From Oxalobacteraceae bacterium OTU3CINTB1 (lineage in GTDB: Bacteria > Pseudomonadota > Gammaproteobacteria > Burkholderiales > Burkholderiaceae_D), in the NCBI GenBank assembly GCA_024123955.1, contig CP099652.1:4464001-4528000 (forward strand): a DNA stretch of 64,000 bases. Direction: 5' to 3'. The position numbers and the translations under genes were made by a program. This document shows positions 1-64,000 of the stretch, piece after piece. The notes beneath the pieces were generated by a model. It made no database searches and had not been told where the DNA came from. It saw only the letters and a list, made by a program, of their open reading frames with translations. Within the stretch, counting starts at the first letter, position 1. Every line of letters starts with the position of its first letter.

Positions 1-180
1 CCCGCCGCCGCCCCCTCTCCACGTCCCTTCCTATCCGTACGCCAGCGTACAAATCGCCTCCGGATCTTTGTGTCATATGTAAAAAGTTGCATCATTCGGC
101 GCCCCCGTCATCGACGCTTGATATAGTTCGTCCATGCGCCGCAATCGACGCACGCAATCGACGCAGCCCAGGAGAACATC

Positions 181-969
181 ATGATCAAACGCTCGCACAC
201 TATTTTTGCCGCCGCCATGCTCGCGCTGAGCGCAGCCGCTTTCGCTCCCGCCACCGCGTCCGCGCAGGTCGGCCTGAGCATCGTCATCGGGGACGCCCCG
301 CCGCCACCGCGCTTCGAAAGCGTGCCGGTCGCCCGGCGCGGTTATGTGTGGGCGCCCGGTTACTGGAACTGGGACGGTCATCGCCACGTGTGGGCCGCCG
401 GCCGCTGGGAAGCCGAACGCCGTGGCGCGCAATACCGCCGCGCCGAATGGATACGCGACAATGGCGGCTGGCGCCTCGACCAGGGCGGCTGGGTCACCGT
501 GGACTCGCGTCCGGTGCAGGTCGATTACATCACCGTCGCACCGCCGCCGCCGCGCTATGAAGTCGTGCCTCCGCCGCGCGCCGGCTATGTCTGGACGCCA
601 GGTTATTGGGACTGGCGCGGCAACCGCCATATCTGGGTGGGCGGTAATTGGGTCGGCGCCCGCCCCGGTTACGTCTACACCCAGCCACGCTGGATCGAAC
701 ATGGCGGCCGCTGGGAACGACAGGACGGCCGCTGGGAGCGCGGTCCGAACGGCGACCGCGATCATGACGGCATCCCGAACCGCTACGACCGTCACGACAA
801 CCGCGACTACCGTGGCGACCATCGGGGCGACCACCGCAACGATTACCGCAACGGCGGCCGTGGCGACCGCGATCGCGATGGGGTGCCGAACCGGTATGAC
901 CGCGACCGCGATGGCGACGGGGTACCGAACCGCTTCGACCACCGTCCCGACAATCCGCGTCGCGACTGA
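181..969 (+). CDS. YXWGXW repeat-containing secreted protein
   Basis: 262 residues. The N-terminus is a signal peptide (Met-Ile-Lys start, hydrophobic core, Ala-Ser-Ala cleavage region near residue 30). Two aromatic-rich blocks follow (about residues 55-105 and 135-180), each with the YVWxPGYWxWxGxRHxWxxGxW pattern of the YXWGXW/BcpO-type repeat family, whose function is unknown. The last 70 residues are Asp/Arg-rich and hold three DxDxDGxPNRxD motifs that resemble calcium-binding thrombospondin type 3 repeats. Probably exported to periplasm or surface; the role is not known. The start is preceded by an AGGAG motif. Confidence 0.85.
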   Translation: MIKRSHTIFAAAMLALSAAAFAPATASAQVGLSIVIGDAPPPPRFESVPVARRGYVWAPGYWNWDGHRHVWAAGRWEAERRGAQYRRAEWIRDNGGWRLDQGGWVTVDSRPVQVDYITVAPPPPRYEVVPPPRAGYVWTPGYWDWRGNRHIWVGGNWVGARPGYVYTQPRWIEHGGRWERQDGRWERGPNGDRDHDGIPNRYDRHDNRDYRGDHRGDHRNDYRNGGRGDRDRDGVPNRYDRDRDGDGVPNRFDHRPDNPRRD

Positions 970-974
970 TCGAC

Positions 975-1661
975 GTGCCGATGAGCGAAACCGGCTTTGA
1001 ACAGCTGGCCACGGCCGCCTACAAGGGCGAGCGCGTGGCCGCTCGTCGTTTGGCGGCGCGGATGCGGTTGACGGAAGCCGACGCCCTGCGCCAGGTGTTG
1101 ACCGGGGTCGCGGGCGTGGCGGGTTTGCCTCGTTTGCTGGACGAACGGGCGCAGGCGCGTCAGCGCGACGCATCGCTGCGCGCCGCCAGGACGCGGGAGA
1201 AGGCGCAGAAAGAGGCGCATCGCCTGGCGCGCATGCAGCCGGCGGGCGATGCCTGGCGCGGGTGGTTCGACGGTTCGGCGCATCCCAATCCGGGACAGAT
1301 CGGTATCGGCGCGCTGCTATGCGGGCCTGCGGGGGAGCGGTTGGAGATCAGCCGCCGCGCAGGTCATGGCAATAGCGGCGAGGCGGAGTATCTGGCGCTG
1401 GCCGCGCTGCTGGAGGCGGCGCTGCGATTGGGCGCGACGGATTTGGTGGTGTACGGCGATAGCCGGGTGGTGGTCGACGACGTCAATCTCAGCGTCGAGG
1501 CGATTGCCGCCGGACGTGGCGCCAAGGGGCTGGAGGCGTACCGGATGCGGGTGATGGATTTATTGGGGCCACTGGGAGCTGTGAGCTTGCGGTGGGTGCC
1601 GCGTCACCGGAATGGGGACGCGGACCGGTTGTCGCAGTTGGCCGTAGCCGGCGCGCTGTGA
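975..1661 (+). CDS. RNase H-like domain protein
   Basis: 228 residues from a GTG at 975; an ATG two codons later (981) is an equally possible start. Residues 1-80 are Arg/Ala-rich and helical. The C-terminal 145 residues form a ribonuclease HI fold with all four acidic residues visible: Asp in WFDGSAHPNPG, Glu in EAEYLAL, Asp in VYGDSRVV and Asp in HRNGDADRLS. The family cleaves RNA in RNA-DNA hybrids. It starts 5 bases after the stop of the YXWGXW gene, so the two may be co-transcribed. This is an extra RNase H-like protein rather than the classical rnhA, which lacks the long N-terminal extension. Confidence 0.85.
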   Translation: MPMSETGFEQLATAAYKGERVAARRLAARMRLTEADALRQVLTGVAGVAGLPRLLDERAQARQRDASLRAARTREKAQKEAHRLARMQPAGDAWRGWFDGSAHPNPGQIGIGALLCGPAGERLEISRRAGHGNSGEAEYLALAALLEAALRLGATDLVVYGDSRVVVDDVNLSVEAIAAGRGAKGLEAYRMRVMDLLGPLGAVSLRWVPRHRNGDADRLSQLAVAGAL

Positions 1662-1682
1662 TCGGCCGATGTATGCGCCGGT

Positions 1683-1731
1683 GTGGCGCATGCATTGGCG
1701 GATTACGCTGCGCTAATCCGCCCTACGGGGT
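1683..1731. repeat. Palindromic GGCGGATTA repeat (half unit)
   Basis: Contains GCATGCATT followed by a near-perfect hairpin with arms GGCGGATTA and TAATCCGCC (about 1698-1724) and the flank CCTACG. The same unit occurs near 36373-36473, 42461-42493 and 55551-55650. This copy overlaps the last codons and the stop codon of the minus-strand chemotaxis receptor gene. Confidence 0.85.
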
Positions 1732-3331
1732 TTAGACGGCGTGCGGGGACCGTGGCCTTGATCGGCTGGTACGGCCTTGCCGAGTCGTTGACCTTGAATA
1801 CGCTGACGATTTGCGCCAGCGCCGCCGCCTGCTGTTGCATCGATTCGGCGGCGGCCGCCGCTTCCTCGACCAGCGCGGCGTTCTGCTGCGTGACCGCGTC
1901 CATCGAACCGATCGCCTGATTGACTTCGTTGATGCCGGCGCTTTGCTCGGTGCTGGCGGCGGTGATCTCGGAGATGATGTCGCTGACGCGGTGCACGCTG
2001 CTGACGATTTCCTCCATCGTCACGCCGGCGTTGGCCACCAGGCGGCTACCCTGGTTGACCTTGTCGACCGAGTCGCCGATCAGCGCCTTGATCTCCTTGG
2101 CGGCTGACGCCGAACGCTGCGCCAGGTTGCGCACTTCCGACGCCACCACGGCGAAGCCGCGTCCCTGCTCGCCGGCGCGCGCCGCTTCGACAGCCGCGTT
2201 CAAGGCCAGGATATTGGTTTGGAAGGCGATGCCGTCGATGACCGAGATGATGTCGACGATGCGCTTGGACGACTCGTTGATCGAATCCATGGTGCCGACC
2301 ACCTCGGCCACCACGGCGCCGCCCTTGACGGCGACCTGCGCGGCCGACGCGGCCAACTGGTTGGCCTGGCGGGCGTTGTCGGCGTTATGCTTGACGGTCG
2401 ACGTCAGCTCCTCCATCGACGACGCGGTTTCCTCCAGCGCCCCGGCCTGCTGCTCGGTGCGGCGCGACAGGTCCTGGTTGCCGGCTGCGATCTCGCTCGA
2501 CGAGGTGGTGATATGGTCGGTGCCGCTGCGCACCTCGGTGACGATGCCGAGCAGGCTGGCGTTCATTTCCTTCAGCGCGGCCAGCAACTGGCCGGTTTCG
2601 TCCTTGGCGCTGGCGTCGATATGGCCGGTCAGGTCGCCGCTGGCGACACGCCGCGCCGCCACCACCGCTTCGCGCAGCGGACGGGTGATACCGGTGGTCA
2701 GCAACCATGCGCACACCACGCCGAAGGTCAGCACCAGCGCGGCCAGCACGTACAGCAAATTGCGGCTGCTGGCGGCGACGGCGTCGATGTGGGCGGCGGT
2801 GGCGTCGATTTTCGCGCGCTGCATCTTCAACAGATCGGCGACCAGCGCCTGATAAGCGACGGTGCAGGGACGGAACACGGTCTCGAAGACCTTGTTGGAT
2901 TCCTCAAGCTCGCCGGCCGCCTTCAACTTGGTCAGCTTCTCGCGCGAGGACAGGTAGATCTTGCGTTGCTCGCCGATGCGCGCGAACAGTTCCTTCTCGT
3001 CGGCGTCGACGATCAAGGCCTCGATCTTCTTCTGGTAATCGCTCGACTTGGCCGACGACGCTTTGGCTTCGTCCGCAAAATAGGGACCGAGCGTGGTGTC
3101 GGTGCTGCGCGCGATCGCGGTGGTGCGTCGGATAGCGCTATCAATATTGCTCGACCAATCGCCGATCATGCGCTCCTTGGCCAGCGGCACCTGCATCATG
3201 TCGGCGGTGGCCGAGGCCACGCCCTGCAGGCGCCAGACGCTGATGCCGGTGATCAGCATCGCGAACGCCAGGATAACGGTGAAGCCGAACGCCAGTCGTT
3301 TGCCGATGCTGATGTTTTCCAACATGTTCAT
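1703..3331 (-). CDS. Methyl-accepting chemotaxis protein
   Basis: 542 residues. A transmembrane segment lies near residues 11-31, followed by a periplasmic four-helix-bundle type sensor domain to about 185, a second membrane helix near 190-212 and a HAMP segment. The cytoplasmic signalling domain contains the highly conserved hairpin tip ([20 protein letters not shown], near 370-405), where CheA and CheW bind. It lies 73 bases downstream of a cheW-like gene on the same strand, a common receptor-adaptor pair. The last eight residues (PVGRISAA) and the stop codon are encoded by a dispersed palindromic repeat. No CheR/CheB-tethering pentapeptide is visible at the C-terminus. The ligand is unknown. 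Confidence 0.95.
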
Positions 3332-3404
3332 TCTTGTCCCTTTTGATCAAAACTATCGTGCGAATTGGGTCAGCATCGGGCGTGCCCGCGTTGAGGAAGA
3401 TCGA

Positions 3405-3899
3405 TTACGCGGCCAGCGCGGTGTTTTCGATCAGGCCCATGTCGGCGCTCGACATCAGCTTGTCGATATCGACCAGGATCAGCATGCGCTCGTCCAAGGT
3501 GCCCAGGCCGACGATATGGTCGGTGTTGAGCGCCGAGCCGATTTCCGGCGCCGGCTTGATTTGTTCGGGCAGCAGCGTGGTCACGTCGGAGACGCGGTCC
3601 ACCACCATGCCGACCACGCGGTGGCCGATGTTCAGGATGATGACGACGGTGAATTGATCATAGGTCGGGGTGCCGAGGTTGAACTTGATGCGCATGTCGA
3701 CGATCGGCACGATGATGCCGCGCAGGTTGACGACGCCCTTGACGAATTCCGGCGCATTAGCGATGCGCGTGGGTGTCTCGTAGCTGCGGATTTCGCTGAC
3801 TTTTTGTATATCGATGCCGTACTCTTCTTGACCAAGAGTAAAGGCCAGATACTCGCTGGCGGTGATGTTGGCGCGCAATTCGCTGACGTTGCTGGACAT
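3405..3899 (-). CDS. cheW: Chemotaxis coupling protein CheW
   Basis: 164 residues covering a full CheW domain: LAFTLGQEEYGIDIQKVSEIR at the start, the GVVNLRGIIVPIVDMR segment in the middle and a C-terminal region with the ILVDIDKLM strand. CheW couples receptors to the histidine kinase CheA. The gene directly precedes a chemotaxis receptor on the same strand, so this copy probably serves that receptor; no cheA or cheY is in the window. A possible promoter (TTGACT, 17 bases, AATAAC) lies upstream on the minus strand. As an orphan copy its symbol is by family only. Confidence 0.9.
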   Translation of the reverse strand: MSSNVSELRANITASEYLAFTLGQEEYGIDIQKVSEIRSYETPTRIANAPEFVKGVVNLRGIIVPIVDMRIKFNLGTPTYDQFTVVIILNIGHRVVGMVVDRVSDVTTLLPEQIKPAPEIGSALNTDHIVGLGTLDERMLILVDIDKLMSSADMGLIENTALAA

Positions 3900-4140
3900 T
3901 TGGGTTCCTTCATTGCTAAAGTTATTGCCCCAATGTTACCTCAAGTCAAGATATATAGCAGCAATAAAATGCGGCAAGGCAACAAATAAGACAGTTGCTT
4001 TTTCAAAATTAGATTTCTTGTAAGTATGGTGACTACTTGGCAAGCAAACAATTTTTGTCCTGGACCCCGTTCGGCTGCACAACCATGGCGGCAGGCTGTA
4101 TGATTAAAAAATCAATCGTCTGATACGTCACGGGAGAACG

Positions 4141-4800
4141 ATGAATAGCTTGCTGAACAGCTGGCACCCGCGCCTGGTCGCTTTGGCCAGCGCCGCCCAG
4201 GGGGCCGATGGAGCGCACGACACCAACCACCTGCACCGCGTCTGGCGCAACGCCACCCTGCTGCTGGACGATTATCCCGAGGCCGATCCGCTGATCGTGC
4301 TGGCCGGCTGCTACCTGCACGATCTGGTCAACCTGCCCAAGAACGATCCCGAACGCCACCTGGCCTCGCGCAAGGCGGCGCTGCTGGCGAGCCGCCAGCT
4401 GGCGGAACTCGACTTCCCGCCGAATAAACTGGCAGCCGTCGCCCACACCATCGAGAGCCACAGTTTTTCGGCCGGCATCCGCCCCGAGACCATCGAAGCG
4501 AAGATCGTGCAGGACGCCGACCGCCTCGACGCCCTCGGCGCGGTCGGCCTGGCGCGGCTGTTTTATACGGCCGGCCGCATGGGCACCGCGCTGGCGCACG
4601 CCGACGACCCGATGGCGCTGCACCGCGAGCTCGATGAAAAAGCCTATGCGCTGGACCACATCGACACCAAGCTGGCCACCCTGCCCGGCAAGATGCAGAC
4701 CGCCGCCGGCCGCCGCTTGGCGCAAACGCGCCTGAACGAGCTGACGGCCTTCCGCGACAACTTCATCGCCGAATGGGCCGCCAGTCCGGCGGCGCCCTGA
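4141..4800 (+). CDS. HD-domain phosphohydrolase (YedJ-like)
   Basis: 219 residues. The HD-superfamily metal ligands are all present: His in DTNHLHRVWRNA, the HD doublet in CYLHDLVNL, and Asp in QDADRLDALGAVG. Length and motif spacing match the YedJ/YpgQ-type HD hydrolases, whose substrate is thought to be a nucleotide or similar phosphoester. An upstream AGGAG-like sequence (GGGAGAACG) sits directly before the ATG. It stands alone between the divergent chemotaxis pair and the following transporter gene. Confidence 0.88.
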   Translation: MNSLLNSWHPRLVALASAAQGADGAHDTNHLHRVWRNATLLLDDYPEADPLIVLAGCYLHDLVNLPKNDPERHLASRKAALLASRQLAELDFPPNKLAAVAHTIESHSFSAGIRPETIEAKIVQDADRLDALGAVGLARLFYTAGRMGTALAHADDPMALHRELDEKAYALDHIDTKLATLPGKMQTAAGRRLAQTRLNELTAFRDNFIAEWAASPAAP

Positions 4801-4808
4801 CCTTGCGT

Positions 4809-4818
4809 CCCCCCCCCC
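4809..4818. repeat. C10 homopolymer tract
   Basis: Ten consecutive cytosines between the stop of the HD hydrolase gene and the start of the MFS transporter gene, about 50 bases ahead of the latter. Such tracts can change length during replication. Confidence 0.9.
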
Positions 4819-4868
4819 TCTTTCGTGACCATGCTTCATGACTTTGCGCTCCGACTTCGCGTCGTCCC

Positions 4869-6140
4869 ATGCTTATGACCTACCCTGACTCGGCCACGCC
4901 CGCCGCGCCCACCGCCGCGACGCCGCCGGCGCCGGGCAATCTGAACTTCGTCCTCATTTGCGTTTTCATCGACATGCTGGGCATCGGCCTGATCGTGCCG
5001 GTGCTGCCGCTGCTGGTGGGCGAATTCACCGGCTCGCGCGACGACCAGTCCTACTGGTTCGGCATCCTGAGCGCCACCTTCGGCCTGATGCAGTTCATCT
5101 TCATGCCGATGCTGGGCGCCTTCAGCGACCGTGTCGGACGCCGTCCCGTGCTGCTGTATTCGATGGCCGGCATGTGCGTCAACTTCCTGGCCACGGCGTG
5201 GGCGCCCAACCTGGCCTGCCTGTTCATCGGCCGCGTCATCGGCGGCATGTCGTCGGCCAGCATGTCGGTGGCGTCGGCCTATGCCTCCGACATCTCGACG
5301 CCGGACAACCGCGCCAAAAGCTTCGGCAAGGTCGGCGCCGCGTTCGGCCTGGGCTTCATCTGCGGACCGATGCTGGGCGGCCTGCTGGGCAGCGTCGACC
5401 TGCACCTGCCGTTCTACGTCGCCGCCGCGCTGTCGGCGGCCAATTTCGCCTACGGTTACTTCGCCGTGCCCGAGTCGCTGCCGCCGTCGCGCCGCGCGCC
5501 GTTCAGCATCGCCAAAATCAATCCCTTCACCGCGCTGGTCAAGCTGGCGCGCCGCCGGGACATCCGCGGCCTGATCGTCACCTTCGCGCTGGTCACCTGC
5601 GCGCAGATGATGCTGCAGACCACCTGGGTGCTGTACACCACCTTCCGCTTCGGCTGGACGCCGGGCCAGAACGGCGCGGCGCTGTTCTGCGTCGGCGTCA
5701 CCGCGGCCGTGGTGCAGGCCGGCCTGCTGGGGGTGTTGATCAAACGCCTGGGCGAAATCCGCCTGTCGTTGCTGGGACTGACCTCGGGCTGCGTGACCTA
5801 TCTGCTGTACGGCCTGGCCACCCACGGCTGGATGATGTATGTGCTGATCCTGTGTAATGTGCTGGCGTTCGCCGTCGGCCCGGCGCTGCAGGCCATCATC
5901 TCCAAACAAACGCCGCACGACCAGCAGGGCGAGTTGATGGGATCCCTGCAGTCGATCAGCAGCATCGGCGTGATCTTCATGCCGCTGATCGGCGCCGCCA
6001 TCCTCGGCAAAGTCAGCCACCTCGCGGCCGGCGACTGGCGCATCGGCACCACCTTCTTCGTCTGCGCGGCGATGCAGGCGGCGGCGATCGTGGTGGCGCG
6101 GCGCTACTTCGGCAGCCACCGCATGGAGAGCAAATCATGA
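4869..6140 (+). CDS. MFS transporter, TCR/Tet family
   Basis: 423 residues with 12 predicted membrane helices. The GAFSDRVGRRPVLL loop after helix 2 matches the conserved major-facilitator motif A (GxLaDrxGrkxxl) and the family profile of TetA-like tetracycline/drug proton antiporters. The N-terminal 20 residues are Ala/Pro-rich and cytoplasmic. No clear ribosome-binding site precedes the ATG at 4869; the ATG two codons later is an alternative. Its end overlaps the next gene by four bases (ATGA), so the two are translationally coupled. Substrate cannot be told from sequence. Confidence 0.9.
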   Translation: MLMTYPDSATPAAPTAATPPAPGNLNFVLICVFIDMLGIGLIVPVLPLLVGEFTGSRDDQSYWFGILSATFGLMQFIFMPMLGAFSDRVGRRPVLLYSMAGMCVNFLATAWAPNLACLFIGRVIGGMSSASMSVASAYASDISTPDNRAKSFGKVGAAFGLGFICGPMLGGLLGSVDLHLPFYVAAALSAANFAYGYFAVPESLPPSRRAPFSIAKINPFTALVKLARRRDIRGLIVTFALVTCAQMMLQTTWVLYTTFRFGWTPGQNGAALFCVGVTAAVVQAGLLGVLIKRLGEIRLSLLGLTSGCVTYLLYGLATHGWMMYVLILCNVLAFAVGPALQAIISKQTPHDQQGELMGSLQSISSIGVIFMPLIGAAILGKVSHLAAGDWRIGTTFFVCAAMQAAAIVVARRYFGSHRMESKS

Positions 6141-6949
6141 CGAGGCGTTTGCTCGCGGCCACGTTGGCCGTGCTGTTGCCTGCGCTGCTGCCGCCGCACG
6201 CGGCCGCCGGCTGCTCGCGCGATATCGCCGTTCCCGTTTCGGCCAGCGGCTCGGGCGTGATCGTCGAGGGGCCGGCGATCAAAGGCATCTTTCCCGATCT
6301 GCTGCGCGAGATGTCGCGCAAAAGCGGCTGCAAATTCGTCTTCACCGTGGTGCCGCGCGCGCGCCTGGTGGCGCTGTACCGGGTCGGCCAGGCCGACATC
6401 CTGCTGCCGGCGACGCGCACCCCGGAACGCGACAAGCTTGGCACCTTCGTCCCGATGATTAACAACCGCCCCATGCTCATCTCCATCGCCGGCGACCGCG
6501 CGCCCATCGCCAGCGGCCGCGAGCTGCTGGCGCGGCGCGAGCTGCGGGTGGCCGTGGTGCGCGGTTTCGACTACGGCGAGGAATACACCGCGCTGGTCAC
6601 GGAATTGGGCAAGCAGGGACGTTTGTTCAGCGAGGTCGATACCACGGCGGTGGCGCGGCTGCTGCACGCGGGCGCGGTCGACCTGACCATCCTGGGGCCG
6701 ACGCTGATCGCCGGCGCCATCCGCGGCGAACCGCGCGTGCAAGGCATGGAGCAGCGGCTGCGCGTGGAGGCGATCCCGGAACTGCCATGGAAACACAGCG
6801 GCGCCTACATCTCGCGCGCGTTGGACAAGGACGACCAGCGCACGCTGCACGAGGCGCTGGAGAAGATGGCCAAGTCCAGCCAGGTGATGGATACCTACCT
6901 GCGCTACTTCAGCGCGGAGCTATTGAACGGCAACGTGCGTCCGCGCTAG
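6137..6949 (+). CDS. Periplasmic solute-binding protein, family 3 type
   Basis: 270 residues with a cleavable signal peptide (MTRRLLAATLAVLLPALL..AAAG). The remainder resembles the bacterial extracellular solute-binding protein family 3 fold (amino-acid binding): an early GPAIKGIFPDLLREM segment, RVGQADILLPATRT and LRVAVVRGFDYGE. No ABC permease or ATPase is adjacent; instead it overlaps the MFS gene. Orphan binding proteins of this kind in this group often act outside a standard ABC uptake system. It ends in a self-complementary CCGCGCTAGCGCGG containing the stop codon. Confidence 0.8.
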   Translation: MTRRLLAATLAVLLPALLPPHAAAGCSRDIAVPVSASGSGVIVEGPAIKGIFPDLLREMSRKSGCKFVFTVVPRARLVALYRVGQADILLPATRTPERDKLGTFVPMINNRPMLISIAGDRAPIASGRELLARRELRVAVVRGFDYGEEYTALVTELGKQGRLFSEVDTTAVARLLHAGAVDLTILGPTLIAGAIRGEPRVQGMEQRLRVEAIPELPWKHSGAYISRALDKDDQRTLHEALEKMAKSSQVMDTYLRYFSAELLNGNVRPR

Positions 6950-6970
6950 CGCGGGGCGCGTTGCCCGCGC

Positions 6971-8905
6971 TTACTTCTCCTCCACCACCGGCAGTTCGAT
7001 CGCGCTGGCTTGCGCGCCGGCGTGGTACACCTTCAGTGTCGCCTTTTTGTAGTCGCCCGCCTTGGCGTGGAAGATGTTCGGCACATAGGTTTGCGGATTG
7101 CGGTCGTACAGCGGGAACCAGCTCGACTGGATCTGCACCATCACCCGGTGGCCCGGCAGGAAAACGTGGTTGGCGTTCGGCAGCGCGAAGCGGTACCTCT
7201 CGACGGCGTTGGCGGTGATCGGCGACGGGTTTTCCAGGCTATTGCGGTAGCGGCCACGGAAGATGTCCATCGCGATGCCCAGCTGGTAGCCACCCAGCTC
7301 CGGCTGCGACGGCACCTCGTCCGGATAGACGTCGATCAGCTTGACCACCCAGTCGGCGTCGGTGCCGGTGGTCGAGGCGAACAGGTTGACCATGGCCGCG
7401 CCGGCGATCCGCAGCGGCGCCTTGAGCGGTTCGGTGACGTAGCTGAGCACATCGGTGCGGTCGGAGAAGCCGCGCTGGTCGCTGACCAGCCATGGGCGCC
7501 AGACGTTGGCGTCGCCCATGCGCACCGGACGCGCGACGAACGGCACCGGCTTGGCCGGGTCGGACACGTATTCGTCGTAGGCGCCTGGCTTGTCGCCGCC
7601 CGCGCCCGACGGCGCATCGAAGCCCAGTTTGAAATCCGCCTTCAGATAGATCGGCTTGAGCGGCGCCGCGCAGCCTTCGGCGCAGGCCAGCGGCCATTGC
7701 TGCAAACGCTGCCAGCGATTGACGCCGGTCTGGTAGAACAGCACCGGCGGCGTGTCGGCGGCCGGCGCGCCGTCCTTCAGGTATTGGTCGAGGAAAGGCA
7801 GCATGACGTCGCGGCGGAATTCCAGTGCCGTGTCGCCGGTGAATTTGAGCGCGCCCAGGCTCGAACCCTCGTAATTGACGCCGCTGTGGCGCCACGGCCC
7901 GACCACCAGGAAGTTTTTGTTGTTTGCCTTGTCCTGCGGTTCGACCGCCGCGTAGGTGGCGTAGGCGCCGTAGATATCCTCCTGGTCCCAGTAGCCGACC
8001 ACCGTCATCGTGGGCACCTTGAGCGCGCGCTTGGCGAGGATCTTGTCCAGCGCCTGGTGCTGCCAGTAGCTGTCGTAGGCCGGGTGCTCGAACAGCTTGC
8101 GCGTGTAGTTCAGTTTATCGAGGCCGAACTGTTTCGCGTAGTCGGCCGCCGAGCCGGCGCGCAGCACGCCTTCGTAGTCGTCGTAGACGCCGGTGGCCAG
8201 AGCCTTGCCGCTGCCCTTGGCGCTGGTCTGGCTGGCGATGTAACTCAGGTTGGGCATGCGGAAGGCGCCGTTGTGGAACCAGTCGTCGCCGCGCCAGCCG
8301 TCGACCATGGGGCTCATCGGCACGGCCACCTTCAGCGCGGGGTGTGGGTCGGTCAACGCCATCAGCACGGTGAAGCCCTCGTACGAGGAGCCGATCATGC
8401 CGACCTTGCCGTTGGTCTCCGGGATGTTTTTGACCAGCCATTCGATGGTGTCCCAGGCGTCGGTCGCGTGGTCGGTGCGGGTGTCGTTGAGCGGGCCTTT
8501 GAGGGGCCGGGTCATGACGTAGTCGCCTTCCGAGCCGTACTTGCCGCGCACGTCCTGGAACACGCGGATATAGCCGGCGTCCACCATCACCTCGTCGCCC
8601 TGGCCGACGGTGGCCGTGATGCTCGGGCTGATGTTGCGCTGGGCGCGGCCGCTGGCGTTGTACGGGGTGCGGGTCAGGACGATGGGCGCGTGCTGCGCGC
8701 CTTTGGGGATGACGATGACGGTGTGGAGTTTGACGCCGTCGCGCATCGGGATCATGACGTCGCGCTTGACGTAGTCGGCGTCGGGGATGACGGCTTCGAA
8801 TTTGGCGGGAATATCGGGGGCCATCGGTGCCGTTTGCGCCACCGCGGCGGGAACGATCAGGGAGGACAACAACGCGGACAATACGGCAACGACGGGACGA
8901 CGCAT
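6971..8905 (-). CDS. Secreted CocE/NonD family hydrolase
   Basis: 644 residues. A signal peptide (residues 1-23, ending AVAQ) is followed by an X-Pro dipeptidyl-peptidase/CocE-type alpha/beta-hydrolase domain: YVKRDVMIPMRDGVKLHTV at its start and the nucleophile motif GSSYEG near residue 172. The C-terminal third is the jelly-roll domain found in CocE and alpha-amino-acid ester hydrolases (from about 480, DVLSYVTEPLKAPLRIAG). Members hydrolyse esters or acyl amino-acid derivatives, so a periplasmic glutaryl/ester-type hydrolase is likely; the exact substrate is unknown. Convergent with the preceding binding-protein gene. Confidence 0.92.
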   Translation of the reverse strand: MRRPVVAVLSALLSSLIVPAAVAQTAPMAPDIPAKFEAVIPDADYVKRDVMIPMRDGVKLHTVIVIPKGAQHAPIVLTRTPYNASGRAQRNISPSITATVGQGDEVMVDAGYIRVFQDVRGKYGSEGDYVMTRPLKGPLNDTRTDHATDAWDTIEWLVKNIPETNGKVGMIGSSYEGFTVLMALTDPHPALKVAVPMSPMVDGWRGDDWFHNGAFRMPNLSYIASQTSAKGSGKALATGVYDDYEGVLRAGSAADYAKQFGLDKLNYTRKLFEHPAYDSYWQHQALDKILAKRALKVPTMTVVGYWDQEDIYGAYATYAAVEPQDKANNKNFLVVGPWRHSGVNYEGSSLGALKFTGDTALEFRRDVMLPFLDQYLKDGAPAADTPPVLFYQTGVNRWQRLQQWPLACAEGCAAPLKPIYLKADFKLGFDAPSGAGGDKPGAYDEYVSDPAKPVPFVARPVRMGDANVWRPWLVSDQRGFSDRTDVLSYVTEPLKAPLRIAGAAMVNLFASTTGTDADWVVKLIDVYPDEVPSQPELGGYQLGIAMDIFRGRYRNSLENPSPITANAVERYRFALPNANHVFLPGHRVMVQIQSSWFPLYDRNPQTYVPNIFHAKAGDYKKATLKVYHAGAQASAIELPVVEEK

Positions 8906-8983
8906 GGAGACTCCAAAAAGGGATTGCCTTGTGAGATGGGCAATACTACCTGATGGAATGCGGATTCCGCAATGAAACAGCCT

Positions 8984-9256
8984 TCAGTGCAGGAATTTGA
9001 ACAGCACAGCGGTGACGCCAGTTTGTACAATGAGGATGGTGAACATCCATTGTATTAACTCTGACTTGAGCTGGGCGAGCTCGGCGCGAAATTCGGCGCG
9101 GAGCTCGGTGAGCCTCATGTCCAGATAACTCTTAGTAACGAGATGACTGTCTATTAGCTGAAACATCGCCGATGCCAGCGCCTTCGCTTGCTTGTCGGGG
9201 AAGCCGCCCTCAATTAACGTGTCCATAAACTCAACCGAATCGAAGTTGTTCGCCAT
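8984..9256 (-). CDS. Small CCDC90/DUF1640-like coiled-coil membrane protein
   Basis: 90 residues. The first half reads FDSVEFMDTLIEGGFPDKQAKALASA, typical of the CCDC90/DUF1640 family. A short charged coiled coil (LRAEFRAELAQLKSEL) and a C-terminal membrane helix (IQWMFTILIVQTGVTAVLF) follow. Function in bacteria is unknown. A related repeat-expanded protein is at 41938-42447. A strong ribosome-binding site (AAAAAGGGGAAGAGC) precedes the start. Confidence 0.8.
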   Translation of the reverse strand: MANNFDSVEFMDTLIEGGFPDKQAKALASAMFQLIDSHLVTKSYLDMRLTELRAEFRAELAQLKSELIQWMFTILIVQTGVTAVLFKFLH

Positions 9257-9313
9257 GCTCTTCCCCTTTTTAGCTTAGACCAGCCCCGCTGCTGTTTGGT
9301 TCCCGGCCGGACC

Positions 9314-9342
9314 TTGACAGACCGCCGCCGAACTGCAACCAT
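9314..9342 (+). promoter_or_regulatory. Putative sigma-70 promoter of the trpS leader
   Basis: A perfect -35 box TTGACA (9314-9319), a 17-base spacer and a weak -10 AACCAT (9337-9342). The expected transcription start falls at about 9349, exactly the A of a short leader ORF. Confidence 0.5.
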
Positions 9343-9348
9343 ACGCGC

Positions 9349-9399
9349 ATGATTTTTTCCACCACACCACACGCCCGCCTGACTTGGCGCCGCTCCTAG
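9349..9399 (+). CDS. Putative Trp leader peptide (leaderless)
   Basis: A 16-codon ORF, MIFSTTPHARLTWRRS, ending TAG. It has one Trp codon four codons before the stop, much like classical TrpL peptides that end WWRTS or similar. There is no ribosome-binding site, and the predicted transcription start is its own ATG, so it would be leaderless; leaderless trpL ORFs are known in Sinorhizobium. The Trp-Arg-Arg codons overlap segment 1 (GCCGC, 9389-9393) of a possible attenuator. Too short to be certain from sequence alone. Confidence 0.5.
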   Translation: MIFSTTPHARLTWRRS

Positions 9400-9441
9400 C
9401 GCGCGGCCACTGTCTACCCATAGTGATGTGATATTTTTATC

Positions 9442-9470
9442 AACGCCGCCCTCTTCTGGTGGCGTTTTTT
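9442..9470 (+). terminator. Intrinsic terminator in the trpS leader (attenuator)
   Basis: Nine-pair stem AACGCCGCC / GGTGGCGTT with a seven-base loop, followed directly by a T run and located 40 bases before trpS. No plus-strand gene lies upstream, so the terminator can only act on the trpS leader itself. The GCCGC in its left arm could alternatively pair with GCGGC at 9403-9407, which could also pair with GCCGC at 9389-9393: the arrangement of a ribosome-controlled attenuator. Confidence 0.75.
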
Positions 9471-9510
9471 ATTCGTCGCGCCGGAGGGGGCAACGTAAAG
9501 GAACCCTCTG

Positions 9511-10569
9511 ATGAGTCTGCCTGACCAGTCCCAAGTTATCGCCTCGGCGCCAGCCGCCACCGCCGCCAAGGGTCCCACCGTGATCCTGACCGGCGACCGC
9601 CCGACCGGCCCCCTGCACCTGGGCCACTTCGTCGGCAGCCTGCGCAACCGCGTCGCCTACCAGCACGACTACAAGCAGTTCATCATGCTGGCCGACGCCC
9701 AGGCGCTGACCGACAACATGGACGACACCAACAAGGTGCACCGCAACGTGGTGGAAGTGGCGCTGGACTACCTGGCGGTCGGCATCGACCCAACCAAATC
9801 GACGATCCTGATCCAGTCGCAGATCCCGGAACTGGCCGAACTGACCTTCTACTACCTGAACATGGTCACCGTGGCGCGCCTCGAGCGCAACCCGACCGTC
9901 AAGACCGAAATCGCTCTGCGCGGCTTCGAGCGCGACATCCCGGCCGGCTTCCTGACCTACCCGGCCTCGCAGGCGGCCGACATCTCGGCGTTCAAGGCCT
10001 CCATCGTGCCGGTCGGCGAAGACCAGATCCCGATGATCGAACAGACCAACGAAATCGTGCGCCGCTTTAACCGCATCGCCAACAAGGACATCCTGGTCGA
10101 GTGCAAGGCCCTGGTGCCGGAGATCGGCCGCCTGCCGGGCACCGACGGCAAGGCGAAGATGAGCAAATCGCTCGGCAACACGATCAACCTGGGCGCCACC
10201 GCCGCCGAGATCACCGCCGCCGTCAAAAAGGTATATACCGATCCGCTGCACCTGCGGGTCGAAGATCCGGGCCACCTGGAGGGCAACGTCGCCTTCATCT
10301 ACCTGGACGCCTTCGATCCCGAAAAGGACAAGCTCGAGGAAATGAAAGCCCACTATGTGCGTGGCGGCCTGGGTGACTCGATCGTCAAGAAGCGCCTGGA
10401 AGTGGTGCTGCAGGAGATGCTGGCGCCGATCCGCGCGCGCCGCGAGGAACTGGCCAAGGACCACGGCTACATCATGCAGATGCTGAAGGAAGGCACGATG
10501 CGCGCGCGCGAAGTGGCCGCGCAGACCGCCGATGAAGTCAAGGCCGCCCTCGGCCTGCGCTACTTCTGA
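9511..10569 (+). CDS. trpS: Tryptophan--tRNA ligase
   Basis: 352 residues, usual length for bacterial TrpRS. Class I synthetase signatures are both present: the HIGH-type motif HLGH (residues 36-39, within [12 protein letters not shown]) and KMSKS (about 216-220). It charges tRNA-Trp with tryptophan in the cytoplasm. The ATG at 9511 follows an AAGGAA ribosome-binding site. Upstream is a probable Trp-codon leader with terminator, suggesting that the enzyme is induced when charged tRNA-Trp is scarce. DUF1294 and DMT transporter genes follow closely on the same strand. Confidence 0.97.
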
Positions 10570-10574
10570 TCCCG

Positions 10575-10889
10575 GTGACGCCGGACGGCGCGTCCTTCGC
10601 GCCTCCCATGCTGCCGATGCTGTTGCTTTGGCTGGCGTCGGTGTACGGCGTCGCCAGCGTGGTGTGCTTCATCGTCTATGCCGCCGATAAATCGGCCGCG
10701 GTCGAACGGCGCCGCCGCGTATCGGAGCGCACCTTGCTGCTAATGGGGCTGGCCTGCGGCTGGCCGGGCGGCCTGCTGGCGCAGCGCTGGCTGCGCCATA
10801 AAACCGCCAAGACCTCGTTCCAGATCGCCTTCTGGTGCAGCGTCGCCGTCAACGTGGCCGCCGCCTGGTGGCTCTGCACTCTCTACTGA
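10575..10889 (+). CDS. DUF1294 family membrane protein
   Basis: 104 residues from a GTG start, five bases after trpS. Hydrophobic N-terminal helix, then the family core YAADKSAAVERRRRVSERTLLLMGLACGWPGG and LRHKTAKTSFQIAFW, ending in another membrane helix. DUF1294 proteins are small inner-membrane proteins of unknown function, sometimes fused to cold-shock domains. Likely in one transcript with trpS. Confidence 0.85.
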   Translation: MTPDGASFAPPMLPMLLLWLASVYGVASVVCFIVYAADKSAAVERRRRVSERTLLLMGLACGWPGGLLAQRWLRHKTAKTSFQIAFWCSVAVNVAAAWWLCTLY

Positions 10890-10909
10890 CGAACAAAAGG
10901 AGCCAAGCG

Positions 10910-11869
10910 ATGTGGCAAGGCGTCTTATGCGGTTTGCTGGCCGGGGCGATGTGGGGCATGGTGTTCATCGTGCCGGCGTTCCTGACGTCCTTCACCGCGC
11001 TGGAAATGGCCTGCGGGCGCTACATCGCCTACGGCGTCATCGCCGCCGGGCTGATGCTGCCACGTCTGCCCGCGCTGCTGCGCCGCCTCGATCGCGGCGA
11101 CATCGTCGCGATGATCAAGCACGCATTGGCCGGTAACATCGTCTACTACATGCTGCTCGCGCTGGGCGTGCAGCTGGCCGGCGTGTCGGCGACCTCGCTG
11201 ATCATCGGCGTGCTGCCGATATCGGTCACCCTGATGGGACAAAAGGATCACGGCGCGGTGCCGCTCAAGCAGCTGATGCTGCCCTTGCTGCTGGTGGCGG
11301 CGGGCATCGCCTGCATCAACGTCGACGTCTTCACCCACGACCCCGGCCACGGCGCTCCGCTGGCCGACAAGCTGCTCGGCGTATTATGCGCGGTCGGCGC
11401 GCTGCTATGCTGGACCTGGTATTCGGTCGACAACGCGCGCTACCTGAAGCGCAATCCGCATTTCAGCAGCGGCGAGTGGTCGGCGCTGTATGGCGTATCG
11501 AGCGGCTTGATCGCGCTGGTCATCGCGCTGCCGATGCTGGCCGTGTTCCATGCCGACGTCACCGGCGCCGGCGCGGTGGCCAGTGGGCGCGACTGGACGC
11601 TGTTCTGGATCGTCAACGGACTGCTCGCGCTGGGGGCGTCGGTGATTGGCAACCACCTGTGGAATGTCGCCAGCCGAAAGGTGCCGCTGACGTTGTCGGG
11701 CCAGTTGATCCTGTTCGAGACGCTGTTCGCGCTGTTGTACGGGTTTATCTACAAGCAGCAGCCGCCGCGCGGCTTGGAGGTCGCGGCGATGGTGCTGCTG
11801 GCCGTCGGTGTCATGTGGTCGGTGCGCATCCACGCGCTGGACGACGCCAGCGGGGCCCACGCCGGCTAG
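10910..11869 (+). CDS. DMT superfamily (EamA-like) transporter
   Basis: 319 residues counted from the ATG at 10910, which follows an AAAAGGAG ribosome-binding site; reading further upstream would overlap the DUF1294 gene. Ten hydrophobic segments are expected, arranged as two EamA-type repeats (first starts GLLAGAMWGMVFIVPAFL, second about residue 165). EamA proteins export amino acids or metabolites. It starts 20 bases after the DUF1294 gene, so the trpS transcript may extend through it. The substrate is unknown. Confidence 0.85.
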   Translation: MWQGVLCGLLAGAMWGMVFIVPAFLTSFTALEMACGRYIAYGVIAAGLMLPRLPALLRRLDRGDIVAMIKHALAGNIVYYMLLALGVQLAGVSATSLIIGVLPISVTLMGQKDHGAVPLKQLMLPLLLVAAGIACINVDVFTHDPGHGAPLADKLLGVLCAVGALLCWTWYSVDNARYLKRNPHFSSGEWSALYGVSSGLIALVIALPMLAVFHADVTGAGAVASGRDWTLFWIVNGLLALGASVIGNHLWNVASRKVPLTLSGQLILFETLFALLYGFIYKQQPPRGLEVAAMVLLAVGVMWSVRIHALDDASGAHAG

Positions 11870-11879
11870 CCTGGGTGGC

Positions 11880-12518
11880 TCAGGCCTTGGCGATGCGCTC
11901 GGCGACCAACGACGCCATCGCGCCATCCGAGCGCTCCCGCAATCCCTCCACCACGCCGCGCCGATCCGGCTCGCCGCGATTCTGGCTGACTTTCCATTTG
12001 CCGATCAAACTGTCGATGGCTATCTCGATACCGACGATGGCCTTCATGTTCGCGGCCAAAAAATCGGCCGGGGCATCGGACGGTTTCCACGGCGCCGGCA
12101 TGCCGCCCTCCTGCGACGCGGTCAGGTCATCGAGCTGGCGCCGCAGCCACGCTGCATCATCCACTACGCGAGCCTCGCCGCGCGCCTGAACCACCGCGTA
12201 GTTCCAGGTCGGGACGACCTTGTGGGTGGTGCGTTTGGTCTCATACCAGGTCGGGCTGATGTAGCTGTCCGGCCCCTGGAACATGACCAGGCACCGGGCG
12301 CCCGCCTCCAGCTTGCGCCAAAGCGGATTGGCGCGGGCGACGTGGGCGCGCAGCACCCCGAGTCCATGCGCGCCCTCGCCGGCGTACAGCATGAAGGGAA
12401 TCAGGTCGGCGGTGACGCCGTCGGCGTCGGCCAGGATGAGGGTGGCGAGCGGATAGGCGCGCATCAAGCCGTGGCGGACTTCAAGGCGGTCTTCGGCAAA
12501 GGCGGCGGGCAAATACAT
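11880..12518 (-). CDS. FMN-binding negative transcriptional regulator, PaiB-like
   Basis: 212 residues from the ATG at 12518 (MYLPAAFAEDRLEV), the normal family start; a longer reading frame upstream is not conserved-looking. Signature parts: AHVARANPLWRKLEAG, LVMFQGPDSYISPTWYETKRTTHKVVPTWNYAVVQARG. PaiB-type proteins have a split-barrel flavin-binding fold and in Bacillus act as negative regulators of sporulation and protease genes. Here the role is probably FMN or redox related. It is convergent with the DMT transporter. Confidence 0.9.
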   Translation of the reverse strand: MYLPAAFAEDRLEVRHGLMRAYPLATLILADADGVTADLIPFMLYAGEGAHGLGVLRAHVARANPLWRKLEAGARCLVMFQGPDSYISPTWYETKRTTHKVVPTWNYAVVQARGEARVVDDAAWLRRQLDDLTASQEGGMPAPWKPSDAPADFLAANMKAIVGIEIAIDSLIGKWKVSQNRGEPDRRGVVEGLRERSDGAMASLVAERIAKA

Positions 12519-12622
12519 GGGCGTGGCTGCTGGGCGGATGGACAATGCCCGAGTGTAGCAGCGGCGGCGCGGTGCCGACAGATCCAGACCCGCACCGGGC
12601 GATGGAGCCATCGGCGACCGAA

Positions 12623-13237
12623 TCAGTCCAGCAGGCCGTTCTCGCTCAACACGTCCTGGATCAGCTCCAGCCGCAGCACCGGGTTTTCCTGCAGCAGTAA
12701 GCGCTGCTTCTCCTCCAGATCGAGCCGCAGCAGCTCGCACCAGCGATTGGCGACCCAGCCGGCTTCGTCGAGCCGGTATGGCGGCGCCAGCGGCATCTTG
12801 GCGGTCGATATCTGTTTCTTTTGCAGCGAGCGGATCAGCGCGCCAAGCGCGTTGGCGACATCCTGCTGCTCAGTGGGCACGGGCACCACCATGTCCTCGG
12901 CGACGGTGTCGACTTCCGCCATCCACAAGCCGTGCTTGAGCTGCTCGGCCGACTTGACCTGGAAGCGCGTGGTGCCGATGCACGATATTTGCAGCAGTCC
13001 CGGCAACGGCGCGGTCCAGTCGACGATGCGCGCCATCGTGCCGGCGTCGGACAAGGTCTCCTGCTTGTCCGGCACCCGGATTTCGGTTCCCTCTACCAGC
13101 GAAACAACGCCGAACTCTTCGCCACGGGCGATGCAGCGCTTGATCATATCGAGATAGCGCACTTCGAACACTTGCAATGGCAAATGTCCATCCGGAAACA
13201 GGATTGTATTCAGCGGGAATAAGGGAATTGACGACAT
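12623..13237 (-). CDS. LON peptidase substrate-binding domain protein
   Basis: 204 residues that match only the N-terminal substrate-binding (LAN) domain of Lon protease: IPLFPLNTILFPDGHLPLQVFEVRYLDMI at the start, GTEIRVPDKQE and MARIVDW in the middle. No ATPase or protease domain. Stand-alone members are widespread in proteobacteria and of uncertain function, possibly protein binding. Confidence 0.92.
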   Translation of the reverse strand: MSSIPLFPLNTILFPDGHLPLQVFEVRYLDMIKRCIARGEEFGVVSLVEGTEIRVPDKQETLSDAGTMARIVDWTAPLPGLLQISCIGTTRFQVKSAEQLKHGLWMAEVDTVAEDMVVPVPTEQQDVANALGALIRSLQKKQISTAKMPLAPPYRLDEAGWVANRWCELLRLDLEEKQRLLLQENPVLRLELIQDVLSENGLLD

Positions 13238-13526
13238 GCCATTATCATCTCACGAAACAGCCGGGGTCGGCAGGCATGACTTGCGGGAAGCGTGAAAGAC
13301 CGGAGAAACCAGCGCTACTTTCATCACAAAAGCAACGCGCGCGCGGGTGGCGATGGTTGTTTTCGGGGCCGGCGATCGAGTGACAACGGCGAAACATGGC
13401 TGGTGACGACGGCTGAGTATTCGTGCGGCGCCGCAATGGCATCCCTTATGCCAGTCGGGCGTATCCGAAAACAAAAGCCGGTGTGGGTTTATCGGAGATA
13501 AACCTCAAACACCGACTTCCGACGAA
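13238..13526. other. Intergenic region without a gene
   Basis: About 290 bases between the Lon-domain gene and the H-NS gene. Apart from the hairpin terminator at 13479-13514, no convincing gene, promoter or repeat was seen. Confidence 0.6.
13479..13514 (-). terminator. Hairpin terminator downstream of the H-NS gene
   Basis: Nested stem: CGGTGT / ACACCG outside and GGTTTATC / GATAAACC inside, with a three-base loop. Read on the minus strand it is followed by GCTTTTGTTTTC, so it probably terminates the H-NS-family gene that stops at 13527. Confidence 0.75.
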
Positions 13527-13817
13527 TTACTTAATCAGATACTGATTTTTGTCTTTGCCTTCGAGCCATTTCGGCGCGCGGCCGCGGCCGGTCCAGGTCT
13601 GGCCGGTGGCGTCGTCACGGTATTTGGTCGGCACCGGCGCGCGGGTTTTGATCGGCTTGACCTTGGTCACAGCGCCCAGATCGGCCACGGTCAGACCATA
13701 CTCGCGCATGATCGCGGTGACTTGCTCTTTCGCCTTGGCGATTTCGTTTTTGCGAGCGGTTTCCGCCAGGTTTTCGAGCTCGGCGATCTTGGCTTTGTAT
13801 TCTTGGTAAGTCGTCAT
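13527..13817 (-). CDS. H-NS family nucleoid-associated protein
   Basis: 96 residues. A short N-terminal coiled coil ([27 protein letters not shown]) for dimerisation and the C-terminal DNA-binding motif [21 protein letters not shown], close to the TWTGRGRxPxW signature of H-NS/BpH3/MvaT-like betaproteobacterial proteins. It binds AT-rich DNA and silences horizontally acquired genes. Monocistronic, with an AT-rich upstream region and its own terminator. Confidence 0.95.
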
Positions 13818-14187
13818 CTTGTTCCTCTTATCGGCAGGTTAGTTACTAAAAAACCACATGTGAGAATGTGTGAGAATTTTATAAAACGCAATTTACCATA
13901 ACTTTGACTTAATTCTCCAGACATATGCGTGAGAAATACCAATATAACGATAAAAATGAATAATTTCCACAACTGCGCAATCGAAACGCGACCGATATCA
14001 CGCGTCCCGGCGGATAACCGGATCGACAGTCCAGTAATAAAGAATAGTGACGGCATGCCGCCGTCATTACCATTGCCCGAGTCCGGACAATGGTAATCCG
14101 GCGTGAATGCGGCCGAATACGGCAGTGGGAATAAACCGGCAAGGAATGGTGACCGAGCGCTTGCCCGATTAAATGTTCACGCCACGC
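13818..14187. other. Intergenic region upstream of the H-NS gene
   Basis: 370 bases without a supported gene. The half next to the H-NS gene is AT-rich, with a TATAAAA stretch and two close TGTGAGAA copies, and probably holds its promoter. The other half holds the inverted repeat at 14066-14097. Confidence 0.6.
14066..14097. repeat. Inverted repeat, 10-bp arms
   Basis: Perfect arms ATTACCATTG and CAATGGTAAT separated by 12 bases. It is about 90 bases after the stop of the LysR gene (minus strand), so it could be part of a terminator or an operator; there is no T run. Confidence 0.7.
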
Positions 14188-15102
14188 TCATGCGCACAGC
14201 GGCCGTGATTCGATGCCTTCGGCCACCACCTTGCGTATCAGATTGGCGAGCCTGCACGCGGCCGGACCGGCCGCCTCCGGATTGGCGACGATCAGCGACA
14301 ACGACAGCTTGCGGCGCTGCCCCACCCGCAGCGGCAGCGGTTTGAGCTGGCCTTGCGCCAGCTGCGCCTGGATTTTGTGGTCGGCCAGCCAGCCGAAGCC
14401 GATACCGTTGCAGATCATCTCCATGCGGGTTTGCGGATTGGTCACGCTCCAGCGCTGATCCGTGTTGAGCCAGCCGTGGTCGCGCGGATTCAAGGTGCCC
14501 GAATCGCGCACCACGATTTGCAGGTTGCGGGTCAGGTCGTCCATCTCCAGCTCGCGGCCGAGCATGTGCAGGGGGTGACAGGGATGGGCGACGGCGACAA
14601 ACTCGATATCCATCAAGGCATCGCCGAGGAAGCCGACCGGAATGCGGCTGGCGATGGCGATGTCGACGCGCTTTTCCACCAGCGCGTCTTCGGAGCCGGA
14701 CAGGACGGTTTCTTCCAGGTTGACGCGCGTGTGCCGGGCCCACGGCTCGAACTCGCGCAGCACCTGCACCAGCAGTTGGACCGGAAACAGGCTGTCGACG
14801 GCGATGCTGACCTGCGGCTCCCAGCCCTCGGCCAGGCTGGCGGCGAGTTGCTCGAGCTGAAAGGCGCCGCCGAGCAGCTCGCGCGCCTTGTTCAGCAGCG
14901 CCTTGCCATTGGGCGTGAGGCGGGCGCGGCGGCCGTCGATTTCCAGCAGTTCCACGCCCAGCTGCTCCTGCAACTTGGCCACCATGTAGCTGACCGACGA
15001 CTGGCTGCGGTGCAAGGCCTCGGCCGCCTGCGCGTAGCCGCCGCATTCGACGATCGCTTGCAACACCTGCCATTGTTCCAGTGTGCTCTTGGGGATTTTC
15101 AT
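14188..15102 (-). CDS. LysR family transcriptional regulator
   Basis: 304 residues. The N-terminal helix-turn-helix (GGYAQAAEALHRSQSSVSYMVAKLQEQLGVELLEIDGRRARLTPNG in residues 17-65) is typical of LysR regulators, followed by a periplasmic-binding-like effector domain from about residue 92. It lies 58 bases downstream of the TonB-dependent receptor gene on the same strand, so it may be co-transcribed with it and control it; this is inference from position. Confidence 0.92.
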   Translation of the reverse strand: MKIPKSTLEQWQVLQAIVECGGYAQAAEALHRSQSSVSYMVAKLQEQLGVELLEIDGRRARLTPNGKALLNKARELLGGAFQLEQLAASLAEGWEPQVSIAVDSLFPVQLLVQVLREFEPWARHTRVNLEETVLSGSEDALVEKRVDIAIASRIPVGFLGDALMDIEFVAVAHPCHPLHMLGRELEMDDLTRNLQIVVRDSGTLNPRDHGWLNTDQRWSVTNPQTRMEMICNGIGFGWLADHKIQAQLAQGQLKPLPLRVGQRRKLSLSLIVANPEAAGPAACRLANLIRKVVAEGIESRPLCA

Positions 15103-15160
15103 CGGTGTTTCCGCGCCTGAAGTTCAGCGAAGAATCATACCACCGGCCCTGGCGCCCGGA

Positions 15161-17446
15161 TCAGAAGCGCCGCTCCACCGTCACCCGGAACTGGGTCTCG
15201 CCGTCGGCCACCGACGCGCGGTTGAGCGTGCCGCGGGCGTCGGCATACACGCTTTCGGTCGTGTAGTCCTGCGCCAGCAAATTGGACACGGCAAAGCGCA
15301 GACTGTTTTGCGCGTCCAGCTTGACGAGGGCATAGACGTCGAGGTCGCGCCGCACCGAGTTGTAGGCGCTCTGCGTTTCGCTCAGGCGCGCCAGGCCGCC
15401 GTTGCGGAAGCTCAGGCTGCTGCCGGTGCTGAGCATGCCGTCCGGGCTCTTGTAGTCGACGCCGAGCGTGGCGCTCAGCGGCACCTGCTGGTCCAGGCGG
15501 TTGTCCGGACCGGGCACGCTGTCCACCTCCGACCAGTTTCGGCTGATACTGGCGCGCAGATCGATTCCCGGGGCGTTGTCCATCACCGCGCGCAACGGGA
15601 ACTTGACCTCCAGCTCGATGCCGCGCGTTTCGGCGCGGCCGTCGTTGATCATGGTCGACACCCAGCGGTCGCCCTCCTGCACCAGGCCCTGGTGCATATA
15701 ATCCTCGATGCGGCGGACCGACGCGCTCGCGCTCAGCATGCCGCCGTCGCCCCAATAGTGCTCGAACGAGGCGTCGATGCCCAGCGCCACTTCCGGCGTC
15801 AGGCGCGGATTGCCGCGGCGGTCCGGGTCCAGACGGCTGTTGTTGGCCGAGGTGAAGCGACGCGGCACCAGGTTGGCCGTCGTCGGCGCCTTGTAGGTGC
15901 GGGTCAGCGCCAGGCGCACCTGGTCCTTTTTGTTCGGCAGCTTGAACAGCGTCTGGAACAACGGACTGAGCACGCTCGAGCGCTGGGTGACGCGCTCGAG
16001 ATTGGCGCCCTCGATCTCCGTCTGCAACCCTTCCCAGCGCACGCCGGTGTAAATCGACCATTGCGGCGTGACGTTCCATTCGTCTTGCCCGTAGAAAGCC
16101 AGCCGGGTGGCCCGGGCGGAAAAATCCTCGTCGTTGTTGTCGGGCGGCAGACTGCCCGCGATCGGCAGCTCGCGCTGGATGCGGGTATCGTCGCGGTCGA
16201 CAACGCCTGCGTCCCAGCCCAGCGCCAGCGCGTGCTCGGTCGGCGCTTCGTCCGATCCCTCGGCCTGCGTGCCGAAGGTCAGCGGCGTCGAGTACTTGCC
16301 CTGCGTGCTGAATCCCGTTTCGCCGCTGTGCGACGCCACGGTGCGGTACAGGTTCGGCGATCCGTCGCGGTTGCCGCCCAGTTGCAGCGACATGCCGGTG
16401 TTGCGGTTCCTGGAGACGCCGACCTTCATGTCCAGCTTGGCGCCCTCGGCCATCTTGTGCACCCAGTTCAGATCGGTGCGGCCGTAGCCGTTGTGGCTGC
16501 TGAAGGTGTTGTCGATGCGGTCGTAGTTCGGACCTTCGTCGCCGGCCAGGTTCACCGTGGTGCGGCCGTGGCTGTTGCTGTCGAACTTGTTCAGATTGAT
16601 GAAGGTCTGCGAGGTCAGCGTGTCGCCGCCGGCCAAGGTCCAATTGATGCGCGGCGACAAATTCATGCCGTCCGAGCGGCCCTGGTCCTGCCAGGTGGCG
16701 GAACGGTCCACGTTCGGCATGCCGGCGGCATCGGTGCCGGTCTCGATCGACGGCGTCAGGCGGTTGTACATATAGCGCCACGCATTGGCGCCAACCGAGT
16801 AGGACATGTTGTCGTCCTTGCCGGACATCTGGATGCTGGCGCTCGGCGAGCTGAATTTACTGCCCTTGGCGCCGCTGATTTTGAGCACGTGCTGATCGAT
16901 CTTGACGTTCTTTTTCAGCACGATGTTGATGGTGCCGGCGATCGATTGCGTGCTGAACTCGGCGCTGGCCGCGCGCAGGACCTCGATGCGCTCGATCACG
17001 TCGGGCGCCAGGTTGTCGATGGAAAAGCCGGCCGGCGCGCGTTCGCCGTTGATCAGGATTTGGGTATACCCCGCGCCCAGGCCGCGCATGCGGATTTCCC
17101 CGCCCGAGCGCCCCGCCGCGCCGCCGATGGTGATCCCGGGCAGCCGCTTGAGGACGTCGTTGACCGAGGTGTCGCCGTATTTCTGGATCTCCTCGCTGCC
17201 GACGACGATCTTGCTAGCGGTATCATCGCGGCGCGCGTCGTAGCTGGCGGCGCTGCCTTTGATGCGCACCGTCTGCATCGGCACGGTAGTGGCTTGAATG
17301 GCCGCCGGCTTGCCGTCGGCCGCGACTGGCGCGTCGCTGCTTTCGGCGGCGGAGGACACGATGTCGGCATGGGCGCCGGCGGCGAGACACAAGGATAGGA
17401 CGGCCGCAGCGGTCTGCGTCAAACGGAGTTGGCGGGCAGGCATCAT
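15161..17446 (-). CDS. TonB-dependent outer-membrane receptor
   Basis: 761 residues. Signal peptide (ending AGAHA near residue 27); then a plug domain from about 75 (VGSEEIQKYGDTSVNDVLKRLPGI, IRMRGLGAGYTQILINGERAP, IERIEVLRAASAEFSTQSIAGTINIVLK) and a 22-strand-type beta barrel to the C-terminal Phe. It takes up a substrate across the outer membrane using TonB energy. No heme or siderophore genes are nearby; the LysR gene follows. Substrate unknown, possibly an iron complex or oligosaccharide. Confidence 0.93.
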   Translation of the reverse strand: MMPARQLRLTQTAAAVLSLCLAAGAHADIVSSAAESSDAPVAADGKPAAIQATTVPMQTVRIKGSAASYDARRDDTASKIVVGSEEIQKYGDTSVNDVLKRLPGITIGGAAGRSGGEIRMRGLGAGYTQILINGERAPAGFSIDNLAPDVIERIEVLRAASAEFSTQSIAGTINIVLKKNVKIDQHVLKISGAKGSKFSSPSASIQMSGKDDNMSYSVGANAWRYMYNRLTPSIETGTDAAGMPNVDRSATWQDQGRSDGMNLSPRINWTLAGGDTLTSQTFINLNKFDSNSHGRTTVNLAGDEGPNYDRIDNTFSSHNGYGRTDLNWVHKMAEGAKLDMKVGVSRNRNTGMSLQLGGNRDGSPNLYRTVASHSGETGFSTQGKYSTPLTFGTQAEGSDEAPTEHALALGWDAGVVDRDDTRIQRELPIAGSLPPDNNDEDFSARATRLAFYGQDEWNVTPQWSIYTGVRWEGLQTEIEGANLERVTQRSSVLSPLFQTLFKLPNKKDQVRLALTRTYKAPTTANLVPRRFTSANNSRLDPDRRGNPRLTPEVALGIDASFEHYWGDGGMLSASASVRRIEDYMHQGLVQEGDRWVSTMINDGRAETRGIELEVKFPLRAVMDNAPGIDLRASISRNWSEVDSVPGPDNRLDQQVPLSATLGVDYKSPDGMLSTGSSLSFRNGGLARLSETQSAYNSVRRDLDVYALVKLDAQNSLRFAVSNLLAQDYTTESVYADARGTLNRASVADGETQFRVTVERRF

Positions 17447-17644
17447 AAAATGGCGATCGGGAGACTGAGGGGAGCGGGTATTATGCCTTGGTTTGGCTAA
17501 AAGTTTCCTTAACCCAAGATAACTTGTGAACGTTTAGCGAAATTTCATAAACATAAATAGTGAAAAAATGAATAGCTCCGAATTGGCAGGAATAGGCTGA
17601 TCGCGCCGATGGTGGCGCTATAATGCTCGATTGCTATTTTTTGT

Positions 17645-18502
17645 ATGGATCTCATCGTGTCCGACCGCCTTGCCGTTCTGCCGCAATACCTGCTTCCCAA
17701 GGGAGCGTTGACCAACTTCGCCGGCCGCGTGGCGGGGGCCAAGGGTGGCGCCATGACCACACGCCTGATCCGCTGGTTCGTCGGCAAATACGACGTCAAT
17801 ATGGGCGAAGCGCTCAACCCGGACATTGCCAGCTATGCCAGCTTCAACGAGTTTTTCACCCGCGCGCTGCGCCCGGACGCCCGCCCGCTTGCCGACGCCG
17901 ACTTCATCTGTCCGGTCGACGGCCGCATCAGCCAGTTCGGCGCGATCGACGATGACCAGATCTTCCAGGCCAAAGGCCACAAATTCAGCACCACCGCGCT
18001 GGTCGGCGGCGACGCCGCGCTGGCCGCCAAGTTCCAGCACGGCAGCTTCGCCAACCTGTATCTGAGCCCGCGCGACTACCACCGCATCCACATGCCGTGC
18101 GACGGCAAGCTGACGCGCATGATCTACGTCCCGGGCGAGCTGTTCTCGGTGAATCCGACCACCGCGCGCGGCATTCCGGGCTTGTTCGCCCGCAACGAGC
18201 GCGTCGTGTGCGTGTTCGACACCGTCAACGGCCCGTTCGTCATGACCCTGGTCGGCGCCACCATCGTCGGCAGCATGGCCACGGTCTGGCACGGCGTCGT
18301 CAACCCACCGCGCGCGCCGCAGATTTGCGAGTGGAAGTACGACGATCAGAACATTTTGCTGAAAAAAGGCGATGAACTGGGCCGATTCCTGCTGGGATCG
18401 ACCGTGGTCATGCTTTTCCCGAAGGACACAATGAGCTTCAATCCCGCGTGGCAGCCGGCCGGTCCGGTCAAGCTTGGCGAGATGATGGCCAATTTGAAGT
18501 AA
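17645..18502 (+). CDS. psd: Phosphatidylserine decarboxylase
   Basis: 285 residues, similar to E. coli Psd. It converts phosphatidylserine to phosphatidylethanolamine at the inner membrane. The LGST self-cleavage site, which yields the pyruvoyl cofactor, is present (FLLGSTVVMLFPKD, about residue 250). FSPARYxR-type region YLSPRDYHRIHMPCDGKL and RNERVVCVFDT are also typical. Start chosen at ATG 17645; a GTG lies four codons further on. Single gene; the divergent TonB receptor lies 200 bases upstream in an AT-rich gap. Confidence 0.96.
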   Translation: MDLIVSDRLAVLPQYLLPKGALTNFAGRVAGAKGGAMTTRLIRWFVGKYDVNMGEALNPDIASYASFNEFFTRALRPDARPLADADFICPVDGRISQFGAIDDDQIFQAKGHKFSTTALVGGDAALAAKFQHGSFANLYLSPRDYHRIHMPCDGKLTRMIYVPGELFSVNPTTARGIPGLFARNERVVCVFDTVNGPFVMTLVGATIVGSMATVWHGVVNPPRAPQICEWKYDDQNILLKKGDELGRFLLGSTVVMLFPKDTMSFNPAWQPAGPVKLGEMMANLK

Positions 18503-18511
18503 TTGGCGCTA

Positions 18512-19414
18512 TCAGGGTAGCTGCCGGTCGAACGCCTCCTCCAGCATATCCAGAAACACCCGGGTCTTGGCCGGCATCAAGCGCCGGCCCGGGAACACCG
18601 CCCACCCCGTCACCTCGGGGAACGACCATTCCGGCAACACCCGCACCAACGTCCCCGCTTTCAAAAACGGCGCCGCGATCGCCTCGGTCGAGACGCCGAT
18701 GCCCACCCCGTTGCTGACCATGCGCACGATCATCTCCGGCGAGTTGCCCAGCAACCTGACCGGCAGCTCGCGCTCCCAGCGCACCTTGGCGCGCAACAGC
18801 GTCCACCGGATCAGGCCGTTGGCCATCGGCGGCAAACTCAATAAATCGTGTTTGAATAAATCGTCCGGATGCTCGGGCAGCCCGCGCACGCTGGTGTAGC
18901 GCGGCGAGGCATACAGCGCCAGCGAACTGAAGGTGATGCGCCGCGCGGCCAGCGAGGCATCGTCCGGCAGATTGCCCATGCGGATCGCCAAGTCGAAATT
19001 CTCGGCCACCAGGTCCACCCGGCGCGGCGACAAGTCGAGCTCCAGCGAGATGGCCGGATAGCGGTGCATGAATTGCGCCAGCATTTCGCTGACGCCGACG
19101 TTGGCGAAATCCGCCGGCATCGATACCCGCAGCAAGCCGCTCGGCGCGCCTTGACGGTGCTGCGCCAGCGCACCGGCCGCCTCGGTCTCGTCGGCCACCT
19201 TGCGCGCGTGCTCCAGCAGGCTGGCGCCGAACTCGGTCAGCACCAGCTTGCGCGTGGTGCGCTGAAGCAGGCGCTCGCCCAGATGGGCCTCCAGCAGCGA
19301 AATCCGGCGTGACACCGTCGACTTCGGCAACTGCACCCGCTCGGCCGCCAGGCTGAAGCTGCCGCATTCGACGATGCGGGCGAATAACAACAGGTCGCCA
19401 GGATCTATTTCCAC
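18512..19414 (-). CDS. LysR family transcriptional regulator
   Basis: 300 residues with a LysR helix-turn-helix (GSFSLAAERVQLPKSTVSRRISLLEAHLGERLLQRTTRKLVLTE) and effector domain. The pattern of the AaeR/DmlR-like subgroup is visible (PSGLLRVSMPADFAN, GRLMPAKTRVFLDML at the end). It is divergent from azoR with 141 bases between, and a 21-base dyad at 19439-19459 lies in that gap, so it most likely controls azoR and itself. Confidence 0.93.
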   Translation of the reverse strand: MEIDPGDLLLFARIVECGSFSLAAERVQLPKSTVSRRISLLEAHLGERLLQRTTRKLVLTEFGASLLEHARKVADETEAAGALAQHRQGAPSGLLRVSMPADFANVGVSEMLAQFMHRYPAISLELDLSPRRVDLVAENFDLAIRMGNLPDDASLAARRITFSSLALYASPRYTSVRGLPEHPDDLFKHDLLSLPPMANGLIRWTLLRAKVRWERELPVRLLGNSPEMIVRMVSNGVGIGVSTEAIAAPFLKAGTLVRVLPEWSFPEVTGWAVFPGRRLMPAKTRVFLDMLEEAFDRQLP

Positions 19415-19438
19415 ACTATGCTCCTCGATTGTTCCATC

Positions 19439-19459
19439 AATGGATTAATGTTATCCATT
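19439..19459. promoter_or_regulatory. Dyad operator between the LysR gene and azoR
   Basis: Perfect seven-base arms AATGGAT and ATCCATT with a seven-base spacer, 24 bases upstream of the LysR start and about 100 bases before azoR. Size and place fit a LysR-type binding site. Confidence 0.55.
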
Positions 19460-19555
19460 TTAACGGCTTCCGCATCGGTTTTGAAACGATTAAAGTAACT
19501 CCATCGCAGCAAACAAACCAACAACCACGCAACAACAACATTCAGGAGCAACACC

Positions 19556-20155
19556 ATGAACATCTTGCAAATCAACTCCAGCGCCCGCAGCACCGGTTCC
19601 GAATCGACCCGCATGGCCGACAGCATCGTCGCCAAACTGCAAGCCGGCAATCCCGGCGCGACGGTGGTGCGTCGCGATCTGGCGGCCAACCCGCATCCGG
19701 TGCTGGACGAGCCGACCTTGCAAGCGCTGTTCACCCCGGCCGACCAACGCAGCGCCGAGCAAACCGCCCGCGTGGCCCTGGACGACGCCCTGATCGCCCA
19801 GGTGCAAGCGGCCGACGCCATCGTCATCGGTTCGCCGATGTACAACTTCGGCGTGACCGTGCAGCTGAAATCGTGGTTCGACGCGATCGCCCGTGCCGGC
19901 GTGACGTTCAAGTATGGTCCGACCGGCCCGGTCGGCCTGCTGACCGGCAAAAAAGTCTACGTCGCCGTGGCGCGTGGCGGCCTGCACAAGGATGGTCCGA
20001 ACGATGTCCAGCTGGCGCACCTGAAGACTTTCCTGGGCTTTGTCGGCCTGACCGACGTCCAGTTCTTCTTCGCCGAAGGCATGGGCATGGGCCCGGACGC
20101 GGTCGCCAAGGCGCAAGCCCTGGCCGATGCCGACATCGATTCGGTACTGGTATAA
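19556..20155 (+). CDS. azoR: FMN-dependent NADH-azoreductase
   Basis: 199 residues, usual length. Flavodoxin-like fold with [11 protein letters not shown] at the N-terminus, [17 protein letters not shown] for FMN binding, and [20 protein letters not shown]. It reduces quinones and azo compounds with NADH. An AGGAGCAAC ribosome-binding site precedes the ATG. The divergent LysR gene is its probable regulator and the pirin gene follows 46 bases downstream, a frequent neighbourhood for quinone/electrophile detoxification. Confidence 0.95.
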
Positions 20156-20201
20156 ATTCATCGATCGCGCCGGGTGGCGCGGTCCGTAAAGGAGAGAGTC
20201 A

Positions 20202-21095
20202 ATGAGCAAGGTATTTAACAACGTTGCAAGCGATCGCGTACAACAAGAACGCACCGTGGAACGCCTCATCACCGGCCAAGCCGTGTCCGACGGCGCCGGC
20301 GTCAAGATCAACCGCGTCTTGACCCAGCCCCTGCAGCGCCGCCTCGACCCGTTCCTGATGCTGGACAACTTCGGCAGCGACCAGGCCAGCGACTACCTGG
20401 CCGGCTTCCCGAGCCACCCGCATCGCGGCTTCGAAACCGTCACCTACATGCTCGAAGGCCGGATGCGCCACAAGGACAGCAGCGGCAACGAAGGGCTGCT
20501 GACCAACGGCGGCGTGCAATGGATGACCGCCGGCCGTGGCGTGATCCACTCGGAAATGCCGGAGCAGGAAGAAGGCATGATGTCGGGATTCCAGCTGTGG
20601 CTGAACCTGCCCGCCAAGGACAAGATGCGCGATCCGTGGTATCGCGACTTCAACGGCAACGAAGTACCCGTCTTCACCACGGCAAATGGCGCGAAAGTGA
20701 AAGTGATTGCCGGTAGCAGCCATGGCGTCGATGGCGCCGTGCAGCGCGAAGTGACCGAGCCGATCTATATTGACGTCGATCTGCCGGCCGGCGCCTCGTT
20801 CAGCCAGGCGCTGCCGCAAGGCCACAACGCCTTCATCTTCGCGTATCGCGGTTCGGTGCGCGTGGGCGACAAGGATGTAGCGTCGGGCAAAATGGCAATC
20901 CTGGCCAACACGGTGGGCGCCGACGGCGTGAACATCCATGCGACCGACGCCAGCCGCTTTATTCTGGTGGCGGGCAAGCCGTTGAACGAGCCGATCGCGC
21001 AATACGGCCCGTTCGTGATGAACACGCAGGCCGAAGTCTTCGCCGCCGTCGAGGACTTCCGCGCCGGGAAACTGGGTGAGGAAGCCCACGTCTAA
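20202..21095 (+). CDS. Pirin family protein
   Basis: 297 residues with two cupin barrels. The pirin metal-site region is visible: SHPHRGFETVTYMLEGRMRHKDSSGNEGLL and AGRGVIHSEMP. Bacterial pirins include quercetin dioxygenases and redox regulators. It follows azoR on the same strand with its own GGAGAG ribosome-binding site, so it belongs to the LysR-azoR-pirin cluster. Confidence 0.94.
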   Translation: MSKVFNNVASDRVQQERTVERLITGQAVSDGAGVKINRVLTQPLQRRLDPFLMLDNFGSDQASDYLAGFPSHPHRGFETVTYMLEGRMRHKDSSGNEGLLTNGGVQWMTAGRGVIHSEMPEQEEGMMSGFQLWLNLPAKDKMRDPWYRDFNGNEVPVFTTANGAKVKVIAGSSHGVDGAVQREVTEPIYIDVDLPAGASFSQALPQGHNAFIFAYRGSVRVGDKDVASGKMAILANTVGADGVNIHATDASRFILVAGKPLNEPIAQYGPFVMNTQAEVFAAVEDFRAGKLGEEAHV

Positions 21096-21170
21096 ACCGT
21101 TACAACCGCCGCCGGGCATGCGTTGCCCGGGGCGGCCTCCTCCCGTCTGCGGCTGGGTTAAAATGCTGCC

Positions 21171-21635
21171 ATGATGCCCACTATTCTTAAATGGTTACGC
21201 TATCTCAGCCACGTCCTCGGCTTCGAGACGGCCGATTCCTTCCCGCCCGGCCACCCGTACGAACGCACGCGCTGGAACGGCGCCTATTTCGACATCGCCT
21301 CCGACGTCAAACCCGACCAGATCGAGAGCCGTCTGTGCGACGCCATCAGCAACACGCCGCTGGTGTTCGGTTACATCACCAATCCCACGCCGCGCATGCA
21401 GCGCACCCTGCTGGCGATGCTGGAAGAGCGCATGCGCAACAACCGCGGCCGCGCCAGCGAACTGGCCGCGCTGCTGGTCAACGCTTACGACAGCCCGCAC
21501 ATCACCGAAATCATTCCCGGTCTGCGCGCGGCTATCGCCGGCACGCGTCAGGACGACATGGGCGAGCGCGCCCGCAGCGTCATGGCTTTCCTCGGCTCGA
21601 CCCAATCGCCGTTCGACGTGATCGAGATGAACTAG
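21171..21635 (+). CDS. Conserved hypothetical protein
   Basis: 154 residues, mostly helical and charged, with no signal peptide or membrane segment. I do not recognise the family. Visible features: WNGAYFDIASDV near residue 40 and a helical core MQRTLLAMLEERMRNNRGRASELAALLV. Its last four bases overlap the end of the convergent acyltransferase gene. Good codon use and a conserved-looking sequence support it as a real gene. Confidence 0.7.
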   Translation: MMPTILKWLRYLSHVLGFETADSFPPGHPYERTRWNGAYFDIASDVKPDQIESRLCDAISNTPLVFGYITNPTPRMQRTLLAMLEERMRNNRGRASELAALLVNAYDSPHITEIIPGLRAAIAGTRQDDMGERARSVMAFLGSTQSPFDVIEMN

Positions 21636-22801
21636 GCGGCGACCGCTTCCGTGGCCGCCTTCGGCCTGGCGAAATTGCCCGGGACGTAGCGGTCGCGCAA
21701 TTTCATGAACGGTGTCTCCACCAGCAGGAACAGCAGCCAGCCGACCAGGATGCTGGCCAGGCTCATGATGGCGATCGCCTGCCACGTGTCCGGCCCCCAG
21801 CCGTAACCGCGCAAGGGCACGCGCAGCAGCACGCACAGTTGCTTGTGCGTCAGGTAAATCGCGTACGACCAGAGCGCGATGCTGGCCGCGCCCGGCACGC
21901 GCCAACGCTGCAGCAGCGATCCGGGACTGAGCGCCGCGATCAACAACAAGGTGAAGCCCACGCCCAGCATGGGATAGCCAATCACCGTCATCATGTGGCC
22001 GTAGTGATCCTCCAGCAACATCGACCAGGTCAGCGCCAGCACGCCTGCCCCTGCGGCCAGCGCCCAGTTGCCGCGCGACGTGATGACCTTCCAGGCGCCG
22101 CCGTGGTAGTTTTTTACCAGCGCCAGCGCCACGCCGAACACCAGCTCATCGAAGCGGCACCAAGAGGCGTAATAGATATTGGTGTAGTAATAGAGGCCGC
22201 CGAGGCCAGCTTCCTCGTTCCATAAATAACCGCGCACCACCATGCCGGCCAGCAGGGTGCCTATCACCGCCACCCAAGCCCACAGCAAGGACTTGCGGCA
22301 AGCCGCTATCAACAACGCCACCGCCGGCAACAGCACGTAGAACTGCTCCTCGACGCACAGCGACCATGCGTGCGAAAAGGCCGTGCCCGGCGTCAGCTGG
22401 ATATTTTGCGTGAAGGTGATGAACTTCCACAGCGGCGGCAGCACGCTCTCCCCGCGCCAATACGGCCACAAGGCATACAGCGCCAGCACAAAGTAGAAAT
22501 TCGGCAGCGTGCGCAGGAAGCGGCGCGCGTAAAAACGCGGCAACGAAAACCGCTCCGGCCCGGTCTGCTGGCGCCGTATCCCCGACAGGATCTGGTTGCC
22601 GATCAAATAGCCGCTCAGCGCGAAGAACAGGTCGACGCCGGCCCAGCCGATCTCGCTCATCCAGCCGAAGGTCGGCCGGAAGCTGACGAAGATCATGTAG
22701 TGATTCATGAACACCAGAACGATCGCAAGCGCGCGCAAGGTATCGAGGCCGGCGTTGCGGCCGTGGTCGCGGGCAGTAAGCTGAAGATTCATGCCCCGCA
22801 T
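21632..22801 (-). CDS. Acyltransferase 3 family membrane protein
   Basis: 389 residues with about ten membrane helices. The acyltransferase-3 signature is near the N-terminus (LDTLRALAIVLVFMNHY), followed by WAGVDLFFALSGYLIG, HAWSLCVEEQFYVLLP in the middle. Such proteins O-acylate (usually O-acetylate) cell-surface sugars. The ATG at 22792 (three codons in) has a better spaced GGGG sequence upstream and may be the true start. No polysaccharide operon is adjacent. Confidence 0.92.
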   Translation of the reverse strand: MRGMNLQLTARDHGRNAGLDTLRALAIVLVFMNHYMIFVSFRPTFGWMSEIGWAGVDLFFALSGYLIGNQILSGIRRQQTGPERFSLPRFYARRFLRTLPNFYFVLALYALWPYWRGESVLPPLWKFITFTQNIQLTPGTAFSHAWSLCVEEQFYVLLPAVALLIAACRKSLLWAWVAVIGTLLAGMVVRGYLWNEEAGLGGLYYYTNIYYASWCRFDELVFGVALALVKNYHGGAWKVITSRGNWALAAGAGVLALTWSMLLEDHYGHMMTVIGYPMLGVGFTLLLIAALSPGSLLQRWRVPGAASIALWSYAIYLTHKQLCVLLRVPLRGYGWGPDTWQAIAIMSLASILVGWLLFLLVETPFMKLRDRYVPGNFARPKAATEAVAA

Positions 22802-22829
22802 CTTACAGCGCCGCGCCGTTTTCCCAAAG

Positions 22830-23120
22830 TCACGGCGAGATCACCATGACCAGCGTCTGATTGTCCAAGGTCAGCACGGCGGTGCAGTCCTCCGCGATCG
22901 CGTAATTCTGGCTGTGCGTCGAATAATAATTGGTCGCGCCCTGGCAAATGCAGTCGATCGCCGCGCTGATGCGGGTGCTGATGGTGTAAGCCGGCAGCAC
23001 CAAATCGGGCGCGGTGACGAACTTGAGCACCACGTCCTGGCCGGTATTATTCAGGAAAACCGTCTTGGACGGCTTGACGGTCTTCAGCGTCGGTAATTCG
23101 GTAAAGTGAATGGTCGGCAC
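22830..23120 (-). CDS. Small hypothetical protein coupled to the DUF1906 gene
   Basis: 96 residues from a GTG that overlaps the TAG stop of the DUF1906 gene by one base, so translation is coupled. Composition is beta-rich with many Thr/Val, no signal peptide and no membrane helix; two Cys sit close together (IDCICQG). I recognise no family. Its tight coupling suggests it works with the DUF1906 protein. Confidence 0.65.
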   Translation of the reverse strand: MPTIHFTELPTLKTVKPSKTVFLNNTGQDVVLKFVTAPDLVLPAYTISTRISAAIDCICQGATNYYSTHSQNYAIAEDCTAVLTLDNQTLVMVISP

Positions 23121-23764
23121 TACAGCACCCTGAATAAACCGGTTGGCAAGCCGTCGTTGCTACGGGCCAGATCGACATGGATTTTCTTGCCGTCGTCGAC
23201 AGGCAAGACGCTCGAAGAAAGTTGCCTGAGGTTATAGCCAGCGTAGCCGGCACCGCCATCTGCCGCCGTCCCCTCCGATGGCGAAAGCCAGCTCAACGAC
23301 GCCAAGCCGCTGGCAACGATGGCTTCGCAACTGGCGGCGGACCCATAAATGCCGATCTGATAATGCGGCTCGCCCGGCCGCGCGGCGTTGAACGCTTGAT
23401 TGACGCCTTCGAAGTAGCGGGTGATCGGACCGGCGATATCCTCGGCCGTGGGATGACAGTCGACCTCGAAGTAGATGGCCGAGCCCGACGGCTGCGTAAT
23501 GGCCGATTGCGCCATCAGATACGCGGCGGCGCCGTCCGCCAAACCCTGCGCGCGGCTGAACGAATGCAAATGCGCGCCGATCGTTTCCCAAACCACACCG
23601 ATTTGGATGCCAGCGTCGGTCAGCGCCCTGGCCTCGGCCAGCGACAAGTTCTTGCCGGCGTGGTGACTGTAATAGCGAATCGCAAAATCGATTCCTTGTT
23701 GCTTAATTGGTATCGCATGCTGGGTCAGCTCGAACGGGGCTTTGACGCCGGTTAAAACAACCAT
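23120..23764 (-). CDS. DUF1906 glycoside hydrolase-like protein
   Basis: 214 residues covering one DUF1906 (Rv2525c-like, glycoside-hydrolase-like TIM-barrel) domain: GIDFAIRYYSHHAGKNLSLAEARALTDAGIQIGVVWET at the start and IYFEVDCHPTAEDIAGPITRYFEGV in the middle, which carries the acidic residues of the family (Glu-Val-Asp). Unlike Rv2525c no export signal is seen, so it would be cytoplasmic or leave by another route. A strong GGAGGT site precedes the ATG. First gene of a minus-strand pair with the 96-residue protein, divergent from the STAND gene. Confidence 0.85.
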   Translation of the reverse strand: MVVLTGVKAPFELTQHAIPIKQQGIDFAIRYYSHHAGKNLSLAEARALTDAGIQIGVVWETIGAHLHSFSRAQGLADGAAAYLMAQSAITQPSGSAIYFEVDCHPTAEDIAGPITRYFEGVNQAFNAARPGEPHYQIGIYGSAASCEAIVASGLASLSWLSPSEGTAADGGAGYAGYNLRQLSSSVLPVDDGKKIHVDLARSNDGLPTGLFRVL

Positions 23765-23798
23765 GGGACCTCCGTGGGGTGCAAGATGATGTCTGAAT

Positions 23799-24176
23799 TC
23801 ATAGACTTTGAGCCGGTTCGGCGATGTCGATGCGTACTTGGTAACCGTCGTCCGGCACCCGGATACGCAACGGATTTTGCTGCCCTTCGACCTCGTAATA
23901 ATCGCTCAGCCGGTTGCGCAAACGCGCCAACTGGACCGCGGCGGCCAGATCCATTCCAAGACCGGACCCGGACGTTGAGCGCCCACCGGCCGGCATCGCC
24001 CCATCGCCGCCTTGATACTTTTGGTTACCAAGATCACGGACCAGATGGTCCAGAAGCGCGCAGCAGCGCTGCGACGCGGCAAAGGTGCGACTGACCGCGA
24101 TGCGGCGCAGCTCGGCGCGCACCTCGTTCGGATGGGGAACGGCCGCGGCGCCGGCGTACCGACTGCGCGAAGACAC
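23799..24176 (-). CDS. Stand-alone HTH-like domain protein (N-terminal regulator module)
   Basis: 125 residues from a GTG. The region EVRAELRRIAVSRTFAASQR and the end RLRNRLSDYYEVEGQQNPLRIRVPDDGYQ strongly resemble the short DNA-binding-like domain found at the N-terminus of large adenylate-cyclase/TolB/TPR proteins (consensus ending LRxRLxxYYxxEGxxDPVRIxLPKGxY). Here it stands alone, and its middle is shortened and Gly/Ser-rich. It is divergent from the STAND gene across a 170-base promoter region and could be its partner regulator. Possibly a decaying remnant. Confidence 0.6.
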   Translation of the reverse strand: MSSRSRYAGAAAVPHPNEVRAELRRIAVSRTFAASQRCCALLDHLVRDLGNQKYQGGDGAMPAGGRSTSGSGLGMDLAAAVQLARLRNRLSDYYEVEGQQNPLRIRVPDDGYQVRIDIAEPAQSL

Positions 24177-24234
24177 AACAGTGAGAGCAGAATGTTTAAT
24201 AGTTTCCCCAGCCTAATGTTAATATTCACTAAAG

Positions 24235-24257
24235 GTACAGATTTGAAGCAACTGTAC
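24235..24257. promoter_or_regulatory. Operator-like inverted repeat over the STAND-gene promoter
   Basis: Arms GTACAG and CTGTAC with 11 bases between. It covers the -35 box of the promoter at 24243-24271. Confidence 0.5.
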
Positions 24258-24271
24258 TGATTAGCTATATA
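24243..24271 (+). promoter_or_regulatory. Putative sigma-70 promoter of the STAND gene
   Basis: -35 TTGAAG (24243-24248), 17-base spacer, -10 TATATA (24266-24271), leaving a leader of about 70 bases before the GTG start at 24347. Confidence 0.55.
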
Positions 24272-24346
24272 AATGGCCTTCTGGAAACCTTCGGATCGCT
24301 AACCCGTTGATTTAAAAGTTTTTATTTTTGGGCGAAGAAGGTTAGT

Positions 24347-27300
24347 GTGAACCGTAAAAGCTTCCGTTTTGGTCAGTGGCGCGTCGATCCGGCCACCAAC
24401 ACGCTCAGTTTTGGCGTGCTTAGCCGGCAGCTGGAACCACGCGCCATGGATGTTTTGTTACATTTCTGCAAGCACCCGCACGACGTCGTCTCGGCCGACG
24501 CGCTGCTGGACGCCTGCTGGGGCGACACCCCGGCGAGCGACAACGCGGTCCACAAAATCATTACGCAGCTGCGCCGCGCGCTCGACGACTCGGCCGCCGA
24601 GCCGCGCTACATTGAAACTATTCGTAAGCGTGGTTACCGCCTGCTGGCCGAGCTCAGCTACGACGACGACGTCAGCAACGGCAGCTGGACGCACGCCTCC
24701 CCGTTCCGAGGTCTGGAAGCTTTCGAGGAACAACACGCGGCCATTTTCTTCGGCCGCAAGCTCAGCGTCGATCAATTGGTGCAGGTGGTAGTGGCTCAGG
24801 TTCAGGCCGCTTGCTCGATGGTGCTGGTACTCGGACCGTCGGGCGCCGGCAAGACTTCCTTGGTCCAGGCCGGGTTGATTCCCGCGCTGAAGGCCGGTGC
24901 CGCACCGGCGGAGTCGGGGCTGGCAATCAGCGACCATGTGCAGCTCGATTGCGCCGACATGGGACAGTCGGGGCTGCTGGAAACGCTCGCCAGCGTGCTG
25001 CTCGACGCCGAAATCGACGACCGACTGCTGTTTGAAAACACCAGCGCCGCCACCCTCGCGCAATACATGGCGCAGGATTTGCCGGGGTTGATCGAACAGT
25101 TGCAAAAAAGGTTAGCAACGATCCGGCTGGCGGTGTTCATCGACCGTTTCGAGGCCATTTTCCGCCTGCCACACATTAGTGAGCAGGAGCGTGCCGTCTT
25201 CATCAACGTGCTGGATCAACTGGCGCGCTCCGGTTGCGTGCTGTTGGTTTTGGCCTGCCGCAACGATTTCTATCCGCATTTGACGGCCTACCCCGCCCTG
25301 ATGAGCATGAAACTGCGCGGCGGCCACTTCGATCTGACGCCACCAGGCAGCGCCGACATCGCGCAAATCATCCGCCATCCTGCCCAGGTGGCGCAGTTGC
25401 GCTATACGGTTGACGGCCACGGCGAGAGCCTGGACGAACTGCTGATCAACGCCGCCAAGGCCGGGCCGGATACACTTCCGCTATTGCAATACTGTCTACA
25501 GGAGCTGTATCGCCAGCGCAGTGCCGATGGGGAGTTGAGTCACAAGGCTTACCACGACATGGGCGGTTTGGAAGGCGCTATCGGTGCGCGCGCCGAGCAA
25601 GTGATCTCAGAATTAGCCGAATCGCAGATCGCCGCCCTGCCCCAACTCTTGTCGCGGTTGGTGCTCGTGGCCGAGGACGAATCGACTGTCACATCCCGCC
25701 GTGTGCCGTGGTCGGCACTAAGCGGCGATGACGAAACCAAGCTGGTGCAAGCCTTGGTTGATGCGCACCTCTTCGTCAGCGACCTGCACGGCGGAGCTCC
25801 CGCCTTCGGTATCGCCCACGAGGCCCTGCTGCGCCGCTGGCCGCGCGTGGTCGCCTGGATCGACGAGCACCGTCAGGCGTTACAAACGCGTAGCCGTATC
25901 AGCGCGCAGGCCAAGCGCTGGCAGGATAGCGGCCGCACACGCGATATGTTGCTGCCATCGGGCACTCAAGCAAATCAAGCGCGCCAGTTATTAAAGACAA
26001 CGGGGTTCAGCTTCACGCAACAAGAGCAGGATTTCGTCCGTGCCTCGCTAATGGGTGTGCGCCGTAGCGAACGGCTACGGCTGGGCATCATGATCACAAT
26101 GACAACTCTAGCAGCGCTGGCAGGTAGCCTTGGCCTCGCCGCACGCTCGGCTCAGACACAAGCGGAGGCGCATCGGACCGAGGCCGAAGGGTTAATGGGC
26201 TACATGCTAGGGGAATTCGTCGAAAAATTGCGGCCACTGGGGAAACTGGATCTGCTCGACAGCGTAAGCACTCGCGCCTTGAAATACCTATCTAATCCGG
26301 CTCGCGGTGACGAGAATGAAACCGCCTTAGCACAACGTGCGAGGTCGCTGCAGCTAATATCCGAGGTCCGCATCGCCCGTGCCGACCCGGCGGGGGCCAG
26401 TGCTGCGCTGCTTGCTGGACGCAGTCTACTCGAACGGCAATTGAAAAATCAGCCTGCCAATCTAGCATTGCGCAAGAGTGCCGGTGAAAATGCTTTTTGG
26501 CTCGGTCAGATTCACCTCGACAAAAAAGAATGGCTACAGGCGGAAAGCTACTTTAAGGAGTATCGCGATCACAGCGACCAATTGGCAATGGCTGCGCCAG
26601 CCGATATTGATAGCTGGATCGAACAATCGTTCGCCCATAACAGCCTAGGTACCGTAGCCTTACGGCAAGGCGACGTCATCAATGCGGCTAGAGAGTTTGA
26701 GCTTTCGGTGCAATTGAAGAGCCGCGCCCATGGGCAAAAGCCGCAGGACAAACAAATCACTGCCGACTTAGCTGATAGTTTGTCTTGGCTAGCTAGTGCG
26801 AATATGCAACAGGGTCGCTTGGCTGATGCGGAGGCAATGTATGCCCGAGGCTTAAAGCTGCTACAAGAACTGCACCGAGCCTATCCCGACGACATAGTCT
26901 GGATTAATGAACTTGCGGCTGCTTGGTCTCATCAATCTGACCTGAAGCAAGCCAGAGGTCAATTGGTCGGCGCCTACGATGACGCCCGGCAGGCGCATGC
27001 GTTACGCATGAAAATTGTCGAAAAGGATCGAAGTAATCGTACATGGCAACGCAACTTGTACATTGCTGAATTGCGTATGTTCGATACAGATACCAAGCTT
27101 CGCAGTCCCGCATTAGCACTATCCCGGCTTGAACAATTACATGGCAATGTGGCCGAGCTCAGCAGTCTTGAGCCCAAACACTTAAACCTTCAGACGCTCA
27201 TCGCAAAGATTCAATACCGCAAAGCCGTTGTATTTTTCCAGCAGCGGAAGGCAGATAATGCCTCAATTGTGTTGCAGCCGACGCTTAAAAAACTACTTGA

Positions 27301-27619
27301 GTTGCATACAGCATCCCCGTCGGACCGACTGATATTAATTACACTTACAGATGCGCTATTGCTCAACGCCGATCTTGCCCACTTGCGCGCGGATGGGGAT
27401 GCTCTGAGTCACTGCGATACGGTAAGAACTCTGCTCCATCCACTGGTGGGCACCACTACCGACTTCCTTTTGCTAGCTCCGTGGGTCAAAGCCCACGCTT
27501 GCCTTAATCAGAGCGTGCGCGTGGAACGCACGATGAAGCAATTGGAAGCGATGCAATACCGCGACGCCGCGTACCTGCAATATTTGTCTACCCACCCACC
27601 AAAGAAAGCGACCTCATGA
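24347..27619 (+). CDS. Winged-helix / nSTAND1-type NTPase / TPR signalling protein
   Basis: 1090 residues from a GTG after GAAGAAGG. Residues 5-103 form an OmpR/PhoB-type winged helix (ends YIETIRKRGYRLLAEL). A STAND NTPase of the nSTAND1 kind follows: SPFRGLEAFEEQHAAIFFGR, Walker A GPSGAGKT (163-170), Walker B-like AVFIDRFEAIF, and a helical region with FGIAHEALLRRWPR. A membrane helix lies near 580-600 (LRLGIMITMTTLAALAGSLGLAA); the rest is helical repeats of TPR type. Thus a membrane-anchored regulator with sensing repeats outside the NTPase part. The C-terminal half is AT-richer than the first. The next gene overlaps by four bases. Confidence 0.88.
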   Translation: MNRKSFRFGQWRVDPATNTLSFGVLSRQLEPRAMDVLLHFCKHPHDVVSADALLDACWGDTPASDNAVHKIITQLRRALDDSAAEPRYIETIRKRGYRLLAELSYDDDVSNGSWTHASPFRGLEAFEEQHAAIFFGRKLSVDQLVQVVVAQVQAACSMVLVLGPSGAGKTSLVQAGLIPALKAGAAPAESGLAISDHVQLDCADMGQSGLLETLASVLLDAEIDDRLLFENTSAATLAQYMAQDLPGLIEQLQKRLATIRLAVFIDRFEAIFRLPHISEQERAVFINVLDQLARSGCVLLVLACRNDFYPHLTAYPALMSMKLRGGHFDLTPPGSADIAQIIRHPAQVAQLRYTVDGHGESLDELLINAAKAGPDTLPLLQYCLQELYRQRSADGELSHKAYHDMGGLEGAIGARAEQVISELAESQIAALPQLLSRLVLVAEDESTVTSRRVPWSALSGDDETKLVQALVDAHLFVSDLHGGAPAFGIAHEALLRRWPRVVAWIDEHRQALQTRSRISAQAKRWQDSGRTRDMLLPSGTQANQARQLLKTTGFSFTQQEQDFVRASLMGVRRSERLRLGIMITMTTLAALAGSLGLAARSAQTQAEAHRTEAEGLMGYMLGEFVEKLRPLGKLDLLDSVSTRALKYLSNPARGDENETALAQRARSLQLISEVRIARADPAGASAALLAGRSLLERQLKNQPANLALRKSAGENAFWLGQIHLDKKEWLQAESYFKEYRDHSDQLAMAAPADIDSWIEQSFAHNSLGTVALRQGDVINAAREFELSVQLKSRAHGQKPQDKQITADLADSLSWLASANMQQGRLADAEAMYARGLKLLQELHRAYPDDIVWINELAAAWSHQSDLKQARGQLVGAYDDARQAHALRMKIVEKDRSNRTWQRNLYIAELRMFDTDTKLRSPALALSRLEQLHGNVAELSSLEPKHLNLQTLIAKIQYRKAVVFFQQRKADNASIVLQPTLKKLLELHTASPSDRLILITLTDALLLNADLAHLRADGDALSHCDTVRTLLHPLVGTTTDFLLLAPWVKAHACLNQSVRVERTMKQLEAMQYRDAAYLQYLSTHPPKKATS

Positions 27620-27981
27620 GCAAAATCCACGCATGCACTCAATTCATTAACGTGATGGTGAAAGTCAAGGCTGGCGCCGTATCAGGAACTTATGACGTAC
27701 ACACGGCCCCCGAAATGCCATGTGTGACGCAGAAAGACACCGTTATCAACTATCAAATCTATGATGATGACCATCAGGGAATCGTCTTTACAGGAATGAT
27801 CATCCAAACCTTGGGGAATGACCAATTGAGCGCTGCAGTGGTTAGTCTCAGTGGCAAGCAATTGACTTTTACGGACGCCAATACATCAAAAGTCGATATC
27901 AGCTTTAAGCTGACTTTCAAAACTGCGAGTGGCGTCGAATTTATGCATGACCCCCAAGTCAAAAACGATCCGCAGGCTTAA
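27616..27981 (+). CDS. Small DP-EP family-like protein
   Basis: 121 residues, ATGA overlap with the STAND gene, hence coupled. Beta-rich, no signal peptide, ending in SGVEFMHDPQVKNDPQA. The repeated-strand layout and the closing DPQxxNxP motif resemble the small DP-EP family proteins of unknown function; I recall this family from general annotation and cannot verify it here. AT-richer than the chromosome average. It is a candidate output or ligand partner of the STAND protein. Confidence 0.65.
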   Translation: MSKIHACTQFINVMVKVKAGAVSGTYDVHTAPEMPCVTQKDTVINYQIYDDDHQGIVFTGMIIQTLGNDQLSAAVVSLSGKQLTFTDANTSKVDISFKLTFKTASGVEFMHDPQVKNDPQA

Positions 27982-28066
27982 TTATTTTTCCTCGTAGGGC
28001 TGTGAGTACCGCAGCCTTACAGCTCTTGTAGTACATTAGACCTCGAATCAGTCGTTGAGCCTAGCC

Positions 28067-29026
28067 ATGCCACCAGCACGCGCCTTACAATTCAAATCCA
28101 CCGAATACAGCGGCCAACACCCCGGCACGCGCCTGATCGTCACCGGCGCCGTCCACGGCAACGAAATCTGCGGCACCAAGGCCATCCAGCGCGTGATGCA
28201 GGAACTCGACGCCGGCAAGCTCGTCATCCGCAACGGCGCCGTCACTTTCGTTCCGATCGCGAACCCACTGGCCTACGCAAAAGGCGAACGCTTCGGCGAA
28301 CGCAACCTGAACCGCAATCTCTTCCCCAACGAAAACCCACAAGATTTCGAGGACCGCGTCGCCAACTGGCTGTGCCCCCTCCTCGCCCGCCACGACGTGC
28401 TGCTCGATCTCCACTCGTTCAAAGCCTCCGGCGAACCCTTCGTCATGGTCGGCCCGCGCAACAACGACGGTCCGCTTGAACCCTTCCGACACGAACAACA
28501 GGAACGCGCGATGGCGCGCCGCTTGGGCGTGCGCCGCTTCGTCGACGGCTGGCTGCGCACCTACGGCGCCGGCGTGCAACGCCGCCTGCGCGGCGACAGC
28601 CAACTGGAAACCGTCCTGCGCTACGGCATGGGCACCACCGAATACATGCGCAGCACCGGCGGCTACGCGCTCACGCTCGAGTGCGGCGAGCACACCGATC
28701 CGCAAGCACCCGAAGTCGCCTACCGCGCCATCATGAATACCCTGGCCTTCCTCGGCCTGATCGACGCTCCCTCCCCGCAGCCGATCGCCGACGAGGCAAT
28801 GGAGGCGCTGAGCATGGTCGCCGTCTACGACAAGGTCAGCGCGGACGATACCTTTACCCGCGCCTGGTCGAGCTTCGATCCGGTCCGCAAGGACGAGCAG
28901 ATCGGCACGCGCGCCGACGGCACGCCGGTGCTGGCCGAGTTCGACGGCCGCATCCTGTTCCCCGACAGCGCGGCCGGCGCCAACAGCGAGTGGTACTACC
29001 TCACCCGCGCCAACCCAATCTTCTGA
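28067..29026 (+). CDS. Succinylglutamate desuccinylase/aspartoacylase family protein
   Basis: 319 residues from the ATG at 28067 (a TTG lies four codons upstream). Zinc carboxypeptidase-like fold of the AstE/AspA family: the zinc ligands are visible in TGAVHGNEICGT (His and Glu) and in DVLLDLHSFKASG (His), with RNLNRNLFP in between. These enzymes release an acyl group from an N-acyl amino acid or deacylate a related amide. No arginine-degradation genes are nearby, so the substrate is open. Confidence 0.9.
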   Translation: MPPARALQFKSTEYSGQHPGTRLIVTGAVHGNEICGTKAIQRVMQELDAGKLVIRNGAVTFVPIANPLAYAKGERFGERNLNRNLFPNENPQDFEDRVANWLCPLLARHDVLLDLHSFKASGEPFVMVGPRNNDGPLEPFRHEQQERAMARRLGVRRFVDGWLRTYGAGVQRRLRGDSQLETVLRYGMGTTEYMRSTGGYALTLECGEHTDPQAPEVAYRAIMNTLAFLGLIDAPSPQPIADEAMEALSMVAVYDKVSADDTFTRAWSSFDPVRKDEQIGTRADGTPVLAEFDGRILFPDSAAGANSEWYYLTRANPIF

Positions 29027-29045
29027 CCCCGACGCGCGGTAAATC

Positions 29046-29363
29046 TCAGGTGGTGGTGAGCTTGAGCCCGATGATGCCGCCGACGATCATGGCGATGCAC
29101 GCCAGCCGCACCGCGCTGGCCGGCTCGTTGAGCGCGACGATGCCGTAGATGACGGTGCCGACCGTGCCGATGCCGGTCCAGATCGCGTAAGCCGTGCCCA
29201 GCGGAAGCGTGCGCAACGCCAGGCCCAGCATGCCTATGCTGCCCAGCATCGCGGTCAAGGTCCACAAGGTCGGCATCAGCTTGGTGAAGCCGTGCGTGTA
29301 TTTGAGTCCGACCGCCCAGGTGACTTCCAGCAGGCCGGCGATGATGAGGATGATCCAGGTCAT
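29046..29363 (-). CDS. sugE: SMR family guanidinium/quaternary ammonium exporter SugE
   Basis: 105 residues from the ATG at 29363, the exact SugE/Gdx length. Four membrane helices, with the SMR-type Glu in the first ([20 protein letters not shown]) and [20 protein letters not shown] in the third. Gdx-type SugE proteins export guanidinium with proton exchange. The leader carries two ACGA hairpins of the guanidine-II riboswitch, which supports guanidinium as the true substrate. Confidence 0.95.
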
Positions 29364-29379
29364 TGCAACTCCAGTTCGC

Positions 29380-29449
29380 GACAGGGTCGTCCCCGCCTGA
29401 AAGCGCCGATGCGGACGCCGCGCTCCTCGGTGGCGGGGTCGTCCCCGCC
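29380..29449 (-). promoter_or_regulatory. Guanidine-II (mini-ykkC) riboswitch
   Basis: Two hairpins read on the minus strand, each with an ACGA loop: GGCGGGG-ACGA-CCCCGCC (29449-29432, perfect) and GGCGGGG-ACGA-CCCTGTC (about 29397-29381, seven pairs with two G-U). The second lies just before the GGAG ribosome-binding site of sugE. Paired ACGR-loop hairpins ahead of an SMR gene are the definition of this class; guanidine binding opens translation. Confidence 0.92.
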
Positions 29450-29465
29450 GGAGCTGTGAGCCGAA

Positions 29466-29495
29466 ACTATACCAGTTGCAACAAAATGATGTCCA
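29466..29495 (-). promoter_or_regulatory. Promoter of the sugE riboswitch transcript
   Basis: On the minus strand: -35 TGGACA, 18-base spacer, -10 TATAGT, about 15 bases ahead of the first riboswitch hairpin. Confidence 0.65.
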
Positions 29496-29548
29496 TAGAA
29501 GCCTTGCCTCGGTGATAATCATCTCTTAACTAAAAAAAAGGAGCGACC

Positions 29549-29908
29549 ATGCTTTTGCTGGCCCAGATCGTCACCGCCGTCGTGGCACTGATACACATCT
29601 ATATCGTCCTGCTGGAGACGGCGCTGTTCGACACGCGCGGACGCAAGGTATTCGGCCTGAGCAAGGAAAAAGCCGACATCGTGCGGCCGGCCATGTCCAA
29701 CCAGGGTTGCTACAACGGCTTTCTGGTCGCCGCGCTGGTGATCGGCTTCGTCCATCCGAATCCGGCGATTGCATCGGCCTTCACGGTCTTCGGCCTGTGC
29801 TGTGTGGCAGTGGCCGGCGTGTGGGGCGGCCTGACTGTCAAGCGCAGCATCCTGCTGATCCAGACGCTGCCGGCGGTGATCGCACTGGCGCTGCATTTCG
29901 CGGCCTGA
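29549..29908 (+). CDS. DUF1304 family membrane protein
   Basis: 119 residues with four membrane helices and the family features IHIYIVLLETALFDTRGRKVFGLSKE and NQGCYNGFLVAALV. DUF1304 proteins are small inner-membrane proteins of unknown role. An AAAAGGAG ribosome-binding site precedes the ATG. It is divergent from sugE. Confidence 0.9.
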   Translation: MLLLAQIVTAVVALIHIYIVLLETALFDTRGRKVFGLSKEKADIVRPAMSNQGCYNGFLVAALVIGFVHPNPAIASAFTVFGLCCVAVAGVWGGLTVKRSILLIQTLPAVIALALHFAA

Positions 29909-30010
29909 GGCAGACCGGAACCTTCGGCAGAGAATCCCCCTCCAAATGCAGATTGTCATTTCGTTCACAACCATGAAACAATCGTCAGACACCTGGACCG
30001 GGAGACGATC

Positions 30011-30619
30011 ATGCAACAGAACAGTTGTCCGCCGTTCGAACGGGAGCTGGCGTTCGGCCCCTTCCGCCTGATGCCATCCTGCCGCAGCCTGCTTAACGAT
30101 GGCCGGCCGATACCGCTGAGCGGGCGCGCTTTCGATCTGTTGCTGGCCTTGGTGGAGCGGGCCGGGGAAGTCGTCAGCAAGGAAGAACTGATAGCGCGCG
30201 TCTGGCCCCGCACCGTCGTTGAGGAAAACAATCTGCGGGTGCATGTCGGCACGTTGCGCAAGGCGCTGGCGGGCGACCCGAGCGGCATTCGATACATTGA
30301 GAACGTCGTCGGCCGGGGTTACAGCTTCGTCGCGCCGGTGACCCGTCCGGCCCACGCCACGGTGCAGCATAACCTGAAGCTTCGACGCGACATTCTCGGA
30401 GGCGACCCAACCCTCGAACAATTGACAACGCTCTGCCACGAGCATCGGTGCGTCACCATCGTCGGTGCGGGCGGCATGGGCAAGACCACAGTCGCGCTGA
30501 TGGTAGCTGAGGCGCTGATGCCGATCTTCGGCACGCGGATCTACTTTGCGGACACCGGCCCGGCCGCCGACGACCGAAAAATGCGCCGCCGCCGAGGCCA
30601 CGGCGTGCGGCGGCGATGA
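30011..30619 (+). pseudogene. Truncated winged-helix/STAND ATPase regulator
   Basis: 202 residues. Residues 15-112 are an intact OmpR-type winged helix (LVERAGEVVSKEELIARVWP, IENVVGRGYSFVAPV). A P-loop follows (VTIVGAGGMGKTTVALMV, about 148-165), as in the roughly 900-residue family of winged-helix/NB-ARC-like ATPases with TPR tails. The protein then breaks off in an Arg-rich nonsense tail; NTPase remainder and sensor are missing. The stop codon lies inside a strong hairpin. It may be a deletion remnant; a shortened DNA-binding protein is possible. Confidence 0.75.
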
Positions 30620-30637
30620 CATCCTTTCATCGCCGCC
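30609..30637. terminator. Strong hairpin at a convergent gene junction
   Basis: Perfect 11-base arms GGCGGCGATGA and TCATCGCCGCC with a seven-base loop. It overlaps the stop codon of the truncated regulator and lies 36 bases beyond the stop of the convergent membrane-protein gene. There is no T run, so factor-independent termination is uncertain. Confidence 0.6.
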
Positions 30638-30672
30638 TATCCATGACGGCTTGAGCGAGGTCCGCGCAGTAT

Positions 30673-31164
30673 TCAGGCCACCGCTGCTCGGGCAACAGGC
30701 TTGCGGGCGAGCTGATTCAGCCGGCGCACTTGCAAGGTCGCGCCGATGACGAACAGCACGAACATCACGCCGGTGATGACCTTGAGCTCCGGCGCCTCGG
30801 CGTTCGGAAGGATCGGCGCGCCCATCGGCACGCGGGTCAAGGTCTCGGTCGCGGCGGGGATCATGTGGAAGAAGAACGTCAACGACAGCAGCACCACTTG
30901 CAGCGCCGGCTTGGCCGCCAACTTCCACGCCACCGCCAGCACCAGCAAAGTGATCACGCCGAGCGCGTGCGGCTTGCCGAAGCCGCCATGCTGGAAGATG
31001 CCGAAGCCGGTCAGGCAGGTCAGTATGGTTGTGACGAGATAAGTCTTGCCGGCGCCGTTGCCCAGGTCGATGCGCTTGTCGCGGACGAAGCCGACGATGC
31101 CGGCGCCGACGGCGACCAGGCTGATGAGTGTGTGGATAACGCCAAGCGTCGTCAGGCCGAACAT
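30673..31164 (-). CDS. Hypothetical inner-membrane protein
   Basis: 163 residues with about five hydrophobic segments (TLGVIHTLISLVAVGAGIVGFV; LVTTILTCLTGFGIF; ALGVITLLVLAVAWKLA; VVLLSLTFFFHMIPAATE; VITGVMFVLFVIGATL). Family not firmly recognised; similar proteins are common in proteobacteria as unnamed membrane proteins. AAGGAG precedes the ATG on the minus strand. A role cannot be given. Confidence 0.75.
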   Translation of the reverse strand: MFGLTTLGVIHTLISLVAVGAGIVGFVRDKRIDLGNGAGKTYLVTTILTCLTGFGIFQHGGFGKPHALGVITLLVLAVAWKLAAKPALQVVLLSLTFFFHMIPAATETLTRVPMGAPILPNAEAPELKVITGVMFVLFVIGATLQVRRLNQLARKPVARAAVA

Positions 31165-31263
31165 GGTTTACTCCTTGTCGCGGGGATCGGGGGTAGGACC
31201 ATGTTAGGCGCGCCGCATCGGACGGCGCGAGTAAAACAATATAAATTGGTGTGAAGCGAAAGC

Positions 31264-32340
31264 TCAGCTCCCCAGCGGCGGCTTGACCACGGCGACCGCC
31301 ATGCTCGGCAACGCGATGGTCTGCACCACCACCGGCGGTGTCTCGGTCTGCGGCCGCGCGCCGCTGCCGCGCAGCGCCAGCAGCCAACCGATGCCGTCGA
31401 ACCAGAACGGCGCGCCCAGCGACGAGGCGAAGGCGGTGACGATCCAGCCCATCAGCGCGAACGCGAGCGCGCCCAGGAAGGCGGCCACGCCCTTGCCGGC
31501 GGCGGCGTCAAAGCGCGCCGACGGCCAGCCGATCGGCAGCTTTTCCACCATCTGCCATTCCTTTTTGGCGATGGCGGCCCGCTCCATCGGCGTAACGGTA
31601 GGCGCGTCGGCGGCCGGCGCAACGGGCGGCACGGGCGGCTTCACGCGGCCGCTGGCGACGCCGTCGGCGCCCTGCTGCGCCAGCTCGGCCGCCACCTGGT
31701 CGTCACCCCACAGGCGCTTGCTCAATTCGATGGCGTCGATGTTCATCGAGGCGGCGTAGAACAGGCCGACGCAAAACAGCACCAGCTGCGAGCGCCGCTT
31801 GTACCAGCCGGTGATGCGCTCCATCACCGTTTCGTACCAGATGCGCACGGCGTTTTCCAAAGCCGCCACATCGTCCGGGCCCTCGCCCATGATCGCCAGC
31901 AAGGTGCGGGTCAAGCCCTCGTTGCCGACCTGCGCCAGCAGCATCGCCGCCGTCTGCGTCTTGCCGTATTTGGACGTCAGGGTCGATACAAAGGCGCGTG
32001 CGAAGATGGTCGACGGAATGTACGACGGCATGCGCCCTTGCTGCGCCATGCCCTGGATCAGCGGATGCTCCATGACGGCGGCGGTCAGCGAACCGGCGCC
32101 CAGCTTGTCGAGCCCGAAGCCGGTGTCGATGCGCAGCAGCCGCTTGATCGATGGGATGATGCCGCGCAGGCGCGGCTTGCCGGCGGGCTCGTGCAGCATC
32201 GTCAACACGCCGTCGAGCAACACCTTGGCGCGCGTCTGGAACAGCGAGGCGATCGCCTCGCGCGTCGCGCTGCATAGCAGGCTCACGGCCAGGAAGGTGT
32301 ACGACAAGCCGATGGCCACATCCAGATAATGACTTGACAT
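31264..32340 (-). CDS. Uncharacterised membrane protein
   Basis: 358 residues. A membrane helix at the N-terminus (YLDVAIGLSYTFLAVSLLCSATREAI), another near 190-210 and a pair near 285-320; a long cytoplasmic-like loop is rich in Pro/Ala. The segment SLGAPFWFDGIGWLLALRGSGA is a recurring motif in this unnamed family. Function unknown. Divergent from the arsR-type gene; their shared 174-base gap contains several palindromes. Confidence 0.72.
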   Translation of the reverse strand: MSSHYLDVAIGLSYTFLAVSLLCSATREAIASLFQTRAKVLLDGVLTMLHEPAGKPRLRGIIPSIKRLLRIDTGFGLDKLGAGSLTAAVMEHPLIQGMAQQGRMPSYIPSTIFARAFVSTLTSKYGKTQTAAMLLAQVGNEGLTRTLLAIMGEGPDDVAALENAVRIWYETVMERITGWYKRRSQLVLFCVGLFYAASMNIDAIELSKRLWGDDQVAAELAQQGADGVASGRVKPPVPPVAPAADAPTVTPMERAAIAKKEWQMVEKLPIGWPSARFDAAAGKGVAAFLGALAFALMGWIVTAFASSLGAPFWFDGIGWLLALRGSGARPQTETPPVVVQTIALPSMAVAVVKPPLGS

Positions 32341-32425
32341 ACAGCCCCCGTTAGAATTCGATCAATGTTCCAGTAACATAATGGATTTTTCGGCCGCAAG
32401 CCAGCCGCGAGCACGAATTTCTTAT

Positions 32426-32476
32426 ATATCGTAAGATACCGATATTGAAATCGTAAAAATACGATACATATATCGT
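32426..32476. promoter_or_regulatory. Cluster of three operator-like palindromes
   Basis: Three inverted repeats built on the same core: ATATCG/CGATAT (32426-32445), ATCGTA/TACGAT (32450-32465) and ACGATA/TATCGT (32461-32476, overlapping the second). They lie 40-90 bases before the ArsR-type gene and after the start of the divergent membrane-protein gene, fitting sites for the ArsR-type repressor. Confidence 0.6.
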
Positions 32477-32514
32477 CATAAGCCGATTTCATTTTTGACC
32501 CAGGTGAACCTCAG

Positions 32515-32805
32515 ATGGACATAGACGCGATACACAAAGCCCTCGCCAACCCGATGCGGCGCCAGATCCTGGCGTGGCTGAAGGACCCGGAGCAATATTT
32601 TCCGGAGCAGGCGCACCCGCACAAGTTCGGCGTGTGCGCGGGCCAGATCGACCATCGCGCCGCGCTGTCGCAATCGACCGTGTCGGCCCACTTGTCCATT
32701 CTGCTCAAGGCCGGCCTGATCACGTCCCACCGGGTCGGGCAATGGAACTACTTTAAACGCGATGAGGCCACGATCCAGGCCTTCATCGACCAAATGACAC
32801 TATAG
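32515..32805 (+). CDS. ArsR family transcriptional regulator
   Basis: 96 residues with an ArsR/SmtB winged helix: IHKALANPMRRQILAWLKDPE at the start, SQSTVSAHLSILLKAGLITSHRVGQWNYFKRDE as recognition helix and wing. A single Cys (FGVCAGQ) is present, so a classical metal site is unlikely and a redox or electrophile signal is more plausible. The old-yellow-enzyme gene follows after ten bases, making this a likely self-regulated pair. Confidence 0.92.
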   Translation: MDIDAIHKALANPMRRQILAWLKDPEQYFPEQAHPHKFGVCAGQIDHRAALSQSTVSAHLSILLKAGLITSHRVGQWNYFKRDEATIQAFIDQMTL

Positions 32806-32815
32806 GAAATTCGAC

Positions 32816-33871
32816 ATGGCTAACCTCTTCGACCCGATCACCATCGGCGACCTCACGCTGAAAAACCGCATCATCATGGCGCCGCTGACGCGCGCCCGCG
32901 CCATCGGCGGCGCCCGCGTGCCGAACGCGCTGATGGCCAAGTACTACGAGCAGCGCGCCAGCGCCGGGCTGATCCTGAGCGAGGCCACCTCGGTCACGCC
33001 GCAGGGCGTGGGCTACGCCGACACGCCCGGCCTGTGGTCGGACGAGCAGGTCGAGGGCTGGAAGGAAGTGACGGCGGCTGTGCACAAGGCCGGCGGCGTA
33101 ATCTTCGCGCAACTGTGGCACGTGGGCCGCATCTCCGATCCGGAGCTGCTGAACGGCGACGCGCCGGTGGCGCCAAGCGCGATCGCGGCCGAAGGCCACG
33201 TCAGCCTGCTGCGTCCGATGCGCGCCTACCCGGTGCCGCGCGCGCTTGAAACGGAAGAGTTGGCCGGCATCGTCGCCGCCTACAAGAAAGGCGCGGAAAA
33301 CGCCAAAAAGGCCGGCTTCGATGGCGTGGAAATCCACGGCGCCAACGGCTACCTGCTCGATCAGTTCCTGCAGGACAAAACCAACCAGCGCACCGACAAC
33401 TACGGCGGCTCGATCGAAAACCGCGCGCGCCTGATGCTGGAAGTGACCGATGCGTGCATCGAGGTGTGGGGCGCGGACCGCGTCGGCATGCACCTGGCGC
33501 CGCGCCGCGACGCGCACGACATGGGCGACTCCGATCCGGCCGCCACGTTCGGCTACGTCGCGCGCGAGCTGGGCAAGCGCAAGATCGCCTTCATCTGCGC
33601 GCGCGAAGCGGTGGGCGAGGACAGCCTGGGACCGTTGCTGAAGAAGGAGTTCGGCGGCGTCTACATCGCCAACGAAAGCCTGGACAAGCAGACCGCCCAG
33701 AAGTTGCTGGACGCCGGCACCGCCGACGCGGTCGCCTTCGGCAAGGCCTTCATCTCGAATCCGGATTTGCCGCGCCGCCTGCAAACCGAAGCGCCGCTGA
33801 ACGAGTGGAAGCCGGAGACGTTCTACGGCCAGGACGGCGTCGGTTACACCGACTATCCAGCCTTGGCGTAA
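32816..33871 (+). CDS. Old yellow enzyme family alkene reductase
   Basis: 351 residues. FMN-dependent TIM barrel: LFDPITIGDLTLKNRIIMAPLTRARA, IFAQLWHVGRIS, GFDGVEIHGANGYLLDQFLQDKTNQRTDNYGGSIENRARL with the substrate-binding His-Gly-Ala-Asn region. It reduces activated C=C bonds (and nitro esters in NemA-like members) with NAD(P)H. Under probable control of the adjacent ArsR regulator, as in electrophile-response systems of the NemRA type, though that one uses TetR. Confidence 0.95.
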   Translation: MANLFDPITIGDLTLKNRIIMAPLTRARAIGGARVPNALMAKYYEQRASAGLILSEATSVTPQGVGYADTPGLWSDEQVEGWKEVTAAVHKAGGVIFAQLWHVGRISDPELLNGDAPVAPSAIAAEGHVSLLRPMRAYPVPRALETEELAGIVAAYKKGAENAKKAGFDGVEIHGANGYLLDQFLQDKTNQRTDNYGGSIENRARLMLEVTDACIEVWGADRVGMHLAPRRDAHDMGDSDPAATFGYVARELGKRKIAFICAREAVGEDSLGPLLKKEFGGVYIANESLDKQTAQKLLDAGTADAVAFGKAFISNPDLPRRLQTEAPLNEWKPETFYGQDGVGYTDYPALA

Positions 33872-33879
33872 CCCCGCCG

Positions 33880-33956
33880 GGGGTCAAGTCTGACATTCCG
33901 ACAGGAGCTCAACAGCGCAGAGGTCCAGTCCGTGTACGAATGTCAGACTTGACCCC
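33880..33956. repeat. 77-bp element with 19-bp inverted ends
   Basis: Perfect arms GGGGTCAAGTCTGACATTC (33880-33898) and its complement (33938-33956) around a 39-base centre. It lies between two convergent genes. GGGGTCA-type inverted repeats of this design are common dispersed elements in beta- and gammaproteobacteria, possibly mobilised by REP-associated transposases. Confidence 0.85.
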
Positions 33957-33966
33957 GTGGATTGGA

Positions 33967-34929
33967 TCAGCGTGGCTGGGTGTAATTGACCGGCACGTAC
34001 TGATACGCTTTGCCGTGCGCGCGCACGTGTCCCAGCCCGGGGAACGACAGGTGCGCGGCGCCAATCAAATAGCCCCCCTTGGCTGCGGCCGCGAACGCTT
34101 CCTTGCGCTCGGCGATGGCGATCGTGCTGTCGGTGTCGAACTGGATGCCCACGCCCGGATCGTCAAACTGCACACCCTGCACGTGCAGCAAGTCGCCCAA
34201 CAGCACCAGCTTCTGCCCCTTGCTCTCGACCACATACGTGATGTGGCCGACCGTGTGCCCGCCATTGAAGTAGGATTTGATCCCTGGTACCAGCTCCGTA
34301 TTGGCGACGATCGGCTGGAACTTGCCGGCCTTGACGTAGGGATTGATTGACAACATCGGTCCCTGGAAGCCGTCCTTGCCTTCCGGCGGCGCCTTGTCCA
34401 GATTAGCCTGGCTGAGATAGTAATCGGCGTCGAGCTTGCCCGCGCGCACGATGGCGTTCGGGAACACGCGCTGCTCGTTGCTGGCCAGACCGCCGACGTG
34501 GTCGCTGTGCATGTGCGTGATGTAGATCTCGTCAACCTGCTCCGGCTTGTAGCCGGACGCTTTCAGATTGCCCAGCAACTGCCCCAGCGTCGGACCGAAC
34601 AGGCTGGCGGCGCCCGTGTCGATCAGGACCAACTTGCTGCCGGTGTTGATCAGGAAGCCGTTGACCGACGTTTGAATCGGGCTCTTCTCGAACACCTTGG
34701 CCAGCGCCGCGTCGGTCTTGGCCGGCGGCTGCTTGAGCAGTTTGTTGACCGGCAGGTCCAGGGTGCCGTCGTTCAGCACGGTCACTTCGAAATCGCCCAA
34801 GGTGGTGCGGTAGAAGCCCGGCGCCTGGAACTTGGCCATCGGCGCGCCGGCCTGGGCCGTTGCGGCAGCGAAAGCGCCGGCGATGGCCACGACGACGGCG
34901 GCACGTTGGGTCAATGTTGTCGAGATCAT
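33967..34929 (-). CDS. Secreted MBL-fold metallohydrolase
   Basis: 320 residues. Signal peptide (ending ATAQAG near residue 28) and a metallo-beta-lactamase fold: SVNGFLINTGSKLVLIDTGAA, the zinc motif THMHSDHVGG, the later FNGGHTVGHI and LGDLLHVQ. Lactonases and related hydrolases of the MBL class share this. Not a typical beta-lactamase; the natural substrate is unknown. Stands alone, convergent with the old-yellow-enzyme gene. Confidence 0.92.
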   Translation of the reverse strand: MISTTLTQRAAVVVAIAGAFAAATAQAGAPMAKFQAPGFYRTTLGDFEVTVLNDGTLDLPVNKLLKQPPAKTDAALAKVFEKSPIQTSVNGFLINTGSKLVLIDTGAASLFGPTLGQLLGNLKASGYKPEQVDEIYITHMHSDHVGGLASNEQRVFPNAIVRAGKLDADYYLSQANLDKAPPEGKDGFQGPMLSINPYVKAGKFQPIVANTELVPGIKSYFNGGHTVGHITYVVESKGQKLVLLGDLLHVQGVQFDDPGVGIQFDTDSTIAIAERKEAFAAAAKGGYLIGAAHLSFPGLGHVRAHGKAYQYVPVNYTQPR

Positions 34930-35164
34930 GGGAGCCCTTTTTTTTGAGAATTATCAGGATCGCTACAATACCTCAAATACACTAATTTTGCCTCGGCCCG
35001 TGGCTAATCTGCACCGCCCGCCCACCCCAACGCCGCGCGCGGCCATCCCCGAAGCGCTTGCCCCGTCGAGGTCGCCAATATAGAATGCGTGCGCGGTTTT
35101 TGACCAGGTCCATACCAGCCTGTCAAGAGTGACAAAAAGATAAAACGAAGACAGGGTGGAGTGG

Positions 35165-35782
35165 ATGAGCGATTTTGAATTGAAACCGGCGGCGCTGCCG
35201 ACCTTCTCGCAGCGGCTGTCGTTGCGCTTGCTTAAGCTGGTTGGCTGGCGCGTGCTGTTCCGCCCCCTGCCCGGGCCGCGCGGCATCATGGTGATCTATC
35301 CGCATACGTCGAACTGGGACTTTCCGATCGGGCTGCTGTGCAAATGGGCGCTGAATCTGCCGCTGCGCTTTCTGGCCAAGGACTCGCTGTTCAAGACACC
35401 GTTCGGCAAATGGCTGCGCGCGATCGGCGGCGAGCCGGTCGAACGCGGCACGCCGAGCGGCACCATCAAAACGCAGGCGGCGCGCATGAATGCGGCGGAC
35501 TTTTACTGGATGGGCATCACGCCCGAGGGCACGCGCGCCTATCGCCCCAACTGGAAAAGCGGTTTTTATCACCTGGCGCTGGAGGCCAAGGTGCCGCTGG
35601 TGCTGGTGTATTTCGATTACGCGAGCAAGACATTGGGCATGGTCGACCATGTTTTCCTGACCGGCGACCAGGAAACCGACATGGCCGCCATCCGCGAGGG
35701 CTTCGAAGGCCACAAGGGGCTGTATCCGCAAAATGCGGCGCCGATCGTGCTGTCCGAGCGCCGCGCCGAGCCGCGCGAGTAG
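35165..35782 (+). CDS. Lysophospholipid acyltransferase (PlsC-like) family protein
   Basis: 205 residues from the ATG at 35165. The catalytic HX4D motif is visible (PHTSNWDF, about residue 43) and the glycerol-phosphate acyltransferase block PEGTRAYRPNWKSGFYHLAL. It probably transfers an acyl chain to a lysophospholipid or related lipid at the membrane. The gene is single; the stop is followed closely by the convergent ureJ/hupE gene. Confidence 0.9.
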   Translation: MSDFELKPAALPTFSQRLSLRLLKLVGWRVLFRPLPGPRGIMVIYPHTSNWDFPIGLLCKWALNLPLRFLAKDSLFKTPFGKWLRAIGGEPVERGTPSGTIKTQAARMNAADFYWMGITPEGTRAYRPNWKSGFYHLALEAKVPLVLVYFDYASKTLGMVDHVFLTGDQETDMAAIREGFEGHKGLYPQNAAPIVLSERRAEPRE

Positions 35783-35784
35783 CT

Positions 35785-36339
35785 TTACACTGACGCCGCC
35801 AGCATCACGCCGGCGGCGGCGATCGCCGCGCCGCTGACCTTCACCGCCAGCGCGGGGCTGATGCGGCCCAGCGTCCGCCCGCCATAAACCAATATCGTGG
35901 TCGCCACCAACATGCCAAAGGCGCTGGTTGCGGCGGGCAGCTCGTGGCCGTGCGCGTTGCCATGCAAGACCGCGAACACGCCCACCATCGTGACGCCAAC
36001 CGCCGACGGCAGGCGCGCCGCCACCGCGATCAACACACCCATCGTCGCCACCGTCAACGCGATGCCGGTTTCCAGGCCGGGTATCGTGACGCCGGCCACG
36101 CCGGTCAGCACGCCCGCCAGCACCATGCCGATGAAGGTCGCCGGCAGCCATTTGGCGTTGGACTGGCGCGCGCTCCAGATGCCGACGGCAAGCATCGCCA
36201 GCAAGTGATCGATCCCGGTGAAGGGGTGGGCGAAGCCTTCGAAGAAACCGTGGATATGCGCGCCGCCAGCTTGAGGGTGGGCGGCGGCGGCGGTGCTGGC
36301 CAGCGCCAGCGCAATGGCGAGTACTGATTTATTAGACAT
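35785..36339 (-). CDS. ureJ: HupE/UreJ family nickel transporter
   Basis: 184 residues with a signal-like first helix, His-rich AHPQAGGAHIHGFFEGFAHPFTGIDHLLAMLAVGIWS and six membrane helices, the layout of HupE/UreJ nickel permeases. Position just after ureG on the same strand makes urease nickel supply the likely job. A 100-base palindromic repeat element lies between it and ureG, so it may have its own promoter. Confidence 0.93.
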   Translation of the reverse strand: MSNKSVLAIALALASTAAAAHPQAGGAHIHGFFEGFAHPFTGIDHLLAMLAVGIWSARQSNAKWLPATFIGMVLAGVLTGVAGVTIPGLETGIALTVATMGVLIAVAARLPSAVGVTMVGVFAVLHGNAHGHELPAATSAFGMLVATTILVYGGRTLGRISPALAVKVSGAAIAAAGVMLAASV

Positions 36340-36372
36340 GCGATCTCCTGTTTAAGTATGCGTTTCGAAGAT

Positions 36373-36473
36373 ACACGTAGGGCGGATTAGCGCAGCGTAA
36401 TCCGCCAATGCATGCGCCGTCGGCGGCTCAAAGATGGCGGATTACGGCGTTCCGCCTAATCCGCCCTACGTGT
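36373..36473. repeat. Two-hairpin palindromic repeat element
   Basis: 100-base unit with outer inverted arms ACACGTAGGGCGGATTA and TAATCCGCCCTACGTGT. It contains two hairpins (GGCGGATTAGCGC.. and GGCGGATTACGGCG..) joined by AATGCATGCGCC. The unit at 55551-55650 has the same layout in inverted orientation. It lies between ureG and ureJ. Confidence 0.88.
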
Positions 36474-36505
36474 CCTTGTGGTTATGCTGTTTTCACGTTG
36501 CCTGG

Positions 36506-37135
36506 TTACGCGGCGTGTGGGGTCTGTCCCAACAATCCCTGTTCGCGGATGAAATCGATGACGGCTGTTACGCCGTCGCCGCTGCGCAGATTGGTGAAAA
36601 TGAACGGACGCGCGCCGCGCTGCTGCTTGGCGTCCCGCGCCATCACATCCAGGTCCGCGCCCACGTGCGGCGCCAGATCGGTCTTGTTGATGATCAGCAG
36701 ATCGGAGCGGGTGATGCCGGGACCACCCTTGCGTGGAATCTTCTCGCCGCCGGCAACGTCGATCACGTAAATCGTCAAATCCGACAGCTCCGGGCTGAAG
36801 GTGGCGGCCAGGTTGTCGCCGCCCGATTCGACCAGTATCAGGTCCAGGTTCGGAAAATCCGCCTGCATGCGGGCGATCGCCTCCAGATTGATCGAGGCAT
36901 CCTCTCGGATGGCCGTGTGCGGACAGCCGCCGGTCTCCACGCCCATCAGCCGCTCGGCCGGCAGCGCGTCCGCACGCAGCAGGATCTCCATGTCCTCCTT
37001 GGTATAGATGTCGTTGGTGATGACGGCCATGTCGAACTGGTCGCGCATGCCTTTGCAAAGCATTTCGCACAAGGCGGTTTTGCCCGAGCCGACAGGGCCA
37101 CCGATGCCCACGCGTAAAGGATTGGAAGTATTCAT
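36506..37135 (-). CDS. ureG: Urease accessory GTPase UreG
   Basis: 209 residues. P-loop [10 protein letters not shown] (about 12-21), the nickel-binding metal CPH-type site ([19 protein letters not shown]) and [16 protein letters not shown]. It uses GTP to drive nickel insertion into urease together with UreE, UreF and UreD. Last core gene of the ureDABCEFG operon. Confidence 0.97.
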
Positions 37136-37157
37136 ATGTTTTATATTGTTTATCTGG

Positions 37158-37838
37158 TTATGATCTATAAAGACGGCTGTACTGCACCTCGTGCCGCATC
37201 GACAGCAGCGACAATCCCGGCGCCCAATTGCACATATCGTCGTCGGAAACGGTTTGCGCGTAACGCGCCGCCGCCTCGATATCGTCTCGCAGCGAGAGCA
37301 ACATGCGCTGGCCGGCCACCTGCCCCAGCGGCACGGATTTGACGCACACCAACACCTGGTTCTCGGCCCACGCGAACAGCATCGCCAGCAGCGCGGCGTC
37401 GTGGGGGATCTCCAGCGCCGCCACGGCGCAGGCGAAGGCGGTCGGCAACGCCACTTCCGGCTCGCCTTGCAGGTGCGCCAGCATCTCGGCGTCGACGATA
37501 CCCAGTTCGGCGACCAGCTTGGTCAGCGAATACCCCATCTGGATGGTCTCGGCGCGGAATTCGGCGCTGTCGCGCGAAGCGATAAAACGCTCGCTCCACT
37601 CGGCGACCGCCGCCCAGTCGCGGCGCGACCAGGCTTGCATCAGCCGCCAGCCGACCGGCGCTTCCCACTGCGCCACCACCTCGTGCAGGTGACGCAGTAT
37701 CCAGGCGCGCGCCTGCTCGGCGTTGGTGACCATGCCGTTTTCAAGCGCCGCCTCCAGCCCTTGCGAATAGCTGTACGCGCCGATCGGTAGGGCCGGACTG
37801 GCGAATTGCAGCAGATTCAATAATGCGGATGCCTGCAT
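37158..37838 (-). CDS. ureF: Urease accessory protein UreF
   Basis: 226 residues, all-helical, with the [30 protein letters not shown]-terminus typical of UreF. UreF acts as the GTPase-interacting scaffold in the UreDFG activation complex. 22 bases separate it from ureG. Confidence 0.96.
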
Positions 37839-37871
37839 CAGAATGGACTCACCGTTGGTTCACCGTTGGAC

Positions 37872-38393
37872 TCACTTCGGATCGCTGGGACGGTGGATCT
37901 TCTGGCGCAGCGGGATCGGCGCCAGCGGATGATGGCCGCCGTCGTCGTGATGCGCGTGACCGCCGCCGTAGGCGCCCGATTCCGGCTCGAAGGCGGCCTG
38001 CTCCTCCTCCACCTTGGCGCCCAGGCCGGCCAGCATCTCCTTCAACACCGCGTCGGCGCGAATACGCAGGAAACCATCGCCAACCTGCGCCTGCGTGTGG
38101 CGGTTACCGAGATGGAAGGCGCAGCGCAGCAAGGTGTGGGCGTCGGCGCAGGTGACCTTGTAGGTCGGCTCCGGCGCGGCCACCACCTTGACGACGCGCT
38201 TGTCCTCGCCGGTCAGCAGGTCGCCGTCGCGCAGCACCGTGCCGCGCACGGTGAAGACGGCGACATCCTCGCCGGTGTCCAGCGTGGCGCGCAGGCGGCA
38301 TTTCTCGCGCAATTCGTAGGGCAGCACCAGCTGCGCGGCGATGTTGGCGGCCGCGTGGTCGGCCGCTGAAAGTTTGGTATGGAGGGTCAGCAT
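37872..38393 (-). CDS. ureE: Urease accessory nickel chaperone UreE
   Basis: 173 residues. Two-domain UreE with a C-terminal His tail GGGHAHHDDGGHHP that supplies extra nickel sites. It hands nickel to UreG. Six bases lie between its start and the ureC stop, in operon order C-E-F-G. Confidence 0.96.
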   Translation of the reverse strand: MLTLHTKLSAADHAAANIAAQLVLPYELREKCRLRATLDTGEDVAVFTVRGTVLRDGDLLTGEDKRVVKVVAAPEPTYKVTCADAHTLLRCAFHLGNRHTQAQVGDGFLRIRADAVLKEMLAGLGAKVEEEQAAFEPESGAYGGGHAHHDDGGHHPLAPIPLRQKIHRPSDPK

Positions 38394-38399
38394 AAGTGT

Positions 38400-40106
<1,707 letters not shown>

Positions 40107-40121
40107 GTTAGCCTTTTATTA

Positions 40122-40448
40122 TTAGCTTTTCGGTGGATTGGTATCCAGCTTGCCCATCACTTTTCCATTGAAGCCGTAGACCTTCTGGTCCCCGCCCAGC
40201 TTCACCAGTTCGACGGTGCGCTGTTGTCCCGGCTCGAAGCGCACGGCGGTGCCGGCGGCGATGTTCAGGCGCCGTCCGTAAGCCTTCCAGCGCTCAAACT
40301 TGAGCTCCGTGTTCACCTCGAAGAAGTGGAAGTGCGAGCCGACCTGCACCGGACGGTCGCCCTGGTTGGTCACCACCACGCTCTCGGTTTCGCGGCCCTC
40401 ATTGAGGCCGATCTCGCCCTCCGTGAGCAGATATTCACCGGGTATCAT
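40122..40448 (-). CDS. ureB: Urease beta subunit UreB
   Basis: 108 residues: [31 protein letters not shown] and [19 protein letters not shown] are family hallmarks. Separate alpha, beta and gamma genes are the bacterial arrangement. Confidence 0.98.
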
Positions 40449-40518
40449 AGTGATCTCCTTGAAAAAGGTGTCGTGGGGTGGCTCGGGGTGGAACGTAAAT
40501 GGGTATTCATGATGCGGT

Positions 40519-40821
40519 TCAGGGTATCGGGTTGTGCACGGTAACCAGCTTGCTGCCGTCGGGGAAAGTGGCTTCCACCTGGATGTCCGGGATCATCTCC
40601 GGTATCCCTTCCATGACCTGGTCGCGCGTCAGTATCCGGGTGCCGTCGGCCATCAGCTGGGCCACCGACTTGCCGTCGCGCGCGCCCTCCATGATGGCGC
40701 AGGTGATCAACGCGATCGCCTCCGGATAATTCAGTTTCAGGCCGCGCGCGAGACGGCGCTCGGCCACGATGCCGGCGGTGAAAATCAGCAGCTTGTCTTT
40801 TTCTCTTGGTGTCAGATCCAT
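40519..40821 (-). CDS. ureA: Urease gamma subunit UreA
   Basis: 100 residues: [39 protein letters not shown] and [24 protein letters not shown] end (here [10 protein letters not shown]). The 70-base gap to ureB is unusually long but has no feature of its own. Confidence 0.98.
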
Positions 40822-40837
40822 GTTCGGGGTTCCAGTA

Positions 40838-41713
40838 TCAGGTTTGCCAGATGCGCGGCGTGACGGCCTCGCGTTCCAGCAGATGCGGGCGCACCCGGCG
40901 CCACGCGGTGAGCATGAGGCGGCGCGCGGTTTCGCTGTCGTCGCCCAGATGGCGCGCCACCAGCACGCCCTTGGTATGGGTGATGCCGAAGGCGTGGTCG
41001 CCGTCGGCGGCGATGTCGGCGCGGATGTTGGACAACAGCTCGGCCAGCACGGCGGCCGGCAGCGGTTTTCCGGCGGCGATCAAGGTCGCGCAGACGGTGT
41101 GACCATTCAGCGCCAGCGGACTGCCGAGACGACCGCCGACCATCGCGCCCTGCTCCCACCAGATCAATTTCCCGTCACGGCGGATGCTGCTGCGCTGCGT
41201 GACGGTACCGGTGTTGAATACCTCGCCGGAACCGCGACGGCCCATGCACAGGATTTCGCAGCCGATGAAGGTGGCGCCGGCGGCCAACTCCACGTGCTGT
41301 TCCAGCACCACGTTAGCGGTATCAAAAAAGATGGTTTCCTGTGGCAGCCATTCGAGCGCGGCGCCCTCGTTCAGGTGCAGGTGGACGGTCTGGCGGGAGA
41401 CCTTGCCATTGGCCTTGTACCACTTGGCGGCGCCAGGCGTGGTGATGAAGGCGTGGGCGCGGTCGCCGACGCCGATATCGATCGCGAGCTGGTCGCCGCC
41501 AACCACGCCGCCCGGCGGGTGGACCACGATGGCGTGGCAGACCTTGGCGTCTTCGGGGTACAGCGCCTTCTGCACGCGCAGAGGCCCATAGTGGATGTTG
41601 TTGAATAGCCGGGTGGTACCGCCGTCGTCCGCGAATCCGAGCGTGAGGTTTGCCTGCCAGGCGGCGTGCGCGGCGCTGGCGGCAAGGTCGGAAGGTGCGG
41701 TGCAATCAGGCAT
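40838..41713 (-). CDS. ureD: Urease accessory protein UreD
   Basis: 291 residues, first gene of the operon. [34 protein letters not shown] and [39 protein letters not shown] match UreD/UreH. It forms the tunnel for nickel delivery to apo-urease. Its start is only about 20 bases from the predicted start of a sigma-54 transcript. Confidence 0.97.
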
Positions 41714-41746
41714 GACTTAGAGGTTTTCTAAATAATGTCTGTCGTA

Positions 41747-41762
41747 TGCAAGGTATGTGCCA
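41747..41762 (-). promoter_or_regulatory. Sigma-54 promoter of the urease operon
   Basis: Minus strand: TGGCACATACCTTGCA, matching the RpoN consensus TGGCACG-N4-TTGCA with only one difference in the -24 box. GG and GC lie the required distance apart; a start near 41735 is expected, about 22 bases before ureD. Confidence 0.88.
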
Positions 41763-41801
41763 GCAGAACACAACTAGCACGCCGTGGCAGGTGGACTTAA
41801 C

Positions 41802-41835
41802 GCACCAACTTGGTTCAACCGCACCGAATTGGTGC
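41802..41835. promoter_or_regulatory. Two NtrC-type activator sites
   Basis: GCACCAACTTGGTTC (41802-41816) and GCACCGAATTGGTGC (41821-41835), both of the NtrC form GCACC-N5-GGTGC; the second is perfect. Centres are 19 bases apart and about 70 and 90 bases upstream of the sigma-54 start, standard enhancer distance. Suggests nitrogen-limitation control of urease. Confidence 0.82.
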
Positions 41836-41937
41836 ACTTGTAAGCGGTAGAATAATCGCTTGGTATCGACGTTCCAACACCGGTGGGAATTTTTTGCGAT
41901 GAGATGGATCTAACACTCATCTAGCCGAGGCGAGAAA

Positions 41938-42447
41938 ATGAACAGCCAGCCCCTACCCGACAAACGTAGAAATGAACCGAAAGCCAGCGAAGTTGCGGGC
42001 GGTGGCGAGCCGCCCTATGATGGGGATATGGAAAAGCGCGTCGAAAATATCGAAGCAGACCTCACTACCATCAAACTTGATGTCGCGGTAATTGTAGCCA
42101 ACGGCGCAACCAAAGCGGACTTGGCAGAGTTGAGGCACGTCACCAAGGCCGATATTGCAGAGTTGAGGCACGCCACCAAAGCCGATTTTGCAGAGTTAAG
42201 GAGCGCGACCAAGGCTGGTATTGCAGAGTTAGGCTACGCCACCAAGGCTGATATCGCAGAGTTAGGCTACGCCACCAAAGCTGATATCGCAGAGTTAAGG
42301 AGTGCGAGCAAAGCCGATATTGCAGAATTGCGCGCCGCCACCAAGGCTGATATTGCTGAAGCGAAGACTTCGATTATCCAGTGGGTGGTCAGCGCGATCT
42401 TCATCGCGCAGTTGCTGCCCTCCCTACTCAAGCTGTTCACCAACTAG
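41938..42447 (+). CDS. Coiled-coil membrane protein with 11-residue repeats
   Basis: 169 residues. Hydrophilic N-terminus, then eight tandem 11-residue repeats (about 57-144) of the form ATKADIAELRH, and a C-terminal membrane helix (VVSAIFIAQLLPSLLKLF). Eleven-residue (hendecad) repeats fit a right-handed coiled coil. The final section resembles the CCDC90/DUF1640-like protein at 8984-9256. The N-terminal family domain is missing or diverged. Function unknown. Confidence 0.75.
   Translation: MNSQPLPDKRRNEPKASEVAGGGEPPYDGDMEKRVENIEADLTTIKLDVAVIVANGATKADLAELRHVTKADIAELRHATKADFAELRSATKAGIAELGYATKADIAELGYATKADIAELRSASKADIAELRAATKADIAEAKTSIIQWVVSAIFIAQLLPSLLKLFTN
42106..42369. repeat. Eight 33-bp tandem repeats within a coiled-coil gene
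   Basis: Each 33-base unit encodes one 11-residue helix repeat; units differ by a few bases, so copy number could change by recombination. Confidence 0.85.
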
Positions 42448-42460
42448 CCAAAATCTAAAT

Positions 42461-42493
42461 CACGTAGGGCGGATTAGCGCAGCGTAATCCGCC
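42461..42493. repeat. Palindromic GGCGGATTA repeat (half unit)
   Basis: CACGTAGGGCGGATTAGCGC followed by the AGCGTAATCCGCC arm; identical half unit to that at 36373. Lies between convergent genes. Confidence 0.85.
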
Positions 42494-42514
42494 ATCTACG
42501 AGCCGCCGACAACC

Positions 42515-44296
42515 CTAATCCAGACTCGGATAAGGGCTCTTGCCACCTTCCTTGATGAACAAATCGATACGCGCTTCCAGCACCGGCAGCGGCACCGAAC
42601 CCAGTTGCAGCACCGTATCGTGGAAAGCGCGGATATCGAACTTCGATCCCAGCGCCGCCTCGGCCTTCTTGCGCGCATTGATGATGCTCATCTCACCCAG
42701 ATAATAAGACAGCGCCTGGCCCGGCCACGAAATATACCGGTCCACCTCCGTCTCGATCTCGTGCTCCGACAGCGCCGTATTGGCCTTCAAATAATCTTGC
42801 GCCTGTTTGCGTGTCCAGCCCTTGCTATGGATGCCGGTATCGACCACCAGGCGCGAAGCCCTCCAAGCCTGGTAACTGAGCATGCCGAATACCTCATAAG
42901 GCGTTTCGTACATCCCCATCTCAACGCCCAACCGCTCGCTATACAGCGCCCAGCCCTCGCCATACGCCGAAATGTAAGCGTTGCGGAACGCCGGACGGCC
43001 CTTCTGCTCCATCGCCACCGGCATCTGGAAGGCGTGGCCCGGCGCCGATTCGTGCAAGGTCAGCGCCGGCATGCTGTACAAGGCGCGCGACGGCAGGTTG
43101 TAAGTGTTAACCAGATAAACACCAGGACCACCGCGCCCCGACGTGTAGAACGGCGCCTGGTCGTCCGGCACCGGAATCACGGCGAAGCGGCGGCGCGGCA
43201 GGTAGCCGAAGTACTGGCCCACCTTGGCGTCGAACTTCTTCGCCACCCATGCGGAGCGCATCAGCAGCTCCTCCGGCGTCTTGGCGTAGAAGCGCGAATC
43301 GGTGCGCAGGAACTGCAGGAAGGCGGGCAGGTCGCCCTCGAAGCCGGTCTGCTTGATCACGTCGAGCATCTCGGCGCGGATCTTGGCCATTTCGCTCACG
43401 CCGATCTGGTGGATCTCGTCGGCGCTCATCGTGGTGGTGGTGAATTCGACGATCTTCGACTGGTAATAGGCTTTACCGTCCGGCAGATTCTCCGCCGCCA
43501 GATCCTCGCGCGACTTCGGCACATACTCGTCGCGCATAAATTTGAGCAGATTGCGGTACGACGGCAGCACGTAAGTTTCGATGGCCTTCACGCCCTCCGC
43601 CCGCAGTTCTTCCTGCCGCGCCGCCGGGATGGTCGCCGGCATGGCCTTGAACGGCAGGTAGAACACCGTGTCCTGCGGCGTCTTGGCTTCGGTCACCGAG
43701 GTGATGGAGCCGTCGCGGCCGATCAGCGTGACCTTCGGCGGCGTGAAGCCGCGCGCCATCCCGGCCCGCATGTTCACAATCTGGTCGTTGAAGTAGCGCG
43801 GCACGTCCGACAGCTGCTTGATGTAGTCCTGGTATTCCTTTTCCTTGGTCAGCGTGTTGCGCGCGGCACCCGCCATGTTGGACCAGAAGGCCGTATCGGC
43901 GTTGAGCGGCTTTTCATACTCACGGAATTTCTGGGCGTCGATCAGGGCCGCGATCTGCGCCTTGTAGACCTGGTAGTTGATCAATTCCTCGGCCGACAGC
44001 TTGTCCTGCTTGATGCCGTCGAGCTTTTTCATCACGTCCTGCCAGTAGGCCAGGCGCTTTTGCTGGGTGGCCGGATCGATGCGGGGCAGTGTCGTCGTGC
44101 CGCCCTTTTCGTCGTCTTCGCCCTCCTCCATCTTCTGACCCAGGCGCCAGGTCCACTCTTGCGTGTAGATGTTTTTGAACTGGGCGTCGGCGTGACCGGC
44201 TTTGGCGGCGGGCGCCTGGGCGGTGGTGGCTGCGGCCGCGTTGAGAGATAAGACCATGCATGCGCCAGCAATGACGGCGCCGAACTTCTTTTCCAT
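42515..44296 (-). CDS. Secreted DUF885 family protein
   Basis: 593 residues from the ATG at 44296, giving a signal peptide (MEKKFGAVIAGACMVLSLNAAAATTAQA). DUF885 proteins are M32/M3-like putative zinc metallopeptidases; an HESAPGH motif (LTLHESAPGHAFQ) is visible near residue 410, as is a later EGWALYSERLG. Probably a periplasmic carboxypeptidase-like enzyme. Confidence 0.92.
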   Translation of the reverse strand: MEKKFGAVIAGACMVLSLNAAAATTAQAPAAKAGHADAQFKNIYTQEWTWRLGQKMEEGEDDEKGGTTTLPRIDPATQQKRLAYWQDVMKKLDGIKQDKLSAEELINYQVYKAQIAALIDAQKFREYEKPLNADTAFWSNMAGAARNTLTKEKEYQDYIKQLSDVPRYFNDQIVNMRAGMARGFTPPKVTLIGRDGSITSVTEAKTPQDTVFYLPFKAMPATIPAARQEELRAEGVKAIETYVLPSYRNLLKFMRDEYVPKSREDLAAENLPDGKAYYQSKIVEFTTTTMSADEIHQIGVSEMAKIRAEMLDVIKQTGFEGDLPAFLQFLRTDSRFYAKTPEELLMRSAWVAKKFDAKVGQYFGYLPRRRFAVIPVPDDQAPFYTSGRGGPGVYLVNTYNLPSRALYSMPALTLHESAPGHAFQMPVAMEQKGRPAFRNAYISAYGEGWALYSERLGVEMGMYETPYEVFGMLSYQAWRASRLVVDTGIHSKGWTRKQAQDYLKANTALSEHEIETEVDRYISWPGQALSYYLGEMSIINARKKAEAALGSKFDIRAFHDTVLQLGSVPLPVLEARIDLFIKEGGKSPYPSLD

Positions 44297-44321
44297 AGAG
44301 CTCCAGTGGGGGAAGGGTTGA

Positions 44322-46505
44322 TTACATGTCCAGCAAATTACGTCGTTCGCGCAGCAGCGCGGTAAAAGCCTCGCCATTGAGCGGCGGACTGAAAAAATAT
44401 CCCTGCATCTCGTCGCATCCGCGCTCGGTCAGGAAACGCACCTGCTCGCGCGTCTCCACACCCTCGGCGATCACGCGCATGTTCAGGTTGTGCGCCAGCG
44501 AGATCACCGACAGCGCAATCGCCGCGTCGTTGGCGCTGGTGGTGACGTCGTCGACGAACGATTTGTCGATCTTGAGCACGTCGATCGGGAAGCGCTTGAG
44601 GTAACTGAGGCTGGAATAGCCGGTGCCGAAGTCGTCGAGCGAGATGCTCACGCCAATGTCCTTGAGCTTGCGCAGCGCCGCCACCGCCTTGTTCGGATCG
44701 CCCATCACCGTGCCTTCGGTGATCTCCAGGCCCAGGCAGGCCGGCGCGATGCCGTATTTGCGCAAGGTGCTTTCCACGTACGGCACGGTGGCATCGTTGG
44801 CGAACTGCCCGGCGGCCAGGTTGACCGCCACCTTGATGTCGCCCAGCCCCTGGTCCTGCCACACCTTGATTTGCGCGCACACGCTTTCGAGCACCCACTC
44901 GCCGATCGAATTGACCAGGCCATACTCCTCGGCCAGCGGGATGAAGCGGTTCGGCGGCACCCGGCCCAGCACCGCGTTGTTCCAGCGCAGCAGCGCCTCG
45001 GCGCCGGCCATCACGCCGCTTTTGAGGCACATTTGCGGCTGGTAGTGGACCTCGAACTCGTTGCGGGCGATGGCGCCGCGCAGCTGGCTCTGGATCGCCA
45101 GCTTGTCGCGGATCTCGGCGTCCATGCGCTCGGTGAAGAAGGCGTAGTTGTCGCGGCCGATCTCCTTGGCGCGGAACAGCGCCGTGTCGGCGTTGCGCAG
45201 CAATTCATCGAAGCTGTCGCCGTCGGTCAGGCTGACGGCGATGCCGATGCTGGAGGTGACGGTGATCTGCTGGCCGTCGATCACCAGCTCCTTGCGCAGG
45301 CCGGCCAGGATCTTTTGCGCCATCGGCATCGTCGCGCTCAACTGGGCGTCGTCGGCGACGATGATCTGGAACTCGTCGCCGCCCTGGCGGGTGACGGTGT
45401 CGCCATCGCGCACGCAATCGGTCAGGAAGCGCGAGATCACCTGCAGCGCCTTGTCGCCCACGTCGTGGCCGTAGGAGTCGTTAATGCTCTTGAAGCGGTC
45501 CATGTCCAGGCACATGACGGCCACGCAGCCGCCCTCGCGGCGCGCCGTGCCCAAAGTCTGCTCGAAGCGCTGGCGCGCCAGCAGGCGGTTGGGCAGGCCG
45601 GTGAGCGCGTCGTGGTTGGACAGGAAGTCGATCAGGTGCTGCTCGGCCTTGCGCTCGGTGATATCCATGAACACGGCCACGTGGTTGACCACCTGGCCGG
45701 CGTCGTCGCGCACCACGGAGGCGCTCAGCAAGCCCGGATACACGTCGCCGTTCTTGCGGCGCGCCATGATCTCGCCCGACCACAGGCCGGTGTTCATGAC
45801 CGACTGCAGCATCTGGTCGAAAGCGGCGGCGTCCTGCCCGCCGGCGTGCAGCATGACGACGTTCTTGCCGATCACCTCCTGCGCCTCGTAGCCGGAGATT
45901 TGCGTGAAGGCGGGATTGGTGGCGACGATGCGCGCCTCGCGGTCGGTGACGACGATGGCGTCCTGGGTGGCCTCGAACACCTGGCTCGCCAGCCGCAGGA
46001 ACTCCTCGTTGGCGCGGCGCTGCTCGACCTCCTTGGCCAGTTCCTCGGTGCGCTCGGCCACGCGCTGCTCGAGCAGCGAGCGTTCGACCGCCAGCGCGTG
46101 CTGCGCGCGGCTCAGGCGCACATGGGCGTCGGTGCGGGCCAGGATTTCCTCGGCCTGGAACGGCTTGGCGATGAAATCGACCGCGCCGAGCGCGAAGCCG
46201 CGCACCTTGTCGTCGGTGTCGTGCTGCGCCGACAGGAAGATCACCGGCACGTTGCACAGCTGGGGCGACTCCTTCAGGCGGCGGCACACCTCGAAACCGT
46301 CGATGCCGGGCATGCGGATGTCGAGCAGGATCAGCTCCGGAGGGCGCGACTGGGCGGTCCACAACGCCAGCTCGCCGTTGGGGGCCTGGCGCACGTAATA
46401 ACCGGCCTCCGTCAGCAGGTCGCTGAGCAGCTTGAGCGAGGCCGGCGTGTCCTCCACGATCAGCACTTCGCCCTTGGTGTGTTGTTCCGATAAATCCCGG
46501 TGCAT
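44322..46505 (-). CDS. Response regulator with PAS, GGDEF and EAL domains
   Basis: 727 residues. REC domain (residues 14-130) with phosphoacceptor Asp in LLDIRMPGIDG; coiled coil; PAS domain (about 170-290); GGDEF domain with intact GGDEF (RQGGDEFQII); EAL domain with EALLRW and DDFGTGYSSLSYLKRFPIDVLKIDKSFV. All catalytic motifs for c-di-GMP synthesis and breakdown are present. A sensor kinase gene lacking a receiver is upstream on the same strand. Confidence 0.95.
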   Translation of the reverse strand: MHRDLSEQHTKGEVLIVEDTPASLKLLSDLLTEAGYYVRQAPNGELALWTAQSRPPELILLDIRMPGIDGFEVCRRLKESPQLCNVPVIFLSAQHDTDDKVRGFALGAVDFIAKPFQAEEILARTDAHVRLSRAQHALAVERSLLEQRVAERTEELAKEVEQRRANEEFLRLASQVFEATQDAIVVTDREARIVATNPAFTQISGYEAQEVIGKNVVMLHAGGQDAAAFDQMLQSVMNTGLWSGEIMARRKNGDVYPGLLSASVVRDDAGQVVNHVAVFMDITERKAEQHLIDFLSNHDALTGLPNRLLARQRFEQTLGTARREGGCVAVMCLDMDRFKSINDSYGHDVGDKALQVISRFLTDCVRDGDTVTRQGGDEFQIIVADDAQLSATMPMAQKILAGLRKELVIDGQQITVTSSIGIAVSLTDGDSFDELLRNADTALFRAKEIGRDNYAFFTERMDAEIRDKLAIQSQLRGAIARNEFEVHYQPQMCLKSGVMAGAEALLRWNNAVLGRVPPNRFIPLAEEYGLVNSIGEWVLESVCAQIKVWQDQGLGDIKVAVNLAAGQFANDATVPYVESTLRKYGIAPACLGLEITEGTVMGDPNKAVAALRKLKDIGVSISLDDFGTGYSSLSYLKRFPIDVLKIDKSFVDDVTTSANDAAIALSVISLAHNLNMRVIAEGVETREQVRFLTERGCDEMQGYFFSPPLNGEAFTALLRERRNLLDM

Positions 46506-46671
46506 GTAAAACTCTCTCGCCTTGTTCCGCCGCCGCTGTCCGCCAAAAGGATACCGGCGATATCGTCATGTCACGACATCGCCCGAATACTTGCCTTAAT
46601 ACTCCCCACTAATACATGTACTATCAATATTACTAATATATACACTAACTACTATGATATACCTGTCCGGC

Positions 46672-48879
<2,208 letters not shown>

Positions 48880-49038
48880 CGGCAACCAGTCGATAGTTAG
48901 TCTGTGGGGCTCCGATGGCAAGGCCAAGAACCCAGGAGTTAAATCATAGTTTCAAAACGACCGGAAGTCCATGCGTATTATTACCCACAGGCATTAAATG
49001 TATAAATAATATTCATAATGGTTATTTGCATAACACTT

Positions 49039-50685
49039 TTATCGGCCTTTGCCGGCCGCCAGCAGATGGTCTGACGCCATCGCGGTGCTGAGGAACAGTT
49101 TGCCGTTCAGGTCGCGCAGCAGTTCGCTGTGGCGCAGGCGGTCCATCACCGGCCCCTTCACCTCGGCCAGGTGCATGCCGATGCCGCGCCGCTTGAGGCT
49201 TTGATTGAGCTCCGACAGCGCGAACAGCGCGGTGGTGTCGATCGAACTGACCGCCGTCATCACCAGCACCAGGTGGCGCGCGCTCGTGTGGGTGGCCAGC
49301 TCGCACTCGATACGCTCGGACACCGCCTCCACATTGCCGAAGAATAGATTGGCGTCGATGCGCAGCACCAGCAGTTCCGGCCGCGTTTCGGCGGGATAGC
49401 GTTCGATATTGCGGAAATGCTCGCTGCCGGCGATGCGTCCCAACACCGCGATATGCGGCCGGCTGGCGCGCCAGATCAGGGTACCCATCGACAGCGCCAC
49501 GCCGACGATCACGCCCGCCTCCACGCCCATGGTCAGCACGCCCAGGCAGGTCGCGCCCCAGGCCAGCGCGTCGCTGCGGTCGTACTGCCAGGCGGTACGC
49601 AGGATGCCCAGTTCCAGCATGCCCAGCACGGCGACGATGATGGTGGCGGCCAGCGTGGGAAGCGGCAGCAGCGCCAGCCAGCCGGTGGGCGCCAGCAGCG
49701 CGCAGGCCAGCAGCGCGGCCGTGATCAGGCTCGCCAGCGGCGTGTTGGCGCCGGCGGTGAAGTTGACGGCGGAACGCGACAGGCTGCCCGTCACCGGAAA
49801 GCCGCCCGACAGCGCGCTGGCGACATTGGCCGCGCCCAGGCCGACCAGTTCATGGTTGCTGACCAGTTTCTCGTTGCGCTTGAGCGCCAGCGACTGCGCC
49901 GCCGACATCGACATCAGAAACACGATGAAGCCGATCAGCAGGCCCGGTTGCAGCAGTTGCGGCCAATGGGCGCTGGAAGTGGCCAGGTTCAGGCGCGGCA
50001 GGCCTGGCGGGACGGAACCGGTGGTGCGCACGCCCATCTCGGCCAGGCCGGTGGTCGCCATCAGCGCGATGCCGCCCAGGACCACCAGCATCGGCGCCAG
50101 CTTGGCGCCGATATCGGCGACGGCCGGCGGCAGGCCGCAGCGGCGCAGCAGGCCGGCCAAATAAAACTTCGACAGGAGTAGCAACAGCAACGAGCCGACG
50201 CCCAGCACCGCGCTCGAAGTGTGCAGGTGGGGCAGCGGCGCGCCAAGCAGGGTATGGACTTGATCGAAGGCGATGACGATCGCCGAGCCGACGGTGAAGC
50301 CGCTCATCACGGGACGGGAAAAGAAATTGGCCAAAAAGCCCATGCGCAGCAGGCCGCACAACAGCAGCACGGCGCCGGAGACCATCGCCAGCTGGGCGGC
50401 CAGCACGGTGGCCAGCGTGGAGCCGGCCGGCGCCAGCGGCCCGATGGCGGCCGCCGTCATCAGCGACACGATGGCCATGGGCCCGACCGATTGCGTCATG
50501 CTGCTGCCGAACAGCGCGTAGACCACCGGTGGCAGGATGCTGGCGTAGATGCCGACCACCGGCGGCACGCCGGCGACCAGCGCGTAGGCCATCCCCTGCG
50601 GGATCATCATCATGGCGACCACCAGGCCGGCGCTGATATCGCCAGGCAGCAGCGCGCGCCGGTAGTGCTTCAACCAATGCAGCAT
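49039..50685 (-). CDS. SulP family anion transporter
   Basis: 548 residues from the ATG at 50685 (MLHWLKHYRRALLPGDISAGL), preceded by GGAA. About 11-12 membrane helices with the SulP signature (LVVAMMMIPQGMAYALVAGVPPVVGIYASILPPVVYALFGSS) and a C-terminal STAS domain (from about 440: LVLRIDANLFFGNVEAV). It takes up sulfate, bicarbonate or another oxyanion. A TetR gene is 113 bases upstream on the same strand. Confidence 0.95.
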   Translation of the reverse strand: MLHWLKHYRRALLPGDISAGLVVAMMMIPQGMAYALVAGVPPVVGIYASILPPVVYALFGSSMTQSVGPMAIVSLMTAAAIGPLAPAGSTLATVLAAQLAMVSGAVLLLCGLLRMGFLANFFSRPVMSGFTVGSAIVIAFDQVHTLLGAPLPHLHTSSAVLGVGSLLLLLLSKFYLAGLLRRCGLPPAVADIGAKLAPMLVVLGGIALMATTGLAEMGVRTTGSVPPGLPRLNLATSSAHWPQLLQPGLLIGFIVFLMSMSAAQSLALKRNEKLVSNHELVGLGAANVASALSGGFPVTGSLSRSAVNFTAGANTPLASLITAALLACALLAPTGWLALLPLPTLAATIIVAVLGMLELGILRTAWQYDRSDALAWGATCLGVLTMGVEAGVIVGVALSMGTLIWRASRPHIAVLGRIAGSEHFRNIERYPAETRPELLVLRIDANLFFGNVEAVSERIECELATHTSARHLVLVMTAVSSIDTTALFALSELNQSLKRRGIGMHLAEVKGPVMDRLRHSELLRDLNGKLFLSTAMASDHLLAAGKGR

Positions 50686-50798
50686 TGTCGTTCCGGGAAA
50701 CTGAAAACCGCCAGCGTACGCGATCGGCCACGGCCGGTCCAGCGTCAAACTCGCTTTTTACATTACGTAATGCGAAAAGCGCATAAGGGCATGTGTGC

Positions 50799-51377
50799 CT
50801 ACGTACCCGGCATCGAGGCCCGCACCGCCTCCAAAACCTCCAGCGACATGGCCTCGTCATCGACCGCCCTGGCCAGCACGATCGCCCCGACCATTGCGGC
50901 ATAGGTGGCCAAGGCCTGCTTGCGCCTGGCCGCCGCGTCCTCGCCCGGTACCAATTCCTCCAGCACCGCGATCTGCCCTTTGGCTCCCTCGGTCAGCGCC
51001 TGCCGCACCTTCGGCCCCAGACGCGCGATATCCGGTCCCAGGGAGGTGATCGAACATCCCAGTTCCGGCCCGTCGCGATGGCGCACCGACAAATAGCTCT
51101 CGCCGATGCCCGCCATCGCCGTCTCCGGCGCATTGGGGGCCGCGGCCGCCCTCTGGCGCCAGCGCTCCACCGACTGCTTGAACGCATGCGCGGTGGCCTC
51201 GGCCAGCAAATCCTCTTTGGAGGCGAAGTGGCCGTAAAACCCGCCGTGCGTCAGACCGGCGCTTTTCATCAAATCGACCACGCCGATGCCGTCGTAGCCC
51301 TTCTGGCGGAACAGCCGCGCCGCCGTCTCGACGATGCGGTCGCGGTTGAGCGCCACCTGCTCCCTGCTGACTTTCAT
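50799..51377 (-). CDS. TetR family transcriptional regulator
   Basis: 192 residues from the ATG at 51377, which has a GGAG ribosome-binding site; an earlier ATG at 51389 exists. N-terminal helix-turn-helix KGYDGIGVVDLMKSAGLTHGGFYGHFASKEDLL. Closest in style to the AcrR/NemR-like group with LTHGGFYGHFASKEDL. A 24-base palindrome lies just upstream (51410-51433). The SulP gene downstream could be a target. Confidence 0.93.
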   Translation of the reverse strand: MKVSREQVALNRDRIVETAARLFRQKGYDGIGVVDLMKSAGLTHGGFYGHFASKEDLLAEATAHAFKQSVERWRQRAAAAPNAPETAMAGIGESYLSVRHRDGPELGCSITSLGPDIARLGPKVRQALTEGAKGQIAVLEELVPGEDAAARRKQALATYAAMVGAIVLARAVDDEAMSLEVLEAVRASMPGT

Positions 51378-51409
51378 ATCCGACTCCATCGCAAACTAAC
51401 CGCGACCAT

Positions 51410-51433
51410 CATACATGATGATCGTCATGTATG
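51410..51433. promoter_or_regulatory. TetR-type operator
   Basis: Perfect nine-base arms CATACATGA and TCATGTATG with a six-base centre, about 30 bases upstream of the TetR start. Size and symmetry are typical of TetR-family autoregulation. Confidence 0.75.
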
Positions 51434-51485
51434 GGATGACCCGGAGATCGTGTTGAAGCAGCCCTCGACTCGCCGCAGACGTCAG

Positions 51486-51818
51486 CTAAGGCGATATCCA
51501 GTGAGCTTTGTTCATTACACTTCCGGTCGAACCCAATTCGACCGACCATGCCTCCATCCCTTTGAGTATCGGATGTTCCCACCAAAGCCGTCTCACGCAA
51601 GGGGCATTGCATGACGCGGATGAGTACACGACAAAGGGCGCAACGGAGGTTTCGACCACATCCGGGCTGCCTAGCTTTTGAATCAACGCGCTTTCCGAAG
51701 CACCATTTTCAAGCGCAGCAAATCCACTCTCAATCTGATTTACGCGGACGGCACATGCGGAAAAAGCACCCAAAATAGCCGCGCCAAATATCACGACGAA
51801 TATCCAACCACGCCTCAT
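51486..51818 (-). CDS. Small lipoprotein-like hypothetical protein
   Basis: 110 residues from the ATG at 51818, chosen because of a GGAGG site upstream. N-terminal hydrophobic helix ending FSAC, a marginal lipobox. The region GFAALENGASESALIQKLGSPDVVE resembles the SmpA/OmlA (BamE-like) small outer-membrane lipoprotein fold. Two Cys in SASCNAPC. Unknown role. Confidence 0.65.
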   Translation of the reverse strand: MRRGWIFVVIFGAAILGAFSACAVRVNQIESGFAALENGASESALIQKLGSPDVVETSVAPFVVYSSASCNAPCVRRLWWEHPILKGMEAWSVELGSTGSVMNKAHWISP

Positions 51819-51879
51819 TCCCGCCTCCATGCTCGAGCGATTGCGACTGGTCGACAACGACAAGCCGATAGGACGTCAA

Positions 51880-53364
51880 TCATCCGGCCGATTCGATATG
51901 ATTGCGCCCGGCGCGTTTGGCCCGCTGCAGCGCGGCGTCGAGGCGATCGAGAACCGTGTCGACACCCTCCTCCGCCCCGGCTTGCGCGATTGCCAGGCTG
52001 ACATTGACGCTATCGCATCCCGGCAAGTCCGCCTCGGCGATCGCCAGACGCAGTTTTTCCGCCAGCAGCATCACGTCGGAGGCCGTCGTATGCGTGGCGA
52101 TGATTAAAAACTCCTGGCCACGCATCCGCGCCAGCATGTCGGAGGTGCGCAGGCGGCGCATCACCGTCTCCGCCGCCATCCGCAAAGCCGTATCGCCCAG
52201 CGGATGGCCGTACGCATCGTTCGTCGATCGGAAGCTGCTTACCTCGAACGACATCGCCGCCAGCGGCAGTCCGTAACGGCGCGCGCGCCGCAGTTCGTTG
52301 TCCAGCATCGTCTCGCCGGCGCGGCGGTTGGCGGCGCCTGTCAAATTGTCGACGGTGCTCAGTTGCGAGAGCTGGCCGGAAAGCTCGTCGTTCCGGTCCT
52401 TTAATTCGCTCATGCCCAGACCGAGGCTGACAAATTGCGCCAGGCTGGCGAACGCGGCGAACTGCTCGCGCGAGAAGGCGATGTGACGGTCGAACATGAG
52501 GCAGATCGCGCCCATGACCGATTCCGTCTCCGGATTGCCCGCCTCGGCGCGCAGCGGCAGCGCCAGCACCATGCGCACATAACGGTCATGCAAACGCATG
52601 GCCAATTCCGGATCGCCGGTCTTCTCCGGCGCGTCCAGCAGCACCATGCGCCCGGAGGATGCGGCCATCAACGGCGGAAACACATCACGCAGCGCCGATT
52701 GCAGCAGATGGTCGGTGCGCCCCAGCAGCCCGGCCAGATTGAGATCGTCGGGCGACGCCTGCGCGACCAGCCGCAGATCGCCGTGCTGCTTCATATGCAG
52801 TAGCGACGCGTGGTACACGCCCGGAAAACCGCACAACGCATGACACACCTTGGCCGCCATCCTGTCGATATCGTCGATGGCGCCGATGGCGTGCTGCACG
52901 CCGCGCTGCAGGCCCACCAGATCGCGCAGCTCGCGCTCCCTGTCGAACAGGCGCTGCTGCGTTGCGGCGCCGGGATCGTCCGATACCGACAACGCCCGGC
53001 GGATGGCGTGCCGCAGATCGTCATCGAGCACAGGGCAAATCAGATAGTCGAAGGAGCCGAACGCCATCAGCTCCGGCAGCCACGCGCACTGCTCATAGCC
53101 GCACAACACCAACAGCGGCGCGCCGGCCCGGTCGATGATCAGGTGGCCGATCGCGGCCAACCCGCCGGGGCGCGCGTAGCCGTTCAAATCCAGCACCAGC
53201 AAGTCGGTGGCCTGACGCGCCTCGGCGGCCATATCGTCGATGCTGTCGACGACCACAAGCCGGGAGAACATCTCCCCGCAGATCGCCTGGAAATGCGCGC
53301 GCCGGTCGCGGCTGGCACTGAAATACGCGCCAACGCTACCGGACCGGCCTCGAATGTCGGTCAT
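51880..53364 (-). CDS. GAF-GGDEF protein with degenerate active site
   Basis: 494 residues. Receiver-like N-terminal domain without the normal phospho-site, a helical linker, a GAF domain (about 175-310, ending in coiled coil), and a GGDEF domain. The signature motif is replaced by RGQEF (MRGQEFLII), and the upstream metal-binding Asp is replaced (SFEVSSFRSTNDAYGHPLGD). It is therefore likely not an active diguanylate cyclase, but a c-di-GMP or GTP-binding sensor. Divergent from the SDR gene. Confidence 0.87.
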   Translation of the reverse strand: MTDIRGRSGSVGAYFSASRDRRAHFQAICGEMFSRLVVVDSIDDMAAEARQATDLLVLDLNGYARPGGLAAIGHLIIDRAGAPLLVLCGYEQCAWLPELMAFGSFDYLICPVLDDDLRHAIRRALSVSDDPGAATQQRLFDRERELRDLVGLQRGVQHAIGAIDDIDRMAAKVCHALCGFPGVYHASLLHMKQHGDLRLVAQASPDDLNLAGLLGRTDHLLQSALRDVFPPLMAASSGRMVLLDAPEKTGDPELAMRLHDRYVRMVLALPLRAEAGNPETESVMGAICLMFDRHIAFSREQFAAFASLAQFVSLGLGMSELKDRNDELSGQLSQLSTVDNLTGAANRRAGETMLDNELRRARRYGLPLAAMSFEVSSFRSTNDAYGHPLGDTALRMAAETVMRRLRTSDMLARMRGQEFLIIATHTTASDVMLLAEKLRLAIAEADLPGCDSVNVSLAIAQAGAEEGVDTVLDRLDAALQRAKRAGRNHIESAG

Positions 53365-53532
53365 TTTTGTTGCCCCTGGGTATTTCTATTTTTATGCGGA
53401 ACCGCTTGCTTCCAGTGTGCCACAAAAACGGGCGCTTGCACGGCCGTCCATCTGCGCGCATGTGTGAAAAAGCGCACCGTCATTCTGGGCCCGTGCGCCA
53501 ATACTGTTCCTTCGATGCACAAGGGAGGAATC

Positions 53533-54528
53533 ATGGCAAACAACGAAAACCGGGCCGATTCGGGCACCGCTAATCAACAGCGCGAAATCCAGCAGCAACA
53601 GGACCAGGCCGACCAGCAGAAAAAATCGGCGGGCAGCCAGTCGGGCGAACGCCAGGGACCGGTGCAAACCACCGAACATGAGTATCCGGGCACGATGCCC
53701 TCGCAGCACCTGGAAAAGCCGGGGCTGGAGGCGCAGATGCAGCTCAAGCCCGAGTTTCTGGCACCCGACTACGCCGGCAGCGGCAAGCTGGCAGGCATGG
53801 TGGCCCTGATCACCGGCGGCGATTCCGGCATCGGCCGCGCGGTCGCGGTGCTGTATGCGCGCGAAGGCGCGGACGTCGCCATCGTCTATCTGGACGAAGA
53901 CCAGGACGCGAACGACACCAAACGCTATGTCGAAGCGGAAGGCCAGAGCTGCCTGCTGCTGCGCGGCGACGTGCGCGACGCCGCCTTCTGCCGCGATGCG
54001 GCCCAGCAGACGCACGATCGCTTCGGCCGGCTCGATATCCTGGTCAATAACGCCGCCTTCCAGGAGCACGCCGAAAAGCTGACCGACCTGACCGAAGAAC
54101 GCTTCGACATGACGATGAAGACCAACGTCTACGGCTACTTCCATATGGCCAAGGCGGCGCTGCCCTTCCTCAAGCGCGGTGCCTCCATCATCAACACCGG
54201 ATCGGTGGTCGGACTGCAAGGCTCCAAGCACCTGCTGGACTACTCGACCACCAAGGGCGCGATCCACGCGTTCACGATGTCGCTCGCTTCCAACCTGCTG
54301 GACCAGGGCATCCGCGTGAACGCGGTGGCGCCGGGACCGGTGTGGACACCGCTCAACCCAGCCGACCAGTCGCCCGAGAAGATCGCCGAATTCGGCCAGG
54401 CCACCGACATGCGCCGCGCCGCGCAGCCGCAGGAGCTGTCGCCGGCCTACGTGTTCCTGGCCGCGCCGTCGTGCTCCAGCTATATCAGCGGCATCGTGTT
54501 GCCGGTGACCGGCTCCGTGGGGTCCTGA
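53533..54528 (+). CDS. SDR family oxidoreductase
   Basis: 331 residues from the ATG at 53533 (AAGGGAGGAA precedes). About 60 N-terminal residues are Gln/Glu-rich and disordered. Rossmann fold: GGDSGIGRAVAVLYAREGADV, catalytic Ser/Tyr/Lys region TGSVVGLQGSKHLLDYSTTKGAIHAF. Similar to YghA/GSP39-type stress dehydrogenases. The ku gene starts three bases after its stop. Confidence 0.92.
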   Translation: MANNENRADSGTANQQREIQQQQDQADQQKKSAGSQSGERQGPVQTTEHEYPGTMPSQHLEKPGLEAQMQLKPEFLAPDYAGSGKLAGMVALITGGDSGIGRAVAVLYAREGADVAIVYLDEDQDANDTKRYVEAEGQSCLLLRGDVRDAAFCRDAAQQTHDRFGRLDILVNNAAFQEHAEKLTDLTEERFDMTMKTNVYGYFHMAKAALPFLKRGASIINTGSVVGLQGSKHLLDYSTTKGAIHAFTMSLASNLLDQGIRVNAVAPGPVWTPLNPADQSPEKIAEFGQATDMRRAAQPQELSPAYVFLAAPSCSSYISGIVLPVTGSVGS

Positions 54529-54531
54529 GCC

Positions 54532-55518
54532 ATGGCCGCCCGCGCGTTGTGGAAAGGCGCCATCAGCTTCGGGCTGGTGCACATTCCGGTCGAGTTGTAT
54601 TCAGCGGTGCAGACGCACGAGCTGGATTTGACGATGCTCGACCGCCGCGACTTTTCGCCGGTGGGCTATAAGCGCTATAACAAAAAAACCGGCAAGGACG
54701 TGACCTGGGACGATATCGTCAAAGGCTACGAGTACGAGGAGGACGAATACGTCGTCCTGTCCGACGAGGACCTCAAGCGGGCCAACGTCGAAGCCACGGG
54801 CACGATCGACATCCAGGCTTTCGTCGACGCGGCCGATGTGCCGCTGACGTATTACGAGCAGCCCTATTACCTGGCGCCGTCCAAGGGCGGCGCCAAGGTC
54901 TACGCGCTGCTGCGCGAAACGCTGCGCAAGGCAGGCAAGATCGGCATCGCGACGGTGGTGATCCGCACCAAGCAGCATCTGTGCGCGCTGGTGTGCATCG
55001 ACGACAAAATCGTGCTCAATACCCTGCGGTATGAGGCGGAGATCCGCGACGCCGAGGAACTGAAGCTGCCGCCAGCGACCGCCAAGGCGGCCGGCATTAG
55101 CGACAAGGAGCTGCAGATGGCGCTGTCACTGGTCGAAGGCATGAGCGAGGAATGGAAGCCGGAGCAGTACCGCGACACGTACAAGGACGACGTGCTGGCG
55201 TTAGTCAAGAAGAAGGTCAAGGCCGGCCAGACCAAGACCATCACCGCCGCCGAGGCGGAAGACAAGCCGGCCAAGGCGTCGAACGTGGTCGATCTGGTGG
55301 CGCTGCTGCAGGACAGCCTTGGCAAGCGGCCGGGCAAAGGCGCGGCCGCCAAACCTGCGGCACGCAAAACCGCTGCCAAAGCAGACAGCGACGAGGAGGA
55401 GGAAGAGGAAGAAGCGCCAGCGCCTCGCCGCAAAACCACCACGGCCAAAAAGGCGCCCACAGCGGCGGCAAGAGCCAAGAGCACCGCCAAGTCAGCCACC
55501 TCGCGCAAGGCGGCATGA
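54532..55518 (+). CDS. ku: Ku protein (non-homologous end joining)
   Basis: 328 residues: AARALWKGAISFGLVHIPVELYSAVQ starts the Ku core and the C-terminus (from about 270) is a Lys/Ala-rich tail with an acidic block EEEEEEAPAPRRK. It forms a homodimer on DNA ends and recruits LigD. ligD faces it 147 bases downstream, past a palindromic repeat element. Confidence 0.97.
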   Translation: MAARALWKGAISFGLVHIPVELYSAVQTHELDLTMLDRRDFSPVGYKRYNKKTGKDVTWDDIVKGYEYEEDEYVVLSDEDLKRANVEATGTIDIQAFVDAADVPLTYYEQPYYLAPSKGGAKVYALLRETLRKAGKIGIATVVIRTKQHLCALVCIDDKIVLNTLRYEAEIRDAEELKLPPATAKAAGISDKELQMALSLVEGMSEEWKPEQYRDTYKDDVLALVKKKVKAGQTKTITAAEAEDKPAKASNVVDLVALLQDSLGKRPGKGAAAKPAARKTAAKADSDEEEEEEEAPAPRRKTTTAKKAPTAAARAKSTAKSATSRKAA

Positions 55519-55550
55519 CCGGGGCCATGCAACATCACCAAATCACGGAG

Positions 55551-55650
55551 ACACGTAGGGTGGATTAGGCGGAACGCCGTAATCCGCCAACGCGTGCGTC
55601 GTCGAAACGCATGCATTGGCGGATTACGCTTCGCTAATCCGCCCTACGTG
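55551..55650. repeat. Two-hairpin palindromic repeat element
   Basis: 100-base element with arms CACGTAGGGTGGATTA and TAATCCGCCCTACGTG; same composite unit as 36373-36473 but inverted. Located between the convergent ku and ligD genes, where it may help to stop transcripts. Confidence 0.88.
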
Positions 55651-55664
55651 GCCCCCATGTAATC

Positions 55665-58235
55665 TCAGTTTCCCGAGCCAGGTTTGAACTCCAACATCTT
55701 CATAGCCGGCGCCAGCCCCTTGGCGGCTTTGGCGTATCCATCCCATGGCGAGTTACCAACATCGAGCCGGGTATGCACCGTGCCCACGGTCCAATGATCG
55801 CCGCCGGTCAGCTGATCCAACTCATCCCACGCCACCGGCACCGAAATCCCCAACCCCGGCCGCGCCCTTGCCGACCAGGCGCACGCCGTCGTCGCGCCCC
55901 GCCCGTTACGCAAATAATCGATAAAGATCTTCCCGACACGATTACTAGGTCCGCTCTTGAGCACAAAGCGCTCCGGAATATTCTGCGCCATATGCGCCAC
56001 GATCGCCTGTGAAAACGCCTTGACGTCATCCCAGCCATACCCCGGCTTGATCGGCACCACCACGTGCAGCCCTTTGCCGCCGCTAGTCTTCAAAAACGCC
56101 GGCAACCCGAGATGATCGAGGAAGGCCCGCATCAGCTGCGCCGCTTCCTGCACCTGCTTCCAGGTGACGTCCTTGCCGGGATCGAGATCGAACACCATCC
56201 GGTTCGGCTTCTCGTAACTGGTGGCGCTGGCGTTCTGCGTGTGCAGTTCCACCACGTTCCACTGCGCCGAGGACAACAAGCCCTGCTCCGTCGATACCTC
56301 CAGCATCGGCGGATGATCCGGGTCGAGCTCCTGCTTGAGGCTCTTCACACCGGGCAGTTTGTTGGTCTCCACGTGCTTCTGGAAAAACAGCTCGCCACCG
56401 ACGCCGGCGGGCGCCCGCACCAGCGACACCGGCCGGCCCTTCAAATGTGGCAGCATCAAGGCGCCCACCAGCGCGTAGTAACGCACCAGCGTGATTTTGG
56501 TGGCGCCGCTTTGTTTGTCGATCACTCGGTCCGGGTTGGTCACTTTCAGTGAAGCCGGTAGCTTGCCCTGCACGGCGGTCGAGGTTTCCATGTCGGTGTT
56601 CTCCTTCTCCTTCACGTGGGATGGCAGCTCGCGCGTGATGGCGCTGGCCTTCTTATCCTTGCGCAGCCCTTTGAATACGGAATGTCGGATCGAACCTGAG
56701 CGCGTCCACTCGCCGAAGGCCACTTCCGCCACCAACGTCGGTTTCAGCCAGTGCGCCCGCTTGTCGATGTCCTTGTTCGGCACGAACGGGCTCTTATCGG
56801 CCGTCAGCGCATCCATTTTGGATTTCAGGTCCTTCAGCGAGGCGCCATTGAAACCGCTGCCGACGTTGCCAGCGTATTGCAGCTTGCCGTCCTTGTCGTA
56901 GGTCCCCAGCAGCAGCGAACCGAAGCCGCTGCGCGAACCTTGCGGATCGGTGTAGCCGCCGATGACGAATTCCTGCCGCTGCCCACATTTGAGCTTGATC
57001 CAGCTGCCGCCGCGCCGCGACGTGTACGCCGAATCGCGCCGCTTGCCGATGATGCCCTCCAGCCCCATGCTGCAGGCGGCGGCGATCATGTCCTGTGGCG
57101 TGGCGTTCAGCGCGGCGCTATAGCGCACTGTGTCCGTCGCCTTCTTCGCCATTACCTTTTCCAGGATGGCGCGGCGCTCCTCCAGCGGCCTCTCCCGCAG
57201 ATCGCGGCCGTCGTGGAACGGAATATCGAAGATGAAGTAGACCATTTCGCCGGAATGGTTCTCGTCGAAGGCGTTTTGCAGCAGGCCGAAGTCGGGACGC
57301 CCTTCTTCATCGTGGACGACGATCTCGCCGTCGTACCAGCCCGATGGCAGCTTCATTTTCGCGATGGCGTCGTGCAGCGGACGCATTTTGTGCGTCCAGT
57401 CGTTGCCGTTGCGGGTGATCAGGCGGATGTCCGTGCCGTCCACCCGGGTGAGGATTCGGTAGCCGTCGAACTTGATCTCGAACAGCCAGTCCTCCGGTGA
57501 CGACGGCGGCGCATCGACCAGCGTCGCCAATTGGGGAGTCAAGGTCTCGGGAAGATCGGCTTTGGGAGCGGCAGCCTTGGGTGCAGCCTTCGGTGCGGTC
57601 TTCGGTGCGGTCTTCGATGCGGCCTTCGGCGCGGTGTTGGCGGCGCCCTTGGCCACCTTTGCCGGGACCGTCGCGGCGCTGCCCGGCAAAGGCAAGGCTT
57701 TCACGCTGTCGGGCATCTCGTCGATCACGCTGAACTCCTCGGCCGGGCGCGCATACTCGTCCTTCTCTTTAATCAGCAGCCAGGGCTCCTGCTTTTCGCC
57801 CTTGCCCTTCATCCGCACCAGCACCCACTTGCCGTGCATCTTATGGCCGGTCAGTTCGAACTTCAGATTGCCGGCGGCGAGCGCCTTGCGCGGATCGTCC
57901 AGCGGCTTCCAGTATCCCTTGTCCCAGATGATCACCTTCCCCGCCCCGTACTGCTTGGGCGGTATCGTACCCTCGAAATCGTTGTACGAGATCGGGTGGT
58001 CTTCCACGTGAACGGCCATGCGCTTGTCGTGGGTGTCGTAGCTTGGCCCCTTGGGCACGGCCCAACTCATCATGACGCCATCGAGCTCCAGCCGGAAGTC
58101 GTAATGCAGCCGGCTGGCCCAATGCTTTTGAATGACGAACGTCAGCGTCTCGCCGCCCTCCTGGCCGCCTTCGGCCGGCTCGGGGGTGATCGCGAAGTTA
58201 CGCTTGGCTTTATAGGTTTTCAGGGATTCGCTCAT
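55665..58235 (-). CDS. ligD: ATP-dependent DNA ligase LigD
   Basis: 856 residues, three domains in the order phosphoesterase, ligase, polymerase. Phosphoesterase: HWASRLHYDFRLELDGVMMSWAVPKGPS (about 35-62). A Lys/Ala/Pro linker at about 193-230. Ligase: catalytic Lys in FEIKFDGYRIL (about 256), then IDxxAHWLKPTLVAEVAFGEWTRSGSIRHSVFKGLR. Polymerase/primase from about 570 with FDLDPG (about 685) and SGGKGLHVVVPI. It acts with the convergent Ku. Confidence 0.97.
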   Translation of the reverse strand: MSESLKTYKAKRNFAITPEPAEGGQEGGETLTFVIQKHWASRLHYDFRLELDGVMMSWAVPKGPSYDTHDKRMAVHVEDHPISYNDFEGTIPPKQYGAGKVIIWDKGYWKPLDDPRKALAAGNLKFELTGHKMHGKWVLVRMKGKGEKQEPWLLIKEKDEYARPAEEFSVIDEMPDSVKALPLPGSAATVPAKVAKGAANTAPKAASKTAPKTAPKAAPKAAAPKADLPETLTPQLATLVDAPPSSPEDWLFEIKFDGYRILTRVDGTDIRLITRNGNDWTHKMRPLHDAIAKMKLPSGWYDGEIVVHDEEGRPDFGLLQNAFDENHSGEMVYFIFDIPFHDGRDLRERPLEERRAILEKVMAKKATDTVRYSAALNATPQDMIAAACSMGLEGIIGKRRDSAYTSRRGGSWIKLKCGQRQEFVIGGYTDPQGSRSGFGSLLLGTYDKDGKLQYAGNVGSGFNGASLKDLKSKMDALTADKSPFVPNKDIDKRAHWLKPTLVAEVAFGEWTRSGSIRHSVFKGLRKDKKASAITRELPSHVKEKENTDMETSTAVQGKLPASLKVTNPDRVIDKQSGATKITLVRYYALVGALMLPHLKGRPVSLVRAPAGVGGELFFQKHVETNKLPGVKSLKQELDPDHPPMLEVSTEQGLLSSAQWNVVELHTQNASATSYEKPNRMVFDLDPGKDVTWKQVQEAAQLMRAFLDHLGLPAFLKTSGGKGLHVVVPIKPGYGWDDVKAFSQAIVAHMAQNIPERFVLKSGPSNRVGKIFIDYLRNGRGATTACAWSARARPGLGISVPVAWDELDQLTGGDHWTVGTVHTRLDVGNSPWDGYAKAAKGLAPAMKMLEFKPGSGN
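57570..57635. repeat. Short tandem repeats coding for the LigD linker
   Basis: Near-identical 12-15-base units of the type GGTGCGGTCTTC encode the Pro/Lys/Ala/Thr-rich linker between phosphoesterase and ligase domains. Confidence 0.7.
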
Positions 58236-58395
58236 GACGCCAGCGTAGCGCCAGGCGGTCGCACCTTCTGTGCGTTCGCGAACATGTAAGCGATTGTAAA
58301 GCCCGTCAACGGGTGCTATTCGGGCCGCGTTTTCTGCTCAGTGACACGGGAATTGTCCCGGCCCTAAATCAAAACCTGAATGAGGATTTCACATC

Positions 58396-58746
58396 ATGAA
58401 CAAACTTATCGCTACCCTGATCGCCGGCCTGTTTGCAACCGCAGCTTTTGCACAAACTCCTGCCACCACACCAGCCACTCCAGCAGCTGCCAAGGCAGAA
58501 GCTAAGGAAACCAAAGCCGCCGTCAAAGCCGAAGCGAAAGAAACCAAAGCTGAAATCAAGGCCGACGCAAAGACCGCCAAGGTAGAAGCCGACGCGAAGA
58601 AAGACGTCGCCGTCGCCCACGCCGAAGCCAAAGCCGACAAGGCCGACGCCCACGCCAAGGCTAGCAAAACCAAAGCCAAGGCCCACGCCAAGGCCGCAAA
58701 AACCGAAGCCACCGATGGCGTAGCCGCTCCAGCCGTCGTGAAGTAA
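58396..58746 (+). CDS. Secreted Lys/Ala-rich protein
   Basis: 116 residues. Signal peptide MNKLIATLIAGLFATAAFAQ followed by a low-complexity helical region of Lys, Ala and Glu/Asp (AEAKETKAAVKAEAKETKAE and similar) from residue 35 to the end. The mature protein resembles histone H1-like tails in composition only. No family assigned. AGGATTT upstream; a strong terminator follows. Confidence 0.75.
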   Translation: MNKLIATLIAGLFATAAFAQTPATTPATPAAAKAEAKETKAAVKAEAKETKAEIKADAKTAKVEADAKKDVAVAHAEAKADKADAHAKASKTKAKAHAKAAKTEATDGVAAPAVVK

Positions 58747-58767
58747 ACTTCGTTCTGTAAGACGAAA

Positions 58768-58803
58768 AAAAAGCGGACCCGATTTGATTCGGGTCCGCTT
58801 TTT
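58768..58803. terminator. Bidirectional intrinsic terminator
   Basis: Perfect 15-base stem from AAAAAGCGGACCCGA to TCGGGTCCGCTTTTT with a six-base loop. A-tract and T-tract on both sides let it end both the Lys/Ala-rich gene and the convergent efflux operon. Confidence 0.92.
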
Positions 58804-58818
58804 CCATGGGCGCTCGGA

Positions 58819-60348
58819 TTATTGCTGAGCGACCGCCGGCGCCGCCGGCGCACTGGCGGTACCGCCAGCGCTATCCCAGCCACCACCCAGTGCGCGGATC
58901 AGCGCCACGGTGGTCACCGCGCGCGTGCCGCGCAGCTGCACGGCGGTGCGTTCCACCGCCGCCAGGTTGCGCTGCGCGTCCAGCAGATCGAGGTAGCTAG
59001 ACCGGCCGGCCGTGTACAGCTTCTGCGCCAGGTCGGCGGAACGGCGTGCCGACACCAGCGCCGCTTCCATCTGCGCGGTCTGACCGGCCAGGATACGCAG
59101 GCCGGCCAGGTTGTCTTCCACCTCGGCGAAGGCCACCAGCACGCTCTGACGATACGTACCGACCGACTCTTCCAGCGCCGCTTCGCTGCGCAGGATGTTG
59201 TTCTTATTACGGCCACCGTCGATGATCGGCATCGACATCAGCGCGCCAAGCACCCACGAACGGCTGCTCCATTTGAACACTTCGGCCACGGTGTCGGCCG
59301 ACGAGCCGCCACCGCTCGCGCTCAACGTCAGCGCCGGGAACATAGCCGAACGGGCCACGCCGATGCGGGCGTTGGACGCCTCCATCGTGCGCTGCGCGGC
59401 GGCGATGTCCGGACGGCGCTCCAGCAGCGACGACGGCATGCCGGCCGGGATCACCGGCAGCAGCGCCGTGTCCAGCAGCGGCGTCACGCCGGCCGTGTAG
59501 CTGGCAGCCGGTTTGCCCAGCAAGACCGCCAGGGCATGCTCGGTCGTCACGCGCTGACGCTGCAGGCCGATGAACTCGGAGCGCGTCGTCGCCAGTTCGG
59601 TCTTGGCGCGCGCCAGATCGAATTCGCCGATGTCGCCCAGGTCGAAACGACGCTGGTTGACCTTGACGTCCTCTTCACGCGTTTGCACCGTGCGGTTCAG
59701 CGTTTCCAGTTCGGCGTCGGTGGCGCGCAGACGGAAGTACGTCTGCGCCACATCCGCTTGCACCGACAGCAGCACCGAGCGGTAGGTCGCCTCGATCGAG
59801 GCGGCGTCGCTGCGGGCGGCGCTGACGTTCGACGATACGCGGCCGAACAGATCGACCTCGTAGCTGGCGGTCAGGTTGGCGCTAAACAGCTTACCCGGCG
59901 GGACCTCGGTGCCGGTCGGCAGACCGAGCGAGGTCGCCGACTGACGCTGACGCTGGGCGCCGGCGTTGACGCCGACTTGCGGAATACGATCCGCTTCGGC
60001 CACGCCGGCGATGGCGCGGGCCTGCTTGACGCGGGCCGCCGCCACCGACAGGTTGGCGTTGGCGCGGGTGGCCTCGGCGATCAGCTCATTGAGGGCTGGG
60101 TCGTTGAAGGCCAGCCACCATTCGCCGCGCGGCTGCGCCTCGGCGGCTTGCGCCTGTTTCCAGGTGCTGCCGTCTGCAGCGGTTTTCACCGGCGTCGCCA
60201 GATCGGCGGCCGTTGGTGTTTGCGATTCTTTGAAGGCGGTCGGCACTTCCACCGCCGGCTGTTTGAATTCCGGCGCGGCGCATGCCGTCATCAGCAACGC
60301 TGCCAGTACCGGCGCCACACCTTTGGCGATCATTTGCAGCTTGTTCAT
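58819..60348 (-). CDS. RND efflux outer-membrane lipoprotein channel
   Basis: 509 residues of the TolC/OprM (NodT) family. Lipoprotein signal with Cys at about 23 (ALLMTACAAP). Two outer-membrane efflux-protein repeats; features WWLAFNDPALNELIAEATRANANLSVAAARVKQARA and LLERRPDIAAAQRTMEASNARIGVARSAMFPALTLSAS. Last gene of the adaptor-pump-channel operon, one base after the pump stop. Confidence 0.95.
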   Translation of the reverse strand: MNKLQMIAKGVAPVLAALLMTACAAPEFKQPAVEVPTAFKESQTPTAADLATPVKTAADGSTWKQAQAAEAQPRGEWWLAFNDPALNELIAEATRANANLSVAAARVKQARAIAGVAEADRIPQVGVNAGAQRQRQSATSLGLPTGTEVPPGKLFSANLTASYEVDLFGRVSSNVSAARSDAASIEATYRSVLLSVQADVAQTYFRLRATDAELETLNRTVQTREEDVKVNQRRFDLGDIGEFDLARAKTELATTRSEFIGLQRQRVTTEHALAVLLGKPAASYTAGVTPLLDTALLPVIPAGMPSSLLERRPDIAAAQRTMEASNARIGVARSAMFPALTLSASGGGSSADTVAEVFKWSSRSWVLGALMSMPIIDGGRNKNNILRSEAALEESVGTYRQSVLVAFAEVEDNLAGLRILAGQTAQMEAALVSARRSADLAQKLYTAGRSSYLDLLDAQRNLAAVERTAVQLRGTRAVTTVALIRALGGGWDSAGGTASAPAAPAVAQQ

Positions 60349-60349
60349 A

Positions 60350-63300
60350 TTAGTGGGTCCCTTCCAGTTTAGCCACCGCGCCGTCGCCGGCGACGGCAGG
60401 TTTTTTCTCCAGGCGGATCGCCAGGTTACGCAGCAGGACGTAGAACACGGGCGTCAGGAACAGGCCGAAGAAGGTCACGCCCAGCATGCCGGCAAACACC
60501 GCCACACCCATCGCATGACGCATTTCCGAACCCGCGCCGCTCGAGAACACCAGTGGCAGCACGCCCATGATGAATGCGATCGACGTCATCAGAATCGGAC
60601 GCAGACGCAGGCGGCAAGCTTCCAGCGCCGCTTCGACCACGCTACGGCCCTGGTGTTCCAGTTCACGGGCGAATTCCACAATCAGGATCGCGTTCTTGGA
60701 CGCCAATCCAACCAGCACGAACAGCGCGATCTGCGTGAAGACGTTGTTGTCGCCAGCCGTCAGCTTGACGCCGATCAGCGCGCACAGGATTGACATCGGC
60801 ACGATCAGGATCACGGCCAGCGGCAGGGTCCAGCTTTCGTATTGGGCGGCCAGCACCAGGAACACCAGCAGTACGCACAGCGGGAACACATAAATCATCG
60901 TGTTACCGGACAGGATGTCCTGGTACACCAGTTCCGTCCACTCGTAGCCGATACCCTTCGGCAGAACCTCTTCGACGATCTTTGTCATTTCAGCCTGCGC
61001 TTCGCCCGACGACACGCCGGGAGCCGGTGCACCGTTGATTTCAGCGGCGACGAAGGCGTTGTAGCGTTGTACGCGATCCGGGCCATAGGTGTCCTTGACG
61101 CGCATCAGCGACGACAGCGGAATCATCTCGCCCTTATCGTTACGCACCTTCAGCTGGGCGATATCCTGTGGGTGCGAACGGAACTGCTGGTCGGCCTGGA
61201 CGCGCACCTGGTAGGTACGGCCGAACTGATTGAAGTCGTTCACATACAGCGAGCCCAGATTGATCTGCAAGGTCTGGTAGATGGTCTGCAGCGGGATGCC
61301 CAACTGCTTGGCCTTGACGCGATCGACGTCTGCGAACAACTGCGGCACGTTGATCTGGTAGCCCGAGAAGACGCCGGCCAGTTTCGGATTGGTGGCGGCC
61401 TTCGCCTGCACCGCCTGAACGGCTTTGTACAGCGCGTCGTAACCCTGGTTCTCGCGGTCCTGCAGCATCAGCTTGAAGCCGCCGGTGGTACCGAGGCCGT
61501 TGACCGGCGGCGGTGGCAGCACCATCACGAACGCGCCTTCGATCGAACCCATACGCTTGTTCATTTCGGCGGCGATGCCTTCGGCCGACTGCTCCTTGCC
61601 GTGACGCTTGTCGAAGGCGCTCAGGCCGACGAAAACGATACCGGCGTTCGGCGCGTTGGTGAAGCCGTTGATCGACAGGCCAGGGAAAGCGATCGAGTTG
61701 TCGATGCCCGGGATGTCCTTGGCAATGTCCGACATCTTGCGGATCACGGCGTCGGTACGGTCCAGCGAGGCGGCGTCCGGCAACTGGGCGAAGCCGATCA
61801 GGTACTGCTTGTCCTGCGCCGGAACGAAGCCCGGTGGCACCAGCTTGAACATGAAGCCTGCCGCGACGGCCAGCACCGCGTAGACAACCAGCGAACCGCC
61901 CTTGCGCTTCAATACACCGGTCACGCCCTTTTCATAACGATCGGAAGCGCGGTTGAAGAAGCGGTTGAACCAGCCGAAGAAGCGGCCGAAGACCTTGTCC
62001 ATGCCACGGGTCAGCGCGTCTTTCGGCGCATCGTGCGGTTTGAGCAGCGCCGCGGCCAGGGCCGGAGCCAGGGTCAGCGAGCTAAATGCCGAGATCACGG
62101 TCGAAATGGCGATGGTCAGCGCGAACTGCTTGTAGAACTGGCCGGACAGGCCCGAAACGAACGCGATCGGCACGAACACGGCGCACAGCACCAGGGCGAT
62201 GGCGATAATCGGACCGCTCACCTCTTTCATCGCCTGGATGGTCGCTTCGCGCGGCGCCAGACCTTCGTGAATATTCCGTTCGACGTTTTCCACCACCACG
62301 ATCGCGTCATCGACCACGATACCGATGGCCAGCACAAGGCCGAACAGCGACAAGGTGTTGATCGAGAACCCAAAGGCCAGCATCACGGCGAAGGTACCGA
62401 CCACCGAGACGGGAACGGCCAGCAGCGGGATCACCGATGCGCGCCAGGTTTGCAGGAAGATGATCACCACCAGCGCCACCAGGATGATCGCTTCGACCAA
62501 AGTGTGGATCACGGAGCGGATCGACTCCCGCACGAATTGGGTCGGGTCGTATACGATGTCGTACGCGACGCCTTCCGGGAAATCTTTCGACAGGCGTTCC
62601 ATCGTCGAGCGTACGTCGGCCGACAGCTGCAAGGCGTTGGCGTTGGGTGCTTCGAAAATAGGAATCGCGGCGGCCGATTTGTTGTTCAGCAGCGAGCGCA
62701 AAGCGTACGAGTTCGAGCCCATTTCCAGGCGCGCCACGTCGCGCAGGTGCGTCACGGCGCCGTCGCTATTGGTCTTGACGACGATGTCGCCAAACTCTTC
62801 TTCGCTTTGCAGGCGGCCGTGGGTATTGACGGTCAACTGGAAGTCGGCGCCCTTGCTCGGGCCCTGGCCGATCACACCGGCTGCCACTTGCACGTTCTGC
62901 TCGCGGATCGAATCGACGATGTCGCCGGCGGTCAGGTTGCGCTGGGCGACCTTTTGCGGATCGAGCCAGACGCGCATCGAATAGTCGCCGGCGCCGAACA
63001 ACTGCACCTCGCCCATGCCGGGCAGGCGCGCCAGTTGGTCCTTGACGTTCAACACCGCGTAGTTACGCAGATACAGGTCGTCGTAACGGCCGTTCGGCGA
63101 GGACAGGTGGACCACCATCGTCAGGTTGGGCGACGACTTGACGGTCGTCACGCCGATCTGGCGCACCTCTTCCGGCAAACGCGGAAGCGCGCGCTGGACG
63201 CGGTTTTGCACCTGCGTTTCGGCCTGCTCGACGTTGGTGCCGATCTTGAAGGTGACGGTCAGCGCCAGCGCGCCGTCCGAGGTGTTTTGCGAGGACATGT

Positions 63301-63535
63301 AGAGCATGTTCTCGACGCCGTTGATCTGCTCCTCAAGCGGCGCGGCCACGGTTTCGGCGATGATCTTCGGATTCGCGCCCGGATACTGCGCGCGCACCAC
63401 CACCGATGGCGGCACCACGTCCGGGTACTCCGAGATCGGCAGCTTGAAGATCGATATCAAGCCGGCGACGAAGATAATGATCGACAGTACGGCCGCGAAA
63501 ATCGGCTTGTCGACAAAAAATCGGGAGATATTCAT
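60350..63535 (-). CDS. RND multidrug efflux pump, HAE1 family
   Basis: 1061 residues. Starts MNISRFFVDKPIFAAVLSIIIFVAGLISIFKLPISEYPDVVPPSVVV, twelve membrane helices; helix 4 carries the proton-relay Asp pair (GIVVDDAIVVVENVERN). Closest in appearance to the MexF/AcrB group. It pumps drugs or other hydrophobic compounds from the periplasm with the adaptor and channel on each side. Confidence 0.97.
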   Translation of the reverse strand: MNISRFFVDKPIFAAVLSIIIFVAGLISIFKLPISEYPDVVPPSVVVRAQYPGANPKIIAETVAAPLEEQINGVENMLYMSSQNTSDGALALTVTFKIGTNVEQAETQVQNRVQRALPRLPEEVRQIGVTTVKSSPNLTMVVHLSSPNGRYDDLYLRNYAVLNVKDQLARLPGMGEVQLFGAGDYSMRVWLDPQKVAQRNLTAGDIVDSIREQNVQVAAGVIGQGPSKGADFQLTVNTHGRLQSEEEFGDIVVKTNSDGAVTHLRDVARLEMGSNSYALRSLLNNKSAAAIPIFEAPNANALQLSADVRSTMERLSKDFPEGVAYDIVYDPTQFVRESIRSVIHTLVEAIILVALVVIIFLQTWRASVIPLLAVPVSVVGTFAVMLAFGFSINTLSLFGLVLAIGIVVDDAIVVVENVERNIHEGLAPREATIQAMKEVSGPIIAIALVLCAVFVPIAFVSGLSGQFYKQFALTIAISTVISAFSSLTLAPALAAALLKPHDAPKDALTRGMDKVFGRFFGWFNRFFNRASDRYEKGVTGVLKRKGGSLVVYAVLAVAAGFMFKLVPPGFVPAQDKQYLIGFAQLPDAASLDRTDAVIRKMSDIAKDIPGIDNSIAFPGLSINGFTNAPNAGIVFVGLSAFDKRHGKEQSAEGIAAEMNKRMGSIEGAFVMVLPPPPVNGLGTTGGFKLMLQDRENQGYDALYKAVQAVQAKAATNPKLAGVFSGYQINVPQLFADVDRVKAKQLGIPLQTIYQTLQINLGSLYVNDFNQFGRTYQVRVQADQQFRSHPQDIAQLKVRNDKGEMIPLSSLMRVKDTYGPDRVQRYNAFVAAEINGAPAPGVSSGEAQAEMTKIVEEVLPKGIGYEWTELVYQDILSGNTMIYVFPLCVLLVFLVLAAQYESWTLPLAVILIVPMSILCALIGVKLTAGDNNVFTQIALFVLVGLASKNAILIVEFARELEHQGRSVVEAALEACRLRLRPILMTSIAFIMGVLPLVFSSGAGSEMRHAMGVAVFAGMLGVTFFGLFLTPVFYVLLRNLAIRLEKKPAVAGDGAVAKLEGTH

Positions 63536-63539
63536 ATTC

Positions 63540-64000
63540 TTATTCCTTGGAGGTGCCGGCCTTGGTGTTGGCGACGGCTACTTTTTCATCTTTTTTGGCG
63601 TCCGGCTTCGACTCCGGCTTGGCCACGTTGGCGGCCAGCGGATCGGAATCCATCGGCACCACGGTCGGCGTGATCGGCGCGCCGGGACGCACGCGCTGCA
63701 AACCGTTGACGACGATTTTCTCGCCCGGCTTCAGGCCTTCACGCACGACGCGCAGGCCATCGACCTGTGGGCCCAGCGTGACGGCGCGGTACTCGGCCTT
63801 GTTGCCGGCGCCGACCACGAACACGAACTTGCGGCTTTGATCGGTGCTGACGGCGCGCTCGTTGATCAGCAGCGTGGGCTTGGCGCCGGTGGTGCCGGCC
63901 AGCTGAACGCGGGCGAACAGGCCGGGAACCAGCGAGCCGTCCTTGTTGGCCAGGGTAGCGCGCATGCGCACCGAACCGCTGCGCGGATCGAGCTGGTTGT
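63540..64000 (-). CDS. RND efflux periplasmic adaptor (partial)
   Basis: C-terminal part only; the start lies beyond the window edge. Visible portion: RMRATLANKDGSLVPGLFARVQLAG, LLINERAVSTDQSRKFVFVVG and GLRVVREGLKPGEKIVVNGLQRVRPGAPITPTVVPM, typical of MexE/AcrA-type adaptors, ending in a Lys/Glu-rich tail. Four bases separate it from the pump gene. Confidence 0.92.
   Translation of the reverse strand, partial: NQLDPRSGSVRMRATLANKDGSLVPGLFARVQLAGTTGAKPTLLINERAVSTDQSRKFVFVVGAGNKAEYRAVTLGPQVDGLRVVREGLKPGEKIVVNGLQRVRPGAPITPTVVPMDSDPLAANVAKPESKPDAKKDEKVAVANTKAGTSKE

Follow-up and report, generated by a model that had tools for sequence, protein, structure and literature searches.

Here we describe a leader element upstream of a tryptophanyl-tRNA synthetase gene in Oxalobacteraceae bacterium OTU3CINTB1, located in a 64,000-nt stretch of its genome (contig CP099652.1; hereafter, the window, with positions counted from its first base). 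The element spans 9314-9470 and is very probably a ribosome-mediated attenuator that makes transcription of the TrpRS-II-type trpS behind it depend on how much charged Trp-tRNA is available. Sequence and folding together give a short ORF with a Trp codon, an intrinsic terminator, an antiterminator exclusive with that terminator, and a protector helix. The first-pass annotation had proposed this type of control for trpS, and comparison with relatives supports it: the alternate pairing is conserved, and so is the Trp codon together with its reading frame.

All parts of the element lie on the forward strand. A -35 hexamer, TTGACA (9314-9319), which is identical in all 72 leaders from the genus, is followed at a distance of 17 nt by a weak extended -10, TGC AACCAT (9334-9342; TGn at 9334-9336, hexamer at 9337-9342). 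Six nucleotides past the -10 is the AUG of a 16-codon ORF (9349-9399), which begins at ATG 9349, encodes MIFSTTPHARLTWRRS, and ends with a stop codon at 9397-9399. Based on the sequence and its conservation in the genus, this leader ORF is probably leaderless. Its single Trp codon, UGG (9385-9387), is codon 13 and the proposed stall site. The segments GCCGC (9389-9393), GCGGC (9403-9407), and GCCGC (9445-9449) supply the alternative helices. In the minimum free energy (MFE) fold of the full leader, the Trp/Arg codon segment pairs with the GCGGCC segment as a protector helix (9385-9409), and an intrinsic terminator occupies 9442-9470, with its stem at 9442-9466 and a U-run at 9465-9470. In the MFE fold of the stalled-ribosome prefix, an antiterminator three-way junction spans 9403-9449. 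The two optimal folds are mutually exclusive. The promoter, the ORF with Trp near its end, and the three GC-rich segments are thus all present as originally annotated. The strong terminator, placed by that annotation 40 bases ahead of trpS, was also recovered by a terminator scan, 44 nt ahead of the trpS ATG at 9511.

A sigma-70 scan of 9000-9700 listed no promoter, and the -10 here is weak. Scanning the whole window against Rfam gave no family at threshold in the leader region, and a relaxed threshold gave only weak matches there, far under the cut-off; the leader is therefore an annotation gap, below the threshold of every Rfam family. One of the weak matches, ncS54 (Burkholderia sRNA 54) at 9410-9473, was considered as the same element and dropped because Rfam, Trp_leader included, produced nothing at threshold in nine named relatives, of which four are Burkholderia. 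Elsewhere in the window, 39665-39956 matches Rfam 5_ureB_sRNA (RF02514) with 140.6 bits.

From this anatomy we infer the transcription start, the translation of the leader, the stalling, and the response to tryptophan. Transcription would start at, or very close to, the A of the AUG at 9349, and no Shine-Dalgarno site would be used in translating the leader peptide. With ample Trp-tRNA, the ribosome would clear the Trp codon, reach the stop codon, and cover or have passed 9403-9407; the terminator at 9442-9470 would then form and trpS would stay untranscribed. When Trp-tRNA is short, the ribosome would stall on the UGG at 9385-9387 and mask the protector segment, leaving 9403-9407 to pair with 9445-9449. 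The resulting three-way junction would take up the 5' arm of the terminator, and RNA polymerase would continue into trpS.

Folding of the leader RNA had been suggested as a check, and RNA 9349-9475 (-36.8 kcal/mol, z -3.6) proved more stable than all 200 of its dinucleotide shuffles. The stalled prefix was modeled as the transcript from the downstream edge of the ribosome, with the Trp codon in the A site and the edge assumed to lie 13 nt past the first base of the UGG. In its MFE fold (-15.9 kcal/mol), the 9403-9407/9445-9449 helix encloses hairpins at 9408-9425 and 9429-9442. The first-pass annotation had been cautious about an antiterminator of only five bases; that count is right for the core, but the 5-bp helix encloses two further hairpins and so forms a three-way junction. 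When the RNA was grown from 9398 in 3-nt steps, the complete antiterminator core appeared at 9450 and was replaced by the terminator at 9465, so any advantage of the antiterminator would have to be kinetic.

Within the genus, a search for the window-type trpS protein succeeded in all but one of 74 genomes (73), the single miss being a genome that is 60% complete. A comparison of the trpS upstream regions of relatives had been named as a possible refutation of attenuation; we read all 73 regions, and the leader element precedes trpS in 72. The remaining locus, L048, appears as a natural deletion, in which the promoter is kept, the -10 runs directly into a terminator remnant, and the leader ORF and antiterminator are lost. 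It was left out of the alignment and folds (n = 72). Between the -10 and the AUG lie 6 nt in 68 leaders and 7 nt in four. Leader ORFs range from 14 to 30 codons and encode 60 distinct peptides among the 72, yet Trp is present in every one (doubled in 36), and Arg occupies the next two positions in 67 and 70 of the 72, respectively. In all 72 leaders, each UGG among the first 90 nt shares the reading frame of the AUG; the first UGG lies 30, 36, 39, 45, or 48 nt from the AUG, five distances that are all multiples of three. Mean ungapped pairwise identity rises from 31% in the 50 nt upstream of TTGACA to 77% in the 35 nt that begin with it, and is 38% in the 25 nt past the terminator. A non-coding segment around 9423-9432 (AGTGATGTGA), which also lies within the antiterminator junction, is strongly conserved, and a GATGTGA motif is conserved. 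A covariance model built for the genus matches in 73 of 245 family genomes, in 72 of them just upstream of the window-type trpS; the remaining match (G114) is weak. The window's own genome has one match, the trpS element.

The alternate folds are also retained across the genus. We found the 5-bp antiterminator core in the stalled-prefix MFE of 71 of the 72 leaders (the exception is L044) and the terminator hairpin in the full-leader MFE of 71 (the exception is L046). The protector, formed by GCGGCC and the Trp-codon segment, is in the free-leader MFE of 66 and absent in six, and a proper U-run is absent from L030 and L046. Spacing is similarly constrained, with the last Trp codon 18-20 nt 5' of GCGGC in 71 of 72. 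In 58 leaders, the stop codon comes first and GCGGC begins 6-9 nt past its first base; in the other 14 the stop lies beyond GCGGC. With the ribosome at the stop codon and its edge set at stop+12, GCGGC is wholly covered in 48 of 72 leaders and falls short by one base in the other 24.

RNAalifold on the 72-sequence alignment predicted the terminator and a few protector pairs, and none of the 13 predicted pairs was changed on both sides. The antiterminator core is nearly invariant within the genus, and formal covariation is nil; since the core bases serve three helices, they would be held fixed. By eye, the first inner hairpin shows a compensating change in L041, which has GCUA/UAGC where many leaders have CACU/AGUG. 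In a shuffle test of 121 distinct leaders, at least five antiterminator pairs formed in 120 versus 77 expected, a modest excess that makes the pair count a weak test. The named loci in the set had been picked by a pattern containing the core, and the automatic choice of terminator was sometimes wrong (for example, L082). By energy, 64 of the same 121 leaders are at or below the 5% tail.

The window-type trpS is present in 143 of 245 family genomes (E 1e-100). From these 143 we chose 49 loci to cover other genera and left out L090, which is cut by a contig edge. Of the 48 loci read, 24 have a Trp leader 6-7 nt past a -10 and 24 have none. Five of the six leaders read in one genus, g6, have no T-tailed terminator, and the sixth has a different hairpin. 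At L081 and L085-L088 of this genus, a Trp-Trp leader and hairpin are kept with the T-tail absent, and these loci may terminate transcription inefficiently or in a different way. Loci L130-L139 (genera g33 and g42) carry the same trpS type, and several have a TTGACA promoter with GGCATCAT-like or terminator remnants and no Trp ORF; here, the leader appears to have been lost or replaced.

In the order, the window-type trpS was found in 42 of 300 genomes (E 1e-90). Thirty-four genomes outside the family have the gene, and 21 loci were read at one copy per genome, after removal of L194 (motif not found) from 22 and with the second copy in G331 left out. A Trp-Trp or Trp-Trp-Trp leader precedes the window-type trpS in 17 of the 21, seven of these 17 without a standard -10 at leaderless distance. 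Antiterminator segments differ by group and still pair (GCGGC/GCCGC; GGCGGC/GCCGCC; GGTAGC..CCGG/CCGG..GCTGCC), with modest shuffle support. A pattern scan of named genomes gave at least 119 stretches. Among the 119 listed, a window-type trpS (at least 50% identical) lies downstream in 93; five of these rest on a short or partial match, four of them because the locus ends. Two further stretches, both actinobacterial, have a distant trpS, and 24 have none, three of which (L205, L282, and L294) are at a locus end. Among the first 80 stretches listed, the corresponding numbers are 61, two, and 17. The genera among the 93 include Burkholderia, Paraburkholderia, Cupriavidus, Pandoraea, Trinickia, Massilia, Telluria, Oxalicibacterium, Herbaspirillum, Duganella, Pseudoduganella, and Rugamonas. 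In Actinobacteria, L228 (a Micromonosporaceae MAG) and L245 (Pimelobacter simplex) have TGGTGG leader-like ends before distant trpS genes. Burkholderia sp. BCC0506 carries a second Trp-Trp leader (L265) on the same contig as L209; behind it, trpS similarity extends over 99 residues from residue 254, and the gene looks partial or diverged. In a sample of the class, only two of 274 genomes have the window-type trpS (E 1e-90), the window's own included, and the sole other one (L322) had no such leader on inspection.

The gene behind the leader, trpS (9511-10569), encodes a TrpRS-II-like tryptophan--tRNA ligase of 352 aa that scores above the TIGR00233 cut-off. Its best PDB matches are 1yi8 (E 3e-117) and 2a4m (E 1e-115), the latter named Tryptophanyl-tRNA synthetase II; we take both to be the Deinococcus radiodurans enzyme. 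The genome also has a second, canonical trpS (NF008922; L316, 755-1957), with 79 of 180 residues identical in the N-terminal half. In this genome and five others read, the ATG of the canonical trpS is only a few bases past the end of the upstream reading frame, which we read as an M50-type peptidase, and this leaves no room for a leader. A trpS search of the genus gave three matches in 65 of 73 genomes, read as the window type plus the second trpS matched in two pieces, and the window type alone in eight. All eight genomes with the window type as the sole TrpRS found keep the Trp leader. We also considered a nitrating TrpRS II partnered with NO synthase. The sequence similarity agrees with such an enzyme, but NO synthase (PF02898) has no match in the window's genome, while two of 14 control genomes match, and the partnership is therefore not supported.

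Could the leader act by other means? One alternative is a leader whose main action is in trans, through the terminated RNA, the peptide, or both, like Sinorhizobium rnTrpL/peTrpL; attenuation would then be what generates the RNA. The leader RNA would start at the AUG and end at the terminator, as described for S. meliloti rnTrpL in the available text of PMC7298713, and the segment around 9423-9432 is strongly conserved where no coding is needed. That segment, however, also belongs to the antiterminator junction, the peptides vary widely save for the Trp-Arg end, and the element sits directly upstream of trpS at 72 of 73 model matches, making a mainly trans role improbable. It is less probable still that the leader senses a signal other than Trp-tRNA, such as a protein or ligand binding the GATGTGA part, in which case RNA structure alone would explain why the ORF and Trp codon are kept. 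GATGTGA is conserved, and because the UGG of the window's leader is paired in its protector helix, it could be kept for that pairing. This reading would have to account for AUG-UGG spacing that shifts only in multiples of three and for Trp-Trp or Trp-Trp-Trp kept in other families despite differing pairing segments; further, no Rfam family matches at threshold.

Small ORFs and hairpins are common, and the absence of a promoter here from the sigma-70 scan might suggest that a small ORF without function merely happens to lie next to a terminator unrelated to it. Given conservation in 72 of 73 genomes with the frame kept, we regard the chance of such a coincidence as negligible.

That only one of the two different TrpRS genes in this genus has a Trp-tRNA-sensing leader offers a concrete regulatory reason for carrying both. 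A further reading, which we consider rather unlikely, is that the TrpRS-II-type copy is a reserve synthetase across Burkholderiales. Shortage of Trp-tRNA would release it, also where the shortage results from inhibition of the housekeeping TrpRS (compare indolmycin and Streptomyces TrpRS1), and the leaderless, terminated leader would in addition work in trans, as RNA or as peptide. The leader is short and probably leaderless, and its many natural variants, which carry one to three Trp codons, stop early or late, and include one deletion, would allow leaderless initiation and attenuation to be studied together.

Among known systems, trpL-trpE of E. coli and S. meliloti resembles the window element in having a Trp leader ORF and alternating hairpins. 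According to PMC7298713, the S. meliloti trpL transcript begins with its ATG and has a role in trans, and this leaderless AUG resembles the start inferred for the window element. Unlike the window element, which precedes a synthetase gene and has no Rfam match at threshold, trpL-trpE controls a biosynthetic operon. The window's genome appears to have a classical trpL of its own: upstream of trpE (L314, reverse complement, from position 1243) is an ORF, MSSIKKHNVNQTGSIEAWLWRRWQSWQN, with four Trp codons, a hairpin, and a T-run, so Trp attenuation probably acts there too. The pheST genes, whose leader carries Phe codons, are, like the window's trpS, synthetase genes under attenuation, though other ones. 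Their classical attenuation in gamma-proteobacteria is named in PMC1262725. Rfam Phe_leader scores 19.7 bits on the window leader versus a gathering score of 55. In B. cenocepacia, attenuated short 5' UTRs are described in the consulted sections of PMC5688073, two of them at the tRNA-synthetase genes BCAL3373 and BCAL3436. TrpRS II is portrayed in an excerpt of PMC9437257 as a second copy that is induced by radiation damage and works with NO synthase. This Deinococcus-type enzyme provides the nearest structures to the window's trpS, although the window's genome has no NO synthase match.

Among the matches listed in the open-access literature, we recognized no report of a trpS leader in Burkholderia, beta-proteobacteria, or Burkholderiales. 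Term look-ups in the main texts of transcription start site studies of B. cenocepacia and C. metallidurans (PMC4603805, PMC7563307) and of an attenuator survey (PMC2965389) likewise gave no trpS leader. The first-pass annotation did not regard trpS attenuation as standard, which is only partly right, as a Trp attenuator before trpS is known in Streptomyces.

There, Vecchione and Sello reportedly described ribosome-mediated attenuation of an auxiliary, antibiotic-resistant trpS in 2010. The source cited here as PMC1262725 is presumably Seliverstov et al. 2005. It predicts attenuators before trpS in Streptomyces, and RNA-seq of S. lividans (PMC8079986) gives a leaderless one-Trp leader, MMTRTCTQLWRAA (trpL2), before trpS. 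Streptomyces and S. lividans trpL2-trpS share with the window element a short Trp leader peptide before trpS and two hairpins, and the attenuated Streptomyces gene is reportedly an auxiliary TrpRS gene. They differ in that trpL2 is said in PMC8079986 to be without a U-rich sequence, whereas the terminator of the window element ends in a U-run and its antiterminator is a three-way junction. Furthermore, the synthetase of the window is TrpRS-II-like, and the phylum is a different one. The attenuated-trpS logic of Streptomyces would extend to a second phylum, and the Burkholderiales element adds to a kind of trpS control already known from Streptomyces.
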